In this document: positions 1 to 64,000 of the stretch, one piece after another | Layout: every line of letters starts with the position of its first letter | Numbering within the stretch: position 1 is the stretch's first letter | DNA from: an uncultured Planctomycetota bacterium | GTDB taxonomy: Bacteria > Planctomycetota > Phycisphaerae > Phycisphaerales > UBA5793 | Reading direction: 5' to 3' | NCBI GenBank assembly: GCA_900696685.1 | Contig: CAADHA010000129.1 | Span: 1-64,000 of the forward strand | Length of the DNA: 64,000 nt | Position numbers and translations under genes: made by a program | The notes under the pieces: generated by a model | What the model saw: only the letters and a program-made list of their open reading frames with translations | Told to the model about the DNA's origin: nothing | Databases searched by the model: none

Positions 1-39
1 CCCCCAGCGTCCCGATCGACCAGTCCGCACGGAGCGATG

Positions 40-1209
40 ATGAGCCGACTGAGTTCGAAGAAGCGCAAGGCGGCCCGCCGCCGCATCCGGCGTCCGCCTC
101 CCGGCGCCAGCCCCGGCACGATCGCCCTCGACCCCGCCGCCGCCCCCTCGCGCATCCGTGTCATCTCCTTTGGCGACGCGGGCGTGATGGACCGTGAGGC
201 GACGAGTCCGTCCCAGATCAGCCTCGGTGAGAGCGGCCACGAGACAGTCTGGATCAACATCGACGGCGTCGGAGACGGCGCCGCCATCGCCGCCATCGGC
301 GAGCGCCTCGGCCTGCACATGCTCACCGTCGCGGACATCTGCAATGTCTACCAGCGGCCCAAGGTCGAGGAGTATGCGGACTACCTCTACATTGTCGTCC
401 GCATGCCCAAGGCGAGCGGGGACATGCACACCGAGCAGATGAGCATCTGCCTCAAGGCCAAGGCCGTTGCCACGTTCCAGGAGTTCGCGGGCGACTGTTT
501 CGATCCCATCCGGGCGCGGCTCAACGAGGCCAACGGCCGTTTCCGCCGGCGTGGGGCCGACTACCTTGCCTACGCCATCCTCGACGCGGCGATTGACTCG
601 TATTTTCCGCTGCTCGAATCGCTCGGCGAGCGGCTCGAGGCCCTGGAGGAAGCAGTGCTCGCCAGTCCGCACGAGGGCATTCTCGGCGAATTGCACTCGA
701 TCCGGCGCAGCCTGCTGAGCCTCCGACGAGCCATCTGGCCGCTGCGCGATCCGCTCAACATGCTCCTGCGCAGCGAGACGCCGCTCATCTCCGCCGAGAC
801 TCGGGTCTATCTCCGCGACTGTTACGATCACGTCGTGCAACTCATCGACCTCGTCGAGGCGCACCGCGAGATGGCGACGGGCCTCATGGAGGTCTACCTC
901 TCGCAGATCGGCCAGCGCACCAACGAGGTCATGAAAGTGCTGGCGATCATCGGCACCGTCTTCATGCCCCTCACCTTCATCGCCGGCGTGTACGGGATGA
1001 ACTTCAGCCACGAGTCGTCTCGATGGAACATGCCTGAACTCTACATGAAGTGGGGCTATCCGCTTGTGCTGCTTCTGATGGCCGTGATCGGTCTGGGCAC
1101 GCTGTGGTGCTTCAGGCGATTCGGGTGGATCGGCGGCGGGCGCCGAACGCGAGGCGAGAACGGCGGCGACGAGCGACGGGAGTCGCCCCCGAACGAGGTT
1201 CGGGGCTGA
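40..1209 (+). CDS. corA: CorA-family magnesium/cobalt transporter
   Basis: Inner-membrane divalent cation (Mg2+/Co2+) channel, about 389 residues, slightly longer than typical CorA because of a basic, proline-rich N-terminal extension (residues 1-35, KKRKAARRRIRRPPP). A long cytoplasmic alpha/beta and helical funnel is followed by two C-terminal membrane helices. The signature YGMNF loop lies between them near residue 327, and a basic tail (GGGRRTRGE) follows. Tandem ATGs occur at 37 and 40; GGAG at 31-34 gives a reasonable spacing only to the second, so 40 is preferred. The next gene, an MscS-type channel, starts 22 nt downstream on the same strand, which suggests co-transcription. Family assignment is secure; ion preference is inferred from the family. 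Confidence 0.93.
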   Translation: MSRLSSKKRKAARRRIRRPPPGASPGTIALDPAAAPSRIRVISFGDAGVMDREATSPSQISLGESGHETVWINIDGVGDGAAIAAIGERLGLHMLTVADICNVYQRPKVEEYADYLYIVVRMPKASGDMHTEQMSICLKAKAVATFQEFAGDCFDPIRARLNEANGRFRRRGADYLAYAILDAAIDSYFPLLESLGERLEALEEAVLASPHEGILGELHSIRRSLLSLRRAIWPLRDPLNMLLRSETPLISAETRVYLRDCYDHVVQLIDLVEAHREMATGLMEVYLSQIGQRTNEVMKVLAIIGTVFMPLTFIAGVYGMNFSHESSRWNMPELYMKWGYPLVLLLMAVIGLGTLWCFRRFGWIGGGRRTRGENGGDERRESPPNEVRG

Positions 1210-1231
1210 GGCGGAGTCGGCGCTGAGATCG

Positions 1232-4200
1232 ATGCGGCTAACATCGCACATGCTCAGTCTTGGAACGAGTCCGGGGCGATGGCGCCGTTGGATGGGACTG
1301 GTGTCCGTGCGCCTCTGCTGCGCTGTACTGCTGCTGGCAGCGCCGATGCCGGCCCTGGGTCAGGAGGGTGAACCTCCGCCCGCCCAGCCTGCTGCGCCCG
1401 ATCTTCCGTCTCTCGCCGGCGAAGTCCTCTCACGACTGTCCGAAAGCGAACGGGCGGGATTCGGCAGCGCGCTCGAACAGGTCGGGACGATTGAAGAGTC
1501 ACGGCGGCAGTCGGCGCGCGACCTGCTCAACGCCATGCTGACCGATCTGCGATCGATCGAGACGGCGCTGGCCAAAATCGCCGACCTGGAGCAGCGCGTC
1601 GCCAACGCGCCAGCGCTGATCGAGCAGATTCTCGCTGAACTTGCCCAGCCCCCGACGAGCGTCGATCCGCCCTCCGACCAGACCATTGCCCAACTCGAGT
1701 CGGGTCTCGCGCAAGCCGAGGCCGAGTTGCGGGCGGCGCGCGAAGACGCGACCGCTCTCGAGCGCGAGGCTGAATTGCGGACGAGGCTGCGCGAGGAGAT
1801 ACCGACGATCATCGCGCGGGCCCGTCAGGAGATTCAGCGCCTTGACGACGAGATCACGGCCGCGTCGGCGACCAGCCCGACGGAGGTCATTCCGCGGCTT
1901 GAGCTGCTGAGACTCCTCGTGCAGCGGCGCAGCATCGAACAGTCGATCGTGGCGTCGGACCGTGAGCAGCAGTCGATCGAGGCGAGGCGCGATTCGCTGC
2001 GGGCGCGCCAGGACCGGGCCACGCGCCGGGTGACGACGGCCGAGCGCCGCGTTGAGGCGTGGCGGGCGCGGCTCAATGAGGCGCGCGAAGCGGAGGCGCG
2101 GCGAGTCGCGGCCGAGGCCAAGCAGGCCCTCCGTCGAGCGGCCAATGAGCACGAGTCGATCAAAGCCCTGCTCGAAGAGCGCACCGAACTGGCCGCCCTG
2201 CACGAGCGGCTGGTCGGTCAGTTTCAGCAGGTTCAGCGCCAGCGCCAGGCGCTCGAAGCCCAGATGCAGGCCATCCGGGCCGAGTTTCTCCGCAGTTTCG
2301 AGGAGATCGAGCGGGCCGGTCTCACCAACACCGTCGGGATCATCCTGGGATTGCGCCGCAGCGAACTGCCGAGCCTCGCGCTTCACGAGCAGCAGATTCG
2401 CCGCAGGCAGCAGCAACTTGCCGAATCGCTTTCCACACAGTTCGCCAAGGAGAGGCGCCGCGATGAAGTCAAGGACATCGGCGTGGCCGTCGAACGCCTG
2501 CTGGCGGGACTGGACGATTCGATCTCGGCCGAGCAGCGCAGCGCCATCACCGAGCGCGCGACTGAAGAGTACCGGGCCGTCAGCGAACTGCTCGGAAAGA
2601 TCATCGAGACCAGCCGCGATCTGAGTGAGCAACTCTCCGAAGCGGATGCGGCTGAGCGCGCACTGGTCGCGGTAACGCGAGAATACGCCACGTTCATCGA
2701 CGCGCGCATCCTGTGGATCCGAAGCACCAAGCCGCTGTCGTGGTCGGATCTGAACGCGGCGGGCGAGCACGCCCTGCGCTTCGGCCGGCGATCACTCTGG
2801 GTGCGCTCGTGGACGACATTCCGCGAGAGCGTAACGGCCGACCCTGCCTCTCTGAGCATGCTCGTCATCCCCGCGGGAGCATGGCTTCTGCTGCTGCTCT
2901 CTTCGGGTCGCATCGTGCGAGCCAGGGAGCATCTGGCCGACGAACTGACGCGCGACAAGATGCACCCTTCGTTTCGACCGACTTACAAGGCGATGGGCCT
3001 GGTGCTGCTGTCTTCGCTGCGCTGGCCGGCGCTTCTCCTGCTCGTCTCATTGGTGATGAGGGTAAGCGCCGAGGCGCCGGCGGCCGTGCAGGCAATCGCC
3101 CGGGGCCTGCAGTCTGCGTCTTTCATCTGGCTGGCGCTGGAGGTGGCGCGGCAGGCGTGCAGCAACGGAGGATTCGCCGAGGTTCACCTCCGCTGGCCGC
3201 GCGAGGCGACGACGGCTCTGCGACGCCACCTCCTCTGGTTTGTCGCGTTCGTGGTTCCGGCCGAGGTCGCCTTCCGCATCGTCAACTCGGAGGGCCACGA
3301 ACTCTCGAGCGAGCCGCTCGCGCGGCTGTTGTTCATCGCAGGAATGCTCGTCCTGTTCCTTTTCATTCAGCGCACGCTGCGGCCGCACGGCCCGGTGCTG
3401 CGGGCGTACTTCGATCCGATCCGAGGGGGCTGGCTGGCGCGGCTGAGCGGCGTGTGGTTCGTCGTGCTCCTCCTGCTGCCGCCCTTCCTCGCCGCGCTGA
3501 CGGGCCTGGGTTACTTCTACTCTGCCCAACGTTTGCAGGCGAGCCTGAGCAAGACCATTCTCCTCGGCCTGTTCATGGTCATCATCTCGGCTCTCTTCTA
3601 CCGCTGGTTGTGGGTGGCGAGGCGGCGCGTGGCGATCGATCAGGCCCTCAAGCGCCGCGAAAACATTCAGCAGCAGGCCGAGAGCGATTCGGCCACCACG
3701 CCGGACGTGAACTACCTCACTGAGGATGAGATCGACCTGCCCGCCGCCAACGCGCAGACCATTCAACTCTTCCGCAGCGCCGCGGTCCTGACGACGCTTC
3801 TCATACTCTGGGCCATCTGGATCGACGTCCTGCCGGCCCTGGGAGTCCTCGAGCGGTTCCAGGTCTGGCCGCGCTTCGGTCCGGTCGAGATGGCGATGGA
3901 GCGGCCGGCGAGTCTCAGCGCCGCCGTCGATTCAGCGTCACCACGGGTGACCAGCGGTGACTCCGCGGCGCCCGCGCCTTCAACAGGCGGTTCGGACCAG
4001 GTCGTCAGCCCCGTGTCGCCGATGATCCCGCAGCCCGGGCCGTCCGACTCCTCGGGCGCCGGCCCAGCCGCGGTTGAGTCGGTGACCGTGGCGGACCTCA
4101 TGATGGCGATCATCATCGGAGTCATCACGCTGGTGCTCACGCGCAACATTCCCGGCCTTCTGGAGATCGCCGTCCTTCAGCGCCTGCCTCTCGACGCCGG

Positions 4201-4921
4201 CAGCCGCTACGCCATTTCGACCATTGTGCGCTATGTCATCGTGATCGTCGGCGTGGCCGTGACGTTTGGCGCGATCGGGATCGGATGGTCGAAGATCCAA
4301 TGGCTGGCGGCGGCGCTTACGTTCGGCCTCGCCTTCGGCCTCCAGGAGATCTTCGCCAACTTCATCTCGGGCCTCATCATTCTCGTTGAGCGGCCGATGC
4401 GCGTCGGCGACACGGTGACGATCGGAAACATCTCCGGCGAAGTGTCGCGCATCCGCATGCGCGCCACGACCATCACCGAATGGAACCGCAAGGAACTCAT
4501 CGTCCCCAACAAGGAGTTCATCACCGGCCAACTCATCAACTGGACGCTCTCCGATCCCACGCTTCGCGTTGAGATTCCCGTCGGAATCGCCTACGGGTCG
4601 GATACGCGCCTGGCCCGGTCGCTGCTGCTCAAGGTGGCGAACAAGTGTGAGTTCGCGCTCAGCGATCCGCCGCCGCGAGCCGTCTTCGTCGGCTTCGGCG
4701 AGAATGCACTGAACTTCGAGTTGCGCATCTTCATTCCGCACATCCGGCACTTCGTTGATGCGCGCGACTTCGTCAACTATGGCATCGACGACGAGTTCCG
4801 CAAGGCCGGCATCGAGATCGCCTTCCCGCAGCGCGATATTCACATCCGCACCATCGACGGCGTGCTGCCCATCGAGCGGCGCGGGGCCGGGCAGGCGCCC
4901 CAGGGGCACGAGCAGAAATGA
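1232..4921 (+). CDS. Large MscS/MscK-type mechanosensitive channel
   Basis: 1229-residue membrane protein resembling MscK/KefA-type channels. The N-terminus has a signal-peptide-like stretch (to about residue 43, ending PALGQ). A long Gln/Glu/Arg-rich coiled-coil periplasmic region follows (about 50-480), then several membrane helices from about 545 to 800. Residues about 860-925 form a Pro/Ser-rich linker. The MscS core is at about 990-1205, with the pore helix region (ALTFGLAFGLQEIFANFISG), the RPMRVGDTV beta-domain motif and the IPNKEF-like VPNKEFI segment. It would release solutes on hypo-osmotic shock. The start could also be the internal ATG at 1292, which places the hydrophobic signal nearer the N-terminus. 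The aldehyde dehydrogenase starts 37 nt downstream. Confidence 0.9.
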   Translation: MRLTSHMLSLGTSPGRWRRWMGLVSVRLCCAVLLLAAPMPALGQEGEPPPAQPAAPDLPSLAGEVLSRLSESERAGFGSALEQVGTIEESRRQSARDLLNAMLTDLRSIETALAKIADLEQRVANAPALIEQILAELAQPPTSVDPPSDQTIAQLESGLAQAEAELRAAREDATALEREAELRTRLREEIPTIIARARQEIQRLDDEITAASATSPTEVIPRLELLRLLVQRRSIEQSIVASDREQQSIEARRDSLRARQDRATRRVTTAERRVEAWRARLNEAREAEARRVAAEAKQALRRAANEHESIKALLEERTELAALHERLVGQFQQVQRQRQALEAQMQAIRAEFLRSFEEIERAGLTNTVGIILGLRRSELPSLALHEQQIRRRQQQLAESLSTQFAKERRRDEVKDIGVAVERLLAGLDDSISAEQRSAITERATEEYRAVSELLGKIIETSRDLSEQLSEADAAERALVAVTREYATFIDARILWIRSTKPLSWSDLNAAGEHALRFGRRSLWVRSWTTFRESVTADPASLSMLVIPAGAWLLLLLSSGRIVRAREHLADELTRDKMHPSFRPTYKAMGLVLLSSLRWPALLLLVSLVMRVSAEAPAAVQAIARGLQSASFIWLALEVARQACSNGGFAEVHLRWPREATTALRRHLLWFVAFVVPAEVAFRIVNSEGHELSSEPLARLLFIAGMLVLFLFIQRTLRPHGPVLRAYFDPIRGGWLARLSGVWFVVLLLLPPFLAALTGLGYFYSAQRLQASLSKTILLGLFMVIISALFYRWLWVARRRVAIDQALKRRENIQQQAESDSATTPDVNYLTEDEIDLPAANAQTIQLFRSAAVLTTLLILWAIWIDVLPALGVLERFQVWPRFGPVEMAMERPASLSAAVDSASPRVTSGDSAAPAPSTGGSDQVVSPVSPMIPQPGPSDSSGAGPAAVESVTVADLMMAIIIGVITLVLTRNIPGLLEIAVLQRLPLDAGSRYAISTIVRYVIVIVGVAVTFGAIGIGWSKIQWLAAALTFGLAFGLQEIFANFISGLIILVERPMRVGDTVTIGNISGEVSRIRMRATTITEWNRKELIVPNKEFITGQLINWTLSDPTLRVEIPVGIAYGSDTRLARSLLLKVANKCEFALSDPPPRAVFVGFGENALNFELRIFIPHIRHFVDARDFVNYGIDDEFRKAGIEIAFPQRDIHIRTIDGVLPIERRGAGQAPQGHEQK

Positions 4922-4958
4922 GCCGCTCGCCGCAGCCCGCGGAGACGCAGGACGTTGC

Positions 4959-6434
4959 ATGATGAACATCGACCTGAGCGAACTCGACATCGAATCCCGC
5001 AACCTCGTCGCCGGGCAGTGGATCGGCGCCGCCGACGGCCGCACCTTCGCAGTGGCTGATCCGGCCACGGACCGCGAGATCGCGCAAGTTCCCCTCTGCG
5101 GCGCCGCCGAGACGCGTCAAGCCGTCGAAGCGGCCGCACGCGCCTGGCCCGACTGGCGAAGCCGCACCGCAGCCGAGCGTGGCAGCCTCCTCGCCGCCCT
5201 CGCCGACCTCATGATGCGACACCGCGAGCGCCTCGCGCGACTCATGACGCTTGAGCAGGGCAAACCGATCACGGAGTCGCGCGGCGAGATCGCGTACGCG
5301 GCGTCCTTCCTCGATTGGGCCGCCGAGGAAGGCAGGCGGCTCTACGGCGAGACCATTCCCGCCTCCCATCGGCAGAAGCGGATTCTCGTGCTGCGCCAGA
5401 GCATCGGCGTCGTCGCCGCCATCACGCCGTGGAACTTCCCCAGCGCGATGATCACGCGAAAGCTCGGTCCGGCGCTGGCCTGCGGCAACACGTGCGTCGT
5501 CAAGCCCGCCGAGCAGACGCCGCTCTCCGCCCTCGCGCTGGGCGACCTTGCGATGCAGGCCGGCTTCCCTCCCGGCGTCATCAACGTCATCACCGGAGAT
5601 CCGCACGCCATCGGCCGCGAGATCTTCGGCAACACCGCCGTGCGCAAGGTCTCCTTCACCGGCAGCACCGAGGTCGGCAGGATTCTGATGCGCCAGGCGG
5701 CCGACCACGTCGTGCGCCTGAGCCTAGAACTCGGCGGGCACGCGCCCTTCATCGTCTTCGAAGACGCCGACATCGACGCCGCCGTCGCGGGTGCGATGGC
5801 GAGCAAGTTCCGCAACAGCGGCCAGACATGCGTCTGCGCCAACCGGTTCTTCGTGCATGAGTCGGCCTATGAGAAGTTCGCCGCAGGACTGGCGCGAGCC
5901 ATGGCGTCGCTGCGCGTCGGCTGCGGCTTCGATGAGAACGTGCAGATCGGCCCGCTCATCGACGACGACGCCGTCGCCAAGGTGACTTCCCACGTGAGCG
6001 ACGCCCTCGCGCACGGTGCGACCGTGCGCACCGGCGGCGATCTCGCGGCCGCCGGGCCGGGGTATGCGAAGCGCTTCTTCGCCCCCACGCTCATCGACGG
6101 CCTCACCGCCGACATGCGCATCTGCCGCGAAGAGACCTTCGGCCCCGTCGCTCCGCTGCGCGCCTTCACCGGCGAAGAGGAAGCGATCGCCCTCGCCAAC
6201 GATTCGCCCTATGGGCTCGCCGCCTACTTCTACACCCGCGATGCAAGCCGACTCATGCGCGTGGCCGAGGCACTCGAATACGGCATCGTCGGCGCCAACG
6301 ACGGCATGCCCTCAACCGCCCAGGCGCCCTTCGGCGGCGTCAAGCAATCCGGCTTCGGCCGCGAGGGCGGCCGCCATGTCATGCACGAGTATTCGAACGT
6401 CAAGTATGTCTCGTGGGGCCTCGGCGGCGCATGA
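4959..6434 (+). CDS. gabD: NAD(P)-dependent succinate-semialdehyde-type dehydrogenase
   Basis: 491-residue aldehyde dehydrogenase. The Rossmann segment contains TPWNFPSAM, the general-base Glu lies in ELGGHAPFIVF, and the nucleophile Cys lies in NSGQTCVCANR; the CVCANR form is typical of succinate-semialdehyde dehydrogenases. It would oxidise succinate semialdehyde to succinate, feeding the TCA cycle. The open frame extends upstream into the channel gene, but ATG 4959 (with a second ATG at 4962) follows an AGGA ribosome site and begins the conserved domain. It may be co-transcribed with the two genes upstream. No gabT or GABA permease is present, so the physiological substrate could be another semialdehyde. 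Confidence 0.88.
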   Translation: MMNIDLSELDIESRNLVAGQWIGAADGRTFAVADPATDREIAQVPLCGAAETRQAVEAAARAWPDWRSRTAAERGSLLAALADLMMRHRERLARLMTLEQGKPITESRGEIAYAASFLDWAAEEGRRLYGETIPASHRQKRILVLRQSIGVVAAITPWNFPSAMITRKLGPALACGNTCVVKPAEQTPLSALALGDLAMQAGFPPGVINVITGDPHAIGREIFGNTAVRKVSFTGSTEVGRILMRQAADHVVRLSLELGGHAPFIVFEDADIDAAVAGAMASKFRNSGQTCVCANRFFVHESAYEKFAAGLARAMASLRVGCGFDENVQIGPLIDDDAVAKVTSHVSDALAHGATVRTGGDLAAAGPGYAKRFFAPTLIDGLTADMRICREETFGPVAPLRAFTGEEEAIALANDSPYGLAAYFYTRDASRLMRVAEALEYGIVGANDGMPSTAQAPFGGVKQSGFGREGGRHVMHEYSNVKYVSWGLGGA

Positions 6435-6484
6435 GGCGTCTGCTCAGTCGACTGCCCGCGCCATCCGCGTGAACCGGCCGCGAT

Positions 6485-7144
6485 CTATTCGTCAATGTAC
6501 TCCCACACGACGACGTCGAGGCGCTGACGGCCCCACTTGCGCGCGATCTCGTGCGTCGGGTAGAGCACATCCAGGCGGTTGCCCTTGATCGCCCCGCCGC
6601 GGTCGAGCACCGGAGTGGGCAGGTTCTCGTTGTAGCCCGGCACGCTCAGCAGCGTGCCGAACTTGAAGCGCTTGTCGGCTGCAATGAGTTTGCCGCCGTT
6701 GGTCAGGACGGAGTAGCCGCTGGCAGTAATGCCGTCGTCGAAAGGCGCGCAACTGCGCCAGTCCGGGCTGTAGGCCGTCACGACCATGCTGATGCTCTTG
6801 ACGGCGCGGATCGGCCGCCCGTCAAAGTAGCGGACGTCACACTCGGACGGGTCAATCGGCGTCTCTCCGATCACCTCCAAAGTCGGCTCGGATTCAGATG
6901 CGATCGGAGCGGTGGCCTCAACTGGATCCGTCTCGCCGAGAGAAGCCGGCGCCGGGTCGAGGTCAACCGAGCGATGCGTTGTGGTAACCTGGAGAAGCCT
7001 CCGGCCGGGCGTCTGGATCCCCTGGAAGAGAACCAGGCCGCCTCCGAGGGCGACCAGGGCAGTCAAGGCACAGATCGCCGGCAGGACCACCCCGGCTGCG
7101 TGGGTAGACCGATGGCGCCACAATGGGCTGGGTCTTGTCTTCAC
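6485..7144 (-). CDS. 3D-domain protein with N-terminal membrane anchor
   Basis: 219 residues starting at a GTG with GGAG nine bases upstream. Residues about 15-40 form one hydrophobic helix (signal anchor or uncleaved signal). An acidic linker follows (about 60-95). The C-terminal half is a double-psi-barrel 3D domain like those at the C-termini of Rpf, YuiC and MltA-type wall enzymes: VTAYSPDWRSCAPFDDG, then VLDRGGAIKGNRLDVLYP with the conserved Asp residues. These domains are linked to peptidoglycan lytic activity, so an envelope-located murein-acting role is likely but inferred. It runs convergently toward the aldehyde dehydrogenase with about 50 nt between them. Confidence 0.82.
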   Translation of the reverse strand: MKTRPSPLWRHRSTHAAGVVLPAICALTALVALGGGLVLFQGIQTPGRRLLQVTTTHRSVDLDPAPASLGETDPVEATAPIASESEPTLEVIGETPIDPSECDVRYFDGRPIRAVKSISMVVTAYSPDWRSCAPFDDGITASGYSVLTNGGKLIAADKRFKFGTLLSVPGYNENLPTPVLDRGGAIKGNRLDVLYPTHEIARKWGRQRLDVVVWEYIDE

Positions 7145-7476
7145 TTGTTGTCACTCCGTTTGCCAACCAGCGGTCAGAGCCGACCCCTTCCGTGGGCGGC
7201 GGGAACCACACCGGTCCGTCGGTGAGTGACCAAGACTATCACAACAAGATCAGCGGGCCAGAATTCTACGGTGAAACCACGAGCGATGAGGGCGGTCTGG
7301 AACGCCAGCGACGGTCGTAACGATTGGGTAATGTATTGCCTCAGCATACCGGAGGCAAGCGCTGGTCCGCTGGCCGAGGTTCGACGTTATTCGGACCTCA
7401 TTCACCTCATACGTATCGACTCACTGATCGGGTGAATGATCTGTCAGCACCGGTCTGCTCAGGCGCCTGAAGACCG
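7145..7476. other. Gene-free spacer between 3D-domain gene and feo operon
   Basis: No credible gene was seen. It would hold the promoter of the minus-strand 3D-domain gene and the end of the feo transcript. Two weak inverted repeats are present: TTGCCTC/GAGGCAA at about 7335-7358, and ATTCACC/GGTGAAT at about 7400-7436. The second lies just past the last feo gene and could help end that transcript, but it has a long loop and no T-run. Confidence 0.5.
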
Positions 7477-7671
7477 TCAGACCTGCTTGCCCTCGTGGGT
7501 GATGGCGATCCCCCGGCCACGGCGCGAAGACGCGACATCCCCGCAGTTGGAGCAGGAAGGCGAGCCGCCGCCGCGCGGCAGCAGGGGGCGGACGATCAGC
7601 CACACCGCCGCGATGCACGCCGCGCTGACCACATAGAACTGCCAGTCATCCAAGGGCAAGCCGGCCATCAT
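7477..7671 (-). CDS. FeoB-associated Cys-containing small membrane protein
   Basis: 64-residue protein with one N-terminal membrane helix (about residues 9-28, WQFYVVSAACIAAVWLIV). A short cytoplasmic tail carries a CxxC pair (PSCSNCGD). Small single-helix proteins with Cys pairs commonly follow feoB and are annotated as FeoB-associated Cys-rich membrane proteins. The start codon overlaps the feoB stop by 4 nt (ATGA at 7671-7668), indicating translational coupling; a second ATG lies at 7668. Its role, perhaps iron handling or FeoB assembly, is unknown. Confidence 0.75.
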   Translation of the reverse strand: MMAGLPLDDWQFYVVSAACIAAVWLIVRPLLPRGGGSPSCSNCGDVASSRRGRGIAITHEGKQV

Positions 7672-9749
7672 GACACTCCCAGCGCGCTCAGTCCCTGGAA
7701 CGTGAGAAGTGCCGCGACCCACGCCACGCAGGACATGTAGGCCAGTTGCAGGCCCGCCCACTTCCAGCTGCCCGTCTCGCGGCGCGTTACCGCCAGCGTC
7801 GGCAGGCACTGCATGGCAAGCACGAAGAAGACGAGCAGGCTCGCGCTCGTCGCCGTCGTGAACACGGGGGTCGCCTGGTCATCACGCGTCGCGGCGCGAA
7901 TGCGGTCGATCATGCCGGGATCCTCGGCAAGATCGACATCGCCCTCGCCGGTCAGCAGGACCGCCATTGTCGAGACGAAGACCTCGCGCGCCGCGAAACT
8001 GGTCAGCACACCGATGGTCAGTTGCCAGTCGTAGCCCAGCGGCGCGAAGACAGGCTGCACGACGCGGCCGAGACGGCCGGCGTAACTCTGCCGCGTGGCG
8101 TGGCTCGACTCGAGGGCCTTGGCCTGCGCGGCCAGTTCAGCGGCGCGTTGCGCATCGGCGGATTCGATCTGCGCCGCCTCCTGCCGAAGCGCGACGGCCT
8201 CGTGCGGCGCCTCGGCGACGGGGTACGCGCTGAGCCACCACAGCACGATGCAGATCGCGAGGATGATCGTTCCCGCGTTCTTGAGGAAGATGAGGCCGCG
8301 ATCGAAAGTCGCCCACAGCGCCGTGCGCAGCGCCGGCAACTTGTAGGAGGGCAACTCGAGGACCATCGGCCTCGACCGGCCGCGCAGAATCGTCCGCCGT
8401 GCGATCAGCGCGCTGGTCAGCCCGGCGCCGGCGCCGAGCAGGTAACAGCCGAAGAACGCCAACCCCGCCAGCCAGGGACGATCGCGAAACAGCATGCTCG
8501 TCAGAAGAACGTACACGGGCACGCGGGCCGAGCAACTCATGAACGGCGCCACGAGGATCGTCGCCAGCCGGTCGTGCCGGTCGGGAATCAGTTTCGTGGA
8601 CATGATCCCCGGCAGGGCGCACGCGTGGCTCGAAAGCAGCGGCACGAACGCCTGACCCGGCAGTCCGAAACGGCACATGATCCGGTCCATCACAAAAGCC
8701 GCTCGCGCCAGGTATCCCGTGTCTTCGAGCAGGCTGATGAGGAAGAAAAGAAGACAGATCTGAGGAAGGAAGACGACGGTCGCCCCGACGCCGCCGATGA
8801 TCCCCTGCGAGACGAGGTCGTTAATGGCGCCGGCAGGGAGGGCGGAGGCCATCCATTCCGACAGCGCCCCGAAAACGCGCTCGATGATGTCCATCGGGAT
8901 CGTCGCCATCTGGAAGATGACGGTGAACAGGCCTGCCATCACGCCGGCGAAGATGAGCAGCCCGAGGATCGGATGCGTGAACGCCTTGTCGAGGCGCTCG
9001 GTGAACGTGTCGCTCGCCGCGCCAATCGCGGCGTCGCCTCCCACACTCGACGCGACCGCGTGATCCGCCCATGCTTCGAGGCGTACGGGGTCGGCCGCGA
9101 TCTCCTTCATGCCCTCGGCGACGGGGGAAGCGCCGCGAGCCGCCGCCGTCGCCTCGAAGCGCTCGATCTCGCGATTGAGCGCGTGCTTGATCGCAGGGAT
9201 TCCCGTTCCCTTGCGCGCGACCGTCGCAACGACGGGGCAGCCGATCTGGCGGCTGAGTTCGGCGGCGTCGATGGTCAGCCCCTGGCGCTGGGCAAGATCG
9301 ATCATGTTGAGTGCGACGACGGTCGGCAGGCCGTGCGCGAGCAGTTCGCCCACGAGGAAGAGGTTGCGCGCGAGGTTTGTGGCGTCGACGACGATGAGCA
9401 CCGCGTCGGGGCGCTGATAGAGCGCGCTGCCCTGCATGAGGTCGCGGCCGATGCGCGACTCGGGCACTTCAAGCGAAAGGCGGTACACGCCGGGCAGGTC
9501 GATGATCTCGAAGGCCGGTCCGCCGCGCGTTTCGGGAGTGCAATGCCCCACGAGCGCTTCGGCGGTGATGCCGGGAAAGTTGGCGGTCTTGGCGCGCAGG
9601 CCGCACAGACGGTTGAAGAGCGTCGTCTTGCCGGTGTTGGGGTTCCCGAAGAGGGCGATGCGCCGCGACGCCCTGGTCGCCTTTCGCCCGCCCGCGCCAG
9701 GCGCGGCCTGTTCGGCGACGGTCTCGCTGTCCGGCCTGAGGCGCGTCAT
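7668..9749 (-). CDS. feoB: Ferrous iron transporter FeoB
   Basis: 693-residue Fe(II) uptake permease. The N-terminal G domain shows G1 GNPNTGKTTLFN (about residues 35-46), the G3 region DLPGVYRLS and G4 NMID. A helical GDI-like linker follows. The membrane part from about residue 230 onward contains the two Gate motifs (FLPQICLLFFLISLLEDTGYLARAAF; SCSARVPVY). A hydrophilic insertion (about 540-580) sits between late membrane helices, as is usual. FeoA lies one nucleotide upstream and the Cys-containing small protein overlaps its stop, so the three form one operon. A Fur-box-like palindrome stands upstream of feoA. Confidence 0.96.
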   Translation of the reverse strand: MTRLRPDSETVAEQAAPGAGGRKATRASRRIALFGNPNTGKTTLFNRLCGLRAKTANFPGITAEALVGHCTPETRGGPAFEIIDLPGVYRLSLEVPESRIGRDLMQGSALYQRPDAVLIVVDATNLARNLFLVGELLAHGLPTVVALNMIDLAQRQGLTIDAAELSRQIGCPVVATVARKGTGIPAIKHALNREIERFEATAAARGASPVAEGMKEIAADPVRLEAWADHAVASSVGGDAAIGAASDTFTERLDKAFTHPILGLLIFAGVMAGLFTVIFQMATIPMDIIERVFGALSEWMASALPAGAINDLVSQGIIGGVGATVVFLPQICLLFFLISLLEDTGYLARAAFVMDRIMCRFGLPGQAFVPLLSSHACALPGIMSTKLIPDRHDRLATILVAPFMSCSARVPVYVLLTSMLFRDRPWLAGLAFFGCYLLGAGAGLTSALIARRTILRGRSRPMVLELPSYKLPALRTALWATFDRGLIFLKNAGTIILAICIVLWWLSAYPVAEAPHEAVALRQEAAQIESADAQRAAELAAQAKALESSHATRQSYAGRLGRVVQPVFAPLGYDWQLTIGVLTSFAAREVFVSTMAVLLTGEGDVDLAEDPGMIDRIRAATRDDQATPVFTTATSASLLVFFVLAMQCLPTLAVTRRETGSWKWAGLQLAYMSCVAWVAALLTFQGLSALGVS

Positions 9750-9750
9750 G

Positions 9751-10026
9751 TCACGGACGGATCGACGGCGGCAGCACGAAAATGCGCTGCGCCAGGCTCT
9801 TCGACATCCCGATACGCGTGGACTTCACCTGCACGATCCACGGGTCGCCGATCTTGCATATCTTCAGTTGGCAGCGATCCGTCATCCCCATCGCGTTGAG
9901 CATGTCGCAGTCTTCGCAGCGCAGGTCCGCCTTGTAAAAGGTCGCGCACTGGCCCCGGCCGAGTTGCGTCAGGCTGACGCACGTCGGCGTAGCAACGGGT
10001 GCGGCTGAGGAGACCGGCGTGGTCAT
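9751..10026 (-). CDS. feoA: FeoA-family ferrous iron transport accessory protein
   Basis: 91-residue SH3-like protein encoded directly before feoB, with a 1-nt gap. It has the FeoA pattern: a hydrophilic N-terminus, a MGMTDRCQLKICKIGDPWIVQV core and a C-terminal basic strand. It contains a CEDCDM Cys pair around residues 37-40, not universal in FeoA. It likely binds the cytoplasmic part of FeoB and modulates transport. A good ribosome site (AAAGGAG at 10038-10044) lies 11 nt before the ATG, and the putative Fur operator lies 25-44 nt upstream of the start. Confidence 0.88.
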   Translation of the reverse strand: MTTPVSSAAPVATPTCVSLTQLGRGQCATFYKADLRCEDCDMLNAMGMTDRCQLKICKIGDPWIVQVKSTRIGMSKSLAQRIFVLPPSIRP

Positions 10027-10051
10027 GGGAGGGTCAACTCCTTTGCGGGCA

Positions 10052-10070
10052 ATTGAGACTGGTTCTCAAT
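10052..10070 (-). promoter_or_regulatory. Fur-box-like operator upstream of feoA
   Basis: A 7-bp perfect inverted repeat, ATTGAGA-CTGGT-TCTCAAT, totals 19 bp and sits in the feoA leader. Length and spacing match a Fur-type operator, and the sequence resembles the TTGAGAA/TTCTCAA variants. The position suggests iron-dependent repression of feoAB. A Fur-family regulator is encoded at 56845-57363. Confidence 0.6.
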
Positions 10071-10152
10071 CACACCCTTATTCATAGGACAACCGCGAAC
10101 ACATCTCCACTCGTATCGCCAATTTTGACGTAGAAAACGCCGGTTCGCCCTC

Positions 10153-10180
10153 CATATATGGATATATCGGTCACTTTCAA
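10153..10180 (-). promoter_or_regulatory. Possible feo promoter in an AT island
   Basis: On the minus strand TTGAAA (10175-10180) and TATATG (10153-10158) are separated by 16 bp, a plausible sigma-70-like pair. It lies in a short AT-rich patch that also contains overlapping palindromes CCATATATGG and GATATATC. It lies between the DinB-like gene and feoA, both on the minus strand. This is sequence-based only; a closer promoter near the Fur box is also possible. Confidence 0.3.
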
Positions 10181-10229
10181 GGTGGTTTCCCTATCCCGGG
10201 CCGCCTCCCCTCGACGCCGGCCGTCAACT

Positions 10230-10754
10230 TCAGGCCGTCCACGCCCCCGCGTATCCCGTGTCGAAGCCGCCCGCCGCCGCCCCGACCGCTTCGTAAAGGC
10301 GCTTGACGATCTGGCGCAAATGGAGCAGGTCGTGGGCCGCCCAGGAGGCGAGCAGATCGCCAGCGCGCAGCGCGCCGAGGCGCGGATGTTGAGCAGCCAG
10401 CGACCAATTCACGACGCCGAGCGACACCAGCCACATCAGGTTCGCCTGCCGCGCCGCAATGAACCGCTCAAGCGCTTGGTGGGGATCCTGCTCCTGATAG
10501 CGGCGAGTCCGCGCGGCGCCCTCGGGATCGATCTTCGGCCAGTCGGCGCGCGGATCACGCAGCGTCAGTTCGAGTCGCGCACGGAAGTCTTCCATCTCCT
10601 CGTCGGCGAGATGACAGAGTATCTCGACGATCGACCAGGCCTGACCCTGGACGCCGCCGCGCCGGCGCAGCGTTGCGTCATCAAGCGCGCCAACGACGGC
10701 ACGCAGTATCTCCGGAAATCGAGCGAGCGAGTTGATGAGAACGTCGGCATTCAT
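10230..10754 (-). CDS. DinB/YfiT-fold metal-dependent protein
   Basis: 174-residue four-helix-bundle protein of the DinB-like superfamily. The probable His triad is visible: H in EILCHLADEE near residue 46, then the two His of AAHDLLHLRQI near the C-terminus. Members include bacillithiol or mycothiol S-transferases, maleylpyruvate isomerases and many uncharacterised proteins, so substrate cannot be assigned. The start is ATG 10754, preceded by an AGGA site; the longer open frame upstream is low-complexity and unlikely to be translated. It precedes the feo operon on the same strand with about 200 nt between. Confidence 0.75.
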   Translation of the reverse strand: MNADVLINSLARFPEILRAVVGALDDATLRRRGGVQGQAWSIVEILCHLADEEMEDFRARLELTLRDPRADWPKIDPEGAARTRRYQEQDPHQALERFIAARQANLMWLVSLGVVNWSLAAQHPRLGALRAGDLLASWAAHDLLHLRQIVKRLYEAVGAAAGGFDTGYAGAWTA

Positions 10755-11144
10755 GCACGATCCTAGGTGTGACTTCTCCACAGGTGATCCACGACACTCA
10801 CACTGCAGACGAATCTTCGCCAAGGGTGATCCCCCAAGTTCGGGGAGGTCGCGCGGCATCTCGGAATTTCGCCTGATGTTTCGCTGCGCAGCCGGTCGAT
10901 AAGGGACACTGCCGCCGTGCCGCGGCGCCGGCCATGCTCTCCCTCGGGCGAGCCGTGACTGGCTGGAGGGTTTGAGACAGATCGAGTTCAGCGCCGGGTT
11001 CCGGCAAGTCGCCCCATCGACGACATGAGTCGAATGCGCGATTCGCCGGCGGACGCGGCCCGTTCGCCGAGAGGGGAGAACGGGCCGGGCGCAATCCACG
11101 GGACCCGCGCTGAACTCGCACAATCAAAGAGAGGAGATGATCGC
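10755..11144. other. Spacer between DinB-like gene and small ORF
   Basis: No gene was recognised. One clear inverted repeat, GGCCCGTTC (11057-11065) and GAACGGGCC (11078-11086), has a 9-bp stem and a 12-nt loop, about 60 nt before the small ORF at 11145. It could be a leader hairpin for that ORF. Confidence 0.45.
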
Positions 11145-11462
11145 ATGCCGATTCACTCGAACGGATCGCCGACGGAAGCGCCTTCGCGCCCGCTTGAAGT
11201 CCTGTGCCCTTCGCCCGTCGCCGAAGCGAAGGTGAGTGCCTCGTCCGAAGCGTCGCGTGAGGAGGCGCGGGAGGCCGCCGCGTTGAGCCGCCCCGCTCGC
11301 GTGATCCGGCCGCCGGGTCGCCCGCTCGAGCAGGTGATGCGCGCGTTCCACGAGCAGCGCCGCCTCGAGCGCGAGGAGGGCGAATCGGCAGGCGTGATCG
11401 AAGCCGTCCTTGCAGCCCGGGGCCCCGGCTCACTCGCAGCCGACCTTGCGGACAGCGACTGA
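11145..11462 (+). CDS. Small hypothetical protein
   Basis: 105 residues of unknown function, hydrophilic and Ala/Glu/Arg-rich, with Pro/Ser-rich ends and a probable helical stretch (about residues 60-85, LEQVMRAFHEQRRLEREEGE). There is no signal peptide or membrane segment. The main support is a strong ribosome site, AGAGAGGAG at 11128-11136, eight bases before the ATG, and a leader hairpin. The open frame runs further upstream but without a better start. It could be spurious, since high-GC DNA makes such frames by chance. Confidence 0.4.
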   Translation: MPIHSNGSPTEAPSRPLEVLCPSPVAEAKVSASSEASREEAREAAALSRPARVIRPPGRPLEQVMRAFHEQRRLEREEGESAGVIEAVLAARGPGSLAADLADSD

Positions 11463-11522
11463 CGGCCCGTTCGGGGTGGGTTCCGCATTCGTCGCGGCGG
11501 CTCGGGGCGGCTACAACAGGGC

Positions 11523-12302
11523 ATGACGCCCACACTCGCCGACCTCAGCCCCGATGCCCGCGCACGTTTGCACCGCGAACACACGCCGCAGGCGATCGAA
11601 GACCGTCTCAGCGCCGGCATGAAGCATAGTTACCTGCGCGACTTCATCTACGGCGCCATCGACGGCGCGGTGACGACTTTCGCCGTCGTCGCCGGCGTCG
11701 TCGGTGCGCAACTGGCCGTCGGCATCGTCATCATTCTCGGCCTGGGCAATCTCTTCGCCGACGGATTCTCGATGGCGATCAGCAACTACCTCGGCACGCG
11801 CGCCGAGCACCAGGTCCGCCGCCGCACCCGCCGCACCGAAGAACTTCACATCAAGGCGATTCCCGAAGGAGAGCGCGAGGAGATCCGCCAACTCTTCGCG
11901 GGCAAGGGCTTCAGCGGCGAGCAACTCGACATGGTCGTTGAAGTGATCACCGCCGATCCGAAGCGCTGGGTGGACACGATGCTGACCGAAGAGCACGGCC
12001 TGGCGCTGGAGGGCGTCTCGCCCTGGCGCGCGGGATGGACGACCTTCATCGCGTTTCTCATCATCGGCTTCATTCCGCTGCTGCCTTATGTAACAGACCT
12101 GCTCGTGCCGGAGATGCTGGGCCGAGGCGTCTTTGCGTGGAGTGCGGCCATGACGGGCGTGGCCTTCTTCATCGTCGGCGCCATCAAGGCTCCCTTCGTC
12201 GGCGAGTCGTGGTGGCGCTCGGGCGTCGAGACGCTCCTCATCGGCGGAGTCGCAGCGGCGATGGCCTACGGCATCGGCTCAGCCTTGCGCGGTCTGGCGT
12301 AG
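11523..12302 (+). CDS. VIT1/CCC1-family Fe/Mn transporter
   Basis: 259-residue membrane protein of the vacuolar iron transporter family. The first helix pair includes DFIYGAIDGAVTTFAVVAGVVGA and the family-typical GLGNLFADGFSMAISNYLGTRAE. A hydrophilic metal-binding-type cytoplasmic segment rich in Glu follows (about residues 95-155), then three more helices (about 160-255). Such proteins export or sequester Fe2+ or Mn2+. Lying close to feoAB, it could act as the efflux side of iron homeostasis; that functional link is inferred. The ribosome site is weak. Confidence 0.88.
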   Translation: MTPTLADLSPDARARLHREHTPQAIEDRLSAGMKHSYLRDFIYGAIDGAVTTFAVVAGVVGAQLAVGIVIILGLGNLFADGFSMAISNYLGTRAEHQVRRRTRRTEELHIKAIPEGEREEIRQLFAGKGFSGEQLDMVVEVITADPKRWVDTMLTEEHGLALEGVSPWRAGWTTFIAFLIIGFIPLLPYVTDLLVPEMLGRGVFAWSAAMTGVAFFIVGAIKAPFVGESWWRSGVETLLIGGVAAAMAYGIGSALRGLA

Positions 12303-12337
12303 CGCTCATCAATCAGTTCACGAATGCGCTGCCCCAC

Positions 12338-15154
<2,817 letters not shown>

Positions 15155-15413
15155 GGGCAACTCCACTCGAAAGAGGTGCTGAACGGTCCGCCGCCGCGGC
15201 CGCGCGACGGCCAGACTAATCTAGCACGATCCGCCGTCGCATCCAAGCACCGGCGCCGGGCGCGCCGACGAACCCCTCGCGGGCATCCGGAGATTACGGG
15301 TGTTCACCCGACCTCGCGGGGTCGAACCGGCGATAAGGCGTGGCCGCCTAGGATGCTCGCACACGCTTCCGGCGCTCGACGCCGGCGCGCGCAACCTGAT
15401 TGCCGACCTTGCC

Positions 15414-17882
15414 ATGCACCCGCAGCAGCAGCCCAGCCCCTTCATTCTCAACCCGATTCCCGACCTGCGTCTTCGCGAGAACTCGGCGGGCGACGGCGGC
15501 CGCGTCGTGCTCGTCGGCGATGACGCACACGTAGCGATCCGCGCACTCGAGGGCGGCATCTTTGAGTTGACGATCAACCGCAACGCCGCCCCGATACCGA
15601 GATTCGCGCCGCCGCTCGCCGCCATCCCTGCTGCCGACCGGCACGTGCAGGTCGAGAGTGATGAGCGCGGTCTCAGGCTCACCGCCTCAGCCGGCGCTTC
15701 GCTGACGATCACGACCGATCGGCTCACGCTCGGCCTCGAGTGGAACGACGCACCGGGCAACGGCGTGCCGCTCATTCCGCTGCACTCCTCGCAGATCATC
15801 GGCCTGAGCGGAGAAGCATGCGGGCTGGCGCTGCCGCTTGCGCCTGAGACGCCCTTTTATGGATTTGGAGAGAAGACCGGTCCGCTCAACAAGAACGGCC
15901 GGCGCATGAAGTTCTGGAACCTCGATGTCTGCGCCGACCTGCCCGACTCGTTTCGCCTCGATGATTATGACCCGACCTACTGCGCGATTCCCCTCGCCCT
16001 CTGGCCGGCGCGCAGTGAGAGCGGTCACACCGGCTGGGCCGCCGTCCTCATCGACAACTCCGGCCCGTCGTGGTTCAACTGCCAGACGAGAGACTTCGCC
16101 CTGCCCGAATCGCTCTACTTCGGCACGTACTGCGGCGAGGCGCGGTTCTACTTCATCACCGGCGCGACGTTGGGCGAAGTCTGCGCCAAGGTGCTGCGCC
16201 TCACCGGCACGCCCCCCCTGCCGCCCCTGTGGTCGCTGGGCAATCATCAGTGCCGCTGGGGTTACGACTCCCAGCGCGTCTACCGGCAGATCGTCGAGGG
16301 GTTCATTGAGCACGACATCCCCCTGCACGGCTTCTGGCTCGACATCGACTACATGGACCGCTATCGCGTCTTCACCTGGGATGCGAAGCGCGTTCCTTCG
16401 CCCGAGCGCCTCGCCGCGTGGATGGACGAGCGCGGCGTGCGCCTCGTGACGATCATCGATCCCGGCGTGGCGATTGATGAGAGTGATCCGACGTACCGCG
16501 CGGGCGTGGAGGCCGACCTCTTCTGCCGCTCACCGTCCGGCCGACACTTTGTCGGGATGGTCTGGCCCGGGCGCTGCGTCTTCCCCGACTTCTCGCTGCC
16601 GGAGACGCGGGCGTGGTGGTCGCAACTCGTCGCGAAGCATCTTTCGCGCGGCGTGTCGGGCATCTGGAACGACATGAACGATCCCGCTGCCGGAAAGGCC
16701 GACGTGCAGGACATGCTCTTCAGTCGCGGCGCCGTCGAGCACCGCCACCTGCACAACCTCTACGGCACGTTCATGGCCGAAGCGACGCACGACGGCTTCG
16801 CGCACCACGACCCGAACACGCGCCATTTCCTCCTCACGCGCTCCGCCTCGACGGGCATTCAGCGCTTCGCCGCCGTGTGGACGGGCGACAACGCCTCCAA
16901 CTGGTCCCACCTGCGCATGAGCATTCCCGAGACGCTCAACCTCGCGCTCAGCGGCGTTTCCTTCAACGGAGCGGACATCGGCGGCTTCATGGACGATGCC
17001 ACGGCCGAACTGTTGACCCGCTGGTACCAGGCCGCCCTGCTCTTCCCCTTCTATCGCAATCACTCGCACGTCGAGTGCATTGACCAGGAGCCGTGGCGAT
17101 TCGGACGGCGGACCTGCGCGATCATCCGCGAGACGATCAATCTGCGCTACCGCCTGCTCGGGGCGCTCTACACCGAATTCGCCCGGCACATCCTCACGGG
17201 CGAGCCGATGGTGCGGCCGATGTGCTTCTTCAGCAACCATCGCAAGTACCGGGACATTGCCGATGCCTACGCGCTGGGAGAGAACATCATCGTCGCGCCG
17301 GTGGTGCATCAAGGCGCGGCGAAGCGGGAGATTCTCCTGCCGCCGGGCCAGTGGTTTGATGTCGGCGCTGGCCGGTGGGTGAAGGGAGGCGTGCGCTTCG
17401 AGCGTCCCGCGGCGATTGATGAAGTGCCGCTGTTCGTGCGCCGCGGGACGATCATCTGCGAGCCGATGCCGGCGAGCGGCGCCTTCCTGGGCTGGGACTG
17501 CGACCTCACCAGAGTCCGTTGGCGCCTTCACTGCTTCGGCCCCACCGCTCGCGGAGAGCAGATCATCGACGACGGCCTGACGCAGTGCGACGATCCCCCA
17601 CTACCGCTGTGCGTTCAACTGCACCGAGGAAGTGTCAGCGGCGACTTCCCCCTCGATCGAATCGGCGAGATCATCCTCCACGGCGCCTCAACTCGCGCCA
17701 TCGCGATAGCCGTCGGCGGCCGCCGACGGCTTCAACGCGTTTCAGCGTCACGAACGCGGTCGGCACGACGCACGCGACCGCGCGGCGGGGACGCCGCGGC
17801 TCGCGATTCGCACGCCTTTCGCGAAGTGTGGACACTCGTCGCCGACGCGATACCCCGCCTCCGCACGCGCTTCCGCGGGTGA
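15414..17882 (+). CDS. GH31-family alpha-glucosidase-type hydrolase
   Basis: About 822-residue glycoside hydrolase family 31 enzyme. After an N-terminal beta domain (FYGFGEKTGPLNKNG) comes the (beta/alpha)8 barrel with GFWLDIDYMDRYRVFTWD. The nucleophile Asp lies in GIWNDMNDPA (about residue 420) and the acid/base Asp in VWTGDNASNW (about residue 492). C-terminal beta domains contain the usual FVRRGTIICEPMP region. No signal peptide is visible, so it is probably cytoplasmic and acts on alpha-glucosides such as maltooligosaccharides; other GH31 specificities (xyloside, sulfoquinovoside) cannot be excluded. The frame is open upstream to 15300; ATG 15414 is chosen as the first ATG before the conserved domain. 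The last 60 residues are Arg-rich and atypical. Confidence 0.9.
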   Translation: MHPQQQPSPFILNPIPDLRLRENSAGDGGRVVLVGDDAHVAIRALEGGIFELTINRNAAPIPRFAPPLAAIPAADRHVQVESDERGLRLTASAGASLTITTDRLTLGLEWNDAPGNGVPLIPLHSSQIIGLSGEACGLALPLAPETPFYGFGEKTGPLNKNGRRMKFWNLDVCADLPDSFRLDDYDPTYCAIPLALWPARSESGHTGWAAVLIDNSGPSWFNCQTRDFALPESLYFGTYCGEARFYFITGATLGEVCAKVLRLTGTPPLPPLWSLGNHQCRWGYDSQRVYRQIVEGFIEHDIPLHGFWLDIDYMDRYRVFTWDAKRVPSPERLAAWMDERGVRLVTIIDPGVAIDESDPTYRAGVEADLFCRSPSGRHFVGMVWPGRCVFPDFSLPETRAWWSQLVAKHLSRGVSGIWNDMNDPAAGKADVQDMLFSRGAVEHRHLHNLYGTFMAEATHDGFAHHDPNTRHFLLTRSASTGIQRFAAVWTGDNASNWSHLRMSIPETLNLALSGVSFNGADIGGFMDDATAELLTRWYQAALLFPFYRNHSHVECIDQEPWRFGRRTCAIIRETINLRYRLLGALYTEFARHILTGEPMVRPMCFFSNHRKYRDIADAYALGENIIVAPVVHQGAAKREILLPPGQWFDVGAGRWVKGGVRFERPAAIDEVPLFVRRGTIICEPMPASGAFLGWDCDLTRVRWRLHCFGPTARGEQIIDDGLTQCDDPPLPLCVQLHRGSVSGDFPLDRIGEIILHGASTRAIAIAVGGRRRLQRVSASRTRSARRTRPRGGDAAARDSHAFREVWTLVADAIPRLRTRFRG

Positions 17883-17955
17883 CCGCGCCTGCACGCCGCC
17901 GCACACCGCAGCGCAAGGCCTCCGGGTCGCGGCTCACCAAGGGCCTCGATGCTTC

Positions 17956-19053
17956 TCACAGAATGATCTGCGATGCCGGGTTCGCCCACTGGCCGAGTTC
18001 CTGCCGGAACTTCGCACCCTTGTCCACGATGAGCGTGCCCGTCTGATCGACCTCGACCTTGAAGCGTTCGAGCGGACGCGGGGCGGGGCCTTCGAAGTTG
18101 ATGCCCGTCTTGCGGAAGCCCGAGCCGTGGCAGGGGCACTTGAAGATCTGTGCGGCCGGGAGCCAATTGGGAATGCAGCCCAGGTGCGTGCAGACGGTGT
18201 TGATGGCCACGACCTTCTTGACGCCGTCTTCCTCGAGGGTGACGACCCAGATGTTCTGGCCCTTGTAATCTTCGTACACGCCCATCTCGGTGTAGCCCGA
18301 GAGTTTGCCCACGCGCACGCGCGTGGGCGGGAGGATCGGCGCCTTGGGAATCATGAAGGACTGGAACCACGCGAGGGATGTCGCGCTGACGAAGATGAGT
18401 GCGCCCCACGCCGCCGCGAGGGTGAAGCCGAAGCCGCGCCGCGTCATGCCCGTGTTCGCCGCCTTGGCCTGCGCGATCTCACGGATGCGGTCAGCGACCG
18501 ACTTGGGCGCCTTCGCGTAGCCCGTGCCGACCATCGTCGCGAACTGGGCATCGGGCGGCGCGCCGATCGGCAGCGCCTGCGCGATCGCTTCCGGCTGCAC
18601 CTTCGCGGTCTTGATGACACCGCGCGGCCCGCCAGCCGATCGGCTGCCCGAGACGTGCGCCGCTTCAAGCAACTGCATCCACTTGGGATCGGGCGGGGCG
18701 TAACTGACCGCCGCCGCCCCACCGCCTCCACCGCCGTGCCCCTTGCCGCCGCCTTCGCCTGCAGCGCCCGCCGGGGCCGCCGCCGCTTCTTTCTGCGCCG
18801 CCCATTCGGCCGGCTCCGGCCCTTCCACCTCGATCGCCTCGTACTTGATCACATCGACCGGGCAGCCTTCGGCCGCGACGATGATCGAAGGAGTCAGCGG
18901 GCGGGTGAAATCGGGCTTGAGCGCCGGCGGGCGGATGACGCACGTCTCCTCCTGCACGTCGAAGACTTCCGGGCAATCCGTCTCGCACGAGTCGCAGACG
19001 ATGCAGCCGGGTGCGATCCAGACCTTGACGATTTCCTTGTGCGTTTCCGCCAT
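17956..19053 (-). CDS. Ferredoxin-Rieske fusion iron-sulfur protein
   Basis: 365 residues with two iron-sulfur domains. Residues 1-72 are a single-[4Fe-4S] ferredoxin: C17, C20, C23 and remote C64 (CPVDVI) fit the ligands, with extra Cys at 27 and 38. A Gly/Ala/His-rich linker (about 90-120) and a helical stretch follow. A twin-arginine-like motif MTRRGFGF precedes one membrane helix (about 207-228). The C-terminal domain is a Rieske [2Fe-2S] fold with CTHLGC (about 288-293) and CPCHGSGF (about 307-314). Rieske proteins of bc complexes carry a Tat anchor, which would put the ferredoxin in the cytoplasm and the Rieske domain outside. No cytochrome b gene lies nearby. ATG 19053 is the chosen start. 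Confidence 0.88.
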   Translation of the reverse strand: MAETHKEIVKVWIAPGCIVCDSCETDCPEVFDVQEETCVIRPPALKPDFTRPLTPSIIVAAEGCPVDVIKYEAIEVEGPEPAEWAAQKEAAAAPAGAAGEGGGKGHGGGGGGAAAVSYAPPDPKWMQLLEAAHVSGSRSAGGPRGVIKTAKVQPEAIAQALPIGAPPDAQFATMVGTGYAKAPKSVADRIREIAQAKAANTGMTRRGFGFTLAAAWGALIFVSATSLAWFQSFMIPKAPILPPTRVRVGKLSGYTEMGVYEDYKGQNIWVVTLEEDGVKKVVAINTVCTHLGCIPNWLPAAQIFKCPCHGSGFRKTGINFEGPAPRPLERFKVEVDQTGTLIVDKGAKFRQELGQWANPASQIIL

Positions 19054-19099
19054 TTCGCCTCACCCTTGGGGTCTGTGGTGGTGTTCCCCGGCCCGCACT

Positions 19100-19158
19100 C
19101 GACACGCCGCGTCCAGCGCTATCGACACGCCGCGTCCAGCGCTATCGACACGCCGCGC
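19100..19158. repeat. Tandem 23-bp direct repeat, about 2.6 copies
   Basis: Units start at 19100, 19123 and 19146. The first two are identical 23-mers (CGACACGCCGCGTCCAGCGC plus TAT) and the third is partial. They lie 50 nt upstream of the Fd-Rieske start and could affect its promoter, or be a slippage-prone VNTR. Confidence 0.85.
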
Positions 19159-19214
19159 GCGAGGGATGAAATGATAGCGCCAAGCACGGCCAGCATCACG
19201 TCAGGGCAATCCCG

Positions 19215-19375
19215 GAGCATGGGTATGGGTGGAACGGGCGTCCCGCCCGTCCCGACCCGGAGCAAGCGCGTCCCGCCCGTACGAACAGAACGCGCCGGAG
19301 CAAGCCCGAAGCGTAAGCGAGGCGGGCCGCAAAGAGGCACAGGAGACGCAAACAGGAGCAACGCAAGAACAAAGT
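19215..19375. repeat. Dispersed planctomycete-type intergenic repeat patch
   Basis: GCGTCCCGCCCGT occurs exactly at 19238-19250 and 19268-19280, and CCGGAGCAAGC at 19257-19267 and 19295-19305. ACGGGCG-TCC-CGCCCGT (19234-19250) forms a tight hairpin, and a CCGAAGCGTAAGCGAGG stretch follows. From memory, sequences translating as GTGVPPV and SPKRKRG recur between genes in many planctomycete genomes; no search was done here. Confidence 0.55.
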
Positions 19376-19509
19376 AGAGCAGCCCTTGCAAGGGCGAGTC
19401 TGACCGAATGCTCCGGGCACGCTAGAGTCGCGTCATCCTCACCAGAATCGGGACCTCTACGTTGGCCAGATCACCGGGCCGCAGGCGAGGAGTTCCGCCG
19501 GGGCGCGTC

Positions 19510-20379
19510 GTGAATCAGACACGACTCATCCTCCTCGCAGGTGCGACTGCTCTCGGATTGCTCTTCACCTGCATCGCAGTCTCTGCGACGATCGGCGGAA
19601 TCCGGGACGCCGTGATGCTGTTTGGCTACCCATCCCTCTGGTTGCTCATGGTAGCGGTGCACTTCGTCACCGATCCGCCGCTTGTTATCACCCTGCCGCA
19701 TCATCCTGATTGCAGGTCACTGATCAAACAACGGACAGTCGTCGCCCCTTCTCCTCGAAGTCGGGCACTCGCGGATGCGAGACGACTCGGCGCGTGGATG
19801 CTCTGGGGACTCGTTCTGTATCTTCCGCTGATTCTGCCTCTGACGATCGATCTCGCGTTCATCGCCGGCTCCGCGACATTGGCGCTTCATGCGCTCGTGT
19901 GCGGGCTTCTTGGCATCCGCGCGTACCCAACGTGGTGCTGCTCTCGCTACATTGCTGGTGAACGACAGGAACTGACCTTGAGCGCCGAGGACGATCGCAT
20001 GCGGCTGGCGCCCGAGGTCTTCCACCTGGATGTGTGGGATCCTGGAGGCAGGATTGCAACGACGCGAGGTGATTTCTCATTAAGCCTGCTGCGAATGACG
20101 ATCCCGGTTCGTCATGGATGGATGGCGTCTGTCAGTCAGCGAACAATTCAGCACCGCGACCACGCTGACGACTTGCCGATCCAGAATGAAGGGGGCATCG
20201 ACTTCGATCTAGAGGATCTAGCACACCAACCGATCGATCTGAGCAACCGTGCTCCTGCGGAACGGAGTCGGATGTTCACTTGGTTCGATTGGAAGTTGGA
20301 AGGGGAGATTCGAGTCGGCCGCGCTGCCAGCAGCCGCGTCGTCTTTCGGTTCCCGGCCATGGTTGCCCCTGGACCTTGA
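19510..20379 (+). CDS. Hypothetical membrane protein
   Basis: About 289 residues, not recognised. Two N-terminal membrane helices (about 5-25 and 30-50) are followed by a short loop, two further helices (about 92-135), and a soluble C-terminal domain of about 150 residues with mixed strands, ending in RVVFRFPAMVAPGP. The layout suggests a YcxB- or PH-like cytoplasmic domain behind membrane helices, but this is a guess. The GTG start at 19510 is uncertain; the frame is open back to 19462. The gene has a lower GC content and less biased codons than its neighbours and follows a repeat-rich spacer, so it may be a recent or poorly conserved gene. Confidence 0.6.
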   Translation: MNQTRLILLAGATALGLLFTCIAVSATIGGIRDAVMLFGYPSLWLLMVAVHFVTDPPLVITLPHHPDCRSLIKQRTVVAPSPRSRALADARRLGAWMLWGLVLYLPLILPLTIDLAFIAGSATLALHALVCGLLGIRAYPTWCCSRYIAGERQELTLSAEDDRMRLAPEVFHLDVWDPGGRIATTRGDFSLSLLRMTIPVRHGWMASVSQRTIQHRDHADDLPIQNEGGIDFDLEDLAHQPIDLSNRAPAERSRMFTWFDWKLEGEIRVGRAASSRVVFRFPAMVAPGP

Positions 20380-20461
20380 ACGCCGCCGTCGCACGTTCCG
20401 GAATTTCGCCGCGTACCCACCGCGAAGACCCTCCCGGACAGTCGGGGCTCGGTGCAGGCCG

Positions 20462-21607
20462 TTACTGATCGTCGCCCACCCGCGCCTCCCGCGCCGTCAG
20501 CGCCGCTTTCGCCAAGGTGCGGATGTCCGCGTCGGGGTCGCTCTCGGCGATCTGCGCGATCAGCGACCAGACCCCCTCATCCTCGATGCGCACGGCGAAG
20601 CCTTCGAGTCGCGGATCGAAGCCGACGACGATATTGACCGTGCTGGCGATGATCTTGCGCTGTGATGCTCTGTCGAGGCGGCCGCGCTCGGGAGTGCGCG
20701 GGTCATAGAACTGCTCGCTCAGCCAGGCGCGGTCGAGCAGGGACATCACCACCGGCAGACCACGCTCATCGCCGAGCACCGCCAGGGCGCAGCCGGCGTT
20801 CCACGCGAGATCGCGGTTGGCCCCCGTCGAGTCCTGCATCTCGCGGTTGAGCGCTTCGCGCACCTCCATGTTGCCGGGATCAGCGACGACGGCGAGCACC
20901 GACATGGTGATCGACGGCAGCGAGTGGATCGGCTTGTCCTCGCGCGGGTTGGCGGGCGGGCGCGGGGCGCGGCGGAGGACGTTGAGCAGGTCGGGCGTCA
21001 GCGGCCGCAGAGCCGTCATCTCGCCGCGCCAGCCGTGCAGGCCCGAGACGGCGGCGAACCAGTCCGTCGCGCTGCCCGACTTGAGGAACTCGGCGAAGAC
21101 GGGTACGGTGGCCGGCTCGGCGAGCAGGCCGATCGCGCCCATGATGGCGCGGCAGAGTTCTTCGTGCCCGCCGCGGTGGAGGCGCGCGATCGCGGGGAGT
21201 TGTTCGACGAGTTTGGCGCGGTCTTCGGGCGAGAGCGGTGAGCCGTACCGGCCGGTGGCGTCTTCAATCGCGCTGAGCAGGCTCAAAGCAGCGCGGGCGC
21301 GCTCCTGATCGGCGGGCAGTGAGCCGCCGGTCGTGTTGAGCCGGTTGAGGATGCTTTCGAGGCTCTGCGCCTGGCCGCCGAGGGAGATGACGATGAGCCA
21401 CACGGCAAGGATGCCCCCGACGATGAGCGCCGGGATGAGGACGAGTTGAAGCATCTGCCGGCCGAAACCAACGGGCTTCTCAGCGACTTCGCTCTGGCGG
21501 CGCGTGGCCTGTTCGTAGAGTTGCGCAGCGGCGCGATCCTCGCGCTCGATCGGCTCGGCCACCTCAGGTTCGAGCGGCCGCTCGTGCGGGAGGCGTTCTG
21601 AGGTCAT
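20462..21607 (-). CDS. HEAT-repeat-like membrane-anchored protein
   Basis: 381 residues. A hydrophilic N-terminus precedes one membrane helix (about 52-75, LQLVLIPALIVGGILAVWLIVISLGG). About 300 residues of paired helices follow with HEAT/Armadillo-like spacing, for example ELCRAIMGAIGLLAEPATVPVFAEFL and AWNAGCALAVLGDERGLPVVMSLLD. These folds act as protein-binding scaffolds; no partner can be named. Its start overlaps the comF stop by 4 nt (21604-21607), so the two are translationally coupled. Function is unknown. Confidence 0.7.
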   Translation of the reverse strand: MTSERLPHERPLEPEVAEPIEREDRAAAQLYEQATRRQSEVAEKPVGFGRQMLQLVLIPALIVGGILAVWLIVISLGGQAQSLESILNRLNTTGGSLPADQERARAALSLLSAIEDATGRYGSPLSPEDRAKLVEQLPAIARLHRGGHEELCRAIMGAIGLLAEPATVPVFAEFLKSGSATDWFAAVSGLHGWRGEMTALRPLTPDLLNVLRRAPRPPANPREDKPIHSLPSITMSVLAVVADPGNMEVREALNREMQDSTGANRDLAWNAGCALAVLGDERGLPVVMSLLDRAWLSEQFYDPRTPERGRLDRASQRKIIASTVNIVVGFDPRLEGFAVRIEDEGVWSLIAQIAESDPDADIRTLAKAALTAREARVGDDQ

Positions 21608-22488
21608 AGTGAGGCTCCCGAGTCCACGCGCTGGTGCGCCGGACGTTCGGGCGATCCTATGAGCGGCGCCAGGGGCACGCCATCACCCTTGACTTCAATA
21701 AGGGGTTCACCGCAGGATTCGCCGGGCGCTGGCGCGGGGCGCGCGCGGGACAATTCCGTTACGGCCAGGACGGCGGCAATGATCGACTCGACCCCGGCGG
21801 CGCGGAGAGTGTTGCACGCCTCTGTGAGCGTGGCGCGCGTCGTGGTGACATCGTCAATGAGAATGATGCGGCATCCTCGCAGGCCGTGCCAGCGACGCAT
21901 CGAGAAGGCGCCGCGCACATTGTCGCGCCGCTGCGAGGCGGGGACGGCTCGCTGCGGCGGGCGGCCGCGGCGCTTCATGCCGCCAACGACGGGCAGGCCA
22001 AGCACCTGTGCCACGCCGCCGGCGATGATGCGCGTGTGGTCGATGCCGCGACGCCAGCGCCGCCACGCCCAGACGGGAACGGGGACAATCGCATCGGCCT
22101 GCGCTCCACAGCCGAGCAGGGCGCGGCCGAGAATACCGCCGAGTTCAACGCCCATTGCATCCCAGGCGCTGAACTTGATCTCATGCACCCAGTCGCGCAG
22201 GTGGCCGTCGAAGCGTCCGAGGCGGACGAGCCGCTGCCACGGATGGCGACGGCGACGGCAGGCCGCGCATCCTTTGCCCTCGACATACTCGCCGGCGCCT
22301 ACGGAGGAGCCGCAGCGCGGGCAGTAGTCGGACTCCGCCTGATCAGGCCGAAAAGGCCATGAGGCGCCGTTGACCTGCGAAACCCCGTTGCCGCGAATGA
22401 GGCGCCGCGGATGCGGCCGGCGCAACCCGAGCCAGTGGTCTTCAAGGCACTGAACGGCGCTCTCGATGTTGATGCTCCACCGCGGCAC
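21604..22488 (-). CDS. comF: ComF-family phosphoribosyltransferase-like protein
   Basis: 294 residues with a GTG start. An N-terminal zinc-ribbon-like pair of Cys sites (CPRCGSS, CAACRRR) is followed by the type I PRTase fold with the PRPP loop ILIDDVTTTRATLTEACNTLRAAGV. ComF proteins are cytoplasmic and needed for DNA uptake in naturally competent bacteria, although many genomes keep them without known competence. The C-terminal 40 residues are Pro-rich and not conserved. It overlaps the HEAT-like gene by 4 nt. The first 50 residues are weakly supported, so the true start may be internal. Confidence 0.8.
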   Translation of the reverse strand: MPRWSINIESAVQCLEDHWLGLRRPHPRRLIRGNGVSQVNGASWPFRPDQAESDYCPRCGSSVGAGEYVEGKGCAACRRRRHPWQRLVRLGRFDGHLRDWVHEIKFSAWDAMGVELGGILGRALLGCGAQADAIVPVPVWAWRRWRRGIDHTRIIAGGVAQVLGLPVVGGMKRRGRPPQRAVPASQRRDNVRGAFSMRRWHGLRGCRIILIDDVTTTRATLTEACNTLRAAGVESIIAAVLAVTELSRARPAPAPGESCGEPLIEVKGDGVPLAPLIGSPERPAHQRVDSGASL

Positions 22489-22575
22489 GCGAGAGCATAC
22501 CGCCCAGGACGACGGAGATCACCCCTCTCGCGCGGCGGATGCAGCCGAGCCGGGGATAATCCCGAAGCACCCGAG

Positions 22576-23328
22576 ATGCCGATTCTCCCGCCCGAACAAC
22601 CCGTTGTGCTTCACGAAACCGAATCGTGGGTGGTCGTGAACAAGCCCGGCGGCTGGCACAGCGTCCGCGCCGGCGCGCGGGCGCGTGGCGACAAAGAGAA
22701 TGATGAAGAACGGGTTCGTGCTGCTCCAGTGCTCGAAGAATGGCTTGGAGAGCATCAGCCTGAACTGCGGCCGCTGCCGGAGTGCGGACTGGTCCATCGT
22801 CTGGACCTTCCGACTTCAGGCTGCATTCTCGTGGCGCGCAGCCACGCAGCGCTCGAACAGTTGCGCGCCATGGCGCAGGGAAGGCGCCCGGGGCTGGTGA
22901 AGACTTACCTGGCGCTCGCGGGCGGATGCGTCGAGGATGGTTCGTTCGATCTGTGCTTTCGCTCGCGCCACCGCAGGTCGCGCCTGGTCACGGTCTCGGA
23001 GCGCGGCGAGGAGTCGCAGCGAGGCCGGTGCATCTGGCGCGCCATCGGGCGGCAGGCGAATCACACGATGCTTGAAGTTGAGATCGTCGGTCCGGGAAGG
23101 CGGCACCAGATTCGCGCAGGGATGGCACACCTCGGCCACGCGCTGCGCGGCGACCCGCTCTACGGCGGCGCACCGTGGGAAGGGCGCTTCGGCCTGCATG
23201 CATGGAAGATCGCCGTTGAGGGCGTGCAGGTGGCGGCGCCGCTCCCCCGATCGTGGAGCGATCCGAAGGAACCTCCCCATCGCGGCGCCAGCCGGCCCAT
23301 CGGCGACCGGATCAAGGGGGCGGAGTGA
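22576..23328 (+). CDS. RluA-family pseudouridine synthase
   Basis: 250-residue enzyme that isomerises uridine to pseudouridine in rRNA or tRNA. It starts VVNKPGGWHSVRAG and carries the catalytic motif HRLDLPTSGCIL with the nucleophilic Asp (about residue 78). Further family motifs follow: KTYLALAGG, LEVEIVGPGRRHQIR and HLGHALRGDPLYGG. No S4 domain precedes it, resembling RluA/TruC-type members. ATG 22576 begins the conserved region; upstream in-frame codons are not conserved. Its last 17 nt overlap the 3' end of the convergent secreted-protein gene. The target site is unknown. Confidence 0.85.
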   Translation: MPILPPEQPVVLHETESWVVVNKPGGWHSVRAGARARGDKENDEERVRAAPVLEEWLGEHQPELRPLPECGLVHRLDLPTSGCILVARSHAALEQLRAMAQGRRPGLVKTYLALAGGCVEDGSFDLCFRSRHRRSRLVTVSERGEESQRGRCIWRAIGRQANHTMLEVEIVGPGRRHQIRAGMAHLGHALRGDPLYGGAPWEGRFGLHAWKIAVEGVQVAAPLPRSWSDPKEPPHRGASRPIGDRIKGAE

Positions 23329-24949
23329 CGTCCTCACCCTGGGCGCGTCGGATGGCGTTCGTAAGGTCGCGCGCGGTAAACGTGCGCGACGTCGTCATGA
23401 TCGTGTGACCCCAGGAAATCAGTTCGAGGGCGCGTTCGAGATTCCCCTCGCCTTCACCGAGGATGACCCAGAGTTCGCGGCCCGGCGCCAGATAGTCGGC
23501 GAGGTAGTGCGGATTCGGCACATCCGCAGAATAAAGGCACGTGGGCACGCGCAGGTGGAGAATGTCGTAGGCGGCCGGCTCGGCGACAAAGAAGGCGTCA
23601 GGCTTGTGCGACCAGAGTTTGCTCAGCCAGCCGCCGGCGTCCCAGGGCATCAATGGCGTGAACTTGTCGAAGCCGAGACCCTTGGCGCCGACGGCGATCG
23701 CATTGTCCCACTCCCGCATCATCCTCTGGTATTGCTCGCTGTTGTTCGGGTCGAACGGGTCGAGGACATCGTCGTCCCAGCGGTCGGCCACCTGGGCACT
23801 GCGCCCCCACCAGAAGTAGAGGTCGATGCCGTAGAGGCCTGGCCGCCGCCACTGGTCGCTGGTGGCGGCCATGGGCTGCGTCCATTCAGTGGTGATCTGC
23901 GGCGGGAAGTTGTTCTGGCGGTTCTCGTAGTAGACACCGGCCGGGGTGCGGACCATGACCCGCTGATACCCCGCCGGGCCGCACCAGTTGATGATGCTCG
24001 TCACGTCGCGCTCGAAGCCGTTGAGATCCGCGCGATAGCCGTTGAAGCCGCGCCGGTTGTCCTCCGAGAGGCGGAGCGTGTCGCCGAGTTGCTGGAGCCA
24101 CACCGGCCTCATGTCCTGCGCGTACTGCACGTCGCCGAATGTGGCACGGAGATAGTCCCGGTAGGGGCGCAGTGTGTGAATCCAATCGTCAGGCTCGTTG
24201 TACCAGACGTGGAGGCGGTAAGTGCGAGACTGGCCCGGATCGAGCGTGCCGACGAGGATGAAGCGGGCCGCCCAGTCTTCGCCGTAACTCGATCCGGACG
24301 CTCCGCGGTAGACATTGGTCCGAATCTGGTGCTTGTACGTCATCATGTCGTACTGGAGAGTCAGGCCGACCGCGAAGCGCGAGTCGCGCATGATGATCGA
24401 CGGCGCGTAGAGCGACTGCGGATAGAGTTCCTTGCGGGTGGACCTGAACAGACCGTCCGACGCGGCGATCTCCTCCCAGATCGAGCCGAGCCTGTGATCG
24501 AGGTGATCGATTTTCTTGCCCAGGGCGTTGCCGGGCATCTGCAACGTCGGCAGGTCAAGCGTCCGCCCCGTGCGATTCGTGACGACGTAGACCATCGTGA
24601 ACCCGAAAAGCGACGGCTCGATGCGCGTCACCACTTCGCATTCAGTGGTGAGGTACAGCGGAAGGTCCACGGGGTTCCGCAGGATGCCTCTCGATGGTGT
24701 CCAGACGGCGAAGAGGTCGCCGACAGGGATGATCGTGATGGGCAGTTCGCGGAGAGGCGGGTCGAATCGGCGGCGCCAGACGCCCTGTGGATTTCCGTCC
24801 TTTCCATTGTCGGATTCAACGTGACCGACACTCTTGGATGCGCTCCCTTCGGAAATGCGCGCATGCGCGACGCGGCCATGCGTGAGAGAAGAGAGGATGA
24901 TGAGCGCGGCGTAGTGCGGTGCCGCGATCCACTTTTTGATCAGGCCCAT
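23312..24949 (-). CDS. Secreted protein of unknown function, possibly glycosidase-like
   Basis: 545 residues, not recognised. ATG 24949 has a GGGGG-rich ribosome site and a signal peptide (about 1-27, ending RVAHA). The N-terminal half reads as beta-rich (RFILVGTLDPGQSRTYRLHVWY). The C-terminal half alternates strands and helices in a TIM-barrel-like way with clustered aromatic and acidic residues (GIDLYFWWGRSAQ; GAKGLGFDKFTPLMPWDAGGW; FFVAEPAAYDILHL). This layout, a beta domain before a barrel, recalls clan GH-D-type glycosidases, but no catalytic motif is certain. It overlaps the RluA gene tail to tail by 17 nt. Confidence 0.6.
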   Translation of the reverse strand: MGLIKKWIAAPHYAALIILSSLTHGRVAHARISEGSASKSVGHVESDNGKDGNPQGVWRRRFDPPLRELPITIIPVGDLFAVWTPSRGILRNPVDLPLYLTTECEVVTRIEPSLFGFTMVYVVTNRTGRTLDLPTLQMPGNALGKKIDHLDHRLGSIWEEIAASDGLFRSTRKELYPQSLYAPSIIMRDSRFAVGLTLQYDMMTYKHQIRTNVYRGASGSSYGEDWAARFILVGTLDPGQSRTYRLHVWYNEPDDWIHTLRPYRDYLRATFGDVQYAQDMRPVWLQQLGDTLRLSEDNRRGFNGYRADLNGFERDVTSIINWCGPAGYQRVMVRTPAGVYYENRQNNFPPQITTEWTQPMAATSDQWRRPGLYGIDLYFWWGRSAQVADRWDDDVLDPFDPNNSEQYQRMMREWDNAIAVGAKGLGFDKFTPLMPWDAGGWLSKLWSHKPDAFFVAEPAAYDILHLRVPTCLYSADVPNPHYLADYLAPGRELWVILGEGEGNLERALELISWGHTIMTTSRTFTARDLTNAIRRAQGEDVTPPP

Positions 24950-25341
24950 GATACCCCCTGGGACGAAACGCCCCTCTGCATCGTGATCCACTTCGCCCTG
25001 CGAACGACATGGCAGGCGCGAACGTGGGGGGCGGTTGCGAGTCGATCCCCTCCCTCAAGGAGGGCGCGGATCAACTGATCATCTGGCTTGAGGAAGCAGC
25101 GGCCGTTGTGGCGCATTGCTGATGCTGACCGGCTGCGCGAGTCACGATCGCGCAACGCTCCCTCGCAGTCTGCCTCTCTCCTCTGTCGAGCCGCGAACTT
25201 GCGCCGCGCCTCGGCCCCCCTTCAGTTGGTGCAGATTTTCCCCTATTTTGCGTCGATGGCAAGCGACACGGAAAAGAACTTTCTTCATTCATCGTGCGAC
25301 ATGCACGACACTTTCCCAAAGCGCCAAATCCACCGCTGCCT
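24950..25341. other. Spacer between divergent secreted-protein and flavoprotein genes
   Basis: About 390 nt with no supported gene; it holds both divergent promoters. It becomes AT-richer toward 25230-25330. A short frame beginning MLMLTGC looks like a lipoprotein signal, but it runs into the flavoprotein gene in another frame and is not credible. Confidence 0.5.
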
Positions 25342-26595
25342 ATGATCCACTACACGATGCAGCAAGCCGATGTGGCGATCGTTGGAGCGGGCGCAGCTGG
25401 TCTCATGGCGGCAATCTGGGCAGGAAGGGCAAACCTGCAAGGTGCCAACGCGCGACGTATTGCACTCATTGACAGCGCGAAACGGCTCGGCGCAAAGATT
25501 CTCGTCTCAGGAGGTGGGCGATGCAACATCACCCATGATCGCGTCGAGGCCACCGCCTTCGCCGGTTCAACACCCGGTGCGATCCGGAAAGTCCTTTCAA
25601 GGTTCGATGAGGCGAGAACGGCCGAATTCTTTCGCAACCTCGGCGTCGAAATCAAGGTGGAGGCGAACGGCAAGATCTTTCCGGCCTCCGACCACGCCTC
25701 GACCGTTCTCGAAGCGTTGCTGGCGGAGGTCAAGCGCGTCGGCGTCTCAATTGTCCATCCCTTTCGCGTCGAACAGGTCAGACATGAGGCGGATGGTTGC
25801 TTCGCCGTTGCCGGCGCCGGGGGCTGTTGGACCGCGAGGCGGCTCATTCTTGCCACAGGGGGACGAAGTCTGCCCAGGACAGGCTCAGATGGCCATGGCT
25901 ACTCACTCGCGCGAGGTCTCGGCCACTCGCTTACGCCACGAATCTTCCCCGCGCTTGTGCCGCTCACACTCCCGCAGGGGCACTTCATCCGCTCACTGAG
26001 CGGGCTGACGCTCCCCGCGACACTCGAAGTGCGCTCAGGAACCGGGCGGCGCCTCATTGCCTTTACCGACTCGACGCTCTGTACGCACTTCGGCCTGTCC
26101 GGGCCGTCGGTGCTCGACATAAGCCGCTACTACCTCGACGCGTGCTTTGAGGATCCTGCGACAACTCTGGTCATCAACTGGATGCCGGGCGAGACCATCG
26201 AGTCGATCGACCGGATGCTGCAGGCGCGCGACGACCGGAGCGTCATCGGCCTGCTGCGCGGACGGCTGCCGGAGCGGCTGGCGCGGGCGTTGTGCCTGGA
26301 GGCTCGTGTCGAATCGTCGGGACCTGTCAGCCGCCTCCCCCGCGAAGCGCGCAGGTCCCTGGCCCGGACGATCGGCGGGATGACCTTGCCGATTGCGGGC
26401 GACCGAGGTTTCAGCGCGGCTGAGGTGACGGCGGGCGGCGTGTCCCTTCGCGAACTGAACCTGTCCACGATGGAGTCGCGTCGCTGCCCCGGCCTGTATC
26501 TCTGCGGGGAGATCTGCGACGTCGACGGCCGCATCGGCGGATACAACTTTCAATGGGCATGGTCGAGCGGCTATGTCGCCGGAGTTTCAGTCTGA
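25342..26595 (+). CDS. HI0933/BaiN-type FAD-dependent oxidoreductase
   Basis: About 417 residues of the HI0933-like flavoprotein family. The FAD dinucleotide motif is VAIVGAGAAGLMAAIWAGR near the N-terminus. Family motifs follow: KILVSGGGRCNITH, GKIFPASDHASTVLEAL, LILATGGRSLPRTGSDGHGY, and the C-terminal TAGGVSLRELN and YLCGEICDVDGRIGGYNFQWAWSSG. Members reduce C=C bonds or have unknown substrates. Starts at 25342 or 25357 are both possible; neither has a clear ribosome site. GC content is a little lower than in the surroundings. The next gene downstream is separated by the 85-bp repeat element. Confidence 0.85.
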   Translation: MIHYTMQQADVAIVGAGAAGLMAAIWAGRANLQGANARRIALIDSAKRLGAKILVSGGGRCNITHDRVEATAFAGSTPGAIRKVLSRFDEARTAEFFRNLGVEIKVEANGKIFPASDHASTVLEALLAEVKRVGVSIVHPFRVEQVRHEADGCFAVAGAGGCWTARRLILATGGRSLPRTGSDGHGYSLARGLGHSLTPRIFPALVPLTLPQGHFIRSLSGLTLPATLEVRSGTGRRLIAFTDSTLCTHFGLSGPSVLDISRYYLDACFEDPATTLVINWMPGETIESIDRMLQARDDRSVIGLLRGRLPERLARALCLEARVESSGPVSRLPREARRSLARTIGGMTLPIAGDRGFSAAEVTAGGVSLRELNLSTMESRRCPGLYLCGEICDVDGRIGGYNFQWAWSSGYVAGVSV

Positions 26596-26699
26596 TTGAA
26601 GGGGGTGCAGCCTAGAGGACACGGCGTTTCTCCAATCACCAATCACCGAGAACGAACGGTGTGAGGTCGGCGACGAGTGACCCTCGCCTCGCCCAGAAT

Positions 26700-26784
26700 A
26701 AACGGGACAGGTACATTTATTTCTGCCCAAAAACACTGCATAACTCCTTGATAATCAAAGACATAAAATGTACCTGTCCCGTTT
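26700..26784. mobile_element. 85-bp MITE/REPIN-like element, copy 1
   Basis: Ends are 19-bp perfect inverted repeats, AAACGGGACAGGTACATTT (26700-26718) and its complement (26766-26784), around an AT-rich 47-bp centre, in strong contrast to the GC-rich flanks. The second copy at 49620-49704 has the same length in the opposite orientation; hand alignment gives 77 of 85 identical positions without gaps. It encodes nothing and must have been moved by an enzyme supplied elsewhere. Confidence 0.85.
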
Positions 26785-26886
26785 GTCTCTCCAACTTCCA
26801 TGACACGATCATGGTCTGCACCCGATCGACGGCGTCATGCGGCGGGCGTCGTGGCACCGAACTACCATCGTGCCGACGCGCGGCGC

Positions 26887-27825
26887 ATGGTTCAACACTC
26901 GAACCCATCCCTGGCGACGAATCTGTGCGGAATCACGCTCCGCAACCCGGTCGTTCTCGCCGCGGGAACCTGCGGATACGTTGATGAGATGGCCGATGTG
27001 CTCGACCTGTCGCGGATCGGCGCCATCGTGACCAAGTCGATCACTGCCGAGAAGCGGGACGGCAATCGACCAGCGCGGATTCTCGATGCGCCGGCAGGGA
27101 TGCTCAACGCCATCGGCCTGGCGAACAAGGGACTCGAAGCCTTCCTGCGCGACGAGGTGCCGCGCGCTGCCGCGAGTCCGGCCGTCATCATCGGCTCGGT
27201 CGCCGGCAACTCCATCGCCGACTACGTGAGAATCGCCTCCGCCTTCGATGCCTCGCCCCACCTGCGCGCCATCGAGCTCAACGTCAGTTGCCCGAATACA
27301 GCCGACGGACTGATCTTCGGCGATGACCCGGCTTCACTTCGTTCTCTGCTGGCCGAGGTTCGGCCCGCGGTGACTCGCTCGACGCTGATCGTCAAGCTCG
27401 GCCCCAACGCGTCATCGATCGTGAAACTCGCGGCCGCTGCGGTCGAAGGCGGCGCCGATGCCCTGACACTCATCAACACCTTCACGGCCCTGGCGATCGA
27501 CGTGCACACGCGCCGGCCGCGCCTCTCCAACGGAACGGCCGGGTACAGCGGGCCGGGCATTCATCCCATCGCCGTGCGGATGGTGCACGACGTCTACCGG
27601 AACGTCGCGAGTGAGGCCGGCGTGCCGCTCATCGGCCTCGGCGGCGTGATGCGGTGGGAGGATGCAGCCGAGTTCATCCTCGCCGGAGCGACCGCGGTCG
27701 GCATGGGCACGGCACTTTTCGTCGATCCGCGACTGCCTCTCAAGGTCGTGCACGGCCTGGAGCGATGGGTAGACAAGCAAGGCTGCCGCAACATCAGCGA
27801 ACTGACCGGGTGCGTGATGATGTAG
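26887..27825 (+). CDS. pyrD: Dihydroorotate dehydrogenase, class 1B-like
   Basis: 312-residue FMN enzyme of de novo pyrimidine synthesis (dihydroorotate to orotate). Core motifs: LRNPVVLAAGTCGY, NAIGLANKG and the active-site loop ELNVSCPNT, whose Cys base marks class 1 enzymes. FMN phosphate-binding motifs are IGLGGVMRWEDAAEFILAGATAVGMGTALF. Class 1B enzymes pair with PyrK; no pyrK gene follows, so the electron acceptor is uncertain. ATG 26887 is chosen because the upstream frame covers non-conserved sequence. carA follows 55 nt downstream on the same strand, forming a small pyrimidine cluster. Confidence 0.9.
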   Translation: MVQHSNPSLATNLCGITLRNPVVLAAGTCGYVDEMADVLDLSRIGAIVTKSITAEKRDGNRPARILDAPAGMLNAIGLANKGLEAFLRDEVPRAAASPAVIIGSVAGNSIADYVRIASAFDASPHLRAIELNVSCPNTADGLIFGDDPASLRSLLAEVRPAVTRSTLIVKLGPNASSIVKLAAAAVEGGADALTLINTFTALAIDVHTRRPRLSNGTAGYSGPGIHPIAVRMVHDVYRNVASEAGVPLIGLGGVMRWEDAAEFILAGATAVGMGTALFVDPRLPLKVVHGLERWVDKQGCRNISELTGCVMM

Positions 27826-27880
27826 TAGGATGAGGCGTTGACCGCGCGATTGCCGCGCATTGAATCAGCCGGAGAGAATC

Positions 27881-29149
27881 ATGACCCCAGGGCATGGCGA
27901 CAACCTGATCCACCGGCCTGCCGCTCGTCTCGCGCTTGAGGACGGCACGGTCTTCCGAGGCCGCGCCTTCGGTGCGACGGCCGATGCCGCAGGCCGCCCT
28001 CTCACCATCGCCGGCGAGGTCGTCTTCAACACGGCCATGACGGGCTACCAGGAAGCACTCACCGACCCCTCCTACGCCGGACAGATCCTCGCAATGACGG
28101 CGCCGCTCATCGGCAACTACGGCGTCAACGAGGAGGACATGGAGTCGAACACCGTTCAGGCGGCCGCCTTCGTCGTGCGCGAACTCAGCCGCGTGAGGAG
28201 CAACCACCGTGCGACCGTTGATCTCTCGACCTGGCTGGCTCGTGCGGGCGTGCCTGGGATTGAGGGGATCGACACTCGCGCCCTCACGCGAAGGCTGCGA
28301 ATCGAGGGCGCGATGCGAGGCATCCTGAGCACTGACGACTCGCTCACCGACGCCCTTCTCGTGGAGCGCGCGCGATCCAGCCCATCGATGGCCGGAGCCA
28401 ACCTCGTCACGAAAGTCAGTGCCCGCCAGCCCTACGCATGGGAGGAGAATCTCGGCGTCTGGGCCAGGATGACCGACGATGTGCGCCTTGCCGACCCTCG
28501 CCGCCGCCGCCGCATCGTCGCCCTCGACTGCGGCGCCAAACAGAACATCCTGAGGCATCTCACCGAGCGCGGCTGCGAGGTGATGGTCCTTCCCCACAGC
28601 GCTTGCGCCGACGACATTCGCAGACTCAAGCCCGACGGTCTGTTTGTGAGCAACGGCCCGGGCGACCCGGCGGCGGTGAACGCAACGATCGCCACTCTTC
28701 GCGAGATCGCCGGCGAGGTGCCGACTTTCGGCATCTGCCTCGGGCATCAACTCCTGTGCCTGGCGCTGGGCGCGACGACATACAAACTCAAGTTCGGACA
28801 CCGCGGCGCGAACCAGCCCGTCAAGAACCTCCTCACCGGCCATGTTGAGATCACGAGCCAGAACCACGGCTTCGCCGTCGAGACGGCATCCATGACGGGG
28901 GCGGACTGCGAGCCGACGCACGTGAACCTCAACGACGGCACGCTGGCGGGCTTCCGGCACCTCAGCAAGCCGATCTTCGCCGTGCAGTACCACCCCGAAG
29001 CCTCGCCCGGCCCGCACGACGCCGCATACCTCTTTGACTGCTTCCTCCTGATGATCGAGTCGGGCCGGCCGATCAGCGCCGAGCAAATGCGCCGGGCATG
29101 GGAGGCGGCCCAGCCGGGCGCTGCGGCGCCTCGCCCGGCACACGTGTGA
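27881..29149 (+). CDS. carA: Carbamoyl-phosphate synthase small subunit
   Basis: 422-residue glutaminase subunit that supplies ammonia to CarB for carbamoyl phosphate. The N-terminal domain shows GEVVFNTAMTGYQEALTDPSYAGQI. The class I amidotransferase domain has the nucleophile Cys in FGICLGHQLL and the His/Glu pair in YHPEASPGPHD. Start ATG 27881 has GGAG about seven bases upstream, better than the TTG at 27860. It sits just after pyrD; carB is not in this window, so the two subunits are unlinked here. The last 30 residues (after RRAWEAA) are Ala/Pro-rich and variable. Confidence 0.96.
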   Translation: MTPGHGDNLIHRPAARLALEDGTVFRGRAFGATADAAGRPLTIAGEVVFNTAMTGYQEALTDPSYAGQILAMTAPLIGNYGVNEEDMESNTVQAAAFVVRELSRVRSNHRATVDLSTWLARAGVPGIEGIDTRALTRRLRIEGAMRGILSTDDSLTDALLVERARSSPSMAGANLVTKVSARQPYAWEENLGVWARMTDDVRLADPRRRRRIVALDCGAKQNILRHLTERGCEVMVLPHSACADDIRRLKPDGLFVSNGPGDPAAVNATIATLREIAGEVPTFGICLGHQLLCLALGATTYKLKFGHRGANQPVKNLLTGHVEITSQNHGFAVETASMTGADCEPTHVNLNDGTLAGFRHLSKPIFAVQYHPEASPGPHDAAYLFDCFLLMIESGRPISAEQMRRAWEAAQPGAAAPRPAHV

Positions 29150-29376
29150 ACGCGGCTCCCGCCCACAGGGGCCGGAAGACAAAGATTCTCCCTGCTCTCA
29201 GGTATTGACCTGCTTTCATCTCGCCGATGGACATTCCTATAGTTGCGGATCGCTCGGCCTGCGAGGGCCGAACGACCGGACGACCCGACGGCCGTTCGAC
29301 CGCCTGCTCACCGTCCGGAGCCATCACCCGTTCATTTTCGAACCCGCACCGAACGCGCCGAAGGACGCTGCATTCC

Positions 29377-31281
29377 ATGAACAAGCCAGCCACGGAGGCG
29401 GTACATCACACCGGAACCGAAACACTCGAGAGCGCCGTCATCCGGTTCTGCGGCGACTCGGGCGACGGAATGCAGTTGACGGGAACGCAGTTCACAACGA
29501 CGAGCGCGATCTTCGGCAACGACGTGGCGACCTTCCCCGATTTCCCGGCCGAGATCCGCGCCCCGGCGGGCACTCTGCCGGGCGTGTCGGGATTCCAGGT
29601 CAACTTCGCCGCCACCGACATCTACACGCCCGGCGACAAGGTCGACGTCCTCGTCGCCATGAACCCCGCGGGCCTCAAGACCAACATCGCTGACCTGCGC
29701 GGGGGCGGCATTCTCATCGTCAACGAAGACGCCTTCAACACCAACAACCTCAAGAAGGCCGGCTACTCGCGCAACCCGCTCGATGACGGCTCGCTCAAGG
29801 ACTACAAACTCTACAGGATTCCGATCTCGCGCCTTTGCGAAGAATCTCTTGCCGACACCGGCATGGGCGCCAAGGCCATCGGCCGCGCCAAGAACATGTA
29901 CACGCTCGGCATCGTGTACTGGCTCTTTGACCGCTCGCTCGAGCCGACCATCCGCCACCTCACCGACCTCTTCGCGAAGAAGAAGAATCAGCCCGAACTG
30001 GCGGAACTGAACATCAAGGCGCTCAAGGCCGGCTACTACATGGGTGAGACGGCGGAGATGTTCCAGAACCGCTACGTCGTCCCCAAGGCGAAACTCACGC
30101 CGGGCAAGTACCGCCAGATCTCCGGCAACGAAGCGACGGCGCTGGGTCTCATCGCCGGCGCCCGCCTCGCAAAGAAAACGCTGACTTACGCCGGCTATCC
30201 CATCACGCCCGCTTCGGACATCCTCCACTTCCTCAGCGCGCATAAGAACTACCACGTCAAGACTCTGCAGATGGAAGATGAAATTGCGGCCGTGTGCGCC
30301 GCCATCGGCGCGTCATACACCGGCGACATCGCGGTCACGGGCACTTCAGGCCCCGGCATGGCGCTCAAGGGTGAAGGCATCGGCCTGGCCGTCATGACCG
30401 AACTGCCTCTGGTCATTGTCGACGTGCAGCGCGGCGGACCGAGCACCGGACTGCCCACCAAGACAGAACAGGCCGACCTCCTCCAGGCCGTCTACGGACG
30501 CAACAGCGAGTGCCCCTGCGTGGTGCTTGCGGCCAAGAGTCCGGGCGACTGCTTCGACGCGGCGGTCGAGGCCGTCCGCCTCGCCACGAAGTACATGACA
30601 CCGGTGATTCTTCTCACCGACGGGTACATCGCCAACGGCGCCGAGCCGTGGCTGCTGCCCAAGGTCAGCGCACTCAAGCCCATCGAAATCAAGCATCCAA
30701 CACAGTTCAACGCCCACAGCGACGAAGCAGAGGGCGAAGGCCCCAACACCTACTGGCCCTATCTCCGCAACGAGAATCTCGCTCGCCCGTGGGCCATCCC
30801 CGGCACCCCCAACCTCGAGCATCGCGTCGGCGGGCTGGAAAAGGCGGAGAACACCGGCAACGTCAGTTACGACCCGCTCAATCACCAGCGCATGGTCGAT
30901 CTGCGCCTCGCCAAGGTGAACAAGGTTGCGCAGGACATCCCTCCCACAGAGATTCAGGGCAACAAGAGCGGCGATGTGCTGCTCATCGGCTGGGGCGGAA
31001 CCTACGGCTCGATCCACGCCGCCACCGAGCGCCTGCTCAACCACGGTCACAAGGTCGGCACCGTCCACCTGCGCTACATCAATCCTCTGCCGCCCGATCT
31101 CGGCGACATCATCAAACGGTTCAGGACCATCATCGTGCCCGAACTGAACAAGGGGCAACTCATCCGCGTCATCCGCGATCGATTCCTCGTGAATGCGCAG
31201 GGCATCAACAAGGTGCAGGGCAAGCCCTTCCTCATCGCCGAACTTGTGGCCGAGGTTGAAAACTTCCTCTCGAAGAAGTAA
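29377..31281 (+). CDS. korA: 2-oxoacid:ferredoxin oxidoreductase gamma-alpha fused subunit
   Basis: 634 residues. The N-terminal gamma domain (about 15-205) starts IRFCGDSGDGMQLTG, then FPAEIRAPAGTLPGVSGFQ. The alpha domain follows (from about 255) with YAGYPITPASDILHFL, MEDEIAAVCAAIGASYTGD and GGPSTGLPTKTEQADL. With KorB it forms the 2-oxoglutarate (or other 2-oxoacid):ferredoxin oxidoreductase, making acyl-CoA, CO2 and reduced ferredoxin in the cytoplasm. The gamma-alpha fusion is the usual two-subunit form. korB starts 81 nt downstream. No gene for a small ferredoxin subunit lies next to it. Substrate assignment (2-oxoglutarate) rests on family resemblance. Confidence 0.92.
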   Translation: MNKPATEAVHHTGTETLESAVIRFCGDSGDGMQLTGTQFTTTSAIFGNDVATFPDFPAEIRAPAGTLPGVSGFQVNFAATDIYTPGDKVDVLVAMNPAGLKTNIADLRGGGILIVNEDAFNTNNLKKAGYSRNPLDDGSLKDYKLYRIPISRLCEESLADTGMGAKAIGRAKNMYTLGIVYWLFDRSLEPTIRHLTDLFAKKKNQPELAELNIKALKAGYYMGETAEMFQNRYVVPKAKLTPGKYRQISGNEATALGLIAGARLAKKTLTYAGYPITPASDILHFLSAHKNYHVKTLQMEDEIAAVCAAIGASYTGDIAVTGTSGPGMALKGEGIGLAVMTELPLVIVDVQRGGPSTGLPTKTEQADLLQAVYGRNSECPCVVLAAKSPGDCFDAAVEAVRLATKYMTPVILLTDGYIANGAEPWLLPKVSALKPIEIKHPTQFNAHSDEAEGEGPNTYWPYLRNENLARPWAIPGTPNLEHRVGGLEKAENTGNVSYDPLNHQRMVDLRLAKVNKVAQDIPPTEIQGNKSGDVLLIGWGGTYGSIHAATERLLNHGHKVGTVHLRYINPLPPDLGDIIKRFRTIIVPELNKGQLIRVIRDRFLVNAQGINKVQGKPFLIAELVAEVENFLSKK

Positions 31282-31362
31282 GTGCGGTCGCAGAGTCCAC
31301 GTCAATCGTCCACAGCAATCGGCCGTCGAACGGCCGGCCGAAAACCCGAATCGAGACCTCAC

Positions 31363-32388
31363 ATGACGCAGATCGAACTTCCCAAGTACTCCGCCAAGGA
31401 CTTCGCGACCGATCAGGAAGTGCGCTGGTGCCCGGGCTGCGGCGACTACGCCATCCTCGCCGCCGTGCGAAAGGTCCTCCCCGAACTCAACCACCGCAAG
31501 GAGAATTACGTCTTCGTGTCGGGCATCGGCTGTTCGAGCCGCTTCCCGTACTACATGGGAACCTACGGAATCCACGGGATTCACGGCCGCGCGCCCGCCA
31601 TCGCCACAGGCGTCAAGGCGGCCAACCCGAACCTCGACGTCTGGCTCGTCACGGGTGACGGCGACGGCCTCTCCATCGGCGGCAATCACCTCATGCACAC
31701 GCTCCGCCGGAACGTCAACGTCAAGATACTCCTCTTCAACAACCGAATCTACGGCTTGACCAAGGGGCAGTATTCCCCCACCAGCATCACCGGACACAAG
31801 ACCAAGTCCACGCCGATGGGCTCGATCGACCATCCGCTCCATCCCATCAGTTTTGCGATCGGAGTCGAGGCGACTTTCGTGGCGCGGTGCACCGACGTGA
31901 ACAAGGGCGGTCTGAACATCCTCGGCGACGTCCTCAAGGCCGCCGCCAATCACCGCGGCAGCGCGTTCGTCGAAATCTACCAGGACTGCAACGTCTTCAA
32001 TCACCAGGCCTTCTTCTACGCCACCGAGAAAGACACCGCCCGCGAGACGACCGTTCTCCTCGAACACGGAAAGCCGCTCATCTTCGGCAACAACCGCGAC
32101 AAGGGCATCCGCCTCAACTCCACGCGCCTCGAGGTCGTGAGCCTCGACAAGGTGAAGGAGGATGATCTGCTCTTCCACGATGAGACCGATCCGGCCCTGG
32201 CGTTTCTCCTCAGCCGCATGCACCACACGCAGGGCCTGCCCGAGCCGGTGGGCGTCTTCTACCGCATCAACAAGCCCACCTACGAAGACATGCTCTCGGA
32301 GCAGGTCGAGAAGTCGATCGCCAGCCGCGGAGAAGGCGACCTCGAAAAACTGCTCCACACCGGCGACACCTGGACCGTCGGGGAATAA
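31363..32388 (+). CDS. korB: 2-oxoacid:ferredoxin oxidoreductase beta subunit
   Basis: 341 residues. The TPP-binding and iron-sulfur subunit partners the KorA-like protein upstream. Visible features: RWCPGCGDYAIL with two cluster Cys, GIGCSSRFPYYMGTYGIHGIHGRAPAIATG, and the TPP/Mg motif VTGDGDGLSIGGNHLMHTLRRN followed by NNRIYGLTKGQYSPTS. A later Cys (DCNVFNHQAF) probably completes the cluster. Together they oxidise a 2-oxoacid, probably 2-oxoglutarate, with ferredoxin as acceptor. The start ATG 31363 has no strong ribosome site, but conservation begins right after it. Confidence 0.93.
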   Translation: MTQIELPKYSAKDFATDQEVRWCPGCGDYAILAAVRKVLPELNHRKENYVFVSGIGCSSRFPYYMGTYGIHGIHGRAPAIATGVKAANPNLDVWLVTGDGDGLSIGGNHLMHTLRRNVNVKILLFNNRIYGLTKGQYSPTSITGHKTKSTPMGSIDHPLHPISFAIGVEATFVARCTDVNKGGLNILGDVLKAAANHRGSAFVEIYQDCNVFNHQAFFYATEKDTARETTVLLEHGKPLIFGNNRDKGIRLNSTRLEVVSLDKVKEDDLLFHDETDPALAFLLSRMHHTQGLPEPVGVFYRINKPTYEDMLSEQVEKSIASRGEGDLEKLLHTGDTWTVGE

Positions 32389-32437
32389 GCGGCGCGAAAC
32401 GCACCGGGTCTCGTGGCACTGACGAACCGGGCCTGGC

Positions 32438-32456
32438 CCCGGCGCCTGGTGCCGGG
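32438..32456. terminator. Hairpin between convergent korB and isomerase genes
   Basis: CCCGGC (32438-32443) and GCCGGG (32451-32456) flank a 7-nt loop in the 100-nt gap between convergent genes. No T-run follows on either strand, so it may only stabilise 3' ends or act with Rho. Confidence 0.3.
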
Positions 32457-32488
32457 ATAGACGACTTCCCCAGCATCGCGGCCCGTCA

Positions 32489-33331
32489 TCAGAGGGTCGC
32501 TGTGGGCGCAGCGCTGAAGTGTTGCAGGCGGTCGCCGAGGCCCTGGTCGAGCAGGGACTCGACCTCGGACTCGGGATAGAAGACCTCGAGCATCCAGGAC
32601 AGATCGGGCGAAGCGCGGCGGGCGAGGAGGCGCGCGAGGCTCGGCCAGTCGATCGTGCCGTCGCCGGGCATGCGGTGGTTGTCGGTCGTGGTGTCGTTGT
32701 CGTGGGCGTGCAGGTAGGCCGCGACGTCGAGGCAGTCGCTCAGTTGAGACGCGACGCCGCCCAGTCGCGGCGCCTCGATGTGCGCGTGCCCGGTGTCGAA
32801 GCACATTCGCACGTGCGGCGACCCGAGTGAGCGGATCCACGACGCCAGCAGGGGTGCATCATAACCGATGCTGAAGAAGCCCGGGAGGTTCTCGACGAGG
32901 TAGATGACGTCGAGGCGCTCTCCGACCGTCGCAAGTCGCTCCATTGAATCGCGCAGGGCGGAGGCGCGGAGGGAGTCGATCGGTCCGCCGGCGGGCGCGC
33001 CTTCAGGCTTCATCCATGCGGGATGCACGACGACCATCGGCCCGCCCAGCGCCAGCGCCAGTTCGCCCTCGCGTTCGTAAACGTCCAGCGAGCGGCGGCG
33101 CTGTCCGCGATCGGGCGATGACGGATCGAGTCCGGCGCCGAAGAGGCCGTGAATGGAATCGAAGGTCATGTCGGCGCCGCGGACCGTGTCGATGGCGGCG
33201 CCTGGCTCGATGGCGACACTCTCGTTGCGATAGAACTGCGCGCGAGTGCAGCCGGCCCGGCGGTAGGCGCGGAGGAAGCGGCCGGTGTCGAACTCGAAAT
33301 TGAACGGCGCGGTGGTCGCCAGGCGTGCCAC
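32489..33331 (-). CDS. Xylose isomerase-like TIM-barrel protein
   Basis: 280-residue sugar phosphate isomerase/epimerase or AP endonuclease 2-type barrel. Metal-site residues fit the family: Glu in IYLVENLPGFFS, Asp and His in MCFDTGHAHIEA, His in AYLHAHDNDTT, and Glu in WMLEVFYPESE. There is no signal peptide, so it is cytoplasmic. The family acts on sugars, inosose or damaged DNA; nothing here decides. It is convergent with korB and lies downstream of mcsB on the same strand, with a 92-nt spacer. Confidence 0.78.
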   Translation of the reverse strand: MARLATTAPFNFEFDTGRFLRAYRRAGCTRAQFYRNESVAIEPGAAIDTVRGADMTFDSIHGLFGAGLDPSSPDRGQRRRSLDVYEREGELALALGGPMVVVHPAWMKPEGAPAGGPIDSLRASALRDSMERLATVGERLDVIYLVENLPGFFSIGYDAPLLASWIRSLGSPHVRMCFDTGHAHIEAPRLGGVASQLSDCLDVAAYLHAHDNDTTTDNHRMPGDGTIDWPSLARLLARRASPDLSWMLEVFYPESEVESLLDQGLGDRLQHFSAAPTATL

Positions 33332-33423
33332 TGGTTGATCTCCGTGAGGCGGCCTGACCCCCTCAGTTCAGCCCCCGGGGTCCGCGTCAGTGTAGTGAGC
33401 CTGCCCCCGCCTGTGCAAGGGCC

Positions 33424-34470
33424 TCATCGAAGTTGCTCTCGGATCAGCGTGGCACGGGCTTCCGCACGCTCAGCCTGGTGCAGCGATTCGCCAAGCGTCT
33501 TCTGGAGGTGAGCGGGCTGCACAAGCATGAGCAGGCGGTCGATGGTCCGCGGATCGACCCCCTCGATGCGCCCCAGCTGCACGCCCAGGCGCAGGTGGCT
33601 GAGAAGGCGCAGGGCTTCGTCGAGCTTGAGCAGGCGGGCGCTGCGGAGGATGCCCAGGGCGCGATGGACGCGGTCATCAAGAAGAGAAAGGCGGCGCTCG
33701 ACGAGCACGTGACGTGCACGGCGTTCGTACTCGACGACGCGCGGCATCACCCCTTCGTCGAACTCGCGGAGCAGTTGCGCTTCACTCTTGCCGAGCGTCG
33801 TCTGGTTGGAGATCTGGAAGATGTCGCCGAGCGCCTCGGACCCTTCGCCGTAGAAGCCGCGGATCGCCAGCTGCATGTCCTGCGCGGCGCGGCGGACTCG
33901 CTCAATCTCCTTGGTGAGCATCAGGGCGGGCAGGTGGAGCATGATGCTCAGGCGAATGCCCGTGCCCACGTTCGTCGGGCAGGCCGTGAGATAGCCGAAG
34001 CGCGAGTGAAACGCGAACGGGAGTTTCTCGCCGAGTTGATCGTCGATGCGGTTTACTTCCGCCCATGCGTCCGCGGCTCTGCGCCCGCTGCGGATGACCT
34101 GGATGCGGAAGTGGTCCTCCTCGTTGATCATCAGGGAGAAGGATTCGTCCCGGTTGACGACGGCGGCACGCGGCTGATCGCCGCGCGCGAGTTGCTTGGA
34201 GATGAGGTGGCGCTCGACGAGCAGGAGCGAGTCGAGCGCATCGAGGGACGCGACGTCGATCCAGAGGAGATCGCTGCGGCCGGCAAGGCCCAGGGCATGC
34301 TCGCGCGCGAGGGCGACGATCTGCTGCTTCTCGCCGCGGTCGGCGCGGTTCGCGAAGTTGAAGCCGGCGAGGTTGCGCGCGAGACGCACGCGCGTGGAGA
34401 TGACCACGTCGCCGTCGGGGCCGGTCCCGCGCAGCCATTCGCCCGTGGATGAATAGTCCAGGCCGATCAC
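33424..34470 (-). CDS. mcsB: Protein arginine kinase McsB
   Basis: 348-residue ATP:guanido phosphotransferase-fold kinase that phosphorylates protein arginines and marks proteins for ClpCP in Firmicutes. Key motifs are intact: DVVISTRVRLARNL, the nucleotide/guanidinium loop MINEEDHFRIQ, the Cys loop ACPTNVGTGIRLS, and GFYGEGSEALGDIFQISNQTTLG. The length equals the Firmicutes enzyme and lacks the N-terminal extension of metazoan arginine kinases. Its ATG overlaps the mcsA stop by 4 nt. No ctsR or clpC lies beside it, unlike the Bacillus operon, so the regulated targets are open. Confidence 0.93.
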   Translation of the reverse strand: MIGLDYSSTGEWLRGTGPDGDVVISTRVRLARNLAGFNFANRADRGEKQQIVALAREHALGLAGRSDLLWIDVASLDALDSLLLVERHLISKQLARGDQPRAAVVNRDESFSLMINEEDHFRIQVIRSGRRAADAWAEVNRIDDQLGEKLPFAFHSRFGYLTACPTNVGTGIRLSIMLHLPALMLTKEIERVRRAAQDMQLAIRGFYGEGSEALGDIFQISNQTTLGKSEAQLLREFDEGVMPRVVEYERRARHVLVERRLSLLDDRVHRALGILRSARLLKLDEALRLLSHLRLGVQLGRIEGVDPRTIDRLLMLVQPAHLQKTLGESLHQAERAEARATLIREQLR

Positions 34471-35012
34471 GACGGGGCAGCCTCCTCGCGATCGCCCGAC
34501 TCGGGGCCGTCCGCCGCCTCGCCGGCGGCGCTGAGATTGAGGAGCTGGTCCCTGATCTGGGCGGCCCTCTCGTACTGCTCGGCCGTGAGGGCCTGCGCCA
34601 GTTCCTTGCGCAGGTGGCTCAGACGAAGGGTAATGTCGAGATGAGCGCGCGCGGGCGTCTTGCCGACGTGATGAGTCGCACCCTCGTGAATGCGCTCAAG
34701 CAGCGGTTCGAGCAACTTCTCAAAGGCGGTGTAACACTCGGGGCAGCCGAGCAGGCTGTGCTCGCGGAACTCTCCCCACGTCAGGCCGCAGGAAGTGCAG
34801 GCCAGCGAAGCAGGCGACTTCCGCCGCCCGGTCTTGGCGAGAACAATCTGGCTGAGCAGTTCCTGGGCGCCCTTGACGACTTTTCCCTCGATTCCCAACT
34901 TGTGCGCGCACTGCTCACACAGGTGCGTCTCGGAGAGCACCTTGCCATGCGAGGGCGTGTACTCGTGAATCGTCGCCTCTTCACCGCAATGATCACAGCG
35001 ATGGCCATTCAT
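34467..35012 (-). CDS. mcsA: McsA-like zinc-finger activator of McsB
   Basis: 181 residues. Three Cys-pair sites are seen: CDHCGEEAT, LCEQCAHK and the double CTSCGLTW/GCPECYTAF, typical of McsA zinc fingers. A UvrB/UvrC-interaction motif lies near the C-terminus (LRKELAQALTAEQYERAAQIRDQL, about residues 133-157). McsA binds and stimulates the McsB kinase. The 4-nt overlap with mcsB indicates translational coupling and stoichiometric production. The acidic C-terminus (PESGDREEAAPS) is variable. It is divergent from the membrane-protein gene at 35132. Confidence 0.9.
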   Translation of the reverse strand: MNGHRCDHCGEEATIHEYTPSHGKVLSETHLCEQCAHKLGIEGKVVKGAQELLSQIVLAKTGRRKSPASLACTSCGLTWGEFREHSLLGCPECYTAFEKLLEPLLERIHEGATHHVGKTPARAHLDITLRLSHLRKELAQALTAEQYERAAQIRDQLLNLSAAGEAADGPESGDREEAAPS

Positions 35013-35131
35013 CGTGAACGATTATACGAATGTGCGATTGGTACTGCCATCGGTCACAGCGGGGCGCGGAGGGCGCGGTTGACGGCGGACGCGGCGCGAT
35101 GCCGCCCGAGTCGGGACGGCAATAATGCACC

Positions 35132-35959
35132 ATGTCTCTGCCGCTGGTGATGATCCTGCTTGTCCTCGGTATCCTGCTCGCCCAGGCGCTTTCAGACCCT
35201 CTGGCCGTTACCTTGCGCTGGCTGCGGCTTGGAGACCTGATCGCGCTGAGCCTGCTCGCACTGGCGGGCGCGGCGCTGGCGCTTGATGCCCCGCCGGGGG
35301 CTGGGGGCGCGCTGGCTCTCGGCTTGATCGTCGCCGGGATCGGCGCAGTCGCTCACCTGATGCTCGTGCAGACGGCCCATCGCCGCGCCCAGAGGCGCGT
35401 CGCCGGCGCAGCGGCCGCAGCCGTCGCCACGCTCCTGATCGTCCCGTGGTGCGCGGCTTCGCTGGCGCCCTACCGGGTGCTGGTCCTTGATGCAGCCGGC
35501 GATTCTCCGGCCGTGGCATTCCCGGCTTGCGAGCCTCTGATCGGCGCATGCCTCGTGCTGGCGGGCTGGCTGACGGGCGGTTCGCTCATGACCATGCTTC
35601 TCGGCCACGCCTACCTGACGGCCGGCAGCGAAATGACCCAGCGGCCGTTCCTGCGACTCGTGCGTCTGCTCTTCGCCGGTCTCGCGGTGCGCCTGCTGAT
35701 CGCGGGGGCGGCGGGTCTGTGGGGGTGGCTGGAAGGGCGATCCGAGCGAGGTCCCGCCGTCATGGAGGCCGTGCTCATCGGCGCGCGGTTTCTCATGGGA
35801 CTCATTGTCCCTCTCGTGATGACCTGGATGGCGATGCAGTGCGTGCGGCTGCGGTCCAACCAGTCCGCGACGGGGATTCTCTACGTTTCAAGCACGATGA
35901 TCCTGGTCGGCGAGTTCATCGCCCTGTCGCTGATCACAGCCCACCGCCTGCCCTTCTGA
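35132..35959 (+). CDS. Hypothetical multi-pass membrane protein
   Basis: 275 residues, almost entirely hydrophobic, with about eight predicted membrane helices and short charged loops (TAHRRAQRR about residue 85; EGRSERGP about 205). No motif is recognised. Its bias toward Leu/Ala/Gly and the even helix count are like small inner-membrane transport or scaffold proteins. It is divergent from mcsA (119 nt) and followed by the IOR-like gene after 100 nt on the same strand. The function is unknown. Confidence 0.65.
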   Translation: MSLPLVMILLVLGILLAQALSDPLAVTLRWLRLGDLIALSLLALAGAALALDAPPGAGGALALGLIVAGIGAVAHLMLVQTAHRRAQRRVAGAAAAAVATLLIVPWCAASLAPYRVLVLDAAGDSPAVAFPACEPLIGACLVLAGWLTGGSLMTMLLGHAYLTAGSEMTQRPFLRLVRLLFAGLAVRLLIAGAAGLWGWLEGRSERGPAVMEAVLIGARFLMGLIVPLVMTWMAMQCVRLRSNQSATGILYVSSTMILVGEFIALSLITAHRLPF

Positions 35960-36059
35960 CTGTTCGCGGAGCGGTTTGTGCCGATAGGATGGGCCCGGCA
36001 GAAGCGGCCCGCTGAAAGGCGGACCGCGCGGCTGCGAACCGCGGACATGGAGCCGGGAA

Positions 36060-39000
36060 TTGAGCGAAGCATCCTCAACCACAACCTGGAAGTCGCGGGC
36101 CAGGCGCGAGCGCGACCTGAGCGTGGGAGTGGACTGGCTGCTGCGGGGGGTGCTGGCAAGCGAAGCCGGCGTTGACCTGCTCCTCGCCTCGCGTGCCGAG
36201 CCAATTCCGGGCCTGAGCGAATCGCTGGCGCGCTTCCGCTCCGCATTGGACGATTCGGGCATCGGTACTGAAGTTGCGGAAAGCGACGCGATCATGGCGG
36301 GTCTGCTTCGCGCGGCGCTTCTGGCGCGAAGGCGTGTTATCGGGATGTTCGAGTTGCGCGGCCTGCGGCAGGCCGTCGATGCGCTCTATGACGCGAGCCA
36401 GATTCGCGTCAGCCCGCGAGGCGGCGGCGTGCTGGTCGTGAGCCACAGCCGGTGGAATTTCGGCCGCGTGCCCGATTCGCCGCGCCCGTCGAGCGGATGG
36501 CAGACGGTTCGCCGCACCAGCATCTCCGATCCACGCGACCTGGCCGCCTATCTCGATCTGCCGATCCTCGCGCCCAGCACACCGAGCCAGTGCGCTTCGA
36601 CCGTGAATGAGGCGATCCGTCTCTCACGGGCATCAGGCTCACTTGTAATGCTGTATGTCTCACCGGTGGTCATGGGAGGCGGAGAGACGGACGTCCACGT
36701 CGAGGAGCCGATTCACCGCGCAGGCGGCTCAGCCGGGGACCTGCGCAACGAAGAACGTGAGACGCCGCTGTTGAGCGAAATTCGCCGCAGGCGTCTTGAC
36801 CATCTCTCCAACGCTCCGCTGCCCGGCGAAGTGGTTCCATGGGGCTTCATCACCTTCGGCTCAGCGCATGCCTCGCTCCGCCACGCTCTGGCCCTGTTGG
36901 GATTGAGCGGCCGCCTGCCCATCCTCCGCCTCGGGTGCGTGAACCCCTTCGATCCGCTGCCGGTCGATCAGTTCCTTGGGCGCTGCGAGCGGGTCGTCGT
37001 GGTCGAGAATGGCCGCGCCTTCATTGAACAGGGAGTTCAACTGGTGGCCGAGCAGAAGCGCCGGCGCGGCCATCGCACGGCGGACGTATTCGGCAAGGCT
37101 CTGCCGGCGCTGGACGGCCGCGCACCGCGTGCGATTGCGAGCGAGATCGAGTTGCACCCGTCCGACCTCGCGGAGGCATTTGGCGAGATGCTCAGTGAAG
37201 AGCGCACCGCCGGAGGGCATGAGACTGTGGCCCAGAGGCTGGAATCTCTGCGAACCGCGAAGCCGGCAGTGGCGAGGCTGGTCCTCGAACGCTCTCGTCC
37301 GAAGGCACGCGAGCCGAATCTCATGCGCCCGCTGGTGGATGCGGCGATCGAACAGTTGCGCGATGAATTGAGTGTGGCCGTGTCCGACCGGTCGGCGACG
37401 GACCTGCGCGTCGAACCGCTCGAGACGGCGACGCTTGAGCGTCCCGAGGGCCGGCGGCAGATCATCGAGATGGAGCGCCGCCGCGTGCCGACCGTCGGCA
37501 GTTCTGCCATCACGCACGCTGTCCTCCGCCGCCACGACACGACGTTCCTCGTCATGCCCGACTCGACCGAGCGGTCCAGCGGCATTGAGCCCGCCGACGT
37601 TGATCGTCTGGCGCGCAGCATGGTCAGCGAGCGCGAGAGCAGGCAGTTGCGCATCGTCCGGACCGACCCGACCAACCTGCAGGCCTTTGTGCGCGACCTG
37701 CGTGCGGCCGTGCTTGCCGGCGGCGTGACAGTCGTGATCATCGACGCCCGGAGCGAGCGGCAGGCGGAGAATGTGGCCGGACCGTCGGCGCACTGGACGG
37801 AGCGCGGATTCGCGCCCGTTGAATCCACGGTGATTCCCTCCTCGCCCGGGGCGGCGCTGGCGTATGCGTGGCTCGTGCGACGGGGATGGACGCACACGGC
37901 GCTTCTTGACGGAGTGCATGGACCGCGCCTCCTGCAAGCCGACCCGGACAATCCGCTGACCACGCCGCTGGACGCCTGGCCCGGATTCGAGGAGTACCGC
38001 CTGCACCGGCGGCGGCCTCCGGACGGGGCGGGCCTGGCCTCCGCTCCACTGCCTCCACCGGCCGCGCCGCGCCACCAGCACGTCGCCGCATGGCACGCGC
38101 ACATCTGTGGGCGAAGCGAGCCCGACGTGGTGCAGGCCCTGCATCTGATCGAGTCGGCCGGCCGGCGCATGGGATATCGCGTCCAGGCGCTCAGCGGCCG
38201 TGCGGGTTCCGGCTGGTTCGCCCAGGTTACGTTCACCCGTCCACGACCGGACGAGGCGCCTCAGCCCATCACGGCGATCATTCCGTGGGGGCACGCGCAC
38301 CTCGTCGTCGCCCTTGACTTCGAGTCACTTGTTGATGCGATCGAGGGCGAAGGACGGCTTTCCGTCGCGTCGCCGCAGTGTACCTCGCTTGTGCTGGACG
38401 CATCGCCCGCAATCGCCGCGTCCTTCGACGAGAGCCTGCCATCGGGCCGATACATCGTGCCGGGCGAACTGAACTCGGTCATTCCGCCCGTGGAGAGGTT
38501 GACGCTGAGGTTGGGCGAACTGTGCGAAAGGCGGCTCAAGTCGCGCCGGCACGTGGGGGCGGCATTGGTGGGAGCGGCCTTCCAGCGGGGCCTGATCCCG
38601 GTGAGCGAGACAGTGCTTCACGACGCCGCTGCCTTGGAGGATGAGCATGGCTTGAGCCGCCAGGTGCATGCTCTCGCGTTCGGCCGCGCCCTCGCCGCCT
38701 TCGCGCCCGATCAGTCCGCCGCGGAAGAACCGACGCCTCCCAGCCCCGAATCCCTCGTGCGCCTTCACACGCGCATCATGTCCAGGCGGCGCTTCGCTCG
38801 CGCGCGGGCCGAGCCCTTTCGACAACTCGCGCTGGGGACCCTCGATGCGATCACGGGCCTGCGACGAACTGATCCTGCTCGCGTATCGGAGCGGCGCTTC
38901 ATTGCGCGCCTCATTGACTGCGACTACTGGGGCGGCCCAGCCGCGCCCCGGACCTATGCCCGTCTTGTCAGCGCCATCTACGCGGCCGAGCGCTCGCCCG

Positions 39001-39533
39001 CCAACTACCCGATTACGAGGCTGGCGATCGAGGAGATCGCGCGGGCGATGCTCGTGGCGGATGGGCCGTTCGTGGCGCAGACGGTTCTTCGCGAGGATCG
39101 GCGTCGTCGCCTGGGACGCGACCTCGGCGCCGATCGTGCCGGTGGCGACAGCCTCACGCTTCGCGTCCGAGGCGAGGTACGGCCTGCCTGGCTGGCGCCG
39201 CTCATCGGAGAGTACTGGTCCCTCGGCCGCGGTGGCCTCGCCGTGCTCGCCCTGCTCCGGCCATTGCGCCTGTTCCCCGCCTGGCACCGCAGAGACGGCG
39301 AGTACCGCAATTGGGTGCTCCAACTCGCCGCTCAATGCGCTGACGACCTTCCCGAGCGGGCCTCGCTCTGGCTTGAGATCTTCAGGCAACTGACGCGTGT
39401 GCGCGGCCACGGCGTGCGGCGCGAGGTGCGCATCCGTCACGTGCGTTCGGCCGTTCAGTCGATTCTCGACCTCGCCGGTCCATCGCCCAGGCCTGCAGCG
39501 CGTCCGCCCGACTCCCCTGCACCGCCGGCGTAA
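36060..39533 (+). CDS. Degenerate indolepyruvate:ferredoxin oxidoreductase-like protein
   Basis: 1157 residues that fit the domain order of a fused IorA-IorB enzyme but lack its catalytic motifs. Residues about 15-215 resemble the IorA pyrimidine-binding domain (DLPILAPSTPSQCASTVNEA); about 285-345 match its C-terminal domain (LGCVNPFDPLPVDQF, VVVVENGRAFIEQGVQ). The TPP domain is reduced, without a GDG motif or CPGCPHR cysteines (remnant GGVTVVIIDARSE about 553-566). About 670-860 resemble the gamma/IorB domain with GGQG replaced by GRSEPD. The C-terminal 250 residues resemble the DUF6537 extension of large IORs (VRGHGVRREV). The start is TTG 36060 with GGAG seven bases upstream. It is probably a pseudoenzyme or a repurposed protein. 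Confidence 0.65.
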   Translation: MSEASSTTTWKSRARRERDLSVGVDWLLRGVLASEAGVDLLLASRAEPIPGLSESLARFRSALDDSGIGTEVAESDAIMAGLLRAALLARRRVIGMFELRGLRQAVDALYDASQIRVSPRGGGVLVVSHSRWNFGRVPDSPRPSSGWQTVRRTSISDPRDLAAYLDLPILAPSTPSQCASTVNEAIRLSRASGSLVMLYVSPVVMGGGETDVHVEEPIHRAGGSAGDLRNEERETPLLSEIRRRRLDHLSNAPLPGEVVPWGFITFGSAHASLRHALALLGLSGRLPILRLGCVNPFDPLPVDQFLGRCERVVVVENGRAFIEQGVQLVAEQKRRRGHRTADVFGKALPALDGRAPRAIASEIELHPSDLAEAFGEMLSEERTAGGHETVAQRLESLRTAKPAVARLVLERSRPKAREPNLMRPLVDAAIEQLRDELSVAVSDRSATDLRVEPLETATLERPEGRRQIIEMERRRVPTVGSSAITHAVLRRHDTTFLVMPDSTERSSGIEPADVDRLARSMVSERESRQLRIVRTDPTNLQAFVRDLRAAVLAGGVTVVIIDARSERQAENVAGPSAHWTERGFAPVESTVIPSSPGAALAYAWLVRRGWTHTALLDGVHGPRLLQADPDNPLTTPLDAWPGFEEYRLHRRRPPDGAGLASAPLPPPAAPRHQHVAAWHAHICGRSEPDVVQALHLIESAGRRMGYRVQALSGRAGSGWFAQVTFTRPRPDEAPQPITAIIPWGHAHLVVALDFESLVDAIEGEGRLSVASPQCTSLVLDASPAIAASFDESLPSGRYIVPGELNSVIPPVERLTLRLGELCERRLKSRRHVGAALVGAAFQRGLIPVSETVLHDAAALEDEHGLSRQVHALAFGRALAAFAPDQSAAEEPTPPSPESLVRLHTRIMSRRRFARARAEPFRQLALGTLDAITGLRRTDPARVSERRFIARLIDCDYWGGPAAPRTYARLVSAIYAAERSPANYPITRLAIEEIARAMLVADGPFVAQTVLREDRRRRLGRDLGADRAGGDSLTLRVRGEVRPAWLAPLIGEYWSLGRGGLAVLALLRPLRLFPAWHRRDGEYRNWVLQLAAQCADDLPERASLWLEIFRQLTRVRGHGVRREVRIRHVRSAVQSILDLAGPSPRPAARPPDSPAPPA

Positions 39534-39625
39534 GTCGCGTGCCGGTGTGCCTCGCCCCTGCGGGGTTCGCTGTGCCTCGTCCCCTGCCGTCACGAGCATG
39601 TCGGGGCATCGTGTCATCTGAGATC

Positions 39626-40957
39626 ATGGGAATGTGGCCACAGGCGCGGCGGACCCGTTGCCTCGATCCCTTCCCGCCGCACGGCTATCATTCTTCGACC
39701 TGCCGTCAAGGAGGGCAGAGTCGTCGCCCCGTCATCCTGCGCAACGATGTCGATCGCAGCGTCGAAGCACTGACGCGGGCGGGCTTCAAATCCGTACCGG
39801 CAACCGGATACATGACGACCTTCACGGGCATTCTCGAATGGCCCCAGCGTGGTGATGGACGACTCCGTCAACTCAACGGGATGTTGATGGAGCGTCCTGA
39901 TGACCCGATCGTTCCCATGGTGCTCGGCGAGCGCTTCCCGCTTCGTTCGGCCCAGGAATTGACGGTCGAGGTGGCCATGCGCAGGCCGCGCCGGCGGCGC
40001 GGCCGCAACCGCGGCCCCAACGCCCCGCCGCGTACCGCCCGCCCCATTGTCGAGCGAGTGGTCGCGATCGACGGACTCGAGCCGGAGATCTACGCCAAAC
40101 GGCCGACGTTCGAACAACTCACCTCGATCGATCCCCAGCCGCGGCTGACGCTTGAGTATCCCGGCTGCCCGCCGGCCAACCGGCTTATCGATCTCTTCTG
40201 CCCGATCGGCTATGGAACGCGCGGGCTGGTCGTCTCGCCTCCCAAGGCCGGCAAGACCACCCTCCTTCAGCAGATCTGCCACGGCATCGCACACAACTAT
40301 CCCGATGTGCACATCATCGCCCTGCTCATCGACGAGCGGCCGGAGGAAGTGACGGATTTTCGCCGCAACGTCCCCTGCCTTTGCCTCGCCTCGAGCAACG
40401 ACCAGGACACGGAGCGGCACGTCAACCTTGCCATCTTCGCCATCGAGCGCGCCAAGCGAATGCTCGAATCAGGCAAGGATGTCGTCGTGCTGCTGGACTC
40501 GCTCACGCGCATGGGCCGGGCATTCAACGCCTCGCGCTCGCACGCCAGTTCCGGCCGCACCATGTCCGGCGGTCTTGACTCGCGGGCGCTCGAAGTGCCC
40601 AAGCGGCTCTTCGGCGCCGCCCGCAAGGCGGAAGAAGGCGGGTCGCTCACCATCATCGCTTCGTGCCTCGTCGACACCGGCTCGCAGGCGGACCAGATCA
40701 TCTTCGAGGAGTTCAAGGGCACGGGCAACATGGAACTCATCCTCGACCGTGACGTGGCTGAGAAGCGCATCTTTCCCGCCATGAACCTCGCCGCTTCGGG
40801 CACGCGCAAGGAGCACCTCCTGCTCACCCCCAAGGAACTCACGACGATCACGGCACTGCGCCGCTCACTTCTCAACATGCCCCCCCCGATGCAGATCGAA
40901 CGCCTGCTCGCCGCGATGGAACGTATGCCGACCAACGCGCAACTTGTCGGCGAGTGA
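39626..40957 (+). CDS. rho: Transcription termination factor Rho
   Basis: About 443 residues. RNA-dependent hexameric ATPase that ends transcripts. The primary RNA site is the OB-fold FTGILEWPQRGDGRLRQL. The ATPase core holds Walker A VVSPPKAGKTTLLQQI, LIDERPEEVTDF, the Q-loop-region NLAIFAIERAKRMLE, Walker B DVVVLLDSLTRMGRAFN, and the R-loop region LIIASCLVDTGSQADQIIFEEFKGTGN. Between the OB fold and the ATPase lies a basic insertion (RRPRRRRGRNRGPNAPPRTARP). The helical N-terminal domain looks short or absent. The start is unclear: ATGs at 39626, 39632 and 39812 are all possible; the conserved part begins near 39812. Confidence 0.92.
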   Translation: MGMWPQARRTRCLDPFPPHGYHSSTCRQGGQSRRPVILRNDVDRSVEALTRAGFKSVPATGYMTTFTGILEWPQRGDGRLRQLNGMLMERPDDPIVPMVLGERFPLRSAQELTVEVAMRRPRRRRGRNRGPNAPPRTARPIVERVVAIDGLEPEIYAKRPTFEQLTSIDPQPRLTLEYPGCPPANRLIDLFCPIGYGTRGLVVSPPKAGKTTLLQQICHGIAHNYPDVHIIALLIDERPEEVTDFRRNVPCLCLASSNDQDTERHVNLAIFAIERAKRMLESGKDVVVLLDSLTRMGRAFNASRSHASSGRTMSGGLDSRALEVPKRLFGAARKAEEGGSLTIIASCLVDTGSQADQIIFEEFKGTGNMELILDRDVAEKRIFPAMNLAASGTRKEHLLLTPKELTTITALRRSLLNMPPPMQIERLLAAMERMPTNAQLVGE

Positions 40958-41160
40958 AGCTTCCTCCGTACAGAGGTTTCCGATACCACGCCGACGCGCC
41001 GGCGAGGACGAACCTCCCGAACGGCAAGGCCATCGCGCAAAGGACACACCCCGCGATTCGCTCGAAGACTCGCTCATCGTGGGCGTCACTGCCCAGGTGG
41101 CGCTGAGCGATCAGCGTGCCTGCGCCTGGTGCTTCGATGACCGGCTTAGAATGGGCCGCG

Positions 41161-43263
41161 ATGTCCCGTGCCTCTGTTGCTCCCGACTCCACGCCCACAT
41201 ACGCATCCGGCACGCTCCTTGCGGGCGCCGCCGCGTTGGCGATGCTGCTCCTTGCCGCCGCCTGGCTGACGCGGCCTGGTCTCAACGCCTTCGAGCACAG
41301 CCAATTCATTTCCACGCTGATCGTGCTGATGCGCGACGCTCCGGCGGTGCTCGGATGGCTCACGGCCGCATGGGGATTCGGATCGCTTCTCGCGGGCGTG
41401 CTCGATCGGCAAGACGATTCCGCTTGTCCCAGGCGCCTCGAACTGGGTGCGGGCGTCGCCGCAATGCTCTGGCTGGACCACACGCTCGGCGCCGCCGGTC
41501 TTCTCCAGTTCGGCGGCGGAGTCGGCGCCTGGGCGCTGCCGGCCATCGGATGGTTCCTTGCGATCCATCGACTGCGAACGGGAAGGAACGTGCCGTCAAG
41601 GAGTGCGGGATCGATAGAACGGGCAGCCGCGATACTCCTGGCCGCTGTTCCTGCACTGGCGCTGCTGCTCGTTGCCGCAACCAGCGCGCCCGGCTGGCTC
41701 TGGAGTTCGGAAGGGCACGGCTACGACGTGCTTGAGTATCACCTCATGCAGGGGCGCGAGTGGCTCGCGCTCGGCTCTCTCACGCCGCTCGCGCACAACG
41801 CCTATTCGTTCGCCCCCTCCTACGTGGAAGCGGCGTATTACCACCTCGCAATACTCCTCGATCCGTTCGCCGCGCGACCTGCAGATGGAGCAATCCAGGC
41901 GGCCACGGCGTGCCAACTGCTCCACGCGGCGCTGATGATCTGGGCGGCAGGTGAGGTGGCCCTGCTCGCATCGCGATACACCATGCGTTTCGCTTCCTTC
42001 GCCGCCGGTGCGATTGCGATCAGCGTGCCGTGGGTCGTTGTGACCGGCTCGATGGCGTACAACGAAGCGGTCCTCATCGGCGCGCTGGCGCTGTGCTGGA
42101 GACTCATCGAGGCCGGCCGGGTTTCCACTCGGACCCTGCTGCTCATCGGCTTCCTCGCCGGCATCGCCTGCGGCGCGAAACTCACCGCCCTCGGAAGTGT
42201 CGCCCTGCCCGTTGGCGTGCTGCTCCTGGTGCGCTCGCCGATCGCGGACTGGCCGCGCACGATTCTCGCCGCTGCGCTCGGCGGAATCATCGCGCTGGCG
42301 CCGTATCTCATTCGCAACTTTGCCGCGCTCGACGGCGGCAACCCCTTCTTCCCCCTCTTCATGGACACGCTCGGCTCAGCGCACTGGACGGTCGAGCAGA
42401 TGCAGCGATGGAACAAGGCCCACGCCCCCGACAAGGAGTGGATCGAGCGGTTCGTCTCGCTGTGGACCATGGGCTTTGCGCACGCGCAGTGGGCCGGCCT
42501 CTGGCTCATGGCGTTCCTCGCTGCACCCATCGCCTGGGCGAACCCATCACGTCGAACCGCCGCGGGCCACGCGATCCTGATCCTCGCGCTGCAACTGGGA
42601 TTCTGGCTCGCCATGACGCACCTTCAGAGCCGGTTCCTGCTGCCCTGCCTGCCGCCGCTGGTCGTGCTCGTCGGCCTGGCGATTGACACGATCGCAACGC
42701 GCTCGCGGGTTCTCGCCATCGGCATGGCAGCCATGGTCCCCATCGGGCTGGGCGGGTGGAGCATCCACATCTTCGAACAGGAGCGAGGCGGAAAGCCGGC
42801 CACCTATATAGACGGCGTACCGCTGCGCAGCGGCGTAGATTCGCCAGGCTTCAACCAGGGGTTCCTGCGCGAGTTGGCCCTCGCGAACAGCGATGTCTAC
42901 CTGACGCACTTCACCGACGCCAGTCGCGGCGTTTACCTGCTCGGCGACGCGACCCCCTTCTACATTCTCCGCCCCGTCGTCTGGCACACGACGTGGGATG
43001 CCTCGCCGCTGGGCGAGATCATCCGCGTGCACGGCGACGATCATCGCGCCTGGGCGGCGGCGCTCATCGAGCGCGGCCTGCCGCTCGTACTCGTCAATGA
43101 GGCAGAACTGCACCGGCTCGGCATCATTGACGGGTGGTACGATCCCGACGTGGCCGCGTCGGACTGGCGCGGCTTCTTTGAGTCGCACGCGCGGCCGGTG
43201 ATGGTCTGGCCGATCACTTCCGAGCATCGGCGCGTGCTCTATGAGATCATCCCGCCGCGCTGA
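41161..43263 (+). CDS. GT-C-like multi-pass membrane protein
   Basis: 700 residues with about 12 membrane helices and a C-terminal soluble part (about 565-700). The long loop after the first helices carries an acidic motif (SSEGHGYDVLEYHLMQGREWL). The layout resembles GT-C glycosyltransferases such as PMT/ArnT, which use polyprenyl-linked sugars to glycosylate outside the membrane. The soluble tail has Rossmann-like strands (NSDVYLTHFTDASRGVYLLGD; HRAWAAALIERGLPLVLVNEAEL). Sugar donor and acceptor are unknown. ATG 41161 begins the hydrophobic region. rdgB starts 7 nt after its stop, so the two are probably co-transcribed. Confidence 0.72.
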   Translation: MSRASVAPDSTPTYASGTLLAGAAALAMLLLAAAWLTRPGLNAFEHSQFISTLIVLMRDAPAVLGWLTAAWGFGSLLAGVLDRQDDSACPRRLELGAGVAAMLWLDHTLGAAGLLQFGGGVGAWALPAIGWFLAIHRLRTGRNVPSRSAGSIERAAAILLAAVPALALLLVAATSAPGWLWSSEGHGYDVLEYHLMQGREWLALGSLTPLAHNAYSFAPSYVEAAYYHLAILLDPFAARPADGAIQAATACQLLHAALMIWAAGEVALLASRYTMRFASFAAGAIAISVPWVVVTGSMAYNEAVLIGALALCWRLIEAGRVSTRTLLLIGFLAGIACGAKLTALGSVALPVGVLLLVRSPIADWPRTILAAALGGIIALAPYLIRNFAALDGGNPFFPLFMDTLGSAHWTVEQMQRWNKAHAPDKEWIERFVSLWTMGFAHAQWAGLWLMAFLAAPIAWANPSRRTAAGHAILILALQLGFWLAMTHLQSRFLLPCLPPLVVLVGLAIDTIATRSRVLAIGMAAMVPIGLGGWSIHIFEQERGGKPATYIDGVPLRSGVDSPGFNQGFLRELALANSDVYLTHFTDASRGVYLLGDATPFYILRPVVWHTTWDASPLGEIIRVHGDDHRAWAAALIERGLPLVLVNEAELHRLGIIDGWYDPDVAASDWRGFFESHARPVMVWPITSEHRRVLYEIIPPR

Positions 43264-43269
43264 ACGCCG

Positions 43270-43908
43270 ATGAAGATCGACACGCCCATTCTCGTCGCCA
43301 CGTCCAACCCGCACAAACTCGCGGAGATCGCCGCAGTCATGGCGCCGCTGGGCATCGAGGTCGTCGGACTGGATGAGGCGGGCGTCAACCTGCCTGAGCC
43401 GGTCGAGGACGGAGAGACATTTGAGGCGAATGCCCGGCTCAAGGCGGTGTACTACGCCGCGCGCACCGGGCGCCTCTGCCTCGCCGACGACAGCGGCCTG
43501 GAGGTTGAAGCGCTGGGCGGCCGGCCGGGAGTGCAGAGCGCCCGATACGCCGGAATCGGCGCCACGCGAGGGGAGCGCGATGCCGCGAACAACGTAAAGT
43601 TGCTCATCGAGTTGCGGGACATTCCGCCCGATCGGCGCGCGGCGCGGTTCGTCTGCGCCATGTGCCTGGCGGATGCGACAGGCCGCGTGCTGGCGGAGAC
43701 GCGCGGCGAGTTTCCGGGCATCATCATCGACCGGCCGCGCGGAACCAACGGATTCGGCTACGACCCCCTGCTCCTGCTGCCCGACGTGGGACTGACAAGT
43801 GCTGAGTTGTCGCCTTCGGAAAAGAACAGGCGCTCACACCGCGGGTTCGCTGCGCGGGCGATGGCGGGATGGTTCCTGCGCAACTCAGCGGCGTCCGGGG
43901 GAGCATGA
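43270..43908 (+). CDS. rdgB: RdgB/HAM1 non-canonical purine NTP pyrophosphatase
   Basis: 212 residues. It hydrolyses dITP/XTP-type nucleotides to monophosphates and so keeps deaminated purines out of nucleic acids. The family pattern is clear: VATSNPHKLAEI at the N-terminus, then LADDSGLEVEALGGRPGVQSARYAG, GRVLAETRGEFPG, GTNGFGYDPLLLLPD and the C-terminal ELSPSEKNRRSHRG. The usual length is about 200. It follows the GT-C-like gene by 7 nt. Its stop is followed directly by a strong inverted repeat that fits a terminator for the opposite strand. Confidence 0.95.
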   Translation: MKIDTPILVATSNPHKLAEIAAVMAPLGIEVVGLDEAGVNLPEPVEDGETFEANARLKAVYYAARTGRLCLADDSGLEVEALGGRPGVQSARYAGIGATRGERDAANNVKLLIELRDIPPDRRAARFVCAMCLADATGRVLAETRGEFPGIIIDRPRGTNGFGYDPLLLLPDVGLTSAELSPSEKNRRSHRGFAARAMAGWFLRNSAASGGA

Positions 43909-43944
43909 AAAAGTCCGCTCACACCGGTGGGTGTGTGAGCGGAC
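43907..43944 (-). terminator. Intrinsic terminator for minus-strand transcripts
   Basis: A perfect 12-bp stem, GTCCGCTCACAC (43913-43924) and its complement (43933-43944), has an 8-nt loop. Read on the minus strand it is followed by TTTTT, a classical intrinsic terminator. Read on the plus strand it has no T-run. It would stop transcripts coming from mraZ, 545 nt to the right. Confidence 0.7.
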
Positions 43945-44488
43945 GAGCAAAGGTGGGGCGTCCGGGCGGGCCATCCGCGCGGGGCCTGAGGTCGCCGTCG
44001 TGCCGACGCCTCCTTGCGGGTCGGTCACGAAGGCGTCGATCGCTTGGCCGATCGACGTTGTGCGTTCATCAGTCGGATGATGGAGGAGCCGCCGCGGTGA
44101 ACCCGGCTCACGGTACGCAACTCGTACACGATGAGGCCCAAGATCAGCGGTGATCGAGCGAATGACACCCGTGGCCTGTGGTCAGTCGTTCATCAGCCGA
44201 TCCTTGGCCGACTGCCGCAGACATACCGGAGTTTCGCCGAGGCGACGTTCGAGTCCGTTCGCCTCCATCCACCCTCGCCGCCGCTCTCCTTCTGATCGCG
44301 GCGGCGTGATGATCCGCACATCAACTTGTCAAACCGTCGCCGGCCCCCTCTCGGGGAGGGCGACGTGATCTTCGGCCATGCTCCGACAGGCGAACCCTCC
44401 TCCGCCCGTTGCACGACCGGTCATTCAATTTCTTCGCGATGCCTTGCTTGTCAGATTCACTGCCTGCCTGATGTTTCCGTCGCACCGC
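43945..44488. other. Gene-free region between rdgB and mraZ
   Basis: About 540 nt with no convincing protein gene on either strand. It lies downstream of mraZ on the minus strand and ends at a good minus-strand terminator, so it is either the mraZ 3' UTR or a separate non-coding RNA. A hairpin GAGGCGA/TCGCCTC (44239-44245/44259-44265) is present. RNase P, tmRNA, SRP and tRNA signatures were looked for and not found. Confidence 0.5.
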
Positions 44489-44953
44489 TCAGCCGGTGCC
44501 GCCCGCGCGGTCGCGCCGCACGAAGCGCCTGAAGATGTCCTCCTGCTTGGCGAGGCGCTGCTCAAGTTCCGCGTTCCACTGCTTGAGGTCGCGGATTTCA
44601 AGATGGTCGCGCACGCCGATGAGCACCACGTCCTTTCCGATTCCCGCCCTCTCCATCATCCGGTCCGGCAAACGGATGCGCCCGGCCGAGTCCAGATCAA
44701 GTCGCCTGCTGCGCGGGAAGAGCAACTGGTCAAACTCCTGCACCGCTTCGTCCGTCACCAGGCCCTCTTCGATCATCGCCGCGAGTCGCTCAAAGCCCCT
44801 CTCCGGATACAGGCGAAGCGCGCGGTTGGCGCCGATCGTCAGGTAGAACGCCTCGCCATCCTCCTCCTTGTTCATGCGTGAGCGGATTTCAGAGGGGATG
44901 GCCATGCGTCCCTTCGCGTCGATCGTGTGTTCGTATTCGCCCGTGAACAACAC
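44489..44953 (-). CDS. mraZ: MraZ transcriptional regulator, orphan
   Basis: 154 residues, the usual length for this AbrB-fold regulator. Two repeats are seen: GEYEHTIDAKGRMAIPSEIR near the N-terminus and LDLDSAGRIRLPDRMMERAGI in the middle (about 82-110). MraZ normally opens the dcw cell-division cluster and represses its own promoter; here no rsmH or fts gene follows, at least to 43908. The start is GTG with an AGGATCAGGATC-rich site upstream. A promoter with AAGTGT direct repeats lies 65-95 nt upstream. The C-terminal Glu/Arg-rich helix is typical. Confidence 0.93.
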   Translation of the reverse strand: MLFTGEYEHTIDAKGRMAIPSEIRSRMNKEEDGEAFYLTIGANRALRLYPERGFERLAAMIEEGLVTDEAVQEFDQLLFPRSRRLDLDSAGRIRLPDRMMERAGIGKDVVLIGVRDHLEIRDLKQWNAELEQRLAKQEDIFRRFVRRDRAGGTG

Positions 44954-45310
44954 GATCCTGATCCTCTGGCGATTTGCAATCCGGTGCGAGATGCGATCCG
45001 AGAGCCGAGTGCGGGAAGATTAACCCACCACGCGACACTTTGCAACACTTCCAGACATTTTTCTTCGCAAATTGGTCGAAAAGTTCCACGCCATCCCCCA
45101 GCGCAGGTGAAACCGAGGCTCGGCACAGATTGCGCGAAGCCTCCAACACACTGTGGCGATTGAACTTGCGCACAATCTGCTGGCGCACCGTCGGCGACGG
45201 CGTGGTCCAGTTGCCACAGACCATTTGTGCAGAACAGGTGGACAACTGGTGCGACGTGCCGATTAGCGGGCGTCTCCAACGAGGAATAGCGCACGCTCGG
45301 GTGCGGTTGA
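44954..45310. other. Divergent intergenic region, mraZ and propeller gene
   Basis: About 357 nt between mraZ and the secreted propeller gene. It contains the mraZ promoter/operator (45018-45051). The remainder toward 45310 would hold the promoter of the secreted protein gene; no distinct hexamers stand out there, and no small gene was supported. Confidence 0.5.
45018..45051 (-). promoter_or_regulatory. mraZ promoter with 10-bp-spaced operator repeats
   Basis: Minus-strand TTGCAA (45041-45046) and TAATCT (45018-45023) are 17 bp apart. Overlapping them, AAGTGT occurs at 46-51 and 36-41, and TGGTGG at 26-31, each exactly 10 bp apart; TGGGT also fits the known MraZ half-site. Helical-period direct repeats overlapping the promoter match MraZ autorepression. 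The start of transcription would be about 55 nt before the GTG. Confidence 0.6.
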
Positions 45311-46411
45311 ATGCCTTGGACGAAGCGCCGCGGACGGGCCGGCCGCTCCATCGTCCCAAGGCTCGCCGGGGGTTGCACGTTGCGATCGCGAGGATCATGG
45401 CTGGTATCGATCTGCGTGGGCGTCAGCACGGGCCTGGCTGCGGCCGCCGTGGATGACATCCTCGCCGTGGGCACGGCCGGGGATGTGTTCACGATCGACT
45501 CCGCCACGGGCCGCGGCGCTCTGCTCGATGGCGCACGACACTTTACCGGACTCAACTCGCTGGCAAAGGACGACCGCGGCGTGATGTACTCCGCCTCTGG
45601 CGATTCGCTCATCCTCATCGACGAGTTCACAGGCTCAACCACGCGCCTCGCGACGCTGGGCGTCGATGATGTGCGCGGCCTTGCCTTCGCGCCGCATGGT
45701 TCGCTCTACGCCATCGACGACGGCGGCATCGCCATGCCCGATCGGCTTTACTCGATCGACCCCGCCACGGGCGCGGCGGCGCTCATCGGCGCCACTTCCC
45801 ACGCGCGCCTACAGGGCTTCGCCATCGATCACGCGGGCCGGGCCTTCGCATGGGACACCGAGCAAGGACTCCTCACCGTCGATCTCCTGTCGGGTGAATC
45901 CACCGATGTCAACGGCCTGGCGGACGGCACGCGCGACATCAACTCGCTGACCTTCTCCGCCTCGGGCGAACTCTACGGCTGCCGGTATCTCTTCTTCAGG
46001 ATCAATGCGGTCACCGGCGAGCGGAGCCTGATCGGGTCGGGCGGATATGCTGATGTTCGCGGCATGGCCTTCATCGGAGCGGCCAACGGGCGCGTCCTGC
46101 GCGTCTCGGGGCGTTGCCCCGGCGCCCTGACGGCCCAGTGGAGCGGCGCCGAGCCGAATCGACCGATGGCCCTGATCCTCGGCGCCCGGCGCGGCGACTT
46201 CGTCATTCCACCGGAGGCGCCATGCGCCGGAACGCTCCTCGGCGTCACGGGGCAGGTGGAGCTCGTTGATCCCCCGGGCGTGTTCAACAGCGGAACCGGC
46301 ATCGGGACGATCACCGGAGTCGCAGGCACGAGCGTCTGCGGCCGATTCCTCCAGTTCATCGAGGGCCGGTCCTGCGCGGCGAGCAATGTTGCGCCCCTCC
46401 CACCCCGATAG
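45311..46411 (+). CDS. Secreted beta-propeller protein with Cys-rich C-terminal module
   Basis: 366 residues. The N-terminus has a long basic n-region and a hydrophobic core ending GLAAAAVDD, probably a signal peptide. Residues about 48-260 show repeated YSIDPATGAAALIG-like blades (FTIDSATGRGALLDGA; LLTVDLLSGESTDVNG; FRINAVTGERSLIG), typical of a beta-propeller. Residues about 264-366 form a module with CPG, CAGT, CG and CAASNV positions that recurs in the beta-helix protein at 51725-53230. The protein is predicted to be extracellular or surface-located. The ligand is unknown. The start is uncertain because no ribosome site is visible. Confidence 0.75.
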   Translation: MPWTKRRGRAGRSIVPRLAGGCTLRSRGSWLVSICVGVSTGLAAAAVDDILAVGTAGDVFTIDSATGRGALLDGARHFTGLNSLAKDDRGVMYSASGDSLILIDEFTGSTTRLATLGVDDVRGLAFAPHGSLYAIDDGGIAMPDRLYSIDPATGAAALIGATSHARLQGFAIDHAGRAFAWDTEQGLLTVDLLSGESTDVNGLADGTRDINSLTFSASGELYGCRYLFFRINAVTGERSLIGSGGYADVRGMAFIGAANGRVLRVSGRCPGALTAQWSGAEPNRPMALILGARRGDFVIPPEAPCAGTLLGVTGQVELVDPPGVFNSGTGIGTITGVAGTSVCGRFLQFIEGRSCAASNVAPLPPR

Positions 46412-46438
46412 GTTCGGGCGCCTTCGATCGATCCTTCC

Positions 46439-47608
46439 TCACGTTTCGATCAGCAAGGCGACCTGGCGCCGCATCGCCGCATCGAAGTGTTCGGACGAGA
46501 ATCGCAGGGCATTGAAGCGACACGACTGGGCATCGACGTGCAATGACTCGAACCCCTTGATCGCCTCCGCCAGAGTTTCCGCGGTTGGTCGGTCGAAGGT
46601 GATCCCGACCTGCAGCGTCATCCAGTCCTCGGAGCCGCCGTGATCGAAGGCGATGACGGGGCAGCCGCACGCCATCGCTTCGACAGGTACGAGGCCGAAG
46701 TCCTCGATGCCGGGGAAGATCAGTGCGCGTGCACTGCGATACTCGGCCCGGGCCTGCTCGCGATCGATCTCGCCGAGGAAGCAGACAGTCGCCCCCGCGA
46801 GGCGCTCGAGGCGGCGCCTCTGCGAGCCGTCGCCTCCGATTCGCAACTGCACGCCGAGCCGGTTCGCCGCCTCGATCGCGAGATCGATCCGCTTGTACGG
46901 TTCGAGCGCGGAGAGGACGAGATAGTGTTCGCCGCGCTCGATGGCCGGGTCGGGAGTGAAGAACTCCGTGTCAACCGGCGGATGAACGACGGTTGCCTCC
47001 CGCCCGTAACACTCGCGGATGGCGCGCGCCGTGTGTGTGCTGTTGGCGAGGAAGACGTCCACGCGATCGCAGGCGTCGCGGTCGTAGCGTCGCAGGCGAG
47101 GACCGGCGAGACGCAATCCCAGCAGTCGCGCCCGGCCCATCGCCCCTCCGCCGCCGTACTCGTCCGCGAGAGACCAGAGGTACCGGGCGGGGCAATGGCA
47201 GTAGCACAGGTGCGGGATGCGGCCTTCCCCCTCACGGCGCCGCGGCGGGCGGATCGCCTTGATCATCGCCGAACTTGTCGAGATGAGCAGGTCGAAATGA
47301 GACTCGATGCGCAGCGACTCGACCGCGCGGGGATAGAACGGGAGGTACCATCGGCGCAGCGCCGTGCGCGCCAGCGGCCAGCGCTGGAGCGCGGACGTGT
47401 GGATGGTGCAGGCGTCAATGGCGCGGCTGTAGCGGCGTGAGGAGTCGTGGACCATCAGGTAGAGGTCGGTGGGGCCGAAGAGAGACGCGAGGCGGTCGAG
47501 AACGCGCTCGCCTCCGCGCATGCCAACGAGCCAGTCGTGTGCAAGGGCGACGCGCGGTCGCGCCGGTGCTGAAGGGGCGCGGTCGTCATGGGGCCGGTTG
47601 ACTACCAT
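46439..47608 (-). CDS. GT4-family glycosyltransferase
   Basis: About 389 residues of a GT-B fold, retaining glycosyltransferase family 4. The N-terminal part opens VALAHDWLVGMRGGERVLDRL. The C-terminal donor-binding half carries LSALEPYKRIDLAIEAANRLG, LRIGGDGSQRRRLERLAG, and the EX7E-type segment FGLVPVEAMACGCPVIAF. These enzymes add sugars from nucleotide-sugar donors to lipid-linked glycans or polysaccharides. The donor is unknown. Starts at 47608, 47617 or 47650 are possible and none has a good ribosome site; the first avoids overlap with the divergent amidohydrolase gene. Confidence 0.88.
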   Translation of the reverse strand: MVVNRPHDDRAPSAPARPRVALAHDWLVGMRGGERVLDRLASLFGPTDLYLMVHDSSRRYSRAIDACTIHTSALQRWPLARTALRRWYLPFYPRAVESLRIESHFDLLISTSSAMIKAIRPPRRREGEGRIPHLCYCHCPARYLWSLADEYGGGGAMGRARLLGLRLAGPRLRRYDRDACDRVDVFLANSTHTARAIRECYGREATVVHPPVDTEFFTPDPAIERGEHYLVLSALEPYKRIDLAIEAANRLGVQLRIGGDGSQRRRLERLAGATVCFLGEIDREQARAEYRSARALIFPGIEDFGLVPVEAMACGCPVIAFDHGGSEDWMTLQVGITFDRPTAETLAEAIKGFESLHVDAQSCRFNALRFSSEHFDAAMRRQVALLIET

Positions 47609-47619
47609 CGAATTCATTG

Positions 47620-48735
47620 ATGCCACTGCAACGAACCGTCCATGCCGCAAACCTGCACGGCCTCGACTACCGCGCCGAGGCGAGGCGGCTGGGCACGCCC
47701 GTCCGCCCCATCATCGACATGCACACGCACATCAACGGCGAGCGGGCCACGCCGATCTACAAGCAGGCGGCCGACCTCTTCGGCGTGCGGCAAGTCTATT
47801 CCATGACGCACCTCGAACACGCGGATGTCGTGCGTGATGTATTCGGCGACTCGATCCGGTTCATCGCCGTGCCGAATTGGGGTGCGACCGACCGGCTCAA
47901 GGCGTTTACCACCGACTGGCTCGACCGCATCGAGCGCTACGCGGCGATCGGCTGCCGCATCTGCAAGTTCTGGGCGGCGCCACGCTCGCGCGACATCGGC
48001 CGCGAACTCGGCGAGCCCGATCTCTTCGCGCTCGACGGCCCCTGGCGCCGCCGCGCCATGGACGTCGCGCGCGGGTGCGGCATGATGTTCATGACCCACG
48101 TCGCCGATCCCGACACCTGGTTCGCCGCCAAGTACGCCGACGCCTCGCGCTACGGCACGAAACTCGACCAGTACAAACCCTTCGAGCGACTGCTCGACGA
48201 GTACGGCAACGTCCCGTGGATCGCGGCTCACATGGCCGGGAATCCGGAAGACCTCGACTTCCTCGACGCACTCCTCGCAAGACACGACAACCTGTCCATC
48301 GACACCTCCGCGACAAAGTGGATGGTCCGTGAAATCTCACGTCATCCGCACGCGCGGCTCGTCGAGTTCCTCACGCGCTGGCGCGGGCGGATCATGTTCG
48401 GCTCGGACATCGTGACGACGGACGAGCACCTGCGGCCCACCGCTTCGCCCATGGGCATGGGTCATCTCGCCGGAAGCGCCGAGGAGGCGTTCGACCTCTA
48501 CGCCAGCCGCTACTACGCCCAGCGCCTGATGTGGGAATCGGGCTGGAGCGGCCCGTCGCCCATCGCCGATCCCGATCTGGCGATGGTGGAGCCGGAGCGG
48601 TATGACGCGCTCTCCTCGCCGCCCCTCGCCGGCCGCGCGCTCGCCCCCGACCTCCTGGCGAGCCTCTACCATGATGCGGCGGCGGATGTTCTCAACGCGT
48701 GGCATGAGTCGAAGTCGGTATTGAGTTCGCGTTGA
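47620..48735 (+). CDS. Amidohydrolase-2-like metal-dependent hydrolase
   Basis: 371-residue TIM-barrel hydrolase. Metal ligands: HxH in IIDMHTHINGE near residue 30, a His in AAHMAGNPEDLDFL, and Asp in MFGSDIVTTDEH. The family includes decarboxylases and hydrolases with one divalent metal. Substrate is not deducible. The gene starts just 11 nt from the divergent GT4 gene, so its promoter must lie within that gene's coding region or its start is mis-set. The next gene, a lipoprotein, starts 53 nt downstream of its stop. Confidence 0.82.
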   Translation: MPLQRTVHAANLHGLDYRAEARRLGTPVRPIIDMHTHINGERATPIYKQAADLFGVRQVYSMTHLEHADVVRDVFGDSIRFIAVPNWGATDRLKAFTTDWLDRIERYAAIGCRICKFWAAPRSRDIGRELGEPDLFALDGPWRRRAMDVARGCGMMFMTHVADPDTWFAAKYADASRYGTKLDQYKPFERLLDEYGNVPWIAAHMAGNPEDLDFLDALLARHDNLSIDTSATKWMVREISRHPHARLVEFLTRWRGRIMFGSDIVTTDEHLRPTASPMGMGHLAGSAEEAFDLYASRYYAQRLMWESGWSGPSPIADPDLAMVEPERYDALSSPPLAGRALAPDLLASLYHDAAADVLNAWHESKSVLSSR

Positions 48736-48788
48736 ACTCGACAACCCGACTGTCATGCGGCGTTCCAGGCTGTGGAAGTGAGAGTGCG

Positions 48789-49538
48789 GTGACAGGACAA
48801 GGGAACACGCCTGCGTGTGCGGCACGGCTTGCGGTCCTGCTCATCAGTGCGGCGCTTGCAGCGGGCGGCGGCTGTGCCCGCACTGCAGCCACTGGACTGC
48901 TCCCCGGCTTTGAGCCGGCGCGCCTCCTTGGAGTCGAGCATGCGCCTGAACCGACCGCGGCCGAGGCGCTCGAGACTCTCATGCCCGGCGTCCGCACCTT
49001 CGCGCGGATCGAGGGCGGCGCCGTTGCCGCACTGGATACCATGACGATCGATTCAGCGGGCGATGGCGCGTGGCGATGCACCATCGACGGACAGAGGGCG
49101 TCTCTCGTACGTTTCGACGGCGAGCAACTGCTCCTCGTCGAGACGATCGACTTTCCGAACCGGGCGGCAACGACCTTCGATCCGCCCGTGCCGCTGACCT
49201 CTCAGGAAGCAGCGAATGACGCGGAACTGAACACGCGGCACCACGCGATCGTGCGGTCGCTCGGCGATGAGGCGCGGATCATCGACCGCGGCACGGCGGA
49301 GCAGGTGCTCAGGCGCGAGCAGGACCAGGACCTGCGCTTGCCCGGCGGCGGAGTGTTCCGCGCTGCACGATTCACGCGCGAGTTCTCGCTCACGCTTCGC
49401 CGGGCGCACGTGATGGAGCGCACCACCTCGTGGTACGCGGCGAATCTTGGACTTGCAGCCGAACAGAGCCTCGAAGAAGTGCGCGTCCTCGGGCCGCTCG
49501 GCTGGCGCAAAGAGCGCCTCGTCGTCCGCGTGCCGTGA
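48789..49538 (+). CDS. Predicted lipoprotein of unknown function
   Basis: About 249 residues from a GTG with a GGAAG-type site upstream. A signal peptide with lipobox LAAGGGC ends at about residue 28, so the mature protein would be lipid-anchored. The rest is soluble and mixed alpha/beta: MTIDSAGDGAWRCTIDGQRASLVRFDGEQLLL near the middle, and a C-terminal EVRVLGPLGWRKERLVVRVP. No family is recognised. The frame continues upstream to 48732, but that would place the signal deep inside the protein. It probably shares a transcript with the amidohydrolase. Confidence 0.65.
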   Translation: MTGQGNTPACAARLAVLLISAALAAGGGCARTAATGLLPGFEPARLLGVEHAPEPTAAEALETLMPGVRTFARIEGGAVAALDTMTIDSAGDGAWRCTIDGQRASLVRFDGEQLLLVETIDFPNRAATTFDPPVPLTSQEAANDAELNTRHHAIVRSLGDEARIIDRGTAEQVLRREQDQDLRLPGGGVFRAARFTREFSLTLRRAHVMERTTSWYAANLGLAAEQSLEEVRVLGPLGWRKERLVVRVP

Positions 49539-49867
49539 GAACAGGATGAGTGCATCCTAACCGGGTGCAATGCAGGACTACATCGAGTGCTGTGTCCGGC
49601 AGAACAAACGGGACAGAATAAACGGGACAGGTACATTTTATGTCTTGAATTATCAAGCAGTTAAGCAGAGTTTTCTGACAGAAATAAATGTACCTGTCCC
49701 GTTTATTTTCCGCGCCAGCCGCGCGGGCAAGAGGCCTGGTGCGGGAAGTCTGCTCTTGTCCTCACGTTGATCTCTCCCGATGATCGGGGAAGTGCCACAA
49801 ATCCGGATTACGACCGATCTGACCATTCTCCGTCGGGTCGCACGCCTGCCAACTATGATCCCGCCCT
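49539..49867. other. Spacer holding the second 85-bp element
   Basis: About 330 nt between a lipoprotein and the methyltransferase gene. Its main content is the 85-bp inverted-repeat element (49620-49704), preceded by a 12-nt fragment of the same end sequence (AAACGGGACAGA at 49606-49617). No gene was seen; the remaining 160 nt presumably carry the promoter of the methyltransferase gene. Confidence 0.55.
49620..49704. mobile_element. 85-bp MITE/REPIN-like element, copy 2
   Basis: Same 19-bp inverted ends as the copy at 26700-26784 (here 49620-49638 and 49686-49704) and the same total length, inserted in reverse orientation. The AT-rich centre differs from copy 1 at eight positions, none in the terminal repeats. 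An extra partial end sequence just upstream (49606-49617) suggests repeated insertion or slippage at this site. Confidence 0.85.
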
Positions 49868-50656
49868 GTGGCTGACACGAGCGACACAACCGACGATCGC
49901 CCGGTCTGGGATGAACAGCGCCTCGCCGACCCCCATGCGGCACACGACAAGGCCGAGCGCATCGGCATGATGTTCGACGCGATCGCGGAGAGTTACGACC
50001 TCAACAACCGCATCCACTCCCTGTGGCGCGACCAGGCGTGGCGGCGCAGGGCGGTGCGCCTGGCACAGGTTGTCTACGGCAAAGATGTGGTCGTCGACGT
50101 CGCCTGCGGCACGGGCGATCTCGCCTTCGCCTTCGCGCGCTCCAGTCCCGCGAAAGTCATCGGCATCGACTTCGTGCCGCGCATGATCCGCCTGGCGCAG
50201 GAGAAGGCCGCGAAACTGGCCGACGGCATCACACCGGAGTTCCGCGTGGGTGACGCGATGCGACTCGACCTCCCCGATGCCTCCTGCGACATCGTGTCCA
50301 TCGCCTTCGGCATCCGCAACGTCGCCGACCCTGCGCGGGCGATGCACGAGTTCCGGCGCATACTGCGTCCCGGCGGACGCCTCATCATCCTCGAGTTCTC
50401 CACGCCGCCCAATCCATTCCTGAAGGTGTTGTATCACTTCTACTCCCACACGATCATGCCGCGCACGGCAACATGGATCAGCCGGGACCGGAGCGGGGCC
50501 TATAAGTATCTGCCTCGCTCGGTGGATACGTTTGCGACGCGCGCGGCGATGGTCGAGTTGATGAGCGCCGCGGGTTTTTCCGACGTGAAGGCCCATTCCA
50601 TGACCTTCGGCGTGTGCGTGGGTTACGTCGGGCGCGTGGCTGGAGAAGCGGTCTAG
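49868..50656 (+). CDS. UbiE/MenG-type quinone C-methyltransferase
   Basis: 262-residue SAM-dependent methyltransferase acting on the ring of demethylmenaquinone (or the ubiquinone precursor). It opens FDAIAESYDLNNRIHSLW, as in the family. SAM motif I is VVDVACGTGDLAFAFA, then GIDFVPRMIRLAQEKA. SIAFGIRNVADPARAMHEFRRILRPGGRLIILEFSTPP is the strong UbiE signature, and YKYLPRSVDTF follows. The start is GTG 49868. Planctomycetes usually use menaquinone, so a MenG role is likely. It stands alone, not near other men genes. Confidence 0.92.
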   Translation: MADTSDTTDDRPVWDEQRLADPHAAHDKAERIGMMFDAIAESYDLNNRIHSLWRDQAWRRRAVRLAQVVYGKDVVVDVACGTGDLAFAFARSSPAKVIGIDFVPRMIRLAQEKAAKLADGITPEFRVGDAMRLDLPDASCDIVSIAFGIRNVADPARAMHEFRRILRPGGRLIILEFSTPPNPFLKVLYHFYSHTIMPRTATWISRDRSGAYKYLPRSVDTFATRAAMVELMSAAGFSDVKAHSMTFGVCVGYVGRVAGEAV

Positions 50657-50841
50657 ACCGGCCGCCCCCCCCCTGCGCGGCGCGTTACCGGACACTCTTT
50701 GCGCGCTTCGAGGCGCGGCTCGCCTCCGGTCGATGAACCTCTCTCCAGCACGGTCCGGCATCGGACGAAGGAAGCCGATGCCCGGCCGCATTGCACGACG
50801 GTCCGCGGGGCCGGCGCCCAACCAGTACAGGAGACGAGGCA

Positions 50842-51543
50842 GTGAACAAGGAAGTGCTGATCGAGCGGCTGTTTCAGGCACTCATTTCCGGTGACCGGAC
50901 CGGAGCGCGAAACATCGTCCAGGAAACAATCGAGGCGGGCGTGCCCGCGGAGGAACTTCTCTCCGAGATCTTCTGGCCGACGCTCAGTCTGATTCAGAAA
51001 CTCTTCCGCGCCGATCAACTCACCTGCCTCTCGCATCACTTCGCCACCCGACTCATGCGCTCCCTGGCTGATCAGGCGCAGGCGAGGTTGACCGTTGCAT
51101 CGCCGAACGGGCGGCGCATTCTCGTGGTGTGCGGCGGAACGGAACAGGATGAGCTCGCCGCGTCGATGGCTGTCGATCTCATCGAGGCGGGCGGCTTTGA
51201 AGTCGCCTTCGCGGGCGGCGGCGTGCCCTTCGACGAGATCATGTCTCGCGTGGGCGAAGAGCGGCCGGACATTCTCCTGCTCTTCAGTTCGGCCGCCAAG
51301 GACCTGCCCGAGATCCGCCGCATCATCGACGAACTTCACGAGATCAACGTCTGCCCCGAGATGCAGATCGTCGTCGGCGGCGGCGTGTACGGCCGTGCGG
51401 AAGGCCTGGCCGAAGAAATCGGCGCCGACCTCTACGTCCCCGACCTGCGCGACGTGGTCGGCCTGCTGCTTGAACGCAAGACCAAGCGGGCGGCAAGCGA
51501 CCAGCGCACCGTCGGGCGCAAGCGCCGCGTCAAAGTGGCGTGA
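50842..51543 (+). CDS. B12-binding-fold protein lacking the His ligand
   Basis: 233 residues. An N-terminal helical cap of the B12-binding type (residues about 1-85) precedes a Rossmann-like domain (about 90-215) with ILVVCGGTEQDELAASMAVDLIEAGGFEV and GGVPFDEIMSRV. In true cobalamin domains this place holds a DxHxxG ligand motif; here it reads EQDELAA, so no axial His is available. It may bind another ligand or cobalamin base-on, or act as a regulator. GTG 50842 follows AGGAG eight bases upstream. A strong terminator lies after the gene. The basic tail KRAASDQRTVGRKRRVKV is unusual. Confidence 0.75.
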   Translation: MNKEVLIERLFQALISGDRTGARNIVQETIEAGVPAEELLSEIFWPTLSLIQKLFRADQLTCLSHHFATRLMRSLADQAQARLTVASPNGRRILVVCGGTEQDELAASMAVDLIEAGGFEVAFAGGGVPFDEIMSRVGEERPDILLLFSSAAKDLPEIRRIIDELHEINVCPEMQIVVGGGVYGRAEGLAEEIGADLYVPDLRDVVGLLLERKTKRAASDQRTVGRKRRVKVA

Positions 51544-51569
51544 CACTCCACACCTGGACCTGGTCCGCC

Positions 51570-51612
51570 GGGCCGCGCGTCGCCGGACGACTCGCGGCCC
51601 GTCGTCTTTTCT
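51570..51612 (+). terminator. Strong intrinsic terminator
   Basis: GGGCCGCG (51570-51577) and CGCGGCCC (51593-51600) form an 8-bp stem that continues through a C/T mismatch into GTCG/CGAC. The next bases are GTCGTCTTTT. It lies 27 nt after the stop codon of the B12-fold gene. Confidence 0.65.
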
Positions 51613-51653
51613 CAGGATGCGGGAATGATTCCGTGAATCCGGACGGTTTTCAC

Positions 51654-51682
51654 TTGGCGCGGCCGGAGCAATCTTGTACCAT
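51654..51682 (+). promoter_or_regulatory. Possible promoter of the beta-helix gene
   Basis: TTGGCG (51654-51659) and TACCAT (51677-51682) are 17 bp apart, just after a terminator and about 43 nt before the GTG start. A purine-rich ribosome site GGAGAGGAGGAG lies in between. Hexamers are only partial matches to sigma-70 consensus. Confidence 0.35.
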
Positions 51683-51724
51683 GACCGCACACCGCTTCGT
51701 TCACCTGGAGAGGAGGAGAGAACC

Positions 51725-53230
51725 GTGCGAGCGAACGCGATCAGCACTCTCGCCGCGATGGGCCTCGCGGCCCTTTCATGCCGCGAGGTCGTTGCCGGTG
51801 AGATTCACGTCCCTCGCGACTTCCGCGACATCCAGGCCGCCATTGATGCCGCCGCTCCGGGCCAGAGCGTGGTCGTGGCCGACGGCGTCTGGACCGGGCG
51901 AGGCAACGCCAACATCACCTTCCGGGGCAAGGCGATCACCGTGCGCTCCGCCAACGGCCCGGCCGCATGCATCATCGATGCGCAGCGAGGCGGATCGGCC
52001 TTTGTCTTCAACGCGCGCGAAGGGGCCGCTTCGGTCATCGAGGGCTTCACGCTGCGGGGCGCTTCACAGTCAGCCGTTCAGTGCCTCGGCGCAGGGCCGA
52101 CGATTCGCGGCTGCATCCTCAACGACAACTGGAACGGGCTGTATGGCGGCGGGCTTTTCGCCGATTCCGCCGCCTCGCCCCTCCTGATCGATTGCATCGT
52201 CAGCAACAACCTCGCGGGCATGGGCGCCGGCGCGGCCATTGTCCGCTCGCGCGCACGAATCGAGCGCTGCGAGTTCTTCGGCAATCGCACGGACCTCTTC
52301 GGGGGCGGAGGCGTCGCGGCGACCGACGCGGCCGACGTCACCATCATCGACTCCGTCTTCCACGAAAACCAGGCCATCGGGTTCTCGGGCAACGGCTCGG
52401 GTGTACTCATCAGCCGCGCCACCGGGCTCGTCGTCAACAGCCTGTTCTACCGCAATACGGCGACGTTTATCGGGGGCGGACTCTCTTCGGTCCTGAGCAC
52501 CACTCGCATCGTCAATTGCACCGTGTCCAACAACAGCGCAGCGGACTTCGGCAGCGGCCTGTACATTGACGGGAACACGAGCGTCGAGAACTCCATTTTC
52601 TGGAACAACATCGTTGATGAGATCTATGTCGCCGGCGGTTCGCCGACGGTCCGCTACAGCACGATTCGCGGGGGCTGGGGCGGCGAAGGCACCCGCTCCG
52701 ACGACCCGCGATTCGTCGATGAGGGGGGCGACAACTACCGTCTCAGCGCCGCCTCGTCCGCAATCGACGCCGGGGACAACGGCGCGGTGCCGCAGGGCAT
52801 CGACGTCGATCTCGACGGCAACCCGCGCTTCATTGATGATCCCGCGGCGCCCGACACCGGGCGCGGCACGCCGCCGATCGTGGACATCGGCGCGTACGAG
52901 AGGCAGTCGGGCGGCGGCTTCGTCCTCGCCATCGTCGGCGACTGCCCCGGCCGCGTCAGGCTCCAGTGGTTCAACGCAGCGCCCGGCCGGCCGATGGGTA
53001 TTGTCTTTGCGCGCAGCACCGGCAGTTTCAGGATCGTCGGCGGGCCGTGCGCCGGCACGCGCCTCGGACTTGGCGCGAATCAACTGCAATTGGTGACCGT
53101 GATCGGCACAGGCGGCGGCAGCGGGCAGATCAGCGCGACCATCGGCACCAACACGTGCCGGGGTCATGTGCAACTGGTCGTCAGCGACGGAAGCCCGTGT
53201 TCGACAAGCAATGTCGTGCAGTTGCCGTGA
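51725..53230 (+). CDS. Secreted right-handed beta-helix protein with C-terminal module
   Basis: 501 residues with a GTG start and a strong GGAGAGGAGGAG ribosome site. The signal peptide ends near residue 26 (VVAGEIHVP). Residues about 27-375 are parallel beta-helix coils of the polysaccharide-lyase/Disaggregatase type (repeated Asn-rich turns: SNNLAGMG, FYRNTATF, VSNNSAADFGSG). A conserved DIGAYERQ motif closes the helix at about 390. The last 100 residues (CPG, CAGT, CRG, CSTSNV) are the same module as in the propeller protein at 45311-46411. It probably acts outside the cell on polysaccharide or the cell surface. Its stop is back-to-back with the LeuC-like gene. Confidence 0.82.
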   Translation: MRANAISTLAAMGLAALSCREVVAGEIHVPRDFRDIQAAIDAAAPGQSVVVADGVWTGRGNANITFRGKAITVRSANGPAACIIDAQRGGSAFVFNAREGAASVIEGFTLRGASQSAVQCLGAGPTIRGCILNDNWNGLYGGGLFADSAASPLLIDCIVSNNLAGMGAGAAIVRSRARIERCEFFGNRTDLFGGGGVAATDAADVTIIDSVFHENQAIGFSGNGSGVLISRATGLVVNSLFYRNTATFIGGGLSSVLSTTRIVNCTVSNNSAADFGSGLYIDGNTSVENSIFWNNIVDEIYVAGGSPTVRYSTIRGGWGGEGTRSDDPRFVDEGGDNYRLSAASSAIDAGDNGAVPQGIDVDLDGNPRFIDDPAAPDTGRGTPPIVDIGAYERQSGGGFVLAIVGDCPGRVRLQWFNAAPGRPMGIVFARSTGSFRIVGGPCAGTRLGLGANQLQLVTVIGTGGGSGQISATIGTNTCRGHVQLVVSDGSPCSTSNVVQLP

Positions 53231-54391
53231 TCACAGCCGGCCGCGAAGCGCAATCTGCGCGGCGGTGACGGGGCTGGCGGTGAGCACGCGCGCCACGCGG
53301 CGCGTGCTCACATTCGCCACGGCCGTCGCGACCACGGTGAGCGGCCCGCCTTCACCAGTGTGTTGCTGCAGGTCGCCGAGGGCGTTGACGCACGCGGCGC
53401 ATCCCGGCAGGCCGACGTCGCATCCCGCCGCCTCGAAGACGCTTGCGAGGCTCGGTCCGCCATCGCCAAGCGGCTCCTCGCGGAGAAGCGCCACGTCACG
53501 CGCCGACGCCGGCGCAATGACCGTCGGCACGTGCACGCGCCGGCCCGCGAGCACGCGGGCCGCCAGGCGCAGATCCGCCACGCTGCCCGTCGTGCATGAA
53601 CCGATGTAGACTCGATCCACGTCCGTCGGTTCGATGCCGTGCGCCGGTCGTGCGGTCTCGCCTTCGCCCAGCATCGGCTCGATGCCGTCGAGAAGCAACG
53701 TGCACTCGGCCGGCGCGGAGTCCACGGCGTGATCGTGCATGAAGACCGTTTCCGCCGGCGAATCGCCAAGGAGAAGGGCGCACAGCGACCGCGTCAGTGA
53801 CTCATCGGGCGCCGGCCGCCAGTCGATGTCCGCCCATGACTCACTCATCATGCGCGGCCGCAGTGCGATGGCAACGTCGTGGGCCGTGCATCCCTCGCTC
53901 AGCGCGCCTTCAAGGCGGATGCGCTGCACGCGCGGGCGCTGCACCCACATGCGGCCGGTCGCGAGCAATCCCGCGAGGTCCAGCGCCTGGGCCGCGAGCG
54001 TAACGCATCCGCGCGCTGCGGCCGCGGCGTCCGGCCGCCGGGCTGAGGCGATCACGCTTCCGCTCCGCCAGTCGAGAGAGGGGCTGCATCCTTCGTCGCA
54101 GGACCCCGCCTCATGCACAAATGCCACATCGTGCTCGCCGGCGAACTCGCGCAGCAGTTCATGAGCACCCAGGCGATCAGGCGGCGCGCTCTCCGGATCG
54201 ACGGTGGACACGACGCGGACTTTCTCCGGCCGGGCGGGACCGCGCCTCGCGTCGAAGTGCTCCGCGAAAAGGCGAAGCGCCGCCGGCCCGTGCACATCGT
54301 CAATGATGGTGCAGTCCGGCTCGATCCACGCGGCCCCGCCGATCGCCTCAAGAGGCGCCGAGCAGAGCAGTGATCGCAAGGCAGGCGTCAT
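53231..54391 (-). CDS. LeuC/aconitase-family paralog, divergent
   Basis: 386 residues, shorter than LeuC (about 420-470) and aconitase. Cluster Cys are kept: [13 protein letters not shown] (about 265) and the [13 protein letters not shown] pair (about 329-332), so a [4Fe-4S] cluster is likely. The C-terminus [14 protein letters not shown] resembles LeuC. Other parts are changed: the substrate motif DSHT and the GIGHQV segment are absent, replaced by [13 protein letters not shown] and [12 protein letters not shown], and NRNFEGR is missing. It may use a different substrate, or be inactive. No leuD-type small subunit lies beside it. It ends directly against the beta-helix gene, convergently. Confidence 0.72.
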
Positions 54392-54477
54392 GGCGGGGAA
54401 TCGTAGCGATCCGATTGAGCGGCATGCGGCCGAGACGGCGCGCTGGACAACACATTCCCCGCCGATACGCTCTGCTC

Positions 54478-54936
54478 ATGATCGCCGTCGTCCAGCGCGT
54501 GAGCAGCGCTACGGTCTGCGTCGAGGAGACCGGCTATCGCGCCGCGATCGGGCGAGGCCTGCTCATTCTCCTGGGCGTCGAGAAGGACGACGGCGTCCGC
54601 GAGGCGGATTGGCTGGCGGGCAAGTGCGCCCGACTTCGCATCTTCTGCGATGAGGCAGGCCTGATGAACCGCAGCGTGCTCGACGTGGGCGGCGAGGCGC
54701 TCGTCGTCAGCCAGTTCACGCTCGCGGGGGACTGCCGCAAAGGCAACCGGCCGAGTTTCGACCGGGCCGCGCCTCCGGAGAAGGCTGAAGCGCTCTACGA
54801 ATACTTCGTGAACCGACTGCGTGCCGTCGAAGACGTGAAGACACAGACAGGCGTCTTCCGTGCCATGATGGAGATCGAACTGGTCAACGATGGACCCGTC
54901 ACGCTCATCCTCAGCACAGCCGGGCTGCCGTGCTGA
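54478..54936 (+). CDS. dtd: D-aminoacyl-tRNA deacylase
   Basis: 152 residues. It removes wrongly charged D-amino acids (and glycine) from tRNA. It starts [13 protein letters not shown] and carries [19 protein letters not shown], with the SQFTL motif, and the C-terminal NDGPVTLIL close to the GP motif of the family. The usual length is about 145. ATG 54478 is supported by this conserved start; the frame extends further upstream, but without conservation. It is divergent from the LeuC-like gene by 86 nt and followed by a TPR lipoprotein gene. Confidence 0.95.
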
Positions 54937-55038
54937 ATGAGGCAGACGAACCTCGCTCGCGCCGCCGCACGCCATGCCTTGCCTCCCGCGGGGACGCGGC
55001 AAGAATGGCTGAAACTCCAGGGTAAGGAGATTCGGGTC

Positions 55039-56718
55039 ATGACTTTGAATCGACAGATTCATCCGTTTTTCGTCACCGTCCTCGGCATGTCGCTGCTCGC
55101 AGGCGGCTGCGCCACGAACGATCACCGTGCCGGTGCCGATGACCTGTCCGCGGCCCGCGCCCGTTTCTACGACGGCTACGCCGGCTATCACCGCGAGATC
55201 CGCACCACCTCGCCTGAGGCGCAGAAGTGGTTCGACCAGGGTCTGCAACTGCTCTACGGCTTCAACCACGACGAGGCGATCCGCACCTTCCGCAAGGCCG
55301 CTGAGGTCGATCCGAACTGCGCCATGGCATGGTGGGGCATCGGCTACGCCTACGGCCTGCACATCAACAACCCTGTAATGACGGCGGAGCAGTCGCGCCT
55401 CGCCCATGAGGCGACGCAGGAAGCAGTGAAGCGCCGCCATTTCGCTGCTCCTGTTGAGCAGGCGCTGATCGATGCGCTGGCGAAGCGTTATGACTGGCCG
55501 GCCCCGGAGAACCGCCGCCCGCTCGACGAGGCATATGCGGCCGCGATGGAGCAGGCGTGGAAAGCGAATCCCGGCGACGCCGACGTCGGGACCCTCTTCG
55601 CCGAGTCGCTCATGAACCTTCAGCCCTGGGACCTGTGGACAAACTCCGGCCAGCCCAAGGGCCGCACGCTCGACGTGGTGGCCGCGCTCGAGCGCGTCCT
55701 CGAAATCAATCCGAACCATCCGGGCGCCACGCACTTCTACATTCACGCGGTGGAAGCCTCTCCCGACCCGGACCGCGCGACGGCGGCGGCCGAACGCCTC
55801 ACCACGCTCGTGCCCGGCTCCGGGCATCTCGTCCACATGCCTTCGCACATCTTCGTCCGCACGGGGCGCTACGCCGACTCGGCCGACGCGAATGAGCGGG
55901 CGATCGCCGCGGACGAGCGTTACTTTGAACTCGCGCCGACGCCTCGCTTCTACGTCCTGTATTACACGCACAACATCCACTTCCTGGCCTACTCGGCGAT
56001 GATGGAAGGGCGCTACGAGACCGCCATCGCCGCGGCGCGCCGCATGGAAAAGAAGGTGCCCGGGGACTTCGTCCGCGAGTATGTCACGATCGCGGACGGC
56101 CTGATGCCGACGGCGCTGCACGTGATGGTGCGATTCGGCAAGTGGGAGGACATCCTGCGCGAGCGGGAGCCGGAGGATTTCCGCCTGGTCAGCCGCGCGA
56201 TGCGGCGCTACGCCCGCAGCGTGGCGCTCTCGGCCCTGAACCGCCCGGACGAGGCGGAGCGCGAGATCAAGGCGTTTGACGAGATCGCCGCGACGATCAC
56301 CGACGAATGGTACATCGGCCAGAACCCGGCGAGCGTCATCCTTCCCCTCGCGCGCAGAATGATGCTCGGCGAGATGCTCTTTCGCGAAGGGCAGCGGGAG
56401 CGGGCCTTTGCAATCCTGCGCGAAGCGGTGGCGATGGAGGACGATCTCGTCTACGACGAGCCGCCGGGCTGGATGCAGCCCGTTCGCCACGCGCTTGGGG
56501 CGCTGCTCATGGCCGACGGCCGTTTCAGCGAAGCCGAAGAGGTCTATCGCGCTGACCTGGCAAGGCATCGCAACAACGGCTGGTCGCTCATCGGCCTCGA
56601 GAAGGCGCTGGCCGCGCAAGGCAAGGATCGCGCGGCGACGGAAGCAGCCGCGAAACTCGCCGCAGCCTGGACCCGCGCTGACGTGCGGCCCACCTCATCG
56701 TGTTACTGCCAGCCGTAG
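55039..56718 (+). CDS. TPR-repeat lipoprotein
   Basis: 559 residues. A signal peptide with lipobox LLAGGC (about 18-23) suggests a lipid-anchored protein outside the cytoplasm. Then come tetratricopeptide-like helix pairs: LLYGFNHDEAIRTFRKAAEVDPNCAMAWWGIGYAYG near residues 70-105, a central VLEINPNHPGATHFYIHAVEASP, and a late REGQRERAFAILREAVAMED. The HFYIHAVEAS and VHMPSHIFVRTGRY segments are typical of a planctomycete/proteobacterial TPR family of unknown role. ATG 55039 has AAGGAG nine bases upstream. The C-terminus ends in Cys-rich SSCYCQP. Confidence 0.78.
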   Translation: MTLNRQIHPFFVTVLGMSLLAGGCATNDHRAGADDLSAARARFYDGYAGYHREIRTTSPEAQKWFDQGLQLLYGFNHDEAIRTFRKAAEVDPNCAMAWWGIGYAYGLHINNPVMTAEQSRLAHEATQEAVKRRHFAAPVEQALIDALAKRYDWPAPENRRPLDEAYAAAMEQAWKANPGDADVGTLFAESLMNLQPWDLWTNSGQPKGRTLDVVAALERVLEINPNHPGATHFYIHAVEASPDPDRATAAAERLTTLVPGSGHLVHMPSHIFVRTGRYADSADANERAIAADERYFELAPTPRFYVLYYTHNIHFLAYSAMMEGRYETAIAAARRMEKKVPGDFVREYVTIADGLMPTALHVMVRFGKWEDILREREPEDFRLVSRAMRRYARSVALSALNRPDEAEREIKAFDEIAATITDEWYIGQNPASVILPLARRMMLGEMLFREGQRERAFAILREAVAMEDDLVYDEPPGWMQPVRHALGALLMADGRFSEAEEVYRADLARHRNNGWSLIGLEKALAAQGKDRAATEAAAKLAAAWTRADVRPTSSCYCQP

Positions 56719-56844
56719 GCCGGCCCTCCCCGCCGGTTCATGCCGTTCGCATGTGCGCGTGAGCAGCACGGCCCTCGAAAGTCGGAGGTGTTTGACGTCG
56801 ATTGCGGCGACTCAAGTGCGCCGACACGCCTGCGGCAGCGCGAC

Positions 56845-57363
56845 TCAGCGGCGCGTGCCGCCGGAGAAGGAGTCCGCGATCGATTCGCACGCGATCGTCA
56901 GTCCGTTGTGTTCAGTGCAACGCCCGTTCGTGCCGGGATGAGCGTCTGTCTTCCGGGCGTGCAGGTGCAGCGAGACGCGGTCGATCCTCACGCCAAGCCG
57001 GACCTCGATATCGCGCAGGACATCTTCGGAGAGTTGGGCGAGGAGGCGCTCGCTCAGGTCGCCGGGGACGTCGTGAATCTCGCCGGTGTCGTCGTTGAGC
57101 AGGTGGAGATGAGGTTGAGTTTCAGCGTCGTACCGGGCGCAGCCGCAGTTGAAGGTCAGTTTGCGGCACAGTCCGGCGTCGCAGAGGGCTTCGAGCGTGT
57201 TGTAGACGGTGGCGAGACTCAGGCCGTCGCACTCGCCGCGCACCTGCTCGAAGAGTTCCTCGGCTGTCGGATGCGTATTGGCGGCGAGAAGGCGCTCGTA
57301 GATCGCCACGCGCTGCCGCGTGCAGCGTAAACCGTGGTCCGCAAAGAGTCTCCGTGCACCCAT
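56845..57363 (-). CDS. Fur/PerR-family regulator without structural Cys site
   Basis: 172 residues. The winged-helix domain is clear: GLRCTRQRVAIYERLLAANTHPTAEELFEQVR and LSLATVYNTLEALCDAGLCRKL. The metal segment reads DAETQPHLHLLNDDTGEIHDVPG, where the usual HHHH-LICxxCG is altered: the CxxC pair is replaced by NDDT, so the structural Zn(Cys)4 site appears absent. The regulatory His/Asp/Glu set is partly kept. It could regulate iron (the feo operator at 10052-10070 is a candidate target) or peroxide stress. ATG 57363 is the first ATG at the HTH; the frame is longer upstream. The C-terminal 30 residues are unusual. Confidence 0.85.
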   Translation of the reverse strand: MGARRLFADHGLRCTRQRVAIYERLLAANTHPTAEELFEQVRGECDGLSLATVYNTLEALCDAGLCRKLTFNCGCARYDAETQPHLHLLNDDTGEIHDVPGDLSERLLAQLSEDVLRDIEVRLGVRIDRVSLHLHARKTDAHPGTNGRCTEHNGLTIACESIADSFSGGTRR

Positions 57364-57439
57364 CGTACCAGATGTTACGGCACGGTGTCGCGGCGAGCCA
57401 CCTCGAAGCGGCGGGTATTGCCAGCGCCCCCTGCCCCCC

Positions 57440-58405
57440 CTACCGGCGGCCTCCAGCCTCGCGCATCCACTCCCATTGCTTCCGCATTCCCTCAAGCAGC
57501 CTTGTGCGTGGCTGGTAGCCGAGTTCGGCGCGACTGCGGGCCAGGTCTGCCCAGGTACGCCGCACGTCGCCGGGCTGGTCGGGGCGCCGGTCGATCAGGG
57601 CCTTGCGGCCGACGGTGTGCTCGACGGCGTCGATCATTTCGGCGAGTGTTACAGGATGCTCGCCTCCGAGGTTGTAGCACCGATACGGCTCGACCCGGCC
57701 GCAGCGGTCGATGGCGCGCAGCACGCCGTCAATGATGTCGTCAACATAGGTGTAGTCGCGGCTGCTTGAGCCGTCGCCGAAGACGGGGATCGCCTCGCCG
57801 CGAGAGACAAGGTCGAGGAACCGGTGAATGGCGAGGTCCGGACGCTGCCTCGGGCCGAACACGGTGAAGAAGCGCAAGGCGGTGATTGACAGGCCGTGCA
57901 GGCAGGCCGCCGTCGAGCAGAGCAGTTCCGTGGCGACCTTGGTGGCGGCGTAGGGGCTGACGGGGCGGCTGACGTCATCGCTCTCGCTGAAGGGCGCTTT
58001 CGGTTGATTGCCGTAGACGCTCGACGAACTGGCGACGACGATTCGCCGCACGCCGCGCCGCACCGTCTCGTCGAGAATCTGCTGCGTGCCGACGACGTTC
58101 ACGAGCGCATAGCGAGCGGGTTCGGCAATGCTCGGGCGCACGCCGGCCCGCGCGGCGAGATGGACGACCGTGTCCGGCTGCGCCGCATCGAACGCGCGCG
58201 ACACGTCGGCCTCGCGCGTGATGTCGCCTTCGATCAGCATTGCCCCGCAATCAAGCGCCGCACGGAGGTTGACCTCCTTGACCGCGCGCGGATAGAAGGG
58301 ATCGAAGTTGTCGAGGATGGTCACGGACCAGCCGCGCGCCCGCAGTGCGTCAGTCAGATGCGAACCGATGAACCCGGCGCCGCCGGTCAGCAGGACACTT
58401 GGCAT
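57440..58405 (-). CDS. NAD-dependent nucleotide-sugar epimerase/dehydratase
   Basis: 321 residues, extended SDR fold. The NAD motif is LLTGGAGFIGSHLTDAL. Asp in ILDNFDPFYPRAVKEVN and SSSSVYGNQPKAPF are seen, then the catalytic YAATK (Tyr/Lys) with ALRFFTVFGPRQRPDLAIHRF. The latter, with the FDPFYPRAVKEVNL segment, resembles UDP-glucuronate 4-epimerases. It would make UDP-galacturonate or similar for surface polysaccharide. It is divergent from the LpxB-N-domain gene by 122 nt. Specificity is not settled by sequence. Confidence 0.86.
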   Translation of the reverse strand: MPSVLLTGGAGFIGSHLTDALRARGWSVTILDNFDPFYPRAVKEVNLRAALDCGAMLIEGDITREADVSRAFDAAQPDTVVHLAARAGVRPSIAEPARYALVNVVGTQQILDETVRRGVRRIVVASSSSVYGNQPKAPFSESDDVSRPVSPYAATKVATELLCSTAACLHGLSITALRFFTVFGPRQRPDLAIHRFLDLVSRGEAIPVFGDGSSSRDYTYVDDIIDGVLRAIDRCGRVEPYRCYNLGGEHPVTLAEMIDAVEHTVGRKALIDRRPDQPGDVRRTWADLARSRAELGYQPRTRLLEGMRKQWEWMREAGGRR

Positions 58406-58527
58406 GGATCCACATCGTAGCGGGTCATTGGCGCGGCTGCGCCATCGGCGCCCGCCACGATTGCGGCGTGATCGCGCCGCCGCCTATGCTGGTGGACAAG
58501 GCCGAACACCCGCACTGGAGGCGCCCC

Positions 58528-59097
58528 ATGCGACTGCCGTTGCCCCTCTGTCTCGCCGTTGTCCTCGCCCTCGCCTGGCCGTGCGCGAACTGTGCTGCAC
58601 GGCAGGAAGGCCCCGGCGCCTCGGGCGCTATCCAGGTCCGCGCCGCAAACGGGACGACGGCCTGGTACGAACTCTCGGGGGACGGCTCGGGCGTGTACGT
58701 CTACAGCACGTCGCGCAATCCTCGCGCCTCGGACTGGCCCTTCCTGAGTCTTCTCTACTCGCAGGGTCGCTCCGAGCGCGCAATCGCGCTGTTCTTTTTC
58801 GGATTGCTGGGGCAGGCGATGTTCATGGGCCGCTTCGCCCTCCAGTGGATCGCCAGCGAGCGCCGTGGCCGAAGCATCGTCCCCCTCGGATTCTGGTGGC
58901 TCAGCCTCGCGGGCGCGACAATCCTGCTGATCTACTTCCTGATTCAGAGCGAGCCGATCGGCATTCTCGGGCAGATGCTCGGTTGGCCGATCTACCTGCG
59001 CAACGTCTACATGGTGCTGCGTGACCGCCGGTCGGGGCGGCAGGATGGAGTTGACCTGGCCGCCCACCCCGTTGCCGACCCGAACGCGGAGGCTTGA
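58528..59097 (+). CDS. Lipid-A-disaccharide synthase N-terminal-domain membrane protein
   Basis: 189 residues. A signal peptide (MRLPLPLCLAVVLALAWPCANCAA) precedes a short soluble part (about 25-75), then the LAB_N membrane domain: LGQAMFMGRFALQWIASERRGRSIVPLGFWWLSLAGA and IGILGQMLGWPIYLRNVYMV. This domain is found alone or fused to LpxB; its role is unclear, probably in the lipid or small-molecule membrane context. A good GGAGG site lies seven bases before ATG 58528. It is not fused to a glycosyltransferase here, and no lpx genes are nearby. Confidence 0.8.
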   Translation: MRLPLPLCLAVVLALAWPCANCAARQEGPGASGAIQVRAANGTTAWYELSGDGSGVYVYSTSRNPRASDWPFLSLLYSQGRSERAIALFFFGLLGQAMFMGRFALQWIASERRGRSIVPLGFWWLSLAGATILLIYFLIQSEPIGILGQMLGWPIYLRNVYMVLRDRRSGRQDGVDLAAHPVADPNAEA

Positions 59098-59101
59098 GCC
59101 G

Positions 59102-59476
59102 TCAGGCCGCTTCGGGCCTTGTGCCGGCCAATCGGGCGGCGCAGAGCGAGATGTCGCTGAGGCAGGAGCGTGTCGCCGCGTCGAGATTGATGAACTCGAC
59201 TCCGATCTCGTGGCGGCGAAAACCCGTCCGTCTCATCCAGACGATGCGGGCCTCGACGCGGACTTCGCTGGACGCCACGGAAAGAACGAGCGGCACGATC
59301 TCTCCGACGGTGATTCTCGGCCAACCCCTGTGGCGCACGCGCAGGCCCGCGGCGGATAAGTCGAGCACTTCGCCGAGCGTCGAGTTGAGCATGTTGCATC
59401 GCAGCCGTCCGTGGCGGCGCACTTCCGCCGCCGGCGCGGAGCCATCGGCTGCGGCGTGATGGCGAGACATGCGCAT
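59102..59476 (-). CDS. PilZ-domain protein
   Basis: 124 residues. A PilZ fold is suggested by VRRHGRLRCNMLNSTLGEVLDLSAAGLRVRH (Arg-rich start and a D/NxSxxG-like DLSAAGLRV) and a later RRHEIGVEFINLD. The RxxxR motif reads RRHGR, so c-di-GMP could be bound, but the first Arg and spacing should be checked. Two starts exist (59476 and 59470). It is convergent with the LAB_N gene (5 nt gap) and divergent from the PTS enzyme I gene. Confidence 0.7.
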   Translation of the reverse strand: MRMSRHHAAADGSAPAAEVRRHGRLRCNMLNSTLGEVLDLSAAGLRVRHRGWPRITVGEIVPLVLSVASSEVRVEARIVWMRRTGFRRHEIGVEFINLDAATRSCLSDISLCAARLAGTRPEAA

Positions 59477-59672
59477 GCGAGAATCATCGTCCGCAGTTGC
59501 GAAAGTCTTGACTTCTTCGGCGGGCCGCGGCCGCAACCATGCTTGGGAACGGTCATTGGTCAGGAGCGGGCAGGGTTGTGAAAACGGGCAAACTCGGCTA
59601 CCCTGTGGCAGCCCGGAAATCACGGCGGGGCCTCTCAATCCCCCGCCCCGACATCACCGGGTTCGGGTGCCC

Positions 59673-61442
59673 ATGAAGTTACTCAAGGGAATTGGCGTAT
59701 CTCCAGGCGTGGTCATCGGCGGGGCCTTTGTCCTCGATGATGTGACCCTTCACGTCCCCCGGAGGCAAGTCTCTGCTTCGGACATCCCCCATCAGCACGA
59801 CCGCCTGGATGAAGCCGTCGCCGCTTCCATCGAGGAGTTGCAGGCGCTGAGGGACCGGATTGCGAGAGAAGTCGATCCCGAGGCCGCGAAGATCCTCGAG
59901 TTTCACATGGTGATGCTCTGCGACCCGCACTTCCTCGACCCGGTGCATGATCGCATTCAACAGGAGCAGGTCTCCGCTGAGTGGGCGGTCACATTCGAAA
60001 TCCAGGCCATGGCGGACAAGTTCCGAGCGCTGGACAGCGAGGCCTTCCGATCGAAAGTCTCCGACCTGCTCGATCTCGATCGCCGCCTGCTTCGCCACCT
60101 CATCGGCGAGGCGCAGAGCCGCCTGAAACAGGTGGAAGGCGAAGTGGTGATCGTCGCCCACGACCTCACGCCGAGCCAGACGGTCAGCCTTGACACCAGG
60201 CACGTCAAGGCGTTCGTGACCGATGCGGGCGGGAGGACGAGCCACACGGCCATAATGGCGAGGTCGATCGGCATTCCGGCGATCGTCGGCCTCGAACGCG
60301 CCACCTCCGACATCGTCGAGGACGACCTGCTGATCGTGGACGGCGACCGGGGCGTACTCATCATCGATCCCGATGACGCCACGCTCGAAGAGTACAGGCG
60401 GCGCATCGAAGCCCGCCGCTCCTACGAACTCTCCCTCGAAGATCTCGCGCGCGCTCCGGCGGTCACCGCCGACGGCGTGCGCATCAACCTCTACGGCAAC
60501 ATCGAGTTCCCGTTCGAAGTGGAGATGGTTGAACGGTTCGGGGGCGATGGCGTGGGCCTGTATCGCAGCGAGTTCCTCTTCCTCGCTCACGACCGCGACC
60601 CTTCCGAGGAAGAGCAATTCGAGGCCTTCCGCGACGCCCTGCGCATGTCCGGGGGCAAGCCGATCACCATCCGCACGCTCGACCTCGGGTCCGACAAGTA
60701 CACGCAGCGCCGCTTCGAGTCGCCCGAGCGCAATCCGGCACTTGGCTGCCGGAGCATTCGTTTCTGCCTTCAGAATCTGCCGGTGTTCAAGACTCAGTTG
60801 CGCGCGATCCTGCGGGCCTCGGTCGAGGGCAACCTCCGACTGATGTTCCCCCTCATCACCGGCCCGCTTGAACTGCGCCAGGCCCGGATGGTGCTCAGCG
60901 ACGTGATGGAAGACCTTGATGACGAAGGGATTCCCTTCAACCGCAATGTGCCCGTCGGGATCATGATCGAGGCCCCGTCTGCCGCGATCATGAGCCATGC
61001 CTTCGCGCGCGAAGTGGATTTCTTCTCGATCGGGACAAACGACCTGATCCAATACACACTGGCGGTGGACCGGACGAACGAGCGGGTGGCCAACCTGTAC
61101 TCCGCCGCCCATCCGGCGGTCCTGAGGCTCATCAAGGACTGCATCCGTTCGGGTCGGCGGGCGGGGATTGAAGTCAGCCTCTGCGGCGAGATAGCCTCGG
61201 ATCCGGATTACGTCATGTTGCTCATCGGGATCGGCCTGCGTAACCTTTCACTGGTTCCGTCGGCGATACCCGATATCAAGCGGGTGATCCGGGCGGTCGA
61301 TACCAGACATTGTGAACTGATCGCCCGAAAGGTCGGTTCGTTCGATTCCGAGCGTCAAGTCTTGAATTTTATTCGAGATGAGACGCGCAAAGTAATGCCC
61401 GAGGGGTACGACGGTCGTTCCGTCGACGGTGGAGCCGCGTAG
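59673..61442 (+). CDS. ptsI: PTS enzyme I-like phosphoenolpyruvate-protein phosphotransferase
   Basis: 589 residues. Enzyme I takes phosphate from PEP and passes it to HPr. The N-terminal domain begins MKLLKGIGVSPGVVIGGA; the phospho-His is in DAGGRTSHTAIMARS (about residue 190). The C-terminal PEP domain has GLYRSEFLF, RTLDLGSDKYTQR, GIMIEAPSAAIMSHAFA, FFSIGTNDLIQYTLAVDRTN and the Cys motif SLCGEIASDP. No GAF domain is present, so it is not the nitrogen-PTS PtsP form. No HPr or EII gene is close. The start ATG 59673 lies at the family start; the frame is open to 59469. Confidence 0.92.
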   Translation: MKLLKGIGVSPGVVIGGAFVLDDVTLHVPRRQVSASDIPHQHDRLDEAVAASIEELQALRDRIAREVDPEAAKILEFHMVMLCDPHFLDPVHDRIQQEQVSAEWAVTFEIQAMADKFRALDSEAFRSKVSDLLDLDRRLLRHLIGEAQSRLKQVEGEVVIVAHDLTPSQTVSLDTRHVKAFVTDAGGRTSHTAIMARSIGIPAIVGLERATSDIVEDDLLIVDGDRGVLIIDPDDATLEEYRRRIEARRSYELSLEDLARAPAVTADGVRINLYGNIEFPFEVEMVERFGGDGVGLYRSEFLFLAHDRDPSEEEQFEAFRDALRMSGGKPITIRTLDLGSDKYTQRRFESPERNPALGCRSIRFCLQNLPVFKTQLRAILRASVEGNLRLMFPLITGPLELRQARMVLSDVMEDLDDEGIPFNRNVPVGIMIEAPSAAIMSHAFAREVDFFSIGTNDLIQYTLAVDRTNERVANLYSAAHPAVLRLIKDCIRSGRRAGIEVSLCGEIASDPDYVMLLIGIGLRNLSLVPSAIPDIKRVIRAVDTRHCELIARKVGSFDSERQVLNFIRDETRKVMPEGYDGRSVDGGAA

Positions 61443-61753
61443 GCGGCCCGCCCCCTCGCACAAAACACGCCTGCTGCGTGCTGTCAAGTTGTCGGATCGC
61501 TCGCGCGTGGCCCTTGCGGCCCGTCGCCCTTCCCGATCCGGCCCGGCCTCTCAGAAAGGCCAGTGGTGACGCCGCAGCGACAATCGAGCGGCGCCCGCGA
61601 GGGCGGACCGGATGGCCGATGGTCGTGCCCAACGCACAATCTGATCTGCCGAGCAAGGCTGACTCGCCGGGCGCATCGCGCCCGCGTCTCGTCGCCGGAC
61701 CAAGTCCTCCGCAGCACCGCACACGATTGACCATGCTGAAAGCATCTGGTCCA
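61443..61753. other. Spacer upstream of RNase E/G gene
   Basis: About 310 nt with no convincing gene. It could hold a long 5' leader for the RNase E/G mRNA, as in enterobacterial rne, where the leader mediates autoregulation; no structure supporting that was identified beyond a short hairpin CACGC/GCGTG near 61466-61480. Confidence 0.4.
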
Positions 61754-64000
61754 TGTCCCCCGTCAGAAAACAACTGATCGTCAACCACGTCCCCGGCGAC
61801 GAAACGCGCATCGCGCTGCTCGAAGACGGCCGGCTCGAAGAGATCTACACCGAGCGCGAAGCGCACGACCTCCACGTCGGCAACATCTATCTCGGCAAGG
61901 TCGTCAACGTCGAGGCCGCCATCCAGGCCGCCTTCATCGACTTCGGCGTCGGTCGCAACGGCTTCCTCCACGTCTCCGACCTGCATCCAATGTACTTCCC
62001 GGGAGAAGACGCGGAAACGACCGAAGCCGTCGGTCAGAAAACCCCCCACCGTCAGCGGCCGCCCATTCAGCAGTGCCTCAAGCGCGGCCAGGAAGTCCTC
62101 GTGCAGGTCCTCAAGGAGGGCATCGGCACCAAGGGCCCGACGCTCACGAGTTATCTCTCGATCCCCGGCCGCCTGCTGGTGATGATGCCGCACATGGAGC
62201 AGCTGGGCGTCTCGCGCAAGGTCGAAGACATTGAGCAGCGCCGCGAAATGCGCAAGATTCTCGATTCGCTCGAACTGCCCGAGGGCTTCGGGTTCATCCT
62301 CCGCACGGCCGGCCTTACGGCCCTGAAGACCGAACTCAAGCGCGACCTCGCCTACCTCCAGCGCCTCTGGAAGACGATCGAGAGCCAGCGGGGCAGCGCC
62401 AAGGCGCCCTGCGAGTTGTACGTCGAGTCCGACCTGCTCATCCGCACGATCCGCGATGTCTCGACGGCCGACCTCGAACAGATCATCATCGACGACGAGC
62501 ACGCGCTCGCCCGCGTGAACGAGTTCCTGCAGATCGTCGCGCCGCGGCGAAAGGGGCCTCAGGTGCTGGCCTATCGCGACCGCGTGCCGATCTTCCACCG
62601 CTTCGGCGTGGAGGAGCAGTTGCGCAGCACGCACTCGCGCGAGGTGCCGTTGCCCGGCGGCGGGTCGATCATCATCGACTCGGCCGAGGCGATGGTCGTC
62701 ATCGACGTCAACTCCGGCCGCATGAGGCAGTTCCGCGACGCGGAGACCACCGCCTTCCGCACCAACATGCAGGCCATCGACGAGATCACCCGGCAACTGC
62801 GACTGCGCGACCTCGGCGGCCTGATCGTCCTCGACACCATTGACATGATCTCCGCCTCTCACCGCCGCGAACTTGAGACGCGCCTGCGCGAGAATCTCAA
62901 GCGCGACCGCGCCAAGACGGAGTTCCTCCGCATCAGCCAGTTCGGCCTGATCGAGATGACGCGGCAGCGCATGCGCCCGCCGCTGCGCAAGTCGCACTTC
63001 ATGCCCTGCCCGACGTGCGAGGGGCGAGGCCAGGTCGCCACCTCCGAATCGATCGCCAACGAGGCGATGCGCGACATGGCCTACTGGATCGCCCACCCCC
63101 GGGTCGCCTCCATCGAAGTCGCCCTCAACCAGGCCGTCGCCGCCGTCCTGCTCAGCCGCAAGCGCCGCACCATCGTCGCGCTTGAAACGGAGACGGGCAA
63201 GCGCATCGAGATCCGCGTGAGCAACGAGATACCTGCAGATCGCGTGGACTTCTACGCCTACGACGACCACCGGACCGACCTGGACCTGGCGACCCTGGCC
63301 ACGACGTTTCCGAAGGAGATGGAGGCGTTGGCGCCGTCGCCGCCCGCCGACGAGAGCGACGGGGAAGACGAAGAAGCAGTCGTCGAGGTCGAGGCGGATG
63401 CCGCTGAGCCAACGGCCGCAGGCGACAACGCAGAGACGCCCTCGCGGCGCAAGCGTCGTCGCCGACGAGGTCGCAGGGGGCGGGAATCCGACGGGCCGGG
63501 AGTTGAGCCGCCGGCCGGTAATGCCGCTGACTCGACGGGCCAGCATGAGCCGGTCTCTGAAGTCGGCGAAGTCGCCGGGGCTCCGCAGGATGTCCCCGCC
63601 GAAGGAGGATCGCAGAACAGGAAGAAGAGGCGGCGGCGCGGTCGGCGCGGCCGAGGCAAGGGGCTTGGCGCCTCAGCCCCGGGCACGCCGACGATGACCG
63701 GAGTCGGGGCGGCCTCCGGCGATTCGTCGGCGCAAGGGCAGGCTGTTGACGCCGATGCGGCTGCGGCACAGGCAGTCCCCGATGTGGGCGGAGAGCCTTC
63801 CGGATCTCCACGGGCCGGGAAGAAGCGCCGCAGGCGTCGCGGACGAGGCAAGTCTCAAGGCGATTCGACTGCTTCGATCAACCCAGCACAGACTTCGGAA
63901 TTGCCCGAGGTCGGGTCCGGAGCACCGCCGGCCGGCAGATCTGCGAGCGAGGATCAGCCGACGCCCTCGACGGGGCGGCCGCGAAAGAAGCGGCGGCGGC
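61754..64000 (+). CDS. rne: Ribonuclease E/G-family endoribonuclease, 3' end cut off
   Basis: 749 codons are readable with no stop before the window ends, so the protein is longer. The S1 RNA-binding region (about 25-125) contains YLGKVVNVEAAIQAAFIDFG. The catalytic core has the DNase I-like domain with VVIDVNSGR (Asp about 317) and GGLIVLDTIDM (Asp about 360). The Zn-link CPTCEGRG lies at about 419-422. From about residue 520 the sequence becomes low complexity: acidic stretches alternate with Arg-rich blocks (KRRRRRGRRGR; KKRRRRGRRGRGK; KKRRRRRGRGK; RKKRRR). The tail probably binds RNA or partner proteins, as in the degradosome scaffold. No ribosome site is clear at ATG 61754. Confidence 0.9.

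Follow-up and report, generated by a model that had tools for sequence, protein, structure and literature searches.

A full-length homolog of large fused IORs without catalytic motifs in Phycisphaerales: a probable conserved pseudoenzyme

Large fused indolepyruvate ferredoxin oxidoreductases (IORs; NCBIfam PRK13030/PRK13029) are single chains of about 1200 amino acids with the domain order I-II-beta-gamma-DUF6537. The protein described here, encoded in the window (the whole stretch of 64,000 nucleotides that was analyzed), has the same length and domain order, but it lacks the TPP motif, the Fe-S cysteines and the glycine-rich gamma loop, and its beta domain is shortened. In the two-subunit IORs (IorA, TIGR03336; IorB, TIGR03334), IorA resembles the domain II region of the window protein (E 2e-9), whereas the window protein is a single, fused chain that is extended by DUF6537 and lacks catalytic motifs. 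Among solved structures, the best match is the PFOR of Moorella thermoacetica (6CIN), the cofactor sites of which are missing from the window protein. Pseudoenzymes are, in general, catalytically dead paralogs retained for binding or regulation, and they share with the window protein a kept fold, lost catalytic residues and purifying selection. Unlike the usual pseudoenzymes, the dead IOR stands alone in most genomes tested, with no active paralog beside it, and exceeds 1100 residues. Metabolic enzymes of a thousand residues are costly, and loss of catalysis normally means loss of the gene. A search of the literature on IOR pseudoenzymes, DUF6537 and planctomycete IORs returned nothing relevant.

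The gene has the following layout. Its start is supported by the five same-genus homologs, each of which starts at this position, with TTG or GTG as the codon.

36060..39533, plus strand: pseudo-IOR gene, full length, 1157 aa, TTG start, intact frame
36060..36755, plus strand: domain I, POR_N-like, the former TPP pyrimidine-side domain (alignment and AlphaFold model; limits approximate)
36756..37259, plus strand: domain II, transketolase-C-like, the domain closest to intact IORs (about 35% identity)
37260..38039, plus strand: former beta domain (TPP_enzyme_C and Fe-S), eroded (alignment, separate model and Foldseek)
37311..37334, plus strand: EPNLMRPL at the site of CPGCPHRD, the proximal Fe-S/TPP motif (alignment)
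37371..37409, plus strand: the 13 residues left of the 37-residue TPP segment that carries HGDTGC (segment-length comparison)
37473..37481, plus strand: ERR at the site of GDG, the TPP-Mg motif (alignment)
37848..37889, plus strand: GAALAYAWLVRRGW at the site of the ferredoxin-type VCEMCLECTTQTGC (alignment)
38040..38699, plus strand: gamma (IorB/POR) domain, retained (conservation and alignment)
38109..38126, plus strand: GRSEPD at the site of the GVGGMG loop of the gamma domain (alignment)
38700..39533, plus strand: C-terminal DUF6537-like helical domain (Pfam and AlphaFold model)

Single-sequence searches of genome contigs and PDB sequences gave no useful match, and profiles were required. 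The NCBIfam search returned PRK13030 with an E-value of 1e-16 and a score of 60 bits, below the cut-off of 816 bits; an intact IOR of the same order, with 464 bits, does not reach this cut-off either, which is therefore strict here. In Pfam, DUF6537 was the sole match (E 7e-5, under its gathering cut-off), and neither Pfam nor NCBIfam gave any match other than weak IOR ones. When the profile of the window's family was aligned with that of intact same-order IORs by HHalign, the result was 100% and an E-value of 2e-81 over 1073 columns, with a match running from end to end. Judged from these profiles, the homology of the window protein to large fused IORs is beyond chance, and the IOR domain order noted earlier for its 1157 residues holds. 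The AlphaFold model had a mean pLDDT of 79 and a pTM of 0.74, the input alignments including intact IORs, which may bias it towards the IOR fold. A structural comparison, proposed as a check in the earlier note, placed the PFOR 6CIN first (E 3e-13); the whole-chain TM of about 0.34 is presumably low due to the differing domain order. The former beta domain, modelled in isolation, matched weakly, the best Foldseek result being the OFOR beta subunit 5b48_B (E 2e-4, TM 0.35). The models thus predict that the IOR/PFOR fold is kept, with an eroded beta domain.

Scanning of the window protein for GDG, CxxC, CxxCxxC and GxGGxG revealed none of these motifs, and its eight cysteines are scattered; the earlier note had stated this for GDG, CxxCxxC and the scattered cysteines. 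Alignment with 10 intact same-order IORs showed what stands in their place: CPGCPHRD is replaced by EPNLMRPL, MGDGTF by MERRRV, GVGGMGIG by GRSEPDVV and VCEMCLECTTQTGC by GAALAYAWLVRRGW, and in domain I TGYPGSP reads ASRAEPIPG and NNEA reads ESDA, the glutamate of NNEA being replaced. The CxxCxxC and C...C...C cluster cysteines have all been substituted. The TPP segment carrying HGDTGC comprises 37 residues in intact IORs and 13 in the window protein (24 deleted). Thus, the sites that mark an active IOR, namely GDG with HGDTGC, the Fe-S cysteines and the GxGGxG loop, are all missing, and the window protein would not be expected to perform IOR catalysis. The earlier note was right in placing GRSEPD at the gamma loop, but not in giving GGQG as the original motif, as the intact relatives have GVGGMG.

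In the following, genomes are coded by family (f) and genus (g), the window being f1/g1. The survey covered 301 genomes of the order, and a homolog was found in six of six f1 genomes and in 115 of 117 f3 genomes (the latter counted by hand from the listing). The titled relatives are uncultured Phycisphaerales/Planctomycetota MAGs, many of them from lakes and the ocean. All catalytic motifs are missing in every f1 and f3 homolog aligned, which agrees with the earlier suggestion of a pseudoenzyme conserved in this lineage. The codon pattern for CPGCPHRD occurred in none of the 123 f1 and f3 genomes; it was found in 32 further genomes of the order, almost all of them from f5 or f6. With an intact-IOR query, no intact large IOR was found in six f1 and 16 f3 genomes; among these 22, only G005, of the second f1 genus, has ordinary IorA-type proteins (about 850 aa). 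In G005, the pseudo-IOR itself is split by an apparent frameshift at the boundary of the gamma and C-terminal domains (L035:10343-10435), which may reflect either gene fission or an assembly error.

Homologs that retain the motifs do exist, but they belong to other families, both of the order and of the wider class. All 16 IORs sampled from other families of the class have intact motifs (some with GDS instead of GDG), from which it follows that the ancestral state had the motifs and that they were lost; the existence of such homologs does not make the window protein an active IOR. The GDA and GDS variants, found in some f6 and outgroup IORs, are used by other TPP enzymes and were not classed as dead. 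In three f6 copies (L096, L118 and L095), all Fe-S cysteines are present, but GDG is replaced by GAA, GQG or GDV; in L096 (GAATF) and L118 (GQGTF), the Mg-binding Asp is missing while the cluster cysteines are present. Judging by these residues, the three copies are possible intermediates in the loss of TPP chemistry.

We next consider how many times the motifs disappeared. The f1 and f3 copies share the shortened TPP segment (12–19 residues in f3) and several derived residues (P255, R308, H681 and R702), which argues for one common loss in these families. In genus g20 of f6, the motifs are also lost, but the full segment of 37 residues is kept. The possibility that a single ancient loss, or an ancient paralog, lies behind all dead copies including those of g20 draws on the rooted IOR protein tree, which unites g20 with f1 and f3 (SH-aLRT 99), and on the AU test, which rejects g20 with g38 (p 1e-4). 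The branches of the dead copies are all long, however, so that long-branch attraction is to be expected and the grouping is unsafe. In the rpoB tree, g20 lies inside f6 as the sister of g38, the IOR of which is intact, and the g20 gene still faces, head-to-head, the KAS II-like gene that accompanies the intact f6 IORs; the deletion shared by f1 and f3 is not found in it. Because of its rpoB position and its kept neighbor, g20 probably lost the motifs independently and in place, and a single loss, although it deserves serious attention, appears unlikely. Across f6, the KAS II-like gene and the IOR gene form a divergent pair, whether the IOR is intact or dead (L052, L054, L055, L060, L061 and about 20 further loci), hinting that lipid or polyketide synthesis there receives acyl-CoA from the IOR.

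Within species groups, pairwise dN/dS was 0.07–0.23 in the window's genus and 0.05–0.17 in most f3 pairs, which is near the values of intact IORs; g20 is looser (0.35–0.38). Constraint acts on all of the domains, and the former beta domain is no exception. The distribution of the constraint has shifted. In intact IORs, conservation is highest in domains I and beta (0.74 identity each), and the f3 copies are most conserved in domains II and gamma, with 0.47 each versus 0.37 and 0.35 for domains I and beta. The invariant residues of the gamma domain are H672, G684, A700-G701, G705, Q842, G844, P847 and G875-R876. In the window's genus, the best conserved domain is beta (0.79), and thus it is more than a mere relic.

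The most serious rival to a pseudoenzyme is a new enzyme with an unrecognized active site, in the gamma domain or a rebuilt beta domain, that catalyzes a different, TPP-independent reaction. The conservation of beta in the window's genus would fit such an enzyme, as would a conserved GxRGxxPG loop in the f3 copies and the residues that, compared with intact IORs, have newly become fixed in f1 and f3 (P255, R308, H681 and R702, together with R830), some of which lie near the gamma loop. Nevertheless, the protein has no recognizable catalytic triad, metal site or nucleotide motif, Pfam and NCBIfam gave nothing but the weak IOR matches, and the new loop is not common to f1, f3 and g20. We therefore regard a new enzyme as improbable.

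The genes around the pseudo-IOR were compared between the families. In all six f1 genomes, the order is a xylose-isomerase-like TIM-barrel gene, mcsB and mcsA (all on the minus strand), followed by the membrane protein gene, the pseudo-IOR and rho (plus strand). The window contains:

29227-32388: KorAB pair, ending 3.7 kb upstream of the pseudo-IOR, CPGC and GDG kept
33424-35012, minus strand: McsB/McsA arginine kinase pair, conserved beside the pseudo-IOR in f1
35132..35959, plus strand: gene for a 275-aa protein with eight predicted TM segments and no Pfam match, directly upstream in six of six f1 genomes
39539..40957, plus strand: Rho termination factor (maximal ORF, the true start probably further in), downstream in six of six f1 genomes

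The 275-aa membrane protein is a possible operon partner of the pseudo-IOR. A relative of its gene is present in G014 (f6); otherwise the gene is confined to f1, and it was absent from the six f3 genomes searched, which weakens its case as a general partner. The f3 neighbors are rluD, a repeat protein, sometimes a HAD hydrolase, and then rlmN and ispH, some of these being names that we assigned from our own reading of the sequences. The Cof-type HAD hydrolase was likewise rejected as a partner, as it was not found beside the f1 gene. The neighbors thus differ between f1, f3 and g20, and no common partner gene emerges from the three neighborhoods.

The KorAB pair that the earlier note had reported nearby is a true one. 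In its KorA ORF (29227-31281), about 70 additional residues at the N-terminus precede the family match, and the true start is probably internal. The proximity of an intact KorAB raises the possibility of a mixed complex, in which KorAB or another OFOR would supply the TPP and Fe-S centers to the pseudo-IOR. KorAB was not found, however, in the 19-kb regions that surround the pseudo-IOR of the other f1 genomes, nor in the f3, f5 and f6 loci, so it lies outside the conserved neighborhood and a functional link between the two is weakened. As the TPP-facing halves of domains I and beta are both altered, no composite site is apparent either, and such a complex is very improbable. That the gene is a decaying pseudogene or a spurious high-GC ORF, as the high GC and long antisense ORFs of the window and the split G005 copy might suggest, is scarcely credible and was dropped, because dN/dS is far below 1 (0.05–0.23) with all domains constrained, as the earlier note had anticipated of an intact frame under selection, the frames are intact in nearly all of more than 100 genomes, and start and synteny are conserved.

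In the reading that we prefer, the window protein is a conserved pseudoenzyme that descends, at full length and by vertical inheritance, from a large fused IOR and whose body has been kept for a non-catalytic job; from the sequence comparisons, we consider this probable. A large fused IOR ancestor would have lost TPP and Fe-S binding, and with them the oxidation of 2-oxoacids by the IOR route. The loss was probably permitted, judging from genome content, by replacement enzymes: branched-chain 2-oxoacid dehydrogenases and KorAB may have taken over the chemistry. In g20, the pseudo-IOR is followed on the same strand by a fusion protein of 1150–1180 aa, a 2-oxoacid dehydrogenase with the FabH-like KAS III:

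L060:4475-8011, minus strand: E1alpha-E1beta-lipoyl-KAS III fusion, directly downstream of the g20 pseudo-IOR
L061:10764-14222, plus strand: E1alpha-E1beta-lipoyl-KAS III fusion, directly downstream of the g20 pseudo-IOR

The fusion also occurs in the f6 genera g7, g16, g28 and g36. Within f6, it was present in 8 of the 16 genomes that lack a fully canonical IOR versus 0 of the 21 that have one (Fisher p 3e-4, uncorrected for phylogeny). In a first panel, the E1beta-type proteins of f1, f2, f3 and f4 outscored those of the f5/f6 genomes with intact IORs; in a wider f6 panel, some genomes with an intact IOR also held such E1-type dehydrogenases. That another dehydrogenase relieved the IOR of its role is thus suggestive only.

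What the pseudoenzyme would have kept is a folded body around domain II and the gamma domain, against which counts that in the window's genus beta, and not II and gamma, is the best conserved. The old intersubunit and gamma-loop surfaces could bind another protein as a partner, or else an anionic metabolite, for example a 2-oxoacid or an acyl-CoA, and a role as a scaffold or sensor of this kind is a reasonable, if tentative, candidate. Somewhat more doubtful is the wider proposal that a second, non-catalytic function belonged to large IORs from the beginning, so that once oxidation is replaced the catalytic center dissolves and the protein stays; at least two parallel cases, the f1/f3 ancestor and g20, would then have led to a family-wide stand-alone pseudoenzyme.

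Annotation pipelines that label such genes as IOR would predict a reaction that the cells presumably cannot perform. In a family of abundant plankton from lakes and the ocean, the dead IOR is near-universal, and it is the sole IOR in the genomes tested there. A dead IOR that stands alone would make a hidden function of large IORs, in their DUF6537 and gamma domains, directly testable.
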